IMG/VR virus record: IMGVR_UViG_3300036859_000227
Location: 1 to 32,546 of that record
DNA from: a virus
Length of the DNA: 32,546 nucleotides
Reading direction: 5' to 3' (one strand)
A program made the position numbers and the translations under genes. The notes below the pieces were generated by a model that was not told the origin of the DNA, ran no database searches, and saw nothing but the letters and a program-made list of their open reading frames with translations. Below are positions 1 to 32,546 of this stretch, in pieces. Numbering within the stretch: position 1 is the first letter of the stretch; each line of letters starts with the position of its first letter.

Positions 1-914
1 TCTTCGATGATCTCGGTCGCGCTCTTGGTCGATTGGGTGCCGTCGCTGTTGGTCCTGATCACCTGCAGGTCGGCGGCCGGGTCGAACTTGATGACCACGG
101 TGCGCTGCGAGTTCTTCCAGAAGCCCTCGCCACCACCGCCTGCGATCTTCTCGATGTCGACGAGGCTGTTGTATCCGGCCAGCAGCAGCGGCACGCCTTC
201 GAACATGTCGCCGACGCTGCCCTCGGCCAGGATCTGCACACGCGACGGATGCACGTCGACCCACTGCTCTGGCTTGCCTTGCTTGTCCAGCATGCCGCCC
301 GGCATCTGCGTGCGGTACTGGAACATCTTCGGCTTGCCGAAGCTGTCGGCGTCAGCCTGGTCGCTGTGCCAGTCGGTCACATTGATCTGGTCTTCGAACA
401 CCGGAACGATGTCCACCAGCTTGGTCGCGCGCACCAGCGGCTCGCGCAGCTGCTTGCTGTCGGCCACACGGTAGATCAGCGCCGAGAAGCGTCCGACCAT
501 GTTGCGGCGGTCGAAGTCGCGCAGCTTCTGCCAGCCCTTGATCGACTGCATCAGCGTGTCGATCTTGAGCTCCCATGGGCTCGGCTCGTCGGTGCTGCGC
601 ACGCGCTTCGGTTTGCCGGACGGCTCTGGCTTCTTCGGCTCGTCGGCGTTGGTCGCTGGCGCGGTGCCGGTGGCCTTCTTCTTGACCCGCGGCTTCTCCT
701 GCCAGCACTTGCCGAGGATGCGGTGGACGGCACCGTTGCCGGCGCCGGTGCGGTCGTAGGCCCGCCTTAGCTGCTCAACTGAAACCTGCTCGGGGTATCC
801 GTAGGCATCCCATGCCTTCGGCCGCTTAGCATCCAGCCCCATGGAGCTCGTGAGGCTCAACCGCGACAGGATCAGATCGAGGTCGGACGCATCATTGACG
901 ACGAGTTCAAGCAT
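1..914 (-). CDS. Phage portal protein, DUF1073 (Acb1-like N-terminal) family, 3' end outside window
   Basis: Portal proteins form the ring at the capsid vertex through which DNA is packaged. The frame is open from ATG at 914 to the left edge (304 codons seen, no stop). The N-terminus has a spot typical of the family (VHRILGKCWQEKP, about residues 64-76). The middle carries VDVHPSRVQILAEGS and the YNSLVDIEKI...GGGGEGFW stretch, matching the HI1409/DUF1073 group (VHPSRVIH..AEG, YN.L.DLEK..GGSAE.FW). A basic, low-complexity insert (KKKATGTAPATNADEPKKPE) separates the first two blocks. It lies 23 bases downstream of the terminase large subunit gene, the usual place for a portal. No good ribosome site is visible before the ATG. 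The family is recognised from pattern, not from a search. Confidence 0.82.
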   Translation of the reverse strand, partial: MLELVVNDASDLDLILSRLSLTSSMGLDAKRPKAWDAYGYPEQVSVEQLRRAYDRTGAGNGAVHRILGKCWQEKPRVKKKATGTAPATNADEPKKPEPSGKPKRVRSTDEPSPWELKIDTLMQSIKGWQKLRDFDRRNMVGRFSALIYRVADSKQLREPLVRATKLVDIVPVFEDQINVTDWHSDQADADSFGKPKMFQYRTQMPGGMLDKQGKPEQWVDVHPSRVQILAEGSVGDMFEGVPLLLAGYNSLVDIEKIAGGGGEGFWKNSQRTVVIKFDPAADLQVIRTNSDGTQSTKSATEIIE

Positions 915-937
915 GGGGGGTGATGCTAGGGTGGCCG

Positions 938-2317
938 TCAGACCACCACGCCAACGGCGGGCGCCACGAAGTGCGCGAAGGCGCCGCTGCAAGCGTCAGC
1001 GTCGTCGTCGTGCGCCGCCTCGGGGAAGGCCTCGAGCGCATCAAAGACAGCCTCGTTCCACGGGCCGCGCAAGAAGTCGACATTGCCAGCCTGGCACTGC
1101 GAGCTGAACGGTTCAAACCGCACGATCTTGTCGCCGCTCTCGCGTCGGGTGCTCACCGCGTAGCCGACGAGGTCGGTCACGTACTGCTGCGCCTGATCTT
1201 TTCCGGCTTGGCCGGGGTCTTGCGGCAGCCTGATCCGCACGCCTCGGCCATCGGATGATGCTGTGTTTTTGATCGACGTTCTGACCTTGCTACCGGTATC
1301 CCGCATGCGCACGGCGTGCAGCACGATGAACCGCCGCGTCGAGCGGATGCGCCCGAGCTTGATGCCAACGGTCCAGTCAGGATCGTTGTCGGGCGTCTTC
1401 TCTGTGGCCGCAAGATCCCAGTAACGCACGATGTCGAGGTCGGCCGGTGCGGCGTCGACCACCTTCACCCATTCGCGCTTGAAGTACAGCCCGGCCGCCG
1501 GGCGAACCTTCCAGTTGCCGCCGAGCAGTCGCGCCCGCTCGACGGCGTTCTGCGCCATCAGGTTGGCTTTGTAGCCCGGATCCTTGGCGATCAGGATGCG
1601 GTTGTCGTCGAGCTTCGCGGCGATGAACGTGACCGACTTCGGCTGCACCTGGTCGGCATGATCTGCCGGCAAGTCTCCACGCCCGAACTTCTGCACCAGC
1701 TCATCGCGCGAGTCGCCCCAGACGATGGTGTCGTTCACGCGGATGAACCACCGGATCACGCCCGAGCGTGCCTCGATCGCGAAGCCGGTCTCCGGGTCGA
1801 TCCACCACGCGATGAATTCCTTCACCCACGAGTCGGCGTCCGGGTTGGTCGTCGCTCGGATGTATGGCCGCACGCCGCACGTCGATCGATTGCGGCTGAG
1901 CATGTAGAAGAACTGAGCTTTGGTGAAGTGCGTCAACTCGTCGAAACAGATCAGCGGGATCTGCGCACCCTGCCAGTCGTACACCGTGCTGTCATGCTCG
2001 AGGTGCGCGAACTTCACCAGCCCGCCGAATGGCCATCGCCACTCGAGCACCGCCTTCGCGGGCCGCGCGCCCATCAGCGGGTACAGCGTGCGGCTTTCGT
2101 CCCACAGGCCGCCCGGGTTGCGGATCTGCGTCGTGTTGCGGCGGAAGAAGACCGTGGCGAACTGGTGATTCGTCTTGACGTGGCGCAGCGGCTCCAACAG
2201 CAAGCCCCACGACTTGCCGCCGCCGGCGGCGCCGCCATAGATCACGATGTCGGCCGACGAGGAAAGGAAGCGCTCCTGCGGCCCGACCTGGGGCCGAATG
2301 GCGATGGCCTCAGCCAC
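938..2317 (-). CDS. terL: Terminase large subunit (packaging ATPase-nuclease)
   Basis: Motor and nuclease that cuts concatemeric DNA and pumps it into the prohead. With the GTG start at 2317 the protein has 459 residues, normal for TerL. Walker A is GGAAGGGKS (residues 28-36), Walker B with the catalytic acid is LICFDEL (122-128), followed by a coupling-type TNPD stretch. The RNase H-like nuclease half has YWDLAATEK and a C-terminal acidic cluster (DDDADA). The GTG start overlaps the terS stop by 8 bases. The frame could extend upstream to 2392, but that part (MAATMRRRSRPPPKQ) is arginine-rich and is the shadow of terS. The small subunit upstream and portal downstream give the canonical packaging order. 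Confidence 0.93.
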   Translation of the reverse strand: MAEAIAIRPQVGPQERFLSSSADIVIYGGAAGGGKSWGLLLEPLRHVKTNHQFATVFFRRNTTQIRNPGGLWDESRTLYPLMGARPAKAVLEWRWPFGGLVKFAHLEHDSTVYDWQGAQIPLICFDELTHFTKAQFFYMLSRNRSTCGVRPYIRATTNPDADSWVKEFIAWWIDPETGFAIEARSGVIRWFIRVNDTIVWGDSRDELVQKFGRGDLPADHADQVQPKSVTFIAAKLDDNRILIAKDPGYKANLMAQNAVERARLLGGNWKVRPAAGLYFKREWVKVVDAAPADLDIVRYWDLAATEKTPDNDPDWTVGIKLGRIRSTRRFIVLHAVRMRDTGSKVRTSIKNTASSDGRGVRIRLPQDPGQAGKDQAQQYVTDLVGYAVSTRRESGDKIVRFEPFSSQCQAGNVDFLRGPWNEAVFDALEAFPEAAHDDDADACSGAFAHFVAPAVGVVV

Positions 2318-2750
2318 GCCCGTTCTCGGGGATGTAGAACGTGACCGTTGCTTCGGTGGTGGTCGCGATCGGCGGCGCATCGTCGCCGCCACCTTGCAAC
2401 GCTGTGCGGGTAGGCGCGTCGAGGCCGAGTAGCTTCGCGCGGCGCTCGCCGATCTTCAGCACGCGGTCGATGGCTTGCAGGTCGCCCTTCGCCGCCAGCG
2501 GGTAAGCCTTCGTGAGCATGCCATCGAGGCGAGCGAGCTCATCGGCTTTGAGTTCGTCGGACGAGTGGGAAATTTGAGCGCGGGCGGCTTCAAGCCCGGC
2601 ACTGATCAAGCGGAAAGCTTGAGTCTTGCCAATGCCGAGCTTCGCAGCAATCTCGGCGTGGCTGTGGCCTGCCCGACGCAGATCGAGCGCCTTCGCTTGG
2701 CGTTGGAGTGATCGCGCTCGCGCCGCGCTCGTTTTGTTCCGGGTGGCCAC
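2310..2750 (-). CDS. terS: Terminase small subunit-like, helix-turn-helix
   Basis: Probable DNA-recognition subunit of the terminase, 146 residues. Residues about 20-52 (AKALDLRRAGHSHAEIAAKLGIGKTQAFRLI) form a helix-turn-helix of the kind found at the N-terminus of small terminases and resolvases. The middle is helical (LDGMLTKAYPLAAKGDLQAIDRVLKIGERRAKLLGLD), a stretch very common in phage TerS proteins. The C-terminus is short and may contact TerL. It directly precedes and overlaps terL, which supports the call. The start ATG at 2750 is chosen because the basic leader MATRNKTSAARARSLQRQ is typical. Confidence 0.82.
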   Translation of the reverse strand: MATRNKTSAARARSLQRQAKALDLRRAGHSHAEIAAKLGIGKTQAFRLISAGLEAARAQISHSSDELKADELARLDGMLTKAYPLAAKGDLQAIDRVLKIGERRAKLLGLDAPTRTALQGGGDDAPPIATTTEATVTFYIPENGRG

Positions 2751-2771
2751 CGTTCCCTGCCTTATGCGTTC

Positions 2772-3275
2772 CTACTTGCCATCGTCGGCTCCGATCAGGT
2801 CGAGCAGCTTGCTGCTGCGCGTCTTGGCGCGCTTGGTCGGCTTCGGCGGCCGTTGGCGCGCGCGGCGCGCACGCTCGCGCTCGTGATCTTCCGGGGTCCA
2901 GCGCGCCGGGAACGCCGCGCCGACGATGCGCGTCACACCGTCGGCGACCTCGACCTTCGTCGCCACGCGTGCCGTCTTGCCATCGAATGTCCCTGTGCCA
3001 CCGAAGCCGATCGCGCCCATGGTCAGCGGCCTCGACGACAAGTCGAACACGGTGCGCGGCGCGGTGCTGGCCAGCGCGTTGGCGCTGAGCGCAGCGACGA
3101 CGTTGTGGCGCGGATAGTCGAATGCCGTGTCGCGGTCCGACTCGAGCTCGCGCAGGCGGAAGACGAAGGCGAGCTGAACGAAGGGCGGCAGTTCCCCATC
3201 GTGCCCGCAGCGGCACGGTGAGCGCCGGCGCCACGGAACAGCATCACGCGGAATCGGCAAGCGTTTGAACAGCAT
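2772..3275 (-). CDS. Hypothetical phage protein with basic C-terminus
   Basis: 167 residues from ATG at 3275; ATGs at 3287 and 3320 are in the same frame, and a GGGAGG lies just before 3287, so the start is uncertain. The N-terminus has PCRCGHDGELPPF, then a plausible folded region (FVFRLRELESDRDTAFDYPRHNVVAAL and a glycine-rich GFGGTGTFDGK). The last 40 residues are very basic (HERERARRARQRPPKPTKRAKTR), suggesting nucleic-acid contact. I do not recognise a family. It lies between a small Cys-containing protein and terS, in the position where phages often carry HNH or packaging accessory proteins, but no HNH motif is seen. Confidence 0.6.
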   Translation of the reverse strand: MLFKRLPIPRDAVPWRRRSPCRCGHDGELPPFVQLAFVFRLRELESDRDTAFDYPRHNVVAALSANALASTAPRTVFDLSSRPLTMGAIGFGGTGTFDGKTARVATKVEVADGVTRIVGAAFPARWTPEDHERERARRARQRPPKPTKRAKTRSSKLLDLIGADDGK

Positions 3276-3531
3276 CAGTTGGAACATGCCTCCCGTCGTG
3301 GTGAAAAGCGTCAGCAGCATGTGCGGCCTTGGCCTGTTCGTGGGTGATCCCGGTGGCCTCGAGCAGCGCCAGGTAATCGCTCGTCAAGCGGCCGTCGGCG
3401 CGGGCTTGGGCGAACGGCAGCGAGCGCGCAACTGTGCGTGCGTCGCAACCCGAGCAGCCAAACCTGGAGCCGTGGTGCATGCCGGCGGCAGCGGCCACGC
3501 ATTCGAAGCACTCGAGCTGCGGCGCGTTCAT
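3244..3531 (-). CDS. Small protein with Cys pairs, possible zinc binder
   Basis: 95 residues starting at ATG 3531, which overlaps the rusA stop as ATGA. Two Cys pairs, CFEC near the N-terminus and CSGC about 22 residues later, could hold one zinc ion. The rest is helical with several His residues (HEQAKAAHAADAFHHDGRH). No family recognised. It is translationally coupled to rusA and could assist late DNA processing, but this is only context. Confidence 0.62.
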   Translation of the reverse strand: MNAPQLECFECVAAAAGMHHGSRFGCSGCDARTVARSLPFAQARADGRLTSDYLALLEATGITHEQAKAAHAADAFHHDGRHVPTDAVQTLADSA

Positions 3532-4094
3532 CGGGCGTGCTCCGGTTTGCGTTTGCGCGTTGGGATCGGGCCGAAGGGGTCGGTCTCGACCTCCGCATTG
3601 CGCGGCCACGGTTTGTCCGGTTGGATCAGCGCCCCGCTCGGCGCCAGTTCGCCGAGCAGATCGCCTTGCGGGTGTGCTTGCCGCTCCACGGGCTCGATAT
3701 GCACCTGCACGCGCTGGCCACGCGCGTCGGGCTCCTGGCGCTCAGAGTGCAGGCGGCGGATGCGCGAATCGTCCTCGAACGCCAAGCCGCGCAGTGCGTC
3801 GAGCACGACCTTGTTCGCGTTGTCGATGTCGAGGCATTGCACGGTGTCATCCCATGCGAGCGGATCCTTCGCCGCGCGCTTCGCCCAATCGAGCGGGCGG
3901 TGCGGGAACAGATCGATGCGCACGCTGACACGGCCGGCGATCAGCTTTGCGCCAGCCTGGCGCACGATCGCCTCGATCTCGCGCTTGTAGGCCTTCGCCT
4001 CCTTCGTCGGCACGATGGTGATGTGCGCACCGATGCGCACTGGGCGCCAGTAGCGATTCGCGCTGATCGGGTACGGCAGGACGAGCTCGATCAC
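3528..4094 (-). CDS. rusA: RusA-type Holliday junction resolvase
   Basis: Endonuclease resolving four-way DNA junctions before packaging. 188 residues from a GTG at 4094 that overlaps the upstream stop as GTGA. The N-terminus (IELVLPYPISANRYWRP) is the typical RusA opening. The acidic catalytic region reads CLDIDNANKVVLDALRGLAFEDDSRI (about residues 66-91), with the paired Asp residues and NANK motif of the family. The C-terminal 55 residues, rich in Pro/Arg (KPWPRNAEVETDPFGPIPTRKRK), are an extension beyond the usual 120-residue core. It sits between replication and packaging genes, as in lambdoid phages. Confidence 0.88.
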   Translation of the reverse strand: MIELVLPYPISANRYWRPVRIGAHITIVPTKEAKAYKREIEAIVRQAGAKLIAGRVSVRIDLFPHRPLDWAKRAAKDPLAWDDTVQCLDIDNANKVVLDALRGLAFEDDSRIRRLHSERQEPDARGQRVQVHIEPVERQAHPQGDLLGELAPSGALIQPDKPWPRNAEVETDPFGPIPTRKRKPEHAR

Positions 4095-4222
4095 GACACC
4101 ACCCACGCGATCGACGCCAGCAGCAGCACGACGACGAGCGCGCCGAGCCCTGCCACCAGCACCAGCCAGGCCGGCACGTGGGTGCCCCAATGCAGCGAGT
4201 CGTGGTCGAGGTCGTCGCGCAT
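4091..4222 (-). CDS. Tiny membrane protein
   Basis: 43 residues. ATG at 4222 overlaps the previous stop as ATGA and its own stop overlaps rusA as GTGA. A short polar N-terminus (MRDDLDHDSLHWGTHVP) leads into a single long hydrophobic helix (AWLVLVAGLGALVVVLLLASIAWVV). Function unknown; its conserved coupling on both sides argues that it is translated. Confidence 0.6.
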   Translation of the reverse strand: MRDDLDHDSLHWGTHVPAWLVLVAGLGALVVVLLLASIAWVVS

Positions 4223-4401
4223 CACGCCACCAACCAAAGCACCGACACAGCGCCGCACACGAAGCCGAGCACGAAGGCAAACGCCAGAACCATCGAGCCG
4301 ATCGGCAGCGCACTGGGTGGCCGGCGCATCGGAGGTTCCATTCGATCGAGCCAATGCGGCTCGGCGTCGCTGCCCAGATCGGCCAGCTCATCACGCGTCA
4401 T
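4222..4401 (-). CDS. Small single-helix membrane protein
   Basis: 59 residues from ATG 4401, preceded by a strong AGGAG about 6 bases upstream. An acidic, soluble N-terminal half (TRDELADLGSDAEPHWLDRMEPP) is followed by one membrane helix (SMVLAFAFVLGFVCGAVSVLWLVA). ATGA overlaps on both sides couple it to neighbours. No family recognised. With the next gene it forms a pair of tiny membrane proteins inside the replication operon, an unusual place for lysis genes. Confidence 0.62.
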   Translation of the reverse strand: MTRDELADLGSDAEPHWLDRMEPPMRRPPSALPIGSMVLAFAFVLGFVCGAVSVLWLVA

Positions 4402-4565
4402 GGCAGGCTCCTTTGCACGAGCATCGGACACACGCCCTTGGCGTGCAGCGCGCTGGCGTCGATGGCGATCACCCGACGCCGGCGCCGAACCTGCAATGTC
4501 GCGGGCCAGTGGCGCATGCAGCGCAAGCACTCCGCGGTCGGCTGGCGTGGGATACAGGGGGTCAT
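4398..4565 (-). CDS. Small basic protein with Cys pair
   Basis: 55 residues from ATG 4565 (ATGA overlap with the helicase-loader gene) to a stop overlapping the next ATG. It has CIPRQPTAECLRCMRHWP near the N-terminus, with CLRC as a possible metal site, then RRRRR and a hydrophobic/His stretch. The reading frame continues open upstream to 4988, but that part is an Arg/Ala-rich shadow. No family recognised. Confidence 0.5.
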   Translation of the reverse strand: MTPCIPRQPTAECLRCMRHWPATLQVRRRRRVIAIDASALHAKGVCPMLVQRSLP

Positions 4566-5278
4566 GGACCGAACTCCTGCAGCCGCTGCGCGCGGCGCTG
4601 GTCGGCGAGCTCGGCATCGGTGTAGGGCACGCCTCGAGCAGCTTCCTCGGCCGCGCGCGTCGGGTGGCCGGTCAGGCGCTCGCGCGCGCGGTGCAGCATC
4701 GCCGTGACCTGCTCTTTCCGCACCGGCACGCCGTCGATCGGCTGCTGGCGCGGCACCGGCGGCGTGTGCGCGACCTGCAGCGGCTGCGCCGGCCACTCGC
4801 GGCGCTGCCACTGCGCGGCCATCAGCGCATCCCAGCGCTTGCGGTGCTGCGCATAGGTGCCATTGCGCAGCTCGTAGGCCATTTCCGAGGCGGCCCAGTA
4901 GAGCGCCGGGTGCGACCACTGGTGCGCCCTGCTGCGCACGCCGCTGGCCTCGTGCCATGCCACCTCGGGGTCGAGCACCGGCCGGCACAGGTGCAGGAAC
5001 TCGGGCAGGTTCGGGGCGAACTTGCGCAGCCGCACCGACGCGACGCCGCGCATCACCTCGTCAGCGGTGAAGCTGGCCAGCGCCTCGGCCCATTCGGCCT
5101 TGACGCGCTCGACGTCGGCTCCGGCGTACAGCGACGCCATCGCGGTGTTGCCGAGGATCGCCGACAGCCGGGCGAAGAGGTCTTCGACCCAGTGCAGCGG
5201 CACCGGCGAGCCGTCAGCCGACAGCACGCGCAACGACGTCGACGATGTCGGCTGGCGGTGGTTCGGGTCGTGGGTCAT
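4562..5278 (-). CDS. Replication protein P-like helicase loader
   Basis: Probable loader that brings the host DnaB helicase to the phage origin. 238 residues from ATG 5278. The diagnostic stretch is the region around residues 70-105, where ASFTADEVMRGVASVRLRKFAP precedes NLPEFLHLCRP, resembling the FPPSPAEFL.LC motif of lambda gpP-like proteins; the C-terminus is helical and charged. It overlaps the O-like gene by 65 bases. A GTG at 5227 would shorten the overlap to 14 bases and removes only a Thr/Ser-rich leader, so that start is possible. The O-then-P gene order supports the call. Confidence 0.72.
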   Translation of the reverse strand: MTHDPNHRQPTSSTSLRVLSADGSPVPLHWVEDLFARLSAILGNTAMASLYAGADVERVKAEWAEALASFTADEVMRGVASVRLRKFAPNLPEFLHLCRPVLDPEVAWHEASGVRSRAHQWSHPALYWAASEMAYELRNGTYAQHRKRWDALMAAQWQRREWPAQPLQVAHTPPVPRQQPIDGVPVRKEQVTAMLHRARERLTGHPTRAAEEAARGVPYTDAELADQRRAQRLQEFGP

Positions 5279-6182
5279 GGTGCGGTTGCGGTGCTGTGGT
5301 GGGTCTTCGGCCGGTCAAGCCGGCCACGGTGGCCATGCCGCGCTCGGTGGCGCTTTGGCGGTGTTGGCCGTTGGGCGGTGGTGCGCCGCCGCGGTACTGC
5401 TCAAGCCATGCGGCCTTGAATCCCTGGGTGCCGTTCGTGCACCACGCCTGCAGGAATCCCTCGAGCGGCATCGATGCCTTTGCCGCCTCTACCCGGGCGC
5501 CGGCTATCACCGTCGCGGTGACCGTGGCGCCCTTCTTGCGGCGGTGCTCGACCCAGTCGGACCAGACCTGGGGTGCAACGTCTTCGGGGCATTCCGGTCC
5601 CATTGCCGGTTTCTTGCCCGCTGTTGTCCCGCGGGACGCGCGCTTGCCGCGCCCCCCTGAAGCGTTAGCTTCAGGTGTATTCATGGTTCCGGTTCCGGTT
5701 CCGGTTCCGGTGTCGTCAATCCCAGTGGAGTCCGGCGGGACAACTGGTGGACCCTTGCCGGACATCGCAGCCGCTGCGGCCTCTTCTTCGGCCATCCGCT
5801 TCGCGCGCCACGCCGCCTTGCGATCCGACTCGGTTTTGCGAGCGGTGGCCATGCCGAGCACATGCTTCGTGACCTGCTTGTGGTACAGCCGCCCGTCGCT
5901 CGCCTTCCACCAGCCGCGCATCAGGATTGCGCGCGCACCGCTGAACTGCTCGTCGGTCATCCCGATGCGCGCCGCAATCACGACAGGGTCGTCGGGGAGC
6001 GAGCCGCAAGGCGTCTGCTTCCACGCCTCGAGCCAGAGCATCAGCAGGTATGGCCGCAGTCCCGGCTTCTCGGCGAGTGACCACGTGTCGGATTGGTCGA
6101 TCCGCTCGTAATCGATGTCGAACCGCCAGCCTTTTGCTCGCGTGTCGGCCGCGTAGGGCGGGTCAGGCAACTTCTGCGTCAC
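5214..6182 (-). CDS. O-like phage replication initiator (DUF1376-like N-terminus)
   Basis: Likely origin-binding replication protein, 322 residues. GTG at 6182 overlaps the upstream stop as GTGA and has GGAGGG about 6 bases ahead. Residues about 10-110 (WRFDIDYERIDQS... RPYLLMLWLEAWKQTPCGSLPDDPVVIAARIGM ... DGRLYHKQV) resemble the DUF1376/winged-helix domain of phage initiators. A Thr-Gly repeat linker (TGTGTGTGT) coded by a hexanucleotide repeat follows, and the C-terminal domain (VWSDWVEHRRKKGATVTATVIAGARVEAAKASMPLEGFL) is common in phage replication proteins. It is followed by the P-like gene. Confidence 0.75.
   Translation of the reverse strand: MTQKLPDPPYAADTRAKGWRFDIDYERIDQSDTWSLAEKPGLRPYLLMLWLEAWKQTPCGSLPDDPVVIAARIGMTDEQFSGARAILMRGWWKASDGRLYHKQVTKHVLGMATARKTESDRKAAWRAKRMAEEEAAAAAMSGKGPPVVPPDSTGIDDTGTGTGTGTMNTPEANASGGRGKRASRGTTAGKKPAMGPECPEDVAPQVWSDWVEHRRKKGATVTATVIAGARVEAAKASMPLEGFLQAWCTNGTQGFKAAWLEQYRGGAPPPNGQHRQSATERGMATVAGLTGRRPTTAPQPHHDPRPEPPPADIVDVVARAVG
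5656..5708. repeat. Perfect hairpin next to four GGTTCC repeats inside the O-like gene
   Basis: Positions 5656-5663 (CCTGAAGC) and 5668-5675 (GCTTCAGG) are a perfect 8-base inverted repeat with a GTTA loop. Positions 5685-5708 hold four head-to-tail copies of GGTTCC. Both lie in the linker part of the O-like coding sequence. Lambda-type phages carry their origin iterons within gene O, so this is a candidate origin element; the repeat may also be simple slippage in a Thr-Gly linker. Confidence 0.4.
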
Positions 6183-6484
6183 CGCCACCCTCCACCAGGC
6201 AGCGGCAGGCTGCATGCGGCGAACAGGCCGGAGTGCGCGGGGTGCTCGAGCACGCCGCCTTCGCGGCGCAGCCACTCGACGCACAGCGGCCCGAGCTCGC
6301 GCTGATCGGCTGACGCCTTCGATTGATGGCTGACATAGGCCGACCATGGCCCGCACGGCGGATGCGCGACGACCGACATGCCGCCGGTGAACGTTCTCAC
6401 GTCGCGCCGCTTGTCGAAGGCATCGACGTCGGGCAGCGTCTTGTAGACGCTGTTCGCAGCCACGCACAGGGCGGCGACTTTCAT
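6179..6484 (-). CDS. Short phage protein resembling the N-terminal part of a methyltransferase-like family
   Basis: 101 residues from ATG 6484 (ATGA overlap with the methylase stop) to 6179. The sequence SVYKTLPDVDAFDKRRDVRTFTGGMSVVAHPPCGPWS, then ELGPLCVEWLRREGGVLEHPAHSGLF, matches a phage family I know from the pattern VYK.LPGVDV.D..RDARTF.GG.PVVAHPPCR.WS, often labelled DNA methyltransferase-like. The PPC resembles the catalytic PC of C5-cytosine methylases, but members I recall are longer (about 170-200 residues). This one ends abruptly (LPLPGGGWR), so it may be a truncated or minimal version. Activity is not implied. Confidence 0.6.
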   Translation of the reverse strand: MKVAALCVAANSVYKTLPDVDAFDKRRDVRTFTGGMSVVAHPPCGPWSAYVSHQSKASADQRELGPLCVEWLRREGGVLEHPAHSGLFAACSLPLPGGGWR

Positions 6485-7338
6485 GCAGCGACCTCGGCGA
6501 ACAGCCCGCCGGGCGAGCGATCGAGCGCCGCCACGCAAGCCGGGTTCAGCCATACGCATTCGGTGCGCAGCACAGTGCCGCGGTTGCCGCTGGCGCGCGC
6601 GCTGGTGGTGTGCTTCTGCCAGCCCTCGAGCTCAGTCTCGTACATCGCGCTCGGGTAGCCGCACAGCACGACGAAACCCTGCAGGCGCTTCAGCACACCG
6701 AGCAGCTCGGCGTGGTCAAGCGGCCCCATCTCGTGCCGGTAGTAGCGGTCGATCGCATACCGGTCGCGCGTCTCCGGCAGGTAGGGCGGGTCGACGAAAT
6801 GCAGGGTGTCAGGTGCGTCGTGTTGGATCAGCACCGACGTCGCCGGCCGCTGCTCGATCACCACGCCCTGAAAGCGTTCGCCGACGCGCCCCAGGCCGGC
6901 GGGGTACTTCGACCACACGTGCGAGGCGGTGCCGTACTTACGGCGCGTGTCGATGCGAAAGCCGCTGCGGCCCTTCGTGGACCCGGCCGATCCGAACGAC
7001 ATCGACGCACGCACGGCGGTGCGGCGCGCGCGCTCGATAGGGTCGTCAGTAGGCTCCCAAGCGAGGTCGAACTCGTCGCGCGCGTACGGCGTCAGCGCGC
7101 AGCTGTCGATCACCACCGCGCGCGTCGTCGGGTCGCGCAGCACGCGGAAGAAGTTGACGATGTCGCCATCGAGGTCGTTGTAGACCTCGGCGTAGCAGCG
7201 CGGCTTCTGCAGCAGCACTCCTGCAGCGCCGCCAAACGCCTCGGTGTAGCAAACGTGCGGCGGGAAGAACTGCATCGTCCACGACGCAAGCCGAAACTTG
7301 GCGCCGTGGTAGCGCAGCGCGGGGCTTTCGACCGTCAC
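6481..7338 (-). CDS. dam: D12-class DNA adenine-N6 methyltransferase
   Basis: Transfers a methyl group from S-adenosylmethionine to adenine in a short DNA target, probably to protect phage DNA or mark it during replication. 285 residues. The AdoMet motif is YTEAFGGAAGVLLQK (about residues 31-45), NDLDGDIVNFFRVLR follows, and the catalytic DPPYLPETR is at about residue 182. The order (AdoMet site then DPPY) is that of the alpha/D12 group. ATG 7338 overlaps the upstream stop as ATGA. No cognate restriction gene is visible, so it is a solitary methylase. Confidence 0.9.
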   Translation of the reverse strand: MTVESPALRYHGAKFRLASWTMQFFPPHVCYTEAFGGAAGVLLQKPRCYAEVYNDLDGDIVNFFRVLRDPTTRAVVIDSCALTPYARDEFDLAWEPTDDPIERARRTAVRASMSFGSAGSTKGRSGFRIDTRRKYGTASHVWSKYPAGLGRVGERFQGVVIEQRPATSVLIQHDAPDTLHFVDPPYLPETRDRYAIDRYYRHEMGPLDHAELLGVLKRLQGFVVLCGYPSAMYETELEGWQKHTTSARASGNRGTVLRTECVWLNPACVAALDRSPGGLFAEVAA

Positions 7339-8120
7339 GACGGCACCCCGTACAGCGCCACGATGCGCAGCGCCTGCGCGCGCGTGAGCTTCAGCGCTGT
7401 GCCGCCGACTTCGATCGATAGCGAGTCGTCGTGCCAGCGCGCGGCCTTGAAGTCGTCGCTCGGCTCATCCTGTTGCTCGTAGGCGCTGCGCGGTGCGGCT
7501 GCACTGCTGCAAAAAAGCGGCGCGCTCGGCGCTTGCGTTGCGCGACGCGCGTCATCGGCCCAGCGCGCCCTGATGTGCGCGGTGTCCGCCAGCGTGCGCG
7601 CGACTTCCGACGGCGCCGACTCCAGAGTGATCGCCTCAGCCTTGCGGTTGGCTCGATCGATGTCGACGCCATCGGGCTTCTGGAACATCGGCGCGCGGTT
7701 CTGTTCCAGCGCGTGTTCCACATCGATACCGTTGGCGATCGCGCGCTGCACCGGCTTTGAAAGTTCGGCCACCACGGCGCTAGGCAGCGGCGCCCCGTGG
7801 CCATTGCGCGCCAGCTCGAGCACTTCGCTGTGCGACGGCGCGGGACGCGCGTGCGCGTGGTCTTCGTCGTCGACGGTTGGTGTGCGATCCGACTTGCCAG
7901 CCCCGAGCCGATACATGATCGGCCGCTGCGTGCCCGGCCGCGTGAACTTGACGACCAGCCCGTGCTTGATCGGGGCCTCGAGCGATATCAGCAGCGTCTG
8001 CACATCGACGTCGAGCGCCTCAGCCCAAGGCGCAAGCCGCACGTCCGCGTCGCTTCCCTGCTTCTGCAGCCACGCAATCGCGCGGAATGGAATCGTCCCA
8101 GGGCGCGGTTGGTACGCCAT
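7335..8120 (-). CDS. Hypothetical protein with N-terminal winged-helix domain
   Basis: 261 residues from ATG 8120, which shares one base with the upstream stop (TGATG). Residues about 8-75 (TIPFRAIAWLQKQGSDADVRLAPWAEALDVDVQTLLISLEAPIKHGLVVKF ... PIMYRLGAG) look like a winged helix, with the Arg-rich wing (TRPGTQRP). The middle is charged and low in order. The C-terminus (SLSIEVGGTALKLTRAQALRIVALYGV) is a small beta-alpha unit typical of phage regulators. Probably DNA-binding; target unknown. Confidence 0.62.
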   Translation of the reverse strand: MAYQPRPGTIPFRAIAWLQKQGSDADVRLAPWAEALDVDVQTLLISLEAPIKHGLVVKFTRPGTQRPIMYRLGAGKSDRTPTVDDEDHAHARPAPSHSEVLELARNGHGAPLPSAVVAELSKPVQRAIANGIDVEHALEQNRAPMFQKPDGVDIDRANRKAEAITLESAPSEVARTLADTAHIRARWADDARRATQAPSAPLFCSSAAAPRSAYEQQDEPSDDFKAARWHDDSLSIEVGGTALKLTRAQALRIVALYGVPS

Positions 8121-8584
8121 CACCGCACCGCCTTCGCCGCGCACGTCTGCGCCTCGGCGGCGTAGCGGCCGGGCCCGAGCGCGCTGAACTCGCCGCGGTG
8201 CGTCGGCGACACGTGATAGCGCGGATCGACCAGCGTCGCCGGCGCGTTGAACTTCACCGGCGCTGCTGGCTTCTCCGGGTGCCCGTGCCGCCGCGCCCCG
8301 CTGGTGCTGCTGCGACTCGACTGCCGCAGCCTCATGTTCGGCCGGTACATCGGCGCGAGGTGGGCCCAGGCATCGGCATGCGCCTGCGAGGCGAAGAACT
8401 GATGCACGAGCACCCCTTGGTGCTGCACCTGCCCTTCGATGCGGAACAGTCGGCGCGCGGCGACGAGGTTGGCGAGCGTGCCGGATGCCGCGCTCTTGCC
8501 GATGCCGTGCTCGGCGAGCTCCGGCGTGTTGGTGCCGCACGCGCGCGCGGCGAGTTCGAGCACGCGCTCGGTCAGGGTAGGCAC
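8120..8584 (-). CDS. Hypothetical winged-helix-like protein
   Basis: 154 residues from GTG 8584, preceded by GGAGGG at good distance. The N-terminal 55 residues (LTERVLELAARACGTNTPELAEHGIGKSAASGTLANLVAARRLFRIEG) look like a winged helix, followed by HQFFASQAHADAWAHL. The C-terminal half is basic and Ser/Arg-rich with a Pro-rich stretch, ending in DPRYHVSPTHRGEFSALGPGRY. The frame stays open upstream to 8797, but that part is an arginine-rich shadow without a ribosome site. Function unknown. Confidence 0.6.
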   Translation of the reverse strand: MPTLTERVLELAARACGTNTPELAEHGIGKSAASGTLANLVAARRLFRIEGQVQHQGVLVHQFFASQAHADAWAHLAPMYRPNMRLRQSSRSSTSGARRHGHPEKPAAPVKFNAPATLVDPRYHVSPTHRGEFSALGPGRYAAEAQTCAAKAVR

Positions 8585-8694
8585 GTGGGTTGCCCTCCGG
8601 GTTCGCGGACGGTGCGATCGCCGCCCGCTGCTGTGGTGTTGCCGTGATGCGCACGCGCGGCGCGCGGGCAGATGTAGGCGTGCGACTGGTGCAT
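8572..8694 (-). CDS. Possible 40-residue small protein
   Basis: ATG 8694 has GGGGAGGG about 9 bases upstream and lies just after the CII-like stop; the frame (MHQSHAYICPRAARAHHGN... QPTCLP) ends 13 bases inside the next gene. It would fill the only gap in this part of the operon. Too short for a firm call. Confidence 0.38.
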   Translation of the reverse strand: MHQSHAYICPRAARAHHGNTTAAGGDRTVREPGGQPTCLP

Positions 8695-8699
8695 GGCTG

Positions 8700-9134
8700 T
8701 CAGCCCTCCCCGCGCAGCGTGGCCAGCAGCCCAGGCAGGTCACGCAGCACCTGCTCGACGCCGGCAAGGGCGCGCGTGCGCCGCGCTTCCGCTGCACCTG
8801 GCGCGTACTTCGCCGCCAGGTACTCGATCACCGACATCACGTCGTCGGTCGCCGCGCAGTACGCCTCGAGGTCGTCGAGGTTGAACCGGTTCGCGTCGCC
8901 GTCCTTCTGGCTCAGCTTGCGCGACAGCGTGGTCGGGCTGAGATCCATCTTCGCGGCCAGCGTCGCCGCGTGAAGCCGCAGCTCCTGCACCCTGAACGCG
9001 ACGAACTCGCGCAGCGAGGGGAATCGCTCCGGCAGCGCGGGCTCGAAATTCAGCGTGAGCTGCGACGGTGGCAATTCGTTTTGCCACCCGTTGCCACCAG
9101 CGGGCGGACTGCGGCGATGGACACTGCGAGCCAT
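8700..9134 (-). CDS. CII-like transcriptional regulator (helix-turn-helix)
   Basis: 144 residues from ATG 9134. The core (FPSLREFVAFRVQELRLHAATLAAKMDLSPTTLSRKLSQ, then RFNLDDLEAYCAATDDVMSVIEYLAAKY) has the helix-turn-helix and spacing of the phage regulatory CII family (PF06892-like), where the second half contains a hydrophobic helix. It is the first gene of the leftward operon, the usual place for CII. No Shine-Dalgarno sequence precedes the ATG; the first 25 residues (RSVHRRSPPAGGNGWQ) look poorly conserved, so the true start may be later or initiation may be leaderless. Confidence 0.6.
   Translation of the reverse strand: MARSVHRRSPPAGGNGWQNELPPSQLTLNFEPALPERFPSLREFVAFRVQELRLHAATLAAKMDLSPTTLSRKLSQKDGDANRFNLDDLEAYCAATDDVMSVIEYLAAKYAPGAAEARRTRALAGVEQVLRDLPGLLATLRGEG
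9067..9098. promoter_or_regulatory. Inverted repeat with a third half-site near the start of the CII-like gene
   Basis: GGTGGCAA (9067-9074) and TTGCCACC (9081-9088) form a perfect 8-base inverted repeat around a 6-base spacer, and TTGCCACC recurs at 9091-9098. It lies in the first codons of the CII-like gene as called. It could be an operator for a regulator distinct from the CGCAAA site, or an RNA hairpin close to the start codon. Confidence 0.4.
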
Positions 9135-9286
9135 GTCAGCAGACCGGCCGCAGCGCCGGTGCGCCGACACGAACAACAAGAACGGGGAAAGAGCGATGCA
9201 GACCGATGCCGGCCGCGCAAGAGGGTGTGCGCCCTGCCCGGGTTACGCTGGTGATTGCCACATCAACCAGCCCCAGGAGGGCGCAC

Positions 9287-9580
9287 ATGGAGAAAGCGGA
9301 TTCAGTCCTGCTGCTCGAAGCGATCGATGCTCGGCGGCGCAAGTTCACGCACGAAGACGGCTCGACCGAGGATGTGCTGGGTCTGTTCATCACGGTCAAG
9401 CGCAGCGTCGACGGCGTACTGCTCGAGATGCAGTTGCCGGAGATCCTTGTGCAACTGCACGCGGCGTTGAAGCTGCCGGGGGCCATACACGATGCATTGG
9501 CCCGGCACTTTCCAGACGAGCTATCCGCTTGGATTGCGGCCAACCACCAGTCAGGATCCGCGTCGACGGACCTGCACTGA
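9287..9580 (+). CDS. Hypothetical small phage protein
   Basis: 97 residues from ATG 9287, with a textbook AGGAGG at 9275-9280. The sequence is protein-like: an acidic N-terminal helix (EKADSVLLLEAIDARRRKF), a strand region (EDVLGLFITVKRSVDGVLLEMQL) and a helical end (PEILVQLHAALKLPGAIHDALARHFPDELSAWIA). It is alone on the plus strand, facing apart from the CII-like gene, with the 9135-9286 gap presumably holding both promoters. No family recognised. Confidence 0.68.
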   Translation: MEKADSVLLLEAIDARRRKFTHEDGSTEDVLGLFITVKRSVDGVLLEMQLPEILVQLHAALKLPGAIHDALARHFPDELSAWIAANHQSGSASTDLH

Positions 9581-9743
9581 TCACATGGAAGCCGGCGATG
9601 CGTCTGATCTCGTCGGCATCGAACAGCCCGCCGCACGTCGCATCGAGCGCCGACGGATCGACCGCGCTCGCCACGGGCACCGCAGGCACACGCACCGGCG
9701 CGAACGCAGCGAACACAGCCCCGAACAGCGAGCGGCGGCGCAT
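9396..9743 (-). CDS. Possible exported small protein, 3' half antisense to the neighbouring gene
   Basis: ATG 9743 comes one base after the Cro-like stop, so it would be translated together with it. The first 54 residues look real: a basic start then a hydrophobic stretch (RRRSLFGAVFAAFAPVRVPAVPVASA), a likely signal peptide, and GGLFDADEIRRIAGFHVISAG. From about 9580 the frame continues antisense to the gene at 9287-9580 and looks like an Arg/Ser/Ala shadow. Either a shorter gene lost its stop or the overlap is real. No family recognised. Confidence 0.4.
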   Translation of the reverse strand: MRRRSLFGAVFAAFAPVRVPAVPVASAVDPSALDATCGGLFDADEIRRIAGFHVISAGPSTRILTGGWPQSKRIARLESAGPMHRVWPPAASTPRAVAQGSPATASRAVRRRRCA

Positions 9744-9744
9744 G

Positions 9745-9948
9745 TCAGGCGGCCTTGGCGGTGGCGGTGAGCAGGTACTCGCGCAGTTGCGTCAGCGTGG
9801 CGAAGCCTGGATTCGGGATCTTCCCGCGCACGAACTGTGAGATCCACGAGTAGCTGACCTTGGACTCGGCCGCGATCAGCTTCCAGTCGCCGCGCCTGCT
9901 CTCCAGCAGGTCACGGACCTCCATGTCGAGGGGCTTGGCGTCTTCCAT
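9745..9948 (-). CDS. Cro-like helix-turn-helix regulator
   Basis: 67 residues from ATG 9948. The body (DLLESRRGDWKLIAAESKVSYSWISQFVRGKIPNPGFATLTQLREYL) is a five-helix lambda-repressor/Cro fold with the recognition helix around SYSWISQFVRG. It has no oligomerisation or cleavage domain. It faces away from the CI-like gene across a 73-base region holding two operator sites, the classic phage switch arrangement. Which of the two proteins acts as Cro and which as repressor cannot be settled from sequence. Confidence 0.75.
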   Translation of the reverse strand: MEDAKPLDMEVRDLLESRRGDWKLIAAESKVSYSWISQFVRGKIPNPGFATLTQLREYLLTATAKAA

Positions 9949-10021
9949 GGGCGCCAGTATCGCAAAGTTTTGCGGCTTTGAGAAGCAACACTTTGCGAGC
10001 ACCCATCAACAGACTGCCGCC
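9949..10021. promoter_or_regulatory. Divergent promoter-operator region between the two regulators
   Basis: Contains a perfect palindrome CGCAAA-GT-TTTGCG at 9961-9974 and an imperfect copy on the other strand at 9983-9996 (12 of 14 bases). Their centres are 22 bases apart, about two DNA turns, so two dimers would sit on the same face. The same site type recurs at 10958-10994. Promoter hexamers are not clear in either direction. Confidence 0.68.
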
Positions 10022-10387
10022 ATGCGGCAAAAATCCATAAATGAGATCGTCGCTGACGCCCTCAAGCACTACATGGGCGACCGGTGGAACCAGTCCACGT
10101 TAGGCAAGGCGGCTGGCGTCGCTCCCAATACGGTCGGCAACGCGATGAACCCTGAGCGGCGCGAAGCGTCGGCTTCCGGCAAGGAACCATCGATCACGCT
10201 CACGCAACTGGATCGCATCGCGCAAGCGCTTGGAGTGACTGTCGCCGACCTGGTCAGCGACCGCACTGCGCACGATCGCGCTCTGATCCTCCGCGAGCGC
10301 GCCGCTGAGTACTACAAGGAGCACGGAGAATTGCCGAGTTGGGCGCCGCACGAGCAACCCCATGGGAAACGCCTCGGCGCAGGGTGA
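10022..10387 (+). CDS. CI-like XRE-family repressor (DNA-binding domain only)
   Basis: 121 residues from ATG 10022. The helix-turn-helix domain covers about residues 5-85 (NQSTLGKAAGVAPNTVGNAMNP, then SITLTQLDRIAQALGVTVADLV, the signature end of an XRE domain). A 20-residue insert (ERREASASGKEPS) lies between the recognition helix and helix 4. The C-terminus is a short helix (LILRERAAEYYKEHGELPSW), with no LexA/CI-type self-cleavage domain, so RecA-driven induction by self-cleavage is not expected. It probably binds the CGCAAA operators. Confidence 0.75.
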   Translation: MRQKSINEIVADALKHYMGDRWNQSTLGKAAGVAPNTVGNAMNPERREASASGKEPSITLTQLDRIAQALGVTVADLVSDRTAHDRALILRERAAEYYKEHGELPSWAPHEQPHGKRLGAG

Positions 10388-10516
10388 GCCTGGGGCACGT
10401 GTACAGGCTGCCGCGCGCATTGGCGCGACGCGTCCACAGAATTGCGGACTTCAAACCCCTGGTTCGGGTGGAAGCAATCGACCGGAGTTGGGGGCTCTAC
10501 TGAGGGAGAAACGAGC

Positions 10517-10894
10517 ATGCGGAAAATCCTGACCCTGATCGTGGTGGCAGTCTCCGGCTGCGCGGCACCCGTCTACGTCCTGAGCGACGAGGAGCGGCAA
10601 CAGCTCGCTCAACCGGTCGAGTGCCGCGGCGCAGAGCCTTGTTCGGCGCTATGGCGGCGTGTGCAGGCCTGGGTCGCCCGCAATTCCGGCTACAAGATCC
10701 AGACTGCCAGTGATGCCATCGTGCAGACGTTCAATGCGCAGGACTACTCCACTTCCTGGGCCATGCAGGTTGTGCGTGAGCCTGTTGGCAACGGGGTCGA
10801 GCGACTGAGCTTCAGCGCATCCTGCGGCCGCGCGCCCATCTGTGGCCAGTCCGCAGATCAGGTCAGAGCACGCTTCCATCGCGAGATGCGTTAG
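10517..10894 (+). CDS. Small lipoprotein of unknown function
   Basis: 125 residues from ATG 10517, preceded by GAGGGAG. The N-terminus is a lipoprotein signal (RKILTLIVVAVSGC), with Cys15 as the lipid-attached residue (VSGC lipobox). The mature part has four more cysteines in two groups (PVECRGAEPCSALW and SASCGRAPICGQ), likely paired in disulfides outside the cytoplasm. It stands alone between the repressor and a terminator, in the position of a lysogenic-conversion (moron) gene that could be expressed from the repressor transcript or its own promoter in the prophage. No family recognised. Confidence 0.72.
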   Translation: MRKILTLIVVAVSGCAAPVYVLSDEERQQLAQPVECRGAEPCSALWRRVQAWVARNSGYKIQTASDAIVQTFNAQDYSTSWAMQVVREPVGNGVERLSFSASCGRAPICGQSADQVRARFHREMR

Positions 10895-10915
10895 GCCCCA
10901 CCGCGACCCCTGCCC

Positions 10916-10938
10916 AGCCCGCCGAGTGCGGGCTTTTT
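10916..10938 (+). terminator. Intrinsic (rho-independent) terminator after the lipoprotein gene
   Basis: AGCCCGC (10916-10922) pairs perfectly with GCGGGCT (10928-10934) around a 5-base loop, followed by a T run (10934-10938). It separates the repressor/lipoprotein unit from the early operon promoter that starts 20 bases further on. Confidence 0.85.
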
Positions 10939-10957
10939 CACGCCTGCGCGACAGCCT

Positions 10958-10994
10958 CGCAAAGTTTTGCTTGACGCTAGCGCAAAGTTTTGCG
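10958..10994 (+). promoter_or_regulatory. Second operator pair and probable early promoter of the plus-strand operon
   Basis: CGCAAAGTTTTGCT at 10958-10971 (13 of 14 matches) and the perfect CGCAAA-GT-TTTGCG at 10981-10994, with centres 23 bases apart. A good -35 element, TTGACG, lies between them at 10971-10976. A -10 element at normal spacing would overlap the end of the second site, though the hexamer there (GAGACT) is poor. Binding of the phage repressor would block this promoter. The first gene starts at 11027. Confidence 0.7.
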
Positions 10995-11026
10995 AGACTG
11001 CTCCCCATCGTAAACGGGAGCCCCAG

Positions 11027-11185
11027 ATGCAAACCACCTTTCAGATCGCCGTGCTGCGCGCCAAGTGCGTCGCGCGGCGCAGCGCCAAGCGCGCGGCCGA
11101 ACTGCTGATCGCGGCCGGCGCCGAGTTCGCCGACGCGGTGCGGTTCGTTCTGTCGGTGCTGCGCTCGCAGCGGGTGTCCGCATGA
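11027..11185 (+). CDS. Small helical protein, first gene of the early operon
   Basis: 52 residues from ATG 11027, with GGGAG upstream. Basic and fully helical (QIAVLRAKCVARRSAKRAAELLIAAGAEFADAVRFVLSVLRSQ). First product made from the repressor-controlled promoter; no family recognised. Confidence 0.62.
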   Translation: MQTTFQIAVLRAKCVARRSAKRAAELLIAAGAEFADAVRFVLSVLRSQRVSA

Positions 11186-11502
11186 GCGCCAGCACTCCCG
11201 CCCTCGACCGAGCCGTGATGCGCCTGCTGCGCGCAGTAGCCGACCAGATGCCGCCGCGTCCTCCGATGTACTTCGCTGCCTGTGGCCGGCGCCGCGGGTT
11301 CCTGTCGGTGTCGGACATGCAGGCCTACGAGGTCGGCTACTGGAGCCACCGAGACGGCGCGGCGATGCCCGCGGAGCGCGGCCCGGCGTTCGACGGCTGG
11401 ATGGATCGCGCAGCGGAGCCGACCGAGCGGATGGTGAGCGATCCGGCGCTGGTGCGCGTGCGCGACCTGGGCACCGGCATGCAGTCGGTGGTGCTGCTGT
11501 GA
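11182..11502 (+). CDS. Hypothetical early phage protein
   Basis: 106 residues, ATG 11182 overlapping the previous stop as ATGA. An N-terminal helix (PALDRAVMRLLRAVADQMP) is followed by a less ordered middle with FLSVSDMQAYEVGYWSHRDGAA and a short C-terminal part. No family recognised. Confidence 0.6.
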   Translation: MSASTPALDRAVMRLLRAVADQMPPRPPMYFAACGRRRGFLSVSDMQAYEVGYWSHRDGAAMPAERGPAFDGWMDRAAEPTERMVSDPALVRVRDLGTGMQSVVLL

Positions 11503-11699
11503 ACCGCCTGCACACCACACCACCCGAGCCCCTGGGCTGCCGCGAGTGGCGCGCCTTCTTCGACCCCGAGGGTCCGCAGGGCATGGGTCGGACCGAAGCC
11601 GCCGCGATCCGCGATCTGGTGATCGAGCGCGTCGAGGACTGGACCGCGCACCCCGAGGACTTGCCGCGCATCGTCGCGGCGCTGGAAGCGAAGCCATGA
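11499..11699 (+). CDS. Small acidic hypothetical protein
   Basis: 66 residues from GTG 11499 (GTGA overlap). Contains CREWRAFFDPEGPQGMGRTEAAAIRDLVIERVEDW and ends in a helix (LPRIVAALEAKP). No family recognised; part of the chain of coupled small early genes. Confidence 0.57.
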   Translation: MNRLHTTPPEPLGCREWRAFFDPEGPQGMGRTEAAAIRDLVIERVEDWTAHPEDLPRIVAALEAKP

Positions 11700-11995
11700 G
11701 CGCGCAGCACACGCCGGGGTCGTGGCACGTCCAAATCTACACCCACGAACCGTCGGCGGTTGTGGTCGATCGCGATGGATTTCCGATCGTTGATCTGGCC
11801 GCCGGTCGGCCGTACATCGGAGCATTCCGCGCCAACGCTCTATTGATCGGGCAGGCGTCCGCGTTGCTCGAGCAGGCGCGCCGCTTTCAGACAGCGCTGC
11901 GGCAGATCAACAACGGCACATGGTCGCAGCGCGACGTGCTCGCGATGCTGCCCGAACTCGACGCCGCGATCGCCAAAGCCGAGGGCCGGTCATGA
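11696..11995 (+). CDS. Hypothetical phage protein with GSW-type N-terminus
   Basis: 99 residues, ATGA-coupled at 11696. The opening QHTPGSWHVQIYTHEPSAVVVDRDGFPIVDLAA is a beta-rich block seen in many small phage proteins that start with HTPGPW, followed by ANALLIGQASALLEQARRFQTALRQIN, a helical second half. Members are uncharacterised. Confidence 0.68.
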   Translation: MSAQHTPGSWHVQIYTHEPSAVVVDRDGFPIVDLAAGRPYIGAFRANALLIGQASALLEQARRFQTALRQINNGTWSQRDVLAMLPELDAAIAKAEGRS

Positions 11996-12195
11996 GTGCC
12001 GGCTACGTCACGTTGTTGGGCGCCGAGGATGTGCAACGCGCTGGCAACAGTATGCGCGCCGCTGCCGACGACATGCTTCGCGCGGCCGCAACGATGGAAG
12101 CGGCGGCGGAGCGGTTGGCTCGGGCGATCGACGATGGCGCACAGCGCATGCAGGACGCCGCTGATCGCATCGCCAAAGCGACAGGTGCCGCATGA
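11992..12195 (+). CDS. Small amphipathic coiled-coil protein
   Basis: 67 residues, ATGA-coupled at 11992. After a short start it is one long Ala-rich amphipathic helix with heptad-like repeats (RAAADDMLRAAATMEAAAERLARAIDDGAQRMQDAADRIAKA). It resembles coiled-coil oligomerising peptides; function unknown. Confidence 0.58.
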   Translation: MSAGYVTLLGAEDVQRAGNSMRAAADDMLRAAATMEAAAERLARAIDDGAQRMQDAADRIAKATGAA

Positions 12196-12470
12196 CGCCG
12201 CGCAACACCGCCCACGCCGAGCGCGTGCTGTCGAACCTTGAGGCGCAGGGCTCGCAGCAGTGGCCGCTGGGCACTGCGCCAGTCATCGTCAACGCCGCCG
12301 TGCAGACGAAGGCCGCGGCCGTTGACCTTGCCGCGATGCTGCGCCGCGCCGAGCACCACCTCGCCAGCCTGGCGCTCGTCGAGGGCATCAAGCCCGAGGT
12401 CGCTCGCACGGCGCTGGCGTTCGTCAACGAGTCGCGCGCGCTGCGCCGGCGCTTGGGAGTGGTTCGATGA
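12192..12470 (+). CDS. Hypothetical small helical protein
   Basis: 92 residues, ATGA-coupled at 12192. An N-terminal charged helix (NTAHAERVLSNLEAQG), a short hydrophobic linker and a helical C-terminal half (VDLAAMLRRAEHHLASLALVEG ... VARTALAFVNESRALRRRLG). No family recognised. Confidence 0.57.
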   Translation: MTPRNTAHAERVLSNLEAQGSQQWPLGTAPVIVNAAVQTKAAAVDLAAMLRRAEHHLASLALVEGIKPEVARTALAFVNESRALRRRLGVVR

Positions 12471-12799
12471 ACGACGACCTTCTGCGCGAGACGCGCGAGA
12501 CGCTGCAGATCGCGCGCGAAGCGATCACAGCGAAGCAACAACGGATCGAAGGCGGCGGCCCGGCGTTCCCGAGCCACGGCTCGATGGGCGAGGTCGCACA
12601 AGAGGGCATGACGCTGCGCGCCTACCTCGCCGCGCACGCACCGACGCTGCCCAGCCCCGTCAGCCGCTTGTTCGCCGAAGCCCGCGCGCTGGCCAAAGGC
12701 AAGGGCATCGAGGCGGACCTGAACGACTACGCCCACGAGGCCGCGAACTGGGCGGTGCTGTACGCCGACGCGGTGATTCGACGACTGGAAAAACGATGA
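12467..12799 (+). CDS. Conserved phage hypothetical with GGPAFPS and GMTLR motifs
   Basis: 110 residues, ATGA-coupled at 12467. Contains EGGGPAFPSHGS and then EGMTLRAYLAAHA, the paired motif (GGPAFP ... GMSLRDWFA) of a widespread, uncharacterised family of small phage and prophage proteins. The N-terminus is a helix and the C-terminus (DLNDYAHEAANWAVLYADAVIRRLEKR) is also helical. The role is unknown; such genes usually sit in early accessory regions, as here. Confidence 0.74.
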   Translation: MNDDLLRETRETLQIAREAITAKQQRIEGGGPAFPSHGSMGEVAQEGMTLRAYLAAHAPTLPSPVSRLFAEARALAKGKGIEADLNDYAHEAANWAVLYADAVIRRLEKR

Positions 12800-13011
12800 T
12801 CAACCACCGCACCATGACCGGCCCGCGCCGCGTCGACACGCGCTGGCCGCAGACCGTTGTGATGCCGCGCCGCGCTGAGCGCACGCGCGACAACCCCTAC
12901 CGCCGGCAGCAGAGCCAGGGCCCGAACTGGGGCCTGTGCCTGATGTGCGCCGGCGCGGCGTTCCTGGCGTTCGCGTCGCTGCTGTACGCCTGCACGGGGC
13001 CGGCGCAATGA
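12796..13011 (+). CDS. Small basic protein with one membrane helix
   Basis: 71 residues, ATGA-coupled at 12796. The first 45 residues are strongly basic (GPRRVDTRWPQTVVMPRRAERTRDNPYRRQQ) and the last part is a membrane helix (WGLCLMCAGAAFLAFASLLYAC). Topology by charge suggests the basic part is in the cytoplasm. No family recognised. Confidence 0.58.
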   Translation: MINHRTMTGPRRVDTRWPQTVVMPRRAERTRDNPYRRQQSQGPNWGLCLMCAGAAFLAFASLLYACTGPAQ

Positions 13012-13196
13012 GCCCCATCGTTCACATCCGCACGCGCACGTGGCTCGACAACCTGATCGCGACGCTGCGCATGCGCTACCTGCGCTGGCAGTTGCACGAC
13101 AACGACCGCTATCTGCGCCAGCTCGAGCGCGCCGTCGTGGCGCATCGCCGCGAATCGCAGCGGCTGCGCTGCGAACTCGCGCACTGGGAACGCTGA
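13008..13196 (+). CDS. Small basic amphipathic protein
   Basis: 62 residues, ATGA-coupled at 13008, last of the small-gene block before recT. Rich in Arg and aromatic residues (TWLDNLIATLRMRYLRWQLHDNDRYLRQLERAVVAHRRE), one or two long helices that could bind nucleic acid or a partner. No family recognised. Confidence 0.57.
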   Translation: MSPIVHIRTRTWLDNLIATLRMRYLRWQLHDNDRYLRQLERAVVAHRRESQRLRCELAHWER

Positions 13197-13222
13197 TCCA
13201 TCACCACAACCGGAAACCAATC

Positions 13223-14086
13223 ATGTCCACTGAACAGTCCACCCAAGTCGCCCAGGCCGTTGCCGTGGTCGAAAAGTCTTCACAGACGTTCGACCTCAGC
13301 CCGCGCAATTTCGAGCAGGCGCTGGAGTTCAGCAAGTACCTGGCCGACAGCGAGCTCGTGCCGAAGGACTACCGCGGCAAGCCGGGCAACTGCCTCATCG
13401 CGATGCAGTGGGGCGCTGAGGTCGGCTTGAAGCCGCTGCAGTCGCTGCAGAACCTCGCGGTGATCAACGGTCGGCCGAACCTGTGGGGTGATGCCGTCAT
13501 CGCGCTGGTGCGGGCCAGCCCACTGTGCAAGTACGTCATCGAGGAAGACGACGGGCGCACCGCCACCTGCAGAACCTGGCGCGTCGGCGCGCCATGCGAG
13601 CAGGTCGAGCGGTTCGGCGTCGATGACGCAACGACGGCCGGGCTGTTCGGCAAGCAAGGCCCGTGGACGCAGTACCCGAAGCGCATGCGCAAGATGCGTG
13701 CGCGCGCCTTCCTGCTGCGCGATGTCTATCCCGATGTTCTGCGCGGCTTGCCGATCGCCGAAGAGTCCATGGACATGGCCATCGAGCGGGACATGGGCAT
13801 GGTCGAAGAGGTCGCAACACCGGCGCCGCCCGCGCTGCCGCCGTACCCGCAGGCCGACTTCGTCAAGAACCTGCCGGAGTGGACCAAGGTCGTCGAGTCC
13901 GGCCGCAAGAGCGCGCAGGCGCTGCTGTCGATGCTCTCGACGAAGGCGACTTTCACCGAGGCGCAAAAGGCCCAGATCCTGAAGCTCCGCGCGCCGGCCC
14001 CCGAACCGGCGCCGCCGGCGCAAGTCCCGGCAGAGCACGCCGAATTCGTCGCCGCGATGGATGGTTCTCAAGGGAGCGAGAAATGA
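13223..14086 (+). CDS. recT: RecT-family single-strand annealing protein
   Basis: Binds single-stranded DNA and promotes annealing in phage recombination, working with a 5'-3' exonuclease. 287 residues. The RecT core spans about residues 25-205 and carries LVPKDYRGKPGNCLIAMQWGAEVGLKPLQSLQNLAVINGRPNLWGDA, the most recognisable stretch of the family. The C-terminal 75 residues are Pro/Ala-rich and probably flexible. The downstream exonuclease gene overlaps its stop as ATGA, the expected partner arrangement. Confidence 0.93.
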   Translation: MSTEQSTQVAQAVAVVEKSSQTFDLSPRNFEQALEFSKYLADSELVPKDYRGKPGNCLIAMQWGAEVGLKPLQSLQNLAVINGRPNLWGDAVIALVRASPLCKYVIEEDDGRTATCRTWRVGAPCEQVERFGVDDATTAGLFGKQGPWTQYPKRMRKMRARAFLLRDVYPDVLRGLPIAEESMDMAIERDMGMVEEVATPAPPALPPYPQADFVKNLPEWTKVVESGRKSAQALLSMLSTKATFTEAQKAQILKLRAPAPEPAPPAQVPAEHAEFVAAMDGSQGSEK

Positions 14087-15801
14087 AGATTCACGACCTG
14101 GTGCAAGGCTCGCCAGAGTGGCGGGCCCATCGCGCACAGCACTTCAACGCCAGCGACGCGGCGGCGATGATGGGGTGCAGCGCCTACAAGACGCGCGCCG
14201 AGCTGCTGCGTGAGACGCACACCGGCGTCGTGCCGCAGGTGGATGCCGGCACGAAGAAGCGCTACGACGCCGGCCATCGGCTCGAAGCGCTGGCCAGGCC
14301 GCTGGCCGAGGAGTTCATCGGCGCCGAGCTGTACCCAGTTACCGGATCGGAGGGCCGACTGTCGGCCAGCTTCGACGGGCTGACGATGGACGAGACGACC
14401 GGCTTCGAGCACAAGCATCTGAACGCCGAGTTGAAGGCCATCTTCGCGAGCGGCACGGACGATGAATGCGGCCGCCTGCTGCCCGCCATGCATCGAGTGC
14501 AGATGGAGCAGCAACTCCTGATCAGCGGCGCGCAGCGCATCTTGTTCATGACGAGCGATTGGACCGCCGAGGGCGAGCTGATCGAGGAGCAGCACTGCTG
14601 GTACTACTCCGACCCGGCGCTGCGCCAGCAGATCATCGACGGCTGGATCCAGTTCGAGAAGGATCTCGCTGCCTACGTGCTGCCGCCGAGCGCCGAATCC
14701 GCGCCCGTCGGCAAGACGCCCGAGACGCTGCCGGCGCTGCGCATCGAGGTCACCGGCATGGTCACGGCCAGCAACCTCGCCGAATTCAAGGAAACAGCGC
14801 TCGCCGCGATCCGCTCGGTCAACCGCGAGCTGAGCACGGATGCGCATTTCGCCGATGCCGAGAAGGCGGTGAAGTGGTGCGCCGATGTTGAGTCACGCCT
14901 GCAGGCCGCGAAACAGCACGCGCTCAGCCAGACGGCGACCATCGATGCGCTGTTCAAGACGATCGACGACATCAGCGCCGAGGCGCGGCGCGTGCGCCTG
15001 GATCTCGACAAGCTGGTGACACGCCGCAAGACCGAAGTGAAGGAAGAAGCGATCGACCGCGCACGCAAGTCGCTCGCCGCCCACATCACCGCACTGAACG
15101 CTGAGCTCGCGCCAGCGTTCTTGAAGGTGCCGGTGTCCGACTTCGCGGGCGCGATCAAGAGCAAGCGCTCGATCGACAGCATGCAGGAGTCGTTGGACAC
15201 GATGCTGGCCGCCTGCAAAATCGGAGCCGATGCGGCGGCACGTGCCGTTCGCGCGAACCTCGCTACGTTCCGCGAGCGTGCAGCGGGGTTTGAATTCCTG
15301 TTCGCGGACCTGGGCCAGATTGCACTGAAGGCTGCAGACGACTTCGGCACTTTGGTTCAAGCGCGCATCGACGCGCACAAGGTCGCCGAGGCCGAGAAGG
15401 CGCGCAAGGCTCAGGAAGCCGCGGCGGAGCGCCAGCGCCAGGCCGAAGCAGCCGAGGCTGCCCGCGTTTCCGCAGCGGCTCTGCAGACGGCTGCCGCTCC
15501 CGCGCCCGTTCAGGCCGCGCCAGTGCCCGCAGTGCTGCCCATGCGGCACGCGGCGTCGATCCCTGCGCCGCGTGCCGACGAGCCAGCGACGCTGAAACTC
15601 GGAACGATCTGCGAGCGCCTCGGCTTCACGATCAGCTCGGCTTTCATGCACGAATCGTTGGGCATCAAGCCCGCTCGCGTAGAGGGTGCATCGAAGCTGT
15701 ATCGCGAGAGCGATTTCCTGCGCATCTGCGCAGCGCTTCAGGTGCACATCGGGCGCCTAGCCGAGAGCGTCGAAGCGCAGACGATGCGCGCGAGGGCTTG
15801 A
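14083..15801 (+). CDS. YqaJ-type recombination exonuclease with long C-terminal extension
   Basis: Probable 5'-3' double-strand DNA exonuclease making the ssDNA for RecT. 572 residues, far longer than a bare YqaJ domain (about 220). The nuclease part is residues 1-210: SPEWRAHRAQHFNASDAAAMMGCSAYKT, GHRLEALARPLAEEF with the first acid, then SFDGLTMDETTGFEHKHLN with the D...ExK active site. The following 300 residues are helical and coiled-coil-like (DUF1351-like), with an Ala/Gln-rich linker, and the end (LGTICERLGFTISSAFMHESLGI ... SDFLRICAALQVHIGRL) resembles a small DNA-binding domain. ATGA-coupled to recT. Confidence 0.88.
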   Translation: MKIHDLVQGSPEWRAHRAQHFNASDAAAMMGCSAYKTRAELLRETHTGVVPQVDAGTKKRYDAGHRLEALARPLAEEFIGAELYPVTGSEGRLSASFDGLTMDETTGFEHKHLNAELKAIFASGTDDECGRLLPAMHRVQMEQQLLISGAQRILFMTSDWTAEGELIEEQHCWYYSDPALRQQIIDGWIQFEKDLAAYVLPPSAESAPVGKTPETLPALRIEVTGMVTASNLAEFKETALAAIRSVNRELSTDAHFADAEKAVKWCADVESRLQAAKQHALSQTATIDALFKTIDDISAEARRVRLDLDKLVTRRKTEVKEEAIDRARKSLAAHITALNAELAPAFLKVPVSDFAGAIKSKRSIDSMQESLDTMLAACKIGADAAARAVRANLATFRERAAGFEFLFADLGQIALKAADDFGTLVQARIDAHKVAEAEKARKAQEAAAERQRQAEAAEAARVSAAALQTAAAPAPVQAAPVPAVLPMRHAASIPAPRADEPATLKLGTICERLGFTISSAFMHESLGIKPARVEGASKLYRESDFLRICAALQVHIGRLAESVEAQTMRARA

Positions 15802-15803
15802 GC

Positions 15804-16163
15804 ATGGCCACCACCACACCCGATCCCGACATTTGGGTTGTCGTCTGCCAGAACGACCGGCCGCACCCACGGTGGGGTGCCGACGAAGGCGGTCCGCTGG
15901 TGCACGAGACGTACACACGCGGCGCCACGCGCGAAGCGGCGATGAAGCGTGCCGACGAACTCAAACGATGGGGCCCGTGCCGCATCGCTCGGCTCGTCTT
16001 CGACGACATAGTGCCCGACCCGTCCGACATGCTCGACGCGTTGCGGCAATGGCGCAACGCCGAGCGCGCCGACGACGGCAAAGAGTTCGCGAACGCGCAG
16101 CGCGCCCGCGATGAACTGCTCGCGAAGGTCGAAGACCCGCCAGCGGTGAACACGTCGTTCTGA
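15804..16163 (+). CDS. Hypothetical phage protein
   Basis: 119 residues from ATG 15804 (GAGGG just upstream). N-terminal beta-rich part (PDIWVVVCQNDRPHPRWGADEGGPLVHETYTRGATREAAMKRADELK) then helices. The shape resembles small phage proteins that act on tandem nucleic-acid or protein substrates, but no family is recognised. Confidence 0.6.
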   Translation: MATTTPDPDIWVVVCQNDRPHPRWGADEGGPLVHETYTRGATREAAMKRADELKRWGPCRIARLVFDDIVPDPSDMLDALRQWRNAERADDGKEFANAQRARDELLAKVEDPPAVNTSF

Positions 16164-16261
16164 TCAACGGGGCGTCCACGCGGGCCATGTCCCTCCCTCC
16201 CAACGCCGCGGCACCGATGGCGAACGGTGCCGGCCCCACCCTTCACCAGCAGGAGCAACCT

Positions 16262-16729
16262 TTGACCGAACAGCAGACGCTCGACCTACCCGGCCCGCGG
16301 ATCTCACGCATCACGATCGGCCGGCTGCACAACCTCGGCAACTATGAGCACGTGCGGTATGAGGTCACGGTCGACCTGCCGCCCGGCACGTCGCCGGCGA
16401 GCGTGCTGCACCGAACCGAACAGTTGCTGAATGCGCTCGAGCCGCGCGGGCCGTACAGCCTCTCGGAAGTCAGCAATGCGCTGCGCGAGATTCGGAAGCC
16501 GATGCCGAAGCTGGCCGACTTCGTGGATGGCCGCGGCGCCTACAACGACGCCGAGCAAAGCCTGCGGCACGCCACCCTCGAGCGCGAACGCGCCGAGTCG
16601 CTGCTGAAACGACATGACGAATGGCGCGCGCGGCGCGATGCAGCTCACCGACGGTTCGACGAGCTTGGCGGCGTGTCGGTCTACACCGACGCGAAAGACC
16701 GCTGGGACGAAGACGAGATCCCGTACTGA
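16262..16729 (+). CDS. Hypothetical phage protein, TTG start
   Basis: 155 residues from TTG 16262, chosen because AGGAG lies at 16251-16255, 6 bases before it; an ATG at 16187 is in the same frame but has no ribosome site and would add a low-complexity leader. The core ISRITIGRLHNLGNYEHVRYEVTVDLPPGTSPASVLHRTEQLLNALEP is a beta-strand block known from small phage proteins near recombination genes, followed by long charged helices. Function unknown. Confidence 0.62.
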   Translation: MTEQQTLDLPGPRISRITIGRLHNLGNYEHVRYEVTVDLPPGTSPASVLHRTEQLLNALEPRGPYSLSEVSNALREIRKPMPKLADFVDGRGAYNDAEQSLRHATLERERAESLLKRHDEWRARRDAAHRRFDELGGVSVYTDAKDRWDEDEIPY

Positions 16730-16757
16730 CCCACCACCACCAACAGGAGCGACCCGC

Positions 16758-17417
16758 ATGCTTTTCCAGATCACCGATTTCACTGAGGCGCGACTGAACA
16801 CTGTGACCCCGCGATCAGAGCACCACGGCGAAGACGAAAAGCCCGCCGTCACACTGGGCGTCGAGGTGACCACCAGCGGCGCGATCCTCGACACGATCGA
16901 CAAGGATCTGCGCGGCCGCGCGTTCAAGCGCAACGGCACCAAGCCGCTGCCGGGCATGGAAGACGCGCTGACCGTCTTGGCATGCAACAGCATCGAATAC
17001 ATCGCAGTCGCGAAGAAGTTCGAAGGCTGGACGCTCGAAGTCGATACCGACATCGACGACGAGAAGGCGATGACCTTCGGCGGCTGCAAGATCGACAAGC
17101 TCAAGGTCGAGCCGCTGCAAGGCGGCAGCGTGAAGCTGCGCATGCGCATCGGCACCAACGACATCGACGCGGCGAGCAGCGGCATGCTGAACATGCACGT
17201 CGGGCAACCGATCTGGATCAAGGTGACGCCGCCGAAGCCCGGCGAAGGCAAGCCGACGCCCGACGCCAACGGCAAGCAGCCCGACGCGACCGATATGTTC
17301 GTCGCCGAGCACGGCGAGAAGGCGGCCGGCGCGACGCCAGCGAAGAAGACAGCCGCGAAGAAGCCGGCGCCAGAGCACGCCGCGGCGAAGGGCAAGGCAA
17401 AGCCGGGAAAGCGGTGA
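16758..17417 (+). CDS. Conserved phage protein of the recombination region, Lys/Ala-rich tail
   Basis: 219 residues from ATG 16758, with AGGAG upstream. The first 165 residues are beta-rich (FQITDFTEARLNTVTPRSEHHG, then VTLGVEVTTSGAILDTIDKDLR, and GGCKIDKLKVEPLQGGSVKLRMRIGTNDID) and the rest is a Pro/Lys/Ala tail typical of nucleic-acid contact. I recall similar genes beside RecT-type modules, and ssDNA or double-strand binding is a guess only. No family is firmly recognised. Confidence 0.66.
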   Translation: MLFQITDFTEARLNTVTPRSEHHGEDEKPAVTLGVEVTTSGAILDTIDKDLRGRAFKRNGTKPLPGMEDALTVLACNSIEYIAVAKKFEGWTLEVDTDIDDEKAMTFGGCKIDKLKVEPLQGGSVKLRMRIGTNDIDAASSGMLNMHVGQPIWIKVTPPKPGEGKPTPDANGKQPDATDMFVAEHGEKAAGATPAKKTAAKKPAPEHAAAKGKAKPGKR

Positions 17418-17488
17418 CGGCCGAGCCGGTGCGATCTGCAACCGGCTGGCCGTTCCCGCGCGAGTTCAACGACGAGAAGGGGCTTTGA
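17414..17488 (+). CDS. Possible 24-residue coupled peptide
   Basis: GTG 17414 overlaps the preceding stop (GTGA), and the stop at 17486-17488 shares its A with the next ATG (TGATG). The peptide reads TAEPVRSATGWPFPREFNDEKGL. The double coupling suggests it is translated, but its size leaves doubt. Confidence 0.4.
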   Translation: MTAEPVRSATGWPFPREFNDEKGL

Positions 17489-17739
17489 TGGATCACCGTA
17501 CCTACGGCGAGACACGCAACTGCAAGGGTTGTCGCTACTGGTCAGAAATGATCGCCGGCAACGTGCACAACGGCGGCGGCGCGATCGAAGCGCTGTGCCT
17601 CGCGCCGAAGCCGGCGCCGTTCCATGGGAAATACAAGAACCCGCGGAGCACGTGCGAAGCGTGGGCCAGCGGGCACCTGGGAGCGGTCGACGAACCCGGC
17701 GCCGATGTGTTTCGCTACGAGCGCGAGGCGGCAGCATGA
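17488..17739 (+). CDS. Small four-cysteine protein, possible zinc finger
   Basis: 83 residues from ATG 17488. Cysteines occur as NCKGCRYWSEM, then ALCLAPKP and STCEAWA, an arrangement (CxxC ... C ... C) that could bind one zinc. Phage proteins of this kind (CRYW with a later CEAW) are common and uncharacterised. Coupled to both neighbours. Confidence 0.6.
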   Translation: MDHRTYGETRNCKGCRYWSEMIAGNVHNGGGAIEALCLAPKPAPFHGKYKNPRSTCEAWASGHLGAVDEPGADVFRYEREAAA

Positions 17740-18914
17740 AGAAACTAGCCGCTTGTTTGCTGCTACTGACGGCGCTGTCCGCTGGCGCGCAATGGCACCT
17801 GAACTTCCCCACGCAGGCGGCGTGCGCCGATGCGGCCGCCTCTGTCGTCGGGCCCGCTGGTGGCGCGACAACCTGCACCACCTCGCGCACGGTATCAATC
17901 CCGGTGCCGGTCAGCATCACCGCCCACGGCGCGAAGTGCGACGGCGCCGATGACCACGCCGCCATCACCCGCGCGATCTCCGCGGCGAAGGCGAAGGCGC
18001 TGCCGGTGCTGATCCCGGCCGGATCGTGCGCCTACAGCGACGTCATCCACCTCGACGGCGTCAAGCTCACTGGCACCGGCGATGCCTCGGCCCTCTTCGC
18101 GCTCAATCCGCTGCGCTCCGCGATCGTGCTGCAGGGCACCGGCGCCGAGGTGCGCAGCCTGCGCCTGACCGGCAACGCCACGGCGCGCGGCTCCACGCGC
18201 GAATCCTCGCGCATCGTGGCGCACGGCGCGACCAAGTGGATGGTCGACGGCGTGCTGATCGACAACGCAGCCGGCGCTGGCATCCGCTCCGACAACAGCA
18301 GCAACGGCACGGTTTCGAACAACCGCATCACCGGCACGCTTGCCGATTCGATCCACATCACCGACCGCTCGAGCTACATCACCGTAACCGGCAACACGAT
18401 CCGCAACAGCGGCGACGACGGCATCGCGGTGGTCTCCTACAAGCCACAGGGTGGCGTCGTGCACCACGTGACCGCGAAGGGAAACACCATCAGCGACAAC
18501 AAAGGCGGGCGCTCGATGTCAGTCGTCGGTGGCTCGGACGTGCTCTACGAGGGCAACCGGATGACGAACAACGTCGGCGCCGCGTGCCTGTACCTGGCAC
18601 AGGAGGCGAGCTACAACACCTACCCGGTGTCGCGGTTCGTCGGCCGCTACAACACGCTGGCGACCTGCGGAAACCCGGCCATCGGGCACGCGGCGGTGAT
18701 GCTTTTCACCTCGGGCACCGCTGGCGACAGCAATACGAATGTCACGCTGACGCGCAACGACATCAGCCAGGCGGCGCGCGGCATCCGCGTATTCGGCAGC
18801 AACACCGGCGTCGTGCTCGACAGCAACAAGATCGACTCGCCGCAGCCGCTGGTGATCCAGATCGAGGGCGTGAGGGTGGTGCCGTATTCGACTGGGCTGG
18901 CGGGGGTTCAGTGA
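17736..18914 (+). CDS. Secreted right-handed beta-helix protein (pectate-lyase-3 fold)
   Basis: 392 residues, ATGA-coupled at 17736. Residues 1-19 are a Sec signal peptide (KKLAACLLLLTALSAGAQ). The N-terminal motif ITAHGAKCDGADDHAAITRAISAAKAK is the FGAKGDG.TDD.AAIQAA opening of the pectate-lyase-3 family. Residues about 100-370 hold parallel beta-helix repeats rich in N-x-I/V turns (NSSNGTVSNNRITG, NNVGAACLY, NTNVTLTRNDISQ). Such folds bind or cleave polysaccharides and form tail spikes, but catalytic residues cannot be assigned. A secreted protein inside the early, repressor-controlled operon is unusual. Confidence 0.82.
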   Translation: MKKLAACLLLLTALSAGAQWHLNFPTQAACADAAASVVGPAGGATTCTTSRTVSIPVPVSITAHGAKCDGADDHAAITRAISAAKAKALPVLIPAGSCAYSDVIHLDGVKLTGTGDASALFALNPLRSAIVLQGTGAEVRSLRLTGNATARGSTRESSRIVAHGATKWMVDGVLIDNAAGAGIRSDNSSNGTVSNNRITGTLADSIHITDRSSYITVTGNTIRNSGDDGIAVVSYKPQGGVVHHVTAKGNTISDNKGGRSMSVVGGSDVLYEGNRMTNNVGAACLYLAQEASYNTYPVSRFVGRYNTLATCGNPAIGHAAVMLFTSGTAGDSNTNVTLTRNDISQAARGIRVFGSNTGVVLDSNKIDSPQPLVIQIEGVRVVPYSTGLAGVQ

Positions 18915-20590
18915 GCGCATCAAAGTTCCCCATCGCGATGCTCGGCCAGCACCTTGCCATCGTTGGCAAGGCCGGCAGCGGCAAGACCTACGCCGCCAAG
19001 GGCCTGGTCGAGATCCTGCTCGCGGAAAAGCGCCGCGTCTGCATCCTCGACCCCACCGGCGTGTGGTATGGCCTGCGCAGCTCGGCCGACGGCAAGCGCG
19101 CCGGCTACTCGGTGGCAGTGTTCGGCGGCCCGCACGCCGACGTGGCGATCGCTGATCAATCCGGCGCGGCGCTGGCGCACCTGGTGGCCACGAAGAACCT
19201 GCCGACGATCATCGACCTGTCTGAAATGCTGATCGGCCAGCGGCACCGGTTCGTGACCGACTTCGCCGAAGCGCTCTATCGCGACAACCGCCAGCCGCTG
19301 CACCTCGTGATCGACGAGGCCGACGAGTTCTGCCCTCAGAACCCGCTGCCCGAGACGAAGCGGATGCTGCACCACGTCGACCGCATCGTGCGCCGCGGCC
19401 GCGTGCGCGGCTTCCGGGTGACGCTGATCACACAGCGGCCGGCGGTGCTGCACAAGAACGTGCTGACGCAGGCGAACACGCTGATCGCGATGCGCCTGAC
19501 CGCGCCGCAGGACCGCAACGCGATCAAGGCGTGGGTCGACGGACAGGGCGACGCGGTGCAGGGAAAGGCGGTGCTCGATTCGCTGGCGCGCCTGCCGCGC
19601 GGCGAGGGCTGGGTGTGGGCGCCCGAGCTCGACTTTCTGCAGGTGGTGCCGTTCCCGAAGATCACCACGTTCGACAGCTCGCGCGCGCCGGACGAAGGCG
19701 ACCAGGTCGTCGAGCCGACGAAGCTGGCGGCCGTCGACCTGGCCGAGATCAAAGAATCGTTCGATGCCGTCGAGCAGGAAGCGCGCACGCTGGTGGAGCT
19801 GAAGGCCGAGGTCGCGGCGCTGAAGCGCAAGCTCGCCGCGGCCGAGAAGACGCTGCCGAGCGTGCGCGGCCCGAGCGAGGCCGAGGTGCAGCGCCGGATC
19901 CGCGAGGCCGTTGCGGCTGCCGCGCCAGCCGGCGTCACCGCATCCAAGACGCTGCGCGCCGCCGTCGAGAAGATCGCCGCAGGCCTGCAGGCGGTGCAAG
20001 CTGAACTCGCCGGCGTGCCGGTCGACATCGTGCCGCGTGCCCGCACAGTGGTGCGCACAGATCCCGCGCCAGCGGCGCGCAACGGCACCCCGCACGCCAC
20101 CGTCGACGGCCTGCGCGCCGGCGCCGTGCGCATCCTGCAGGAGCTGGCCGCGCGCGCGCCAGCGGGCTACAGCCGGCCCCAGGTGGGCGGCCTGACGCAG
20201 TTCGCGCACAAGGGCGGGACCTTCACGACGTACATCGGCGACCTGCGCCGCTCAGGCTTCATCGAAGAGCGCGGCGGCCTGATGTACGCCACCGAAGCCG
20301 GGATCGCAGCGCTGGGCGACAAGGTGCCGGCGGCGTCGACATCGCACGACGAGGCGATGGCGCTGTGGCGCAAGGCGCTGCGCTCGGGCGCGTTCGCGAT
20401 GCTCGAGGCGATCGTCACGGCCGGGCGCGACGGAATCTCGCGCGACGACGTCGCGGCCGCGGTGGGTATGACCGCCAGCGGCGGCACGTTCACCACCTAC
20501 CTGGGCGACCTGCGCCGCAATGGCCTGATCACCGAGCAGCACAAGCGCTGCACGGCGAACGACATCCTGTTCCCAAAGGGGCGCGCGTGA
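18911..20590 (+). CDS. HerA/FtsK-like ATPase with tandem C-terminal winged-helix repeats
   Basis: 559 residues from GTG 18911 (GTGA overlap with the beta-helix gene). The N-terminal ATPase has Walker A GKAGSGKT (residues 19-26), Walker B LHLVIDEADEF (about 130-140) and a sensor LITQRP, as in HerA/VirB4/FtsK-type DNA pumps (DUF87-like). A coiled-coil middle (KAEVAALKRKLAAAEK) leads to two related domains: GGLTQFAHKGGTFTTYIGDLRRSGFI and then AAAVGMTASGGTFTTYLGDLRRNGLI. That duplication in one gene is notable. It may process or translocate DNA, or act in a defence-like role; the function is not established. Confidence 0.82.
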   Translation: MSASKFPIAMLGQHLAIVGKAGSGKTYAAKGLVEILLAEKRRVCILDPTGVWYGLRSSADGKRAGYSVAVFGGPHADVAIADQSGAALAHLVATKNLPTIIDLSEMLIGQRHRFVTDFAEALYRDNRQPLHLVIDEADEFCPQNPLPETKRMLHHVDRIVRRGRVRGFRVTLITQRPAVLHKNVLTQANTLIAMRLTAPQDRNAIKAWVDGQGDAVQGKAVLDSLARLPRGEGWVWAPELDFLQVVPFPKITTFDSSRAPDEGDQVVEPTKLAAVDLAEIKESFDAVEQEARTLVELKAEVAALKRKLAAAEKTLPSVRGPSEAEVQRRIREAVAAAAPAGVTASKTLRAAVEKIAAGLQAVQAELAGVPVDIVPRARTVVRTDPAPAARNGTPHATVDGLRAGAVRILQELAARAPAGYSRPQVGGLTQFAHKGGTFTTYIGDLRRSGFIEERGGLMYATEAGIAALGDKVPAASTSHDEAMALWRKALRSGAFAMLEAIVTAGRDGISRDDVAAAVGMTASGGTFTTYLGDLRRNGLITEQHKRCTANDILFPKGRA

Positions 20591-20862
20591 ACTGCGAGCA
20601 CATGGACTTTCGCGCGGCGGTCGGGGTCGTTCGACTGACGGACGACAAGGGCGTGACCAACGGCTTCATGGCCGAGATCCGCATCTGCTGCGTCGCATGC
20701 GGCGTGCCGATGCAGTTCCTCGGCCTCGAGCCCGGCTGCGACACGCAGGGCGCGCGCGTCAGCATCGACGGGCTCGAGGCAAGCATCGCCATCACGCCGG
20801 AAGGCACGCGGCCGAATCCGCTGCAGCGCATGGCCTACAGCATCGGGAGGTTCGATGGCTGA
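20587..20862 (+). CDS. Conserved phage hypothetical, CEH...CxxCG type
   Basis: 91 residues from GTG 20587 (GTGA overlap). Matches a known uncharacterised phage family: N-terminal CEHMDFRAAVGVVRLTD, then GFMAEIRICCVACGVPMQFLGL and a C-terminal VSIDGLEASIAITPEG. The CVACG pair and N-terminal CEH could bind a metal ion. Widespread in phages with the same downstream genes. Confidence 0.72.
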   Translation: MNCEHMDFRAAVGVVRLTDDKGVTNGFMAEIRICCVACGVPMQFLGLEPGCDTQGARVSIDGLEASIAITPEGTRPNPLQRMAYSIGRFDG

Positions 20863-21805
20863 ATACACGCCGATCAGTTGGTGCGATCGCACCTGGTCGC
20901 CATGGGAAGGGTGCACGAAGGTCAGCAACGACCCGCAGACGGGCGCATGCGTCGGCTGCTATGCCGAGCGCATGAACAAGTGGCTGCACCACGGCGAAAA
21001 CTGGGGCCCGGGGGCGCCGCGTCGCCTGTTCAGCGCAGACCACTGGGACAAGCTCGAGCGTTGGAACCGCCAGGCCGAGAAGGCGGGCAAGCCGATCAGC
21101 GTGTTCCCCAGTGTGTGCGATCCGTTCGACAACGAGGTCGACGACTATCTGCGCGCGCACTTCTTCATGCAGGTCGAGCACACGCCATGGCTGCGCTGGT
21201 TGCTGCTGACGAAGCGGATCGGCAACGCCGCGAAGATGCTGCCGGCGCATTGGTTCGGCGACGGTGAATGGCCGAGTCACGTGCGCATCGGCGCGACCGT
21301 CGTGACGCAGGAAGAGGCCCAGCGCGACCTGCCGAAGCTGCTCGCGCTCGACTGCCCGAACTTCATCAGCGCCGAGCCGCTGATGGGGCCCCTCGACCTT
21401 GATGGCATATGGCTGCCGCTGTGCGACGGCCGCGGCGAGCACACGGCGAACGTGCTGCGCCCATCACTTGAGCACCGCCGCATCGATTGGGTGATCGCAG
21501 GCGGCGAGTCAGGCCCGCACGCGCGGCCGTCGCATCCGGATTGGTTCCGCTCGCTGCGCGACCAGTGCGCGGCCGCTGGCGTGCCGTTCCACTTCAAGCA
21601 ATGGGGCGAGTGGCTGCCTTGCGAGACAGACTGCGGTTCACCTGGCGAGGCCTACGGCGTCGCCGATGACGGCAGCGACCGCGAACTGTCTGGCCGCAAC
21701 ACCGCTATCGCAACCCTCGCTGATCACCAGCAGATGGCGCGCATTGGGGCCAAGCGCGCCGGGCGCCTGCTCGACGGCGTCGAGCACAACGGGTTCCCCG
21801 CATGA
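20855..21805 (+). CDS. Phage Gp37/Gp68 (DUF5131) family protein
   Basis: 316 residues from ATG 20855, overlapping the previous gene by 8 bases. The N-terminus WCDRTWSPWEGCTKVSNDPQTGACVGCYAERM is the family signature, with Cys residues spaced like a radical-SAM-type cluster (CxK...CxGCYAE). Later motifs are SVCDPFD, WLLLTKRI, FISAEPLMGP, WVIAGGESGPHARP and FHFKQWGEW, all as in the family. The biochemical role is unproven; an iron-sulfur enzyme acting on nucleic acid is sometimes proposed. The gene is common in phage early regions. Confidence 0.9.
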   Translation: MAEYTPISWCDRTWSPWEGCTKVSNDPQTGACVGCYAERMNKWLHHGENWGPGAPRRLFSADHWDKLERWNRQAEKAGKPISVFPSVCDPFDNEVDDYLRAHFFMQVEHTPWLRWLLLTKRIGNAAKMLPAHWFGDGEWPSHVRIGATVVTQEEAQRDLPKLLALDCPNFISAEPLMGPLDLDGIWLPLCDGRGEHTANVLRPSLEHRRIDWVIAGGESGPHARPSHPDWFRSLRDQCAAAGVPFHFKQWGEWLPCETDCGSPGEAYGVADDGSDRELSGRNTAIATLADHQQMARIGAKRAGRLLDGVEHNGFPA

Positions 21806-22059
21806 ACCCGATCCACCACCCCAGCACGAACGACGTGCTCGGCGCGCCGCCCGGCGTGCCTATCGACCAGTGCCGCCCGTTCTACATCACCCGCATCCAG
21901 TACGCCGACGGCAGTGGCGGCGTCGCGTCGTTCTGGCAGCCAACGCCCGAAGAGCTCGCGCTGCTGAACGCTGGCAAGCCGGTGCGGCTGACGTTCGATG
22001 CGCCGACGCACTTTCCGGTTTATGTCGGCGTCGATGGCGATGGGCTGCTCGAGGTCTGA
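21802..22059 (+). CDS. Conserved phage hypothetical (WQPTPEELALLNAGKPV type)
   Basis: 85 residues, ATGA-coupled at 21802. Carries FWQPTPEELALLNAGKPVRLTF and THFPVYVGVDG, the hallmark of a small phage family of unknown role that often neighbours the DUF5131 gene. Probably a beta-barrel-like fold. Confidence 0.7.
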   Translation: MNPIHHPSTNDVLGAPPGVPIDQCRPFYITRIQYADGSGGVASFWQPTPEELALLNAGKPVRLTFDAPTHFPVYVGVDGDGLLEV

Positions 22060-22419
22060 ATGCGGCACATGAGCTTCGCCCTCACCGAGCCGCAGCTGTT
22101 CGACCGATCGAAGACGGTGACGCGCCGCCTCGGCTGGGCCGTGCTGGTGCCCGGCATGCTGGTGCAGCCGGTGCGCAAGTCGATGGGCCTGCGCAAGGGC
22201 GAGCGCGTGCACCGCATCTGCTCGGCCGTCACGGTGGCCGGCGCGCGACGCGAGCCGCTGCGCCTGATGACCGACGACGAGGCCTATGGCCGCGCCGAGG
22301 TCGTGCTCGAGGGCTTCCCCGACCTGACGCCGCGGCAGTTCGTCGAGATGTTCTGCGACACGCACAAGCGGTGCACGCCCGAGACGGTGGTCACGCGGAT
22401 CGAGTTTCGGTATGGCTGA
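22060..22419 (+). CDS. ASCH-like domain phage protein
   Basis: 119 residues from ATG 22060, directly after the previous stop. The sequence MSFALTEPQLFDRSKTVTRRLGWAVLVPG, MGLRKGERVHRI, VAGARREPLRLMTDDEAYGRAEVVLEGFPDLTPRQFVEMFC and CTPETVVTRIEFRY matches a well-known phage group with an ASCH-like (PUA-fold) layout, expected to bind RNA or modified nucleotides. The exact ligand is unknown. Confidence 0.72.
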   Translation: MRHMSFALTEPQLFDRSKTVTRRLGWAVLVPGMLVQPVRKSMGLRKGERVHRICSAVTVAGARREPLRLMTDDEAYGRAEVVLEGFPDLTPRQFVEMFCDTHKRCTPETVVTRIEFRYG

Positions 22420-22666
22420 CTCGCTGAAGGCCCTTATCGCCGAGGCGCGTGCGCTGGCCAACGACCACCCGTGCGCCAGCACCGGACACCTGTGGGAAAG
22501 CGACGGCGGCCGCGCCTGCCCGCGCGCGTGCATGGCAGCGAGTCAGGCGGTCTATCGCTGCGCGCGCTGTGGCGCTTTCGACTACGGCGAGCCAGGTGGC
22601 CCGGGGCACCGCGATTGCTTCCTCGAGGGGCCGTGCGATGTGCAGTGCGAGGTCGACGATGCCTGA
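22412..22666 (+). CDS. Cys-rich conserved phage hypothetical
   Basis: 84 residues from ATG 22412 (8-base overlap). Has HLWESDGGRACPRACMAASQAVYRCARCGAFDYGEPGGPGHRDC, a small zinc-ribbon-like arrangement with several CxxC pairs, found in many phage early regions next to the ASCH-like gene. No function known. Confidence 0.66.
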   Translation: MADSLKALIAEARALANDHPCASTGHLWESDGGRACPRACMAASQAVYRCARCGAFDYGEPGGPGHRDCFLEGPCDVQCEVDDA

Positions 22667-23096
22667 CCGCTTCGTCTTCGTCGCCTGCCACCGCGGTGCG
22701 CGGGTCAAGCTGCTTCGGCTGCAGCGCGAAGTGCAGCCGGAGGCGTTCGAACTGATCGAAGCGTTCGGCAGTCCGACGCCGCACAAGTCCTACGGTCTCG
22801 TCCAGCGCGTCGGCACATCGACGCACTACCGTTTCGGCGGCACGAAGCGCGAGCCGTACGCGCTCGAGCTGCGAGCGGTGCAGCGGCTGACCTGGCCAGC
22901 TGACGCCGAGGTCGACCTGCGCACGGCGCGCGAGCGACGCGACGCGCGGCGCGGCATCAAGAATTACACCGTCGCCGAGGAAAACGCCATTCTCGCCGAA
23001 TGGCAGGCGCGCCAGCGGGCGAAGCGCCCGGTCCGGGAGACGGTCAAAGCGGGCAGCGATGCGCACCTTGCGCGCGCGCTGCGCACGGGGTCGTGA
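22659..23096 (+). CDS. Hypothetical early phage protein
   Basis: 145 residues from ATG 22659, 8-base overlap with the previous gene. Beta-rich first half (RFVFVACHRGARVKLLRL ... STHYRFGGTKREPYALELRAVQRL), then a basic helical tail (LRTARERRDARRGIKNYTVAEENAILAEWQARQRAKRP). No family recognised. Confidence 0.6.
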   Translation: MPDRFVFVACHRGARVKLLRLQREVQPEAFELIEAFGSPTPHKSYGLVQRVGTSTHYRFGGTKREPYALELRAVQRLTWPADAEVDLRTARERRDARRGIKNYTVAEENAILAEWQARQRAKRPVRETVKAGSDAHLARALRTGS

Positions 23097-23344
23097 TGGC
23101 TGCCATCCGCCTACCCGATCGGTCGATCGTGAACTGGGATACCGGTGCGCACACGTCGCTCGACCTCGACAAGCGCCTGCGCTGCGACTTCAGCGAAGAC
23201 GGCAACGGCCAGTCCCGCTGCTGGATATGGGAACGCCACCGCGACGACCCGCGCAAGCTCTTCTGCCGCTACTACGGTGTGCTGCCGAAGCACAGCGCGC
23301 CGGCGGTGGTCGACGACTTCGGCGACCTGGTGCTGCTGTCATGA
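23096..23344 (+). CDS. Hypothetical small phage protein
   Basis: 82 residues from ATG 23096, sharing one base with the upstream stop. Contains RLRCDFSEDGNGQSRCWIWERHRDDPRKLFCRYYG, which has several Cys, Trp and acidic residues. No family recognised. Confidence 0.57.
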   Translation: MAAIRLPDRSIVNWDTGAHTSLDLDKRLRCDFSEDGNGQSRCWIWERHRDDPRKLFCRYYGVLPKHSAPAVVDDFGDLVLLS

Positions 23345-23940
23345 CCGACGACCTGCACCTCAACCGCGACCAGCTCGCTGCCCTGACCGGCACCGTGCAG
23401 CCGAAGCGCATGGTCGCGTGGCTCGAGGCGCGGCATTGGGTATTCGAGCCGCCGGCGCGCCGCGGCGACATCCCCAAGGTGGCCATCGCGTACCATGCGG
23501 CGCGCATGACCGGCCAGCCTGATGAGCCGATCTCGCCCGATCTCGCTGGCCCGGATTTCAGCCCCGTGCATTGGCTGGATCAGAACTGGGCCGGCCTGGT
23601 GCTATCGCCTCGTGATCTCCCGGGGATCGACTTCGATACGCCTGACGCTGCACCGGTGGCCGCAGGCGTGTACTTCTTGTTCAGCGACAACGAACTGCTC
23701 TACGTTGGCCTGAGCAACAACGCTCGGCAACGTCTCCTCGAACACTGGCGTCAAGGTGAGATCCCGTTCGACAACTTCAGCTTCATCGAGTGCCGGCACG
23801 GCGTCTATCCGCATGTCGAGCTCGCGTACATCGATGCGCTCGAGCCGCCGTACAACACCCTATACGGTGTCGCAACATGGGATGGGCACGCACGAATGGT
23901 GCAGCGCATCCGCGATGTATGGGGAGCGGCGCGTTTATGA
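23341..23940 (+). CDS. GIY-YIG nuclease-like protein fused to a DUF4224-like domain
   Basis: 199 residues, ATGA-coupled at 23341. Residues about 6-55 (LNRDQLAALTGTVQPKRMVAWLEARHWVFEPP) resemble DUF4224, a small domain common near phage integrases. The second half carries the GIY-YIG core: GVYFLFSDNELLYVGLSNNARQRLLEHW (from residue 109) with GVY and YVG, an Arg and a later Glu/Asn (VELAYIDALEPPYN), as in UvrC-type or homing nucleases. The next gene is a separate DUF4224-like protein. The unit could regulate or process recombination, but this is inference. Confidence 0.74.
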   Translation: MTDDLHLNRDQLAALTGTVQPKRMVAWLEARHWVFEPPARRGDIPKVAIAYHAARMTGQPDEPISPDLAGPDFSPVHWLDQNWAGLVLSPRDLPGIDFDTPDAAPVAAGVYFLFSDNELLYVGLSNNARQRLLEHWRQGEIPFDNFSFIECRHGVYPHVELAYIDALEPPYNTLYGVATWDGHARMVQRIRDVWGAARL

Positions 23941-24188
23941 CCGCCTGGTTCACCGACGCCGAGGTCACCCAGCTCGCGGGCAAGCTGGTGCAGGATGAGG
24001 CGCGCGCGCGCTACCTGCGCGGGCTGGGGCTGCGCGTCGATCGGCGGCCCGGCGGCGGCCTGACCGTCTGGCGCCCCGGCCAGGCGCCAGGCGAGTCGGT
24101 GCAGAATCCGCCCGCTGACGATGATGGCGTGGTGGTCGGCCTGCAGCAATGGGCGACGAAGCGAAGGGACAGGAGGGTGCACCGGTGA
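23937..24188 (+). CDS. DUF4224-like protein, possible excisionase-type helper
   Basis: 83 residues, ATGA-coupled at 23937. MTAWFTDAEVTQLAGKLVQDEARARYLRGLGLRVDRRPGGGLTVWRPG follows the DUF4224 pattern (LTG...QIRWLRERGY....RADG.PVV). In many phages these small proteins sit beside the integrase, so a role in recombination direction is possible but unproven. The C-terminus ends with basic residues. Confidence 0.66.
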   Translation: MTAWFTDAEVTQLAGKLVQDEARARYLRGLGLRVDRRPGGGLTVWRPGQAPGESVQNPPADDDGVVVGLQQWATKRRDRRVHR

Positions 24189-24565
24189 AGCACAAGGTCG
24201 CCGAGCTCGAGGGCGAATCGCTGGATCTAGCGGTCGCCAAGGCACAGGGCGCAGCGATCGAGCATGCGAACTTTGGACGTGGCTGGATGGTGGGCGTACC
24301 CGGTATCAATGGTGCGCGAGTCGTTGGGCTGCCGCCATCGTCGAGCATGGCTTATGCGCCGTCGGTGCTGTGGGCCCAGGGCGGGCCGATCATCGAGCGC
24401 GAGCAGATTCGGCTTGAGCCCTTCAGCATCGGCGGGCTGCTGGAGTGGCGTGCGCACTCACGCAAGCATCCGAGCGTCGGACCCATCGTCGGCCTGACGC
24501 CGCTGATCGCTGCGATGCGCGCGGTCGTGGTGGCCAAGCTGGGCGCCGAGGTCGAGCTGCCGTGA
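24185..24565 (+). CDS. DUF2591-like phage protein
   Basis: 126 residues from GTG 24185, overlapping the preceding stop as GTGA and with AGGAGG close upstream. The pattern KHKVAELEGESLDLAVAKAQG followed by YAPSVLWAQGGPIIEREQIRLEP is that of the DUF2591 family, a small group of phage and prophage proteins of unknown role (V.T..L.G..LD.AVA...G, YS.S.DW.QGGP.IE...I). Last gene before the integrase. Confidence 0.75.
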   Translation: MKHKVAELEGESLDLAVAKAQGAAIEHANFGRGWMVGVPGINGARVVGLPPSSSMAYAPSVLWAQGGPIIEREQIRLEPFSIGGLLEWRAHSRKHPSVGPIVGLTPLIAAMRAVVVAKLGAEVELP

Positions 24566-24578
24566 CGCTGAGCGTCTG

Positions 24579-25676
24579 ATGGGTCGCAGACGCAAAGACG
24601 GTGACCCGTTCGGCCTGGCCGGCACGCGTATCGTCTGCCGCCGTGGCAAGTTCTACTACCCGCACCGCGACGGCCGCTGGGAACCGCTCGGCGCCGATGT
24701 GGCGGTGGCCAAGCGCATCGCGGCGCGCATCCGCAACCCTGGCGAGGCCTTCGGCACGCTGGGCTATTGGTTCGGCGAGTTCCTGACCGACTGCCGCGCG
24801 CGCGTCAAAGCCGGCACCATGTCGTCGCGCACGCTTGCCGATTACGAGGGCTACGCGGCCGACGATGGCCCCCTGGTGGCCGCCTTTGGCAAGCGCTACC
24901 CCGAGCAGATCACGCCCGACATGGTGCAGGCATACCTTGAGTTCAATGCGAGCCTGAGCCCGCCGCGGCCCGTGCCAGCGAACCGCGAGCGCGCGTTTCT
25001 GTCGAGCTGCATCAGCTGGCTGCTGCGCACGGGCAAGGTGCCGGGACTGAAGGTGAATCCGTGCATGCGCTCGAGCGGCGTGCAACGCAATCCGGAGCGA
25101 AAGCGCGAGCGCTACGTCACCAACGAGGAATACCTCGCGGTCTACGAAGCCGGCAACCGCGCCGTGCGTCTGGCCATGGAGCTCGTCTACCGCACGCTGC
25201 AGCGCCCCGAGATCGACGTGCTTGCGTGGACGGCCGCCGATGTGCGCAAGAAGGATGGCGGCAAGGTGTTGCACGTGCGCCAGCACAAGACCGGCCGGGT
25301 GCTCGACATCGCGCTCGAGGGCGCGCTCGGCGAGCTCGTCGAGCAGGCCATCGGCACGGTGCCAACGCTGCGGCAGCCGATCCTGCACCGCCTAGATGGC
25401 AAGCCCTACACCTACGATGGGCTGTCGGCGATGCTTCGCCAGGCGCAGGATCGCGTGCGAAGTACGCATTCGAAGGTAAGCGGTCCGCTGGCGACGATGG
25501 CACCATTTGGGCTACGCGACCTGAAGGGCAAGGGTGCGACGGACATGTGGCTGGCTGGTGTCCCGATCGAACAGATCCAGCTGCTGTGCGGGCACGCGAG
25601 CAAGACGACGACGGAGACGTACATCAAGGCACGTTGGCGACCAACGGCAAAACCCAACAATCGGCGCATCGGCTGA
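24579..25676 (+). CDS. int: Tyrosine-recombinase integrase
   Basis: Inserts the phage at attB by strand exchange. 365 residues from ATG 24579, with an N-terminal arm-binding part (residues 1-60), a core-binding domain (about 60-170) and the catalytic domain. Catalytic residues seen: Arg209 (QRPEID), Lys237 (HKTGR), Arg313 (FGLRDLK), His339 (LCGHASK) and the nucleophile Tyr348 (TTETYIK). In the usual HxxR box the His is Phe310 here. The attP core lies 130 bases downstream, as expected. Transcribed in the same direction as the early operon. Confidence 0.94.
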   Translation: MGRRRKDGDPFGLAGTRIVCRRGKFYYPHRDGRWEPLGADVAVAKRIAARIRNPGEAFGTLGYWFGEFLTDCRARVKAGTMSSRTLADYEGYAADDGPLVAAFGKRYPEQITPDMVQAYLEFNASLSPPRPVPANRERAFLSSCISWLLRTGKVPGLKVNPCMRSSGVQRNPERKRERYVTNEEYLAVYEAGNRAVRLAMELVYRTLQRPEIDVLAWTAADVRKKDGGKVLHVRQHKTGRVLDIALEGALGELVEQAIGTVPTLRQPILHRLDGKPYTYDGLSAMLRQAQDRVRSTHSKVSGPLATMAPFGLRDLKGKGATDMWLAGVPIEQIQLLCGHASKTTTETYIKARWRPTAKPNNRRIG

Positions 25677-25677
25677 A

Positions 25678-25749
25678 CGTCAATATCCAGTATCAGCCCG
25701 CCGCTCAGCGAAGGAAATCGGCGCGTGATACTCGCTCACATATTGGACG
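25678..25749. repeat. Probable integrase arm-type sites, left (P) arm
   Basis: A CGTCAATATCCAGT copy at 25678-25691 and, on the opposite strand, CGTCCAATAT at 25749-25740. The same motif is found twice on the other side of the core (25900-25935). Such repeats flanking a core are characteristic of integrase arm-binding sites; assignment is from pattern and position. Confidence 0.55.
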
Positions 25750-25805
25750 GTGCAGAGGCGATTGCCCAGCATCTACGCGGGCTGCAGGCCGATTTCAGGC
25801 GTCGT

Positions 25806-25850
25806 CTGTTAATCCGTAGGTCCCTGGTTCGAGCCCAGGTCGGGGAGCCA
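25806..25850 (+). other. attP core: 3' part of tRNA-Asn
   Basis: This stretch reads through the anticodon loop (CTGTTAA) into the T arm (CCCTGGTTCGAGCCCAGG) and the acceptor end GGGGAGCCA including CCA. It matches the 3' part of a tRNA-Asn(GTT) of beta-proteobacteria from memory. Upstream there is no matching 5' half, so it is an attachment core rather than a tRNA gene. Integration at the host tRNA-Asn would restore its 3' end. Confidence 0.85.
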
Positions 25851-25899
25851 AGAAAATCAACAGGTTGGGCTGCACATACCGAGTGCGCTGATCGATCGA

Positions 25900-25935
25900 A
25901 TTGGACGCGATATGGGCAGGCGTCCAATATCCAGT
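25900..25935. repeat. Probable integrase arm-type sites, right (P') arm
   Basis: ATTGGACG (25900-25907) and CGTCCAATATCCAGT (25921-25935) are inverted copies 13 bases apart, and the second matches the left-arm copy at 25678-25691 in 14 of 15 positions with one base missing. They lie just before the start of the next gene. Confidence 0.55.
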
Positions 25936-25937
25936 GC

Positions 25938-26333
25938 CTGCTGATACTGCTGGCCCTCGCCGCAGCGCCAGCGTTGGCTGGCGGCGGCCGCCTCGAGCAG
26001 TTGCACTTCATCCTGCGCCCCGACGCCTCGGGCTCGTGGTACATCCAGAACGACAAGGATCACGCCAGCATCGGCGTGCAGCACCTCGTCGAGCAGACCG
26101 ACCAGCACCTGCGCGTGCGGTTCGAACGGAAGTACAGCCACGCGGTCGTCATCCAGATCACCAGCGACGACGAGTTCGGCGCCAAGGTGAGCGGCCACGC
26201 CAGCCTGGGCACCGACGCGGCGGTGATCTTCATCGTCGCCGACGGCAAGCGGATCAACCCGCGCGACGTCCGCAAGCACTACGCGGCGAGCGGCGGCAAT
26301 CTGTGGTGCACGATCACCATGCTCGATCGATGA
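25938..26333 (+). CDS. Secreted protein beside attP, start codon unclear
   Basis: About 131 residues if the CTG at 25938 starts. The N-terminus is a good signal peptide (LLILLALAAAPALAG) followed by GGRLEQLHFILRPDASGSWYIQNDKDHASIGVQHLVEQ, RFERKYSHAVVIQITSDDEFGAKVSGHASLGTDAAVIFIVADGKRINPRDVR. No ATG, GTG or TTG lies at a suitable place in this frame; a GTG at 25725 would run through the attP core. An ATG at 25912 is in another frame and stops after ten residues, so a start lost by recombination or a frameshift is possible. The fold and function are unknown. In the prophage it would lie directly inside the end next to tRNA-Asn. Confidence 0.6.
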   Translation: MLILLALAAAPALAGGGRLEQLHFILRPDASGSWYIQNDKDHASIGVQHLVEQTDQHLRVRFERKYSHAVVIQITSDDEFGAKVSGHASLGTDAAVIFIVADGKRINPRDVRKHYAASGGNLWCTITMLDR

Positions 26334-26626
26334 GCTGGCGCGACCTGCTGCGGCGGTGGTTCCCGCCCGGCCTCGACCAGCAGGCGGCGAACGCGCAGAT
26401 CCTCGAGCTCGCGGCGCGCTTCCCGATCGGCAGCGAGGTGATGTACGCAGGCCAGCCGTGGCGCGTCATCGGCCACCGCGAGGTCGGCCTGTACGGGCCG
26501 TGGCTGTCGATCGGCGCCATCCCGATGTTGCTGCTGCGGCGCTCGGGCGAATGGGGTGAGCACACCGCCGGCCTGTCGTTTGACCAAGTTCGCGAACTGA
26601 TGCGTGAGCAGCCGTCAGGCTACTGA
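26330..26626 (+). CDS. Hypothetical phage protein beside attP
   Basis: 98 residues, ATGA-coupled at 26330. N-terminal amphipathic helix (SWRDLLRRWFPPGLDQQAANAQILELAARF), then beta strands (GSEVMYAGQPWRVIGHREVGLYGPWLSIGAIPMLLLRR) and a short helix. No family recognised. It ends 7 bases inside the convergent Rz-like gene. Confidence 0.58.
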   Translation: MSWRDLLRRWFPPGLDQQAANAQILELAARFPIGSEVMYAGQPWRVIGHREVGLYGPWLSIGAIPMLLLRRSGEWGEHTAGLSFDQVRELMREQPSGY

Positions 26627-27165
26627 TCTTTCGGCGCGGCTATCGCATCGCCCCAGCGTTCACACCGCTCGCCGGCGGACGCGGCGGCATCAGCAAAGAC
26701 TGCGCGCGCGACGCTTCTGACGTGGCATCGCTCGAGCAGCTCGGCGAGCACTCCGGTGGCCGCGACGGTTGCCTCGCGCTGTCGGGCATCGGCGGTATCC
26801 GCGCCGGCGTCGGCAGCGCGGGCGGCGTCGGCGACAACGGCCCCGAGCTGGGCGCGCAGCCCGACAACAGCAACACCAGCGCGGCCAGCATCGGCGCGCA
26901 GCTTCTCGGCTTGGGCTTGTCCATCACGGTCGATGCTCCTGGCAACGTCGGTCCACATGCGTTCTCGATCGCGCTCGCGCGCATCGGCGGCGCGCGCCTT
27001 GCGTTCCCAGTCGGCCGCCAGCGTGGCCGCAGCCGCGCGCTCGTGGGCCCAGGCGGCGCGCTCGCGATCGAGCCGGTGCTGCACGATGCTCGAGCCGACC
27101 TGATAGCCGGAGAAGCCCGCCAGCGCCGCAGCGGCGAGGCCGCTGATGGCCCACAATGGGATCAC
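26620..27165 (-). CDS. Rz-like inner-membrane spanin (DUF2514-like)
   Basis: Spans the periplasm to help disrupt the outer membrane. 181 residues from GTG 27165 (GTGA overlap). An N-terminal membrane helix (LWAISGLAAAALAGFSGYQVG) is followed by a long charged helical region (RLDRERAAWAHERAAAATLAADWERKARAADARERDRERM). The C-terminal part (LRAQLGAVVADAA ... VLAELLERCHVRSVARAVFADAAASAGERCERWGDA) follows the DUF2514 pattern. An Rz1-type lipoprotein is nested in another frame, confirming the role. Confidence 0.82.
   Translation of the reverse strand: MIPLWAISGLAAAALAGFSGYQVGSSIVQHRLDRERAAWAHERAAAATLAADWERKARAADARERDRERMWTDVARSIDRDGQAQAEKLRADAGRAGVAVVGLRAQLGAVVADAARAADAGADTADARQREATVAATGVLAELLERCHVRSVARAVFADAAASAGERCERWGDAIAAPKDQ
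26640..26924 (-). CDS. Rz1-like outer-membrane lipoprotein nested inside the Rz gene
   Basis: 94 residues from ATG 26924, entirely inside the Rz-like gene in a different frame. Signal peptide and lipobox: RSCAPMLAALVLLLSGC, with Cys23 as the lipid-attached residue. The mature part is Pro/Ser-rich (APSSGPLSPTPPALPTPARIPPMP), as expected for an Rz1 partner. The C-terminal half is less typical, so the active part may be the N-terminal 50 residues. Confidence 0.7.
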   Translation of the reverse strand: MDKPKPRSCAPMLAALVLLLSGCAPSSGPLSPTPPALPTPARIPPMPDSARQPSRPPECSPSCSSDATSEASRAQSLLMPPRPPASGVNAGAMR

Positions 27166-27656
27166 TTCGGGCAGCCAGCGACCGACGGTGCCACGGCGGC
27201 GACTTTCTGCGGCTTCGGCTTGCCGTTGCCATTCCCGGCCGCAGCAGCGGTGCGCACTGGCTTGTCGCTGGCCGGTGTGTCGCACAGCGTGTGCTGCGTG
27301 TCCGCTTTCGCCGCCTCATCCGAGGGCGAAAAACCGGAAGTGCCGGCCATCGGGTAGTGCGTCGGTTTGGGCACCGGTGTTGCGTGCAGCGCGCGCAGCT
27401 TGAACACCAGCTCGATGCATTCCATGTCCGGGCCCCACTTGGCGCCCCAGCCCCACCCTGAATTGCACACCGTCAGATCGCTGCCATAGCTGCCGCCCCA
27501 GCTCGGGAGCGCTACCGCCCAGGCATCGCTGCCGCCGTTGTAGTTGCCGACGACCTGGCCGGTCTGGTGCTGCTGCTGGCTGGGCGCCGGCGGCTTGCCG
27601 GTGGCGAACGCGGCGCCGCACAGCAGCGCGAGCGCGATGGTGAGAAGGTGCTTCAT
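27162..27656 (-). CDS. Secreted protein of the lysis cassette
   Basis: 164 residues from ATG 27656. Signal peptide KHLLTIALALLCGAAFATG, then Gln-rich (PAPSQQQHQTGQVVGNYNGGSDAWAVALP), and a Cys-containing part (TVCNSGWGWGAKWGPDMECIELVFKLRALHATPV). The end is low-complexity, Pro/Lys/Ala-rich. It lies between the endolysin and Rz genes and could be a periplasmic accessory, but no family is recognised. Confidence 0.65.
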   Translation of the reverse strand: MKHLLTIALALLCGAAFATGKPPAPSQQQHQTGQVVGNYNGGSDAWAVALPSWGGSYGSDLTVCNSGWGWGAKWGPDMECIELVFKLRALHATPVPKPTHYPMAGTSGFSPSDEAAKADTQHTLCDTPASDKPVRTAAAAGNGNGKPKPQKVAAVAPSVAGCPK

Positions 27657-27686
27657 GGTTTCCCCGTTGTGGTTGTCTTTGGCCGA

Positions 27687-28178
27687 TCAGGCCGAATGGA
27701 TCTGTTCGTCGAGCTCGAAGTGCGGGCCGTCGATGCGCGCCTTCTTGCCAAGCTGGCGACGGCGCGCGACGTAGGCCTCGACGTCGTCCTCGAGGTCGCC
27801 CTGAAGCTCGTTTAGGAGCTTGTCCCACACGCCGCCCCATCGCAGTTGCACGCCCTTTTCCGTTGCGGCATCGCGCATCGCGGCAGCGACGGTGTAGTAC
27901 AGCCCCCAATCGAAGCGGACCGCGCCTTTCAGCGTGGCAGCCAGATCGAGCGCATGAGCGAAGCCATCCGCCTGCGGCAGATGCTTGCTGTCCATCGTCC
28001 AGCTCGCGCCGGCCTTGATCAGGCCCGTCTGTTCTTCCTCGGTGCGCACGCCGTCGATCGCAACGAACGAAACGTCAGGCGTTTTTTCCTTCAGAAGTTC
28101 GTGCGCACGACGTGCCACACCGACGAGGTCGTCATGCACGCCAGAGAAATTGCGCTCGCTTCGCGGGTCAAGAGACAT
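27687..28178 (-). CDS. M15-family endolysin (L-alanyl-D-glutamate peptidase type)
   Basis: Zinc peptidase that cuts the peptide cross-links of the cell wall, 163 residues. Motifs: SLDPRSERNFSGVHDDLVGVARRAHELL, then FVAIDGVRTEEEQ, the zinc ligands in SKHLPQADGFAHALDLA (His and Asp), the WGG of QLRWGGVWD, and GPHFEL with the third ligand. ATG 28178 is chosen because GGAGA precedes it by 6 bases; an in-frame GTG at 28310, overlapping the upstream stop, would add 44 well-formed residues. No signal peptide is visible, so a holin is needed. Confidence 0.86.
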   Translation of the reverse strand: MSLDPRSERNFSGVHDDLVGVARRAHELLKEKTPDVSFVAIDGVRTEEEQTGLIKAGASWTMDSKHLPQADGFAHALDLAATLKGAVRFDWGLYYTVAAAMRDAATEKGVQLRWGGVWDKLLNELQGDLEDDVEAYVARRRQLGKKARIDGPHFELDEQIHSA

Positions 28179-28306
28179 CGTGTTCTCCATGTAAACCATC
28201 GGGTGCACGGTGCCGTGCATGCTGGCGGCGATCTCCGGCGCTCGTCCGCGGTCGAACGTGCACGTGCGGTAGCCACTGCCGAAGTGGATCGCCCATGCAT
28301 CAGGTG

Positions 28307-28819
28307 TCACGCAACCCTCTTCAGGCCGGTCTGCGTCGGCTCGGCGTCGGGCAATCGATAGACACCGAACGAGCCGCCCATCTCACGACGCAGGGCATAG
28401 CGTTGCATCGTGTCGCGATGCCGGTGCTTGATCTGCGCCTCCATCGACACACGCAGCGAGCCCTCGATGCCCTGGATAGCGAGGCCGGGCTCCGTGAGCT
28501 TGTCGAGCTCGGTGATGCAGGCGCCTGCCTTCGTGCCCATGCGTGTGCGGTAGACCGGACCGGGAAGATCGGTGAATGGAACCGCGTGCCGCGGCGCTGG
28601 ACCCTGGTTGCCTGTGACAGGCGCTGTGCCCGGCAGCCAATTCGTGCCCTTGCGCACGAAGAAGCCGGCCGTCTCGTATTCCTCGAGCGCGGCGACCACC
28701 AAGCGCACATTGACATCAAACGATCGCGCCAAGTCGATCGCGCTCCGTGGCTGGTCGGCCGCTCCCATCATCTTGGCGTGCAGCCGATCAGCTAGGCTGC
28801 CGGGCTCGAGTGTTTTCAC
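28307..28819 (-). CDS. Hypothetical protein with N-terminal winged-helix-like domain
   Basis: 170 residues from GTG 28819. The first 65 residues (GSLADRLHAKMMGAADQPRSAIDLARSFDVNVRLVVAALEEYETAGFFVRKGTNW) look like a winged helix, similar in outline to those encoded at 7335-8584. The C-terminal half has MEAQIKHRHRDTMQRYALRREMGGSFGVYRL. Located between the endolysin and a coiled-coil gene; it may control late genes, but this is inference. Confidence 0.58.
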   Translation of the reverse strand: MKTLEPGSLADRLHAKMMGAADQPRSAIDLARSFDVNVRLVVAALEEYETAGFFVRKGTNWLPGTAPVTGNQGPAPRHAVPFTDLPGPVYRTRMGTKAGACITELDKLTEPGLAIQGIEGSLRVSMEAQIKHRHRDTMQRYALRREMGGSFGVYRLPDAEPTQTGLKRVA

Positions 28820-28830
28820 CGCCTTGCTTT

Positions 28831-29223
28831 TCAGCCGGCGGCGCCGCTCAGCGAGGTGTCGGCTTCGTCGCGCTTCACGTTGGCTTCGTCGAACAGTGCC
28901 AGCGCCTCGACGCCGCTCGCCTTGATGGCCTCAAGCTGTTCGACGGTGGCCACCTGGCCGTTGGCGATCTGCTCCTGCAGCGCGGCGATCGCGGCCTGCT
29001 GGTCTTGAACCTTGGTGATCACCTGCGTCGTGAGCGCCATGTGGCGGTCGGCGTCGGCTTTCGCCTCGGCGGCCTTCTGCTTCAACAGTTCGTTCTGCGC
29101 TTGGATGTCTTCGACGATACCCATGATGTAGATGCTCCTGATGGCTTGCTTGTGCAAGAGGCTCAGCACCTCGCGCACGTCGTGCTCGATGCGCTGCAGC
29201 CGTTGCTCGGATGTGGTGGCCAC
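28831..29223 (-). CDS. Coiled-coil phage protein
   Basis: 130 residues from GTG 29223, with AGAAG upstream. Nearly all helical: HDVREVLSLLHKQAIRSIYIMGIVEDIQAQNELLKQKAAEAKADADRHMALTTQVITKVQDQQAAIAALQEQIANG. An internal ATG at 29121 begins the better-formed coiled coil. Many phages have such a small coiled-coil protein near the tail/lysis boundary; function unknown. Confidence 0.65.
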   Translation of the reverse strand: MATTSEQRLQRIEHDVREVLSLLHKQAIRSIYIMGIVEDIQAQNELLKQKAAEAKADADRHMALTTQVITKVQDQQAAIAALQEQIANGQVATVEQLEAIKASGVEALALFDEANVKRDEADTSLSGAAG

Positions 29224-29227
29224 GGGA

Positions 29228-30046
29228 TTACTTCTTCGCGCTGCAGCTGGCCACCACGAGCTGCGTCACGTTTTCAATGGCCACGGCGCAATAGCGCACC
29301 ACGACGCCGGACACGGTCACGATCAGTTCCTTGGTCGCGCACGCGCAGGTCGAACCCTTCACCGGCGCCTGCGCGATCGGCGTGATCGAGCGCGTGCCGT
29401 CGGCCTTGAGCGGAAAGGCCTGCGCGCCGGTCACGACATATGCAACAGGCACCACGATCGCCGCGCAATCGCGCGCCGGCCCGCAATAGTTGTCGCGGAA
29501 GGTGGCGGCCGTTGCAGCATCCATGGCAAGCTGCACGCCGGCGAACGGCGGCGTGTAGAGCTTGCGGCAGACCGATCGCCGCAGCATGGCGAACTCGCAT
29601 ACCGCCTTCGGCTCCGATGTGGTCACGAGGCGCTTACGTGCGGTGCCTTCGGCCCAAGGATCGTCCGCGCTGGTGATCGCGCGTGCTTCGGCCTGCCAAT
29701 CGCTGGCGGCGAATCGGAACAGGCTCGTCCAGATGTGGTGCTGCCAATAGGCTTGCGCCGGATCGTTGCCGATCGGCGGCTTGACGCGGCACAGCCAGCC
29801 GACCGCGATGCCTGGCAGGCCCCACTCGATGACAACCTCGCCGGCGTTCACCTCGTTCGGGTTTGCGGCGTAGCGTGGCCGGCATGGCCAGGCGCCGCCA
29901 TTGAATGGGATGTACCAATCGGGGTGGGCGGCGATGTCGACGGGCGACTGTGCATGCGCCTCGCGGCCATGGAACAGCAGCCAGAGCACGAACGCAGCGA
30001 TCGCCAATGCCACCAGATCGCCGAGCAGCGAGTTTCGTTTTGTCAT
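29228..30046 (-). CDS. Hypothetical membrane-anchored or secreted protein
   Basis: 272 residues from ATG 30046, ATGA-coupled. The N-terminus has a hydrophobic helix (LLGDLVALAIAAFVLWLLFHGREAHAQS) that is either a signal peptide or an anchor. The rest contains several Cys/Trp residues (HPDWYIPFNGGAWPCRPRYAANPNEVNAGEVVIEWGLPG). The C-terminal half is beta-rich (VVVRYCAVAIENVTQLVVASC). No family recognised. Confidence 0.66.
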   Translation of the reverse strand: MTKRNSLLGDLVALAIAAFVLWLLFHGREAHAQSPVDIAAHPDWYIPFNGGAWPCRPRYAANPNEVNAGEVVIEWGLPGIAVGWLCRVKPPIGNDPAQAYWQHHIWTSLFRFAASDWQAEARAITSADDPWAEGTARKRLVTTSEPKAVCEFAMLRRSVCRKLYTPPFAGVQLAMDAATAATFRDNYCGPARDCAAIVVPVAYVVTGAQAFPLKADGTRSITPIAQAPVKGSTCACATKELIVTVSGVVVRYCAVAIENVTQLVVASCSAKK

Positions 30047-30375
30047 TGCAGCTCCGCCCTCTGCAGGCGACCGTCTTTGGCGATGACCGCGCGATGGCGC
30101 CACACCTTCCACGCGGTGCCGAGCGCGAAAAGCGCGAGCCCGCCGTAGAGCGCCATGTTCTGGTTCGACACATCGGGCTCCGGCATCAGCGGATTGATCA
30201 GCCAGTTGTGCCAACGCAGCCAAAGTTGCCAGCCTCTGCCGAGTGCGCCGGCGAGGATCGCCCACAGGCCGAGGTACTGCATCCAGTTGTCGCGGTAGTG
30301 CCGCGAGAAGACACCGGCGACGCACGCGAGAATCGTGACAAGCAGGCAGCCCATGCTGAACAGGATGTCGCTCAT
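30043..30375 (-). CDS. Three-helix membrane protein, holin candidate
   Basis: 110 residues from ATG 30375 (ATGA overlap). Three hydrophobic helices: ILFSMGCLLVTILACVAGVF, YLGLWAILAGALG and NMALYGGLALFALGTAWKVW, with a basic C-terminus. Size and position near an endolysin fit a holin or antiholin, but the specific family is unknown. Confidence 0.62.
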   Translation of the reverse strand: MSDILFSMGCLLVTILACVAGVFSRHYRDNWMQYLGLWAILAGALGRGWQLWLRWHNWLINPLMPEPDVSNQNMALYGGLALFALGTAWKVWRHRAVIAKDGRLQRAELQ

Positions 30376-30722
30376 GGTTGCGGCCCTCCTGGGGGCGGTG
30401 GCGGCGGCGGCGGCGCCTGGTTGCGCCCGAACGGTACCCACGACTTCACGAGCTCGGTCAGGTCGAAGCGCTCCCACGTGTCATGCAGCTTGCCGATCGT
30501 GACTGGCCCGAACAGGCCGAGGAAGAGGCCCGAGAGGCCGGGCGGCATGCCCGTCTTTGCGGCGACCCAGTCGCAGCCGTAGTAGGCGAGCACGCCGAAC
30601 AGCGGGATCTGCAGCGCACGGCCGATGAACGGGCCTCGCGAGTACCGCAGCGATCCCAGCGCGCCAACGAAGCCGGGGGCGGCCTTTTGTCCTGCTGCGA
30701 TCAGTTCGGGATCGATGGCCAC
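30372..30722 (-). CDS. Putative phage holin with Pro-rich tail
   Basis: 116 residues from GTG 30722. The sequence GFVGALGSLRYSRGPFIGRALQIPLFGVLAYYGCDWVA ... GLSGLFLGLFGPVTIGKL follows a pattern I know for small phage membrane proteins annotated as holins (LGSLV.LRF ... GFLLGLFG). Two membrane segments, then a charged and proline-rich C-terminus (APPPPPPPPGG). Lysis cassette context supports it. Confidence 0.68.
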   Translation of the reverse strand: MAIDPELIAAGQKAAPGFVGALGSLRYSRGPFIGRALQIPLFGVLAYYGCDWVAAKTGMPPGLSGLFLGLFGPVTIGKLHDTWERFDLTELVKSWVPFGRNQAPPPPPPPPGGPQP

Positions 30723-30723
30723 G

Positions 30724-31071
30724 TCAGGCCACCGCTCGGCTGATCAGCACAAACACGATCAGCGGCAGCATCACCGGCACACCGCCGCGCAACGTCTCCA
30801 ACACGTCGATCTTTTCGATCGTGTAGAGCGGTTCGCCACCGTGTGCCTTTGAGACCGCGTTCTTCTTCGCCTGCCACTGCTCGACCACACGCCCGGCGAC
30901 ATAGGCCGACAGCGGAGCCGCCACCATCGCGGCGATGGCCGTCCACAGCAGCGAACGCGATAGCAGCCACACCGCACCGGTCACGATCGCCGAGACGACG
31001 CCCGCCACGTCTGCGCCGCGCGCACGGTGGTTGGCCAGATCGGCCCGGATGAAGCGGGGCAATTTCAGCAT
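30724..31071 (-). CDS. Membrane protein of the lysis region
   Basis: 115 residues from ATG 31071, with AAGGG ahead. Membrane helices VAGVVSAIVTGAVWLLSRSLLWTAIAAMVAAPLSAYVAGRV and a C-terminal LPLIVFVLISR, separated by a charged stretch (VEQWQAKKNAVSKAHGGEPLYTIEKID). A second member of the holin/antiholin group is possible. No family recognised. Confidence 0.63.
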   Translation of the reverse strand: MLKLPRFIRADLANHRARGADVAGVVSAIVTGAVWLLSRSLLWTAIAAMVAAPLSAYVAGRVVEQWQAKKNAVSKAHGGEPLYTIEKIDVLETLRGGVPVMLPLIVFVLISRAVA

Positions 31072-31122
31072 GGGCGCCCTTCAAGTTGCTGGGCGCGATG
31101 CTAGGTAGGCCCTAGCCGGGCT

Positions 31123-32412
31123 TCACTCGCGGGTGGCGATGTCTTCGCCGATCAGTTGGTATCCGCCCGCGTCCGGGTGAACGCCGTCAGCCTCGCTGTC
31201 CGACGCCCGCTGGAAGCCGCTGTCGAGCATCGGCTGCATGATGTCGATCGCCAGGTCGGGCTGCGGGCTTAGCGTCGGGCGGTCGTTGTCCCACCAGTCG
31301 AGCATGTAGTCGCGCAGGTCTGGCGTCGGCGTGTTGTCGGTCGAGGTGCTGGTGCCATACATCGCATTCAGCAGCACGCAAGCTGCACCCGAGGCCTGAA
31401 TCGTCGCGATGCTGTCCTCGATGTTTTCGGTCCGGTTGCCCGCGCCTGTGTTCGGATCGATGCCGAGCGCTTCGTCGTTCGTGCTCGCTCCAAGAAAAAC
31501 GACGCGCGCGCTGTGCGCTGTCGCTTCGGCGATGCGCGCCAGGATCTGCGCGCTGCTCTGCGAGCCGATGCCCTTGTTCACGATGAGATTGTTGCGAAGC
31601 GACTGCCCGATCAGGCAGTGCTTCATCCACGTGTTCGCGTAGTTGTCCTCGCCGGCGTAGACGCTCGGATTCGGATCGAAGAAGTTGTGCCCTGCCACGA
31701 TGCTGTCGCCTATCGCGAGATAGTTCGGCCGCGTGTAGAGGATCCAGTCGTACTCCACCCACTGACCAGCGTGCGCGCTGGTGACCATGCGCACGTCGGC
31801 GAGCACTCCATAGTTCGAGTTGAATGTGTAGGAGCCGCGGAAGTCCCATTTGCCGGTGCCTGGCTCGCGATAGAAGAGGTTCACGCATGACCGGTTGCGG
31901 TCGATGTGAATCGCAAACTCTTGCTGCGTGCTGTAGGTGACGCCGGTCGCGATGTTGTTGCCGGTCGACGAGTTGTAGTCGAACGTGCTGATCGTGCCGA
32001 GCTGGGCCGCGCTCGTCTCGTAGTTGTAGCCCATGATGATGTCGAACACATTCGTCGGGCCCGACGCTCTGAAGTTCAGATAGCCGAACTGCCCGGCGAC
32101 GTGATTCGCTGCCATCTTGATCAGCAGCACATAGTCGTTCGATGCGGGGCCGGCGAGGTTCAGCGTCGCGATGGCGGACGATCCGGTGTGGCGCACCGTG
32201 CTGCCCGATTGAGAGATGGTGCCGCTCGTCACCGACCATCCAGAAGTCGATGTGCCCTCGTTGCCGGCCGTGATGTTGTCGTCGACCGGGATCGGGAGCG
32301 TCACACCGGCCGTGATCGGCAGCGCCGTGTCGGTCTCGATGGCGATGCCCAGTGCCGGCGGCGGTGCCGCGCCGCCACCATAGGCCATCAGTAGCTGCTG
32401 CAGAACGCTCAC
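31123..32412 (-). CDS. Tail protein with SGNH/GDSL-hydrolase domain
   Basis: 429 residues from GTG 32412, overlapping the previous stop as GTGA; an upstream GTG at 32439 would overlap more. The N-terminal 210 residues are beta-rich (WSVTSGTISQSGSTVRHTGSSAIATLNL ...), typical of tail appendages. The C-terminal 200 carry SGNH blocks: AIGDSIVAGHN (Ser nucleophile), NKGIGSQSS (Gly), FLGASTND (Asn) and DGVHPDAGGYQLIG (Asp and His). Such domains deacetylate host surface polysaccharides, so this is probably a receptor-modifying tail spike. Confidence 0.87.
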   Translation of the reverse strand: MSVLQQLLMAYGGGAAPPPALGIAIETDTALPITAGVTLPIPVDDNITAGNEGTSTSGWSVTSGTISQSGSTVRHTGSSAIATLNLAGPASNDYVLLIKMAANHVAGQFGYLNFRASGPTNVFDIIMGYNYETSAAQLGTISTFDYNSSTGNNIATGVTYSTQQEFAIHIDRNRSCVNLFYREPGTGKWDFRGSYTFNSNYGVLADVRMVTSAHAGQWVEYDWILYTRPNYLAIGDSIVAGHNFFDPNPSVYAGEDNYANTWMKHCLIGQSLRNNLIVNKGIGSQSSAQILARIAEATAHSARVVFLGASTNDEALGIDPNTGAGNRTENIEDSIATIQASGAACVLLNAMYGTSTSTDNTPTPDLRDYMLDWWDNDRPTLSPQPDLAIDIMQPMLDSGFQRASDSEADGVHPDAGGYQLIGEDIATRE

Positions 32413-32546
32413 GTCAGGCCAGTCCCGCTGATCAGCCACTCGGTGGCGGTGATCTTGAGCGCAGTTGCGATGCCGTTGGCGGCAAGTGAGCGGCTGCCCG
32501 TGGTGCCGGCGCCAGCGAGCCGCATCGTGTCGGTGGTGATCGCGAT
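32409..32546 (-). CDS. C-terminus of a tail protein, 5' part outside window
   Basis: 45 residues are visible: IAITTDTMRLAGAGTTGSRSLAANGIATALKITATEWLISGTGLT. The ending ALKITATEWLISGTGLT is a recurrent phage C-terminus in proteins upstream of tail spikes. Coupled to the SGNH gene by GTGA. Confidence 0.65.
   Translation of the reverse strand: MAITTDTMRLAGAGTTGSRSLAANGIATALKITATEWLISGTGLT

Follow-up and report, generated by a model that had tools for sequence, protein, structure and literature searches.

Genetic context of the locus

The window, i.e., the whole stretch of 32,546 bases analyzed here, is the complete IMG/VR record IMGVR_UViG_3300036859_000227. Gene calling and PHROG matches identify it as a fragment of a lambda-like temperate phage. 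The minus strand carries cII-like, methyltransferase, O-like, P-like, and RusA-like genes together with TerL (gene calls, PHROGs). HTH regulators are located at ~9.7-10.4 kb, ahead of a tightly packed plus-strand run (~11.0-25.7 kb) that comprises recT, recE/YqaJ, small genes, the beta-helix and ATPase genes, a xis-like gene, and int. The recombination genes span 13223-15801 on the plus strand (PHROG 561 and 7655, gene calls), with recT at 13223-14086 and the recE/YqaJ exonuclease gene at 14083-15801. A gene for an 83-aa protein (17488-17739, plus strand), whose relatives occur on other viral contigs without a beta-helix gene, shares the bases ATGA with the beta-helix gene. The beta-helix gene itself (17736-18914, plus strand, ATG start, 392 aa) shares the four bases GTGA at 18911-18914 with the ATPase gene (18911-20590, plus strand, GTG start, 559 aa), so that the coordinates and the overlap given in the initial annotation hold.

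The plus-strand gene at 20855-21805 matches PHROG 2045, which has no function label, and its product is presumably a member of the Gp37/Gp68 family. A single protein encoded at 23341-23940 (plus strand) combines an excisionase-like N-terminal match with an apparent GIY-YIG nuclease domain, the latter recognized by eye. The operon ends with the integrase gene (24579-25676, plus strand; PHROG 1, 1.9e-33). Downstream of it, the minus strand carries lysis genes and an SGNH-type tail fiber gene. This late tail protein (31123-32412, minus strand) matches tail fiber and lipase PHROGs and has an SGNH-like appearance. SGNH-domain receptor-binding proteins are common, and the two that were tested, from Klebsiella prophages, are active esterases (PMC13123978).

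Located between the recT/recE-like genes and xis/int, the beta-helix and ATPase genes take a position that resembles the lambda pL operon. An early, repressed operon had been proposed for this region; gene order and context fit the proposal, with the terms “early” and “repressed” themselves being read from gene order. In position, the beta-helix gene would thus correspond to the exo-xis region of the lambda early left operon, where lambdoid phages keep early accessory genes that affect host physiology (PMC8614690). The window differs in having a gene for a predicted exported protein in this slot, no exported polysaccharide enzyme being described in the sections of that review consulted here.

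The beta-helix protein: export signal, predicted fold, and putative active site

The beta-helix protein begins with a Sec-type signal peptide (MKKLAACLLLLTALSAGA, residues 1-18, 17736-17789, plus strand), which is recognized by eye and by hydropathy and consists of an n-region with KK, a hydrophobic core at residues 4-15, and a cleavage site AGA|Q. Residues 1-21 fall under a pLDDT of 50 in the AF2 model, which otherwise is of high quality (pLDDT 90.2). The right-handed beta-helix that had been proposed from the sequence is borne out by Pfam Beta_helix (59.4 bits, 4e-16, cut-off 25.9) and by the model, and the protein additionally exceeds the cut-off of CatAgl_D2 (PF22816, 31.4 bits, cut-off 27). 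When the model is compared to the PDB with Foldseek, ranks 1-7 are all taken by GH87 alpha-1,3-glucanases, which are also ranked first by sequence searches. AlgE epimerases, the RbmB lyase, and the PfbA adhesin match the model as well, below GH87. The PHROG matches are tail spikes; a head- or tail-binding domain is absent.

The putative active site resembles that of GH87. HMMER alignment to 6k0m (wild type) and 6k0p (D1045A) places D204 (18345-18347, plus strand) at the mutated residue D1045, which makes it the candidate general base. D227 and D228 (18414-18419, plus strand) align with the mutated residues of 6k0q (D1068A) and 6k0s (D1069A), respectively, and D227 would accordingly be the counterpart of the general acid. 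In GH87, D1068 is the proposed general acid, and either D1045 or D1069 acts as general base (PMC10696023). D204, D227, D228, and R259 are invariant across 27 beta-helix homologs, and H207 and E290 are retained in at least 90% of them. The GH87 enzymes (Agl-FH1, PDB 6k0m; 7c7d; 5zru) thus share with the window protein the right-handed beta-helix and an Asp triad in the same sequence frame. They differ in being larger chains with extra domains. At an identity of only ~20%, family resemblance does not reveal the substrate, and alpha-1,3-glucan is not assured. A polysaccharide is most likely the target of the protein.

Relatives on bacterial chromosomes

The closest relatives are encoded on Burkholderiales chromosomes (L042, 57% identity; L044, 54%; L043, 52%; L045, 51%; L046, 46%). 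Their N-termini are signal-sequence- or lipoprotein-like, some with additional N-terminal domains, and no prophage signs are found around these genes within the stretches read. In the phylogenetic tree, the window protein is placed among the Burkholderiales relatives (support 91), and the phage contigs L201, L034, L202, and L208 branch around this clade. At E ≤ 1e-40, close relatives are found in one of 399 genomes of the order. The best reading of these sequence relationships is that the beta-helix gene is host-derived, and the host of the phage is probably a member of the Burkholderiales or a related group.

Many of the chromosomal relatives lie among genes for exopolysaccharide (EPS) biosynthesis, which is not the case for the phage gene itself. 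L044 and L046 are located inside polysaccharide loci, and no clear EPS cluster surrounds the close relatives L042 and L045. The L046 locus (9431-15954), from Caenimonas, holds the beta-helix gene in two copies. Nine EPS/capsule markers were derived from the family's own loci L027, L028, and L046, of which only L046 belongs to the 79 chromosomal loci that were scored. At least two markers are present in 36 of the 79, and in 26 of the 32 Burkholderiales loci of at least 18 kb; the Saccharibacillus loci have none. Not a single marker is found in 20 control stretches taken from other parts of the same genomes or contigs. The Fisher value for 36/79 versus 0/20 (4e-5) is indicative only, since the markers stem from the family's own loci and the loci do not sample species independently. 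A 20-versus-20 comparison used cases that were picked after the 79-locus count, and the unselected 36/79 is therefore the figure to quote.

A characterized protein of this kind is WceF of Pantoea stewartii, an EPS-cluster beta-helix protein that has been shown experimentally to hydrolyze the bacterium's own EPS (PMC7949094). Like many of the chromosomal relatives, WceF is encoded in an EPS cluster, and it is exported. It differs in its Tat signal, its tailspike-like trimer, and its chromosomal location as opposed to the phage-borne window gene, and the likeness drawn here is one of described features. By analogy, the window protein is best read as resembling WceF in function and GH87 in its active site.

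Relatives in other phages

Two scans with family profiles yield 26 viral contigs, seven of which are common to both. A signal peptide is missing from most viral members, and several, L035 among them, are encoded in tail or structural regions. Signal-peptide-like N-termini are found in the window protein, L040, and L204/L215, and lipoprotein- or membrane-anchor-like N-termini in L205 and L206. In L040, a 52-kb contig, the gene lies between ribonucleotide reductase and DNA polymerase genes, with exonuclease and Gp2.5-like genes nearby. In L204/L215, it is flanked by a QueD-like gene and terminase. L215 and the other end, L243, carry the same protein, broken by the ends of IMG/VR contig 3300015251_000001. 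L242 and L243 are the two ends of this contig, and as one beta-helix gene is split between them, the contig is probably a circular genome that was cut there.

In the tree, L040 and L204 group with each other (support 97), separate from the clade of the window protein, which suggests at least two entries of exported members into phages. This recurrence, in a small sample of sequences, suggests that an exported, non-tail placement is more than an accident. Searches of phage records and plasmids with the two window proteins give just distant single matches, and a near-identity DNA search of the window against phages gives none. The searches turned up neither another phage of this lineage, which would be a sign of selective retention of the beta-helix gene, nor a sister phage with exact synteny; an empty site can thus not be demonstrated.

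The ATPase and its neighbors

The protein encoded downstream consists of a HerA-type ATPase core, a predicted coiled coil (~277-367), and two C-terminal winged helices. Walker A (GKAGSGKT, residues 19-26, 18965-18988, plus strand) and Walker B (LVIDE, residues 132-136, 19304-19318, plus strand) are both present, and DUF87 scores 33.6 bits (cut-off 23.2), in agreement with the P-loop ATPase that had been annotated. Across 13 homologs, G19, G22, G24, and K25 of Walker A are invariant, as are L132 and E136 of Walker B, with D135 being almost so. The AF2 model has a pLDDT of 83, and HerA proteins are matched in the PDB both by sequence and by fold. The winged-helix repeats (residues 401-454, 20111-20272, and residues 490-543, 20378-20539, both plus strand) are defined by alignment to each other and by helices and strands in the model. 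Their local score of 117 compares to 25.5 ± 4.5 in shuffles. Both repeats are real, but the description as near-identical is too strong, as they are ~44% identical across 54 residues and near identity is limited to the core GGTFTTYxGDLRRxG.

The RecA-like, FtsK/HerA-type core is shared with the hexameric DNA translocase HerA and with defense-associated HerA. HerA has an N-terminal HAS barrel that the window ATPase does not have, its P-loop beginning at residue 19, and the window protein carries the coiled coil and the two winged helices as extra elements. The score of the HerA equivalog is not reached (best NCBIfam 57 bits versus 850). A match to PHROG 2666, labeled terminase large subunit, spans only the ATPase core; the terminase reading is rejected because the phage has its own TerL, and the label is probably misleading here. 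A defense system with the ATPase as HerA partner was likewise considered and set aside, with the PADLOC matches (HerA, mad8) spanning only the core and the tested neighbors giving no match. From its model, the ATPase most likely acts on DNA, and fold and neighbors together suggest, as its likeliest role, a DNA-bound motor that serves the phage in recombination or replication.

Searching viral contigs with a profile of the ATPase yields 209 relatives; the loci of 80 of them were retrieved, together with up to 10 kb of flanking sequence where available. Their conserved neighbors are, by sequence, early genes (integrase, Gp37/68, YqaJ, AAA ATPases, methyltransferases, SSB). A Gp37/Gp68-like relative lies near the ATPase, before or after it, in ~11 of 78 other loci. 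In one of the 80 loci, a signal-like protein of more than 150 aa is encoded directly upstream, with an N-terminus that is unconvincing as a signal peptide. The beta-helix family is found in none of the 80 (nine family members as queries, E ≤ 0.01). Conversely, the family occurs without the ATPase on bacterial chromosomes and in other phages, and no ATPase is present in the beta-helix loci L034-L120; among the later L201-L218 contigs, seven were read by gene calls only. A search for ATPase-bearing prophages in 399 and 289 genomes found none at E ≤ 1e-60, which shows little, as this search had no positive control. To judge from these loci, the ATPase is a widespread, stand-alone early gene of phages. 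For the ATPase, this is the outcome that the initial annotation had named as refuting a unit. The two-gene accessory unit that had been suggested is thus not upheld, and the two genes are best regarded as chance neighbors in a mosaic genome. The GTGA overlap tells little because an overlap of exactly four bases is the norm in this operon (15 of the 26 adjacent gene pairs of the plus-strand run).

Proposed role and alternatives

The explanation that we moderately favor is that the beta-helix gene is host-derived cargo of the exo-xis region and encodes a Sec-exported, non-virion, GH87-like hydrolase of host EPS, capsule, or O-chain, with the ATPase being independent and not a partner. Early expression, export, enzymatic activity, substrate, and benefit to the phage would be connected as follows. 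The protein would be made early, transcribed together with the recombination genes, and carried into the periplasm by Sec export. There, or acting from there, the enzyme would cut the infected cell's nascent surface polymer while that polymer is being exported. It would subsequently build up and be freed at lysis, and the freed enzyme may thin the surrounding matrix for the progeny. The ATPase would act separately, as an early phage protein that works on DNA with a HerA-like motor and winged helices.

Expression from the prophage could instead alter the surface of the lysogen through receptor trimming, superinfection exclusion, or biofilm behavior. Lysogenic conversion of this kind would fit the temperate nature of the phage and the predicted export and probable surface activity of the protein, as well as the effects of lambdoid exo-xis accessory genes on host physiology (PMC8614690). 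The gene, however, lies inside a run that is expected to be silenced by the repressor, and a consensus scan of 17417-17736, which covers one promoter type, finds no promoter-like site. Lysogenic conversion is possible but unlikely.

Rather improbable is a polysaccharide lyase, an epimerase, or a mere binder of polymer in place of a hydrolase. The beta-helix fold can also accommodate an adhesin, lyase, or epimerase, as the matches to AlgE, RbmB, and PfbA illustrate, but these rank below GH87 and the GH87 Asp triad is invariant.

A displaced tail spike, i.e., a virion depolymerase whose gene moved to the early region and whose N-terminus is merely signal-peptide-like, would explain the tail-spike PHROG matches and the relatives without signal peptide in the tail modules of other phages (L035). 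Tail spikes combine a late position and a virion-binding N-terminus with the lack of a signal peptide, whereas the window protein has a clear signal peptide, no such binding domain, an early-operon position, and secreted chromosomal proteins as nearest relatives. The phage moreover carries its own late SGNH tail fiber, and the beta-helix protein is therefore not the missing receptor-binding spike. This reading is very unlikely, in line with the earlier distinction between the protein and a virion spike.

Cooperation of the two genes, in which the ATPase would, for example, drive or control export or an activity at the envelope, is suggested by adjacency and overlap but is hardly credible and largely refuted already by the separate occurrence of both families, the ordinary overlap, and the HerA DNA-motor fold with its DNA-binding winged helices.

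Significance

The hydrolase favored here would be a variant of known phage depolymerases, with its export, non-virion nature, and early placement hypothesized as the new part. Soluble and tail-spike depolymerases share with it the beta-helix and activity on polysaccharides; they are usually virion-associated late products without a signal peptide, in contrast to the exported window protein among early genes. Soluble phage depolymerases are known, and the literature discusses them as extracellular public goods with the potential to assist other phages or to exclude them (PMC7232179). As a tentative generalization, phages may repeatedly acquire exported hydrolases from the EPS loci of their hosts and express them early, alongside DNA-metabolism genes. 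The infected cell's own polymer would then be trimmed in the periplasm, and a pool of enzyme would be ready at lysis. This would constitute a class of Sec-exported, non-virion depolymerases apart from tail spikes.

Phage depolymerases have been studied mainly as virion spikes. If the proposal is true, some phages break down the slime or capsule of a cell from inside the infection, ahead of the next adsorption step and independently of it. This would bear on the spread of phages in biofilms, on competition between phages, and on searches for depolymerases, which are usually directed at tail genes.
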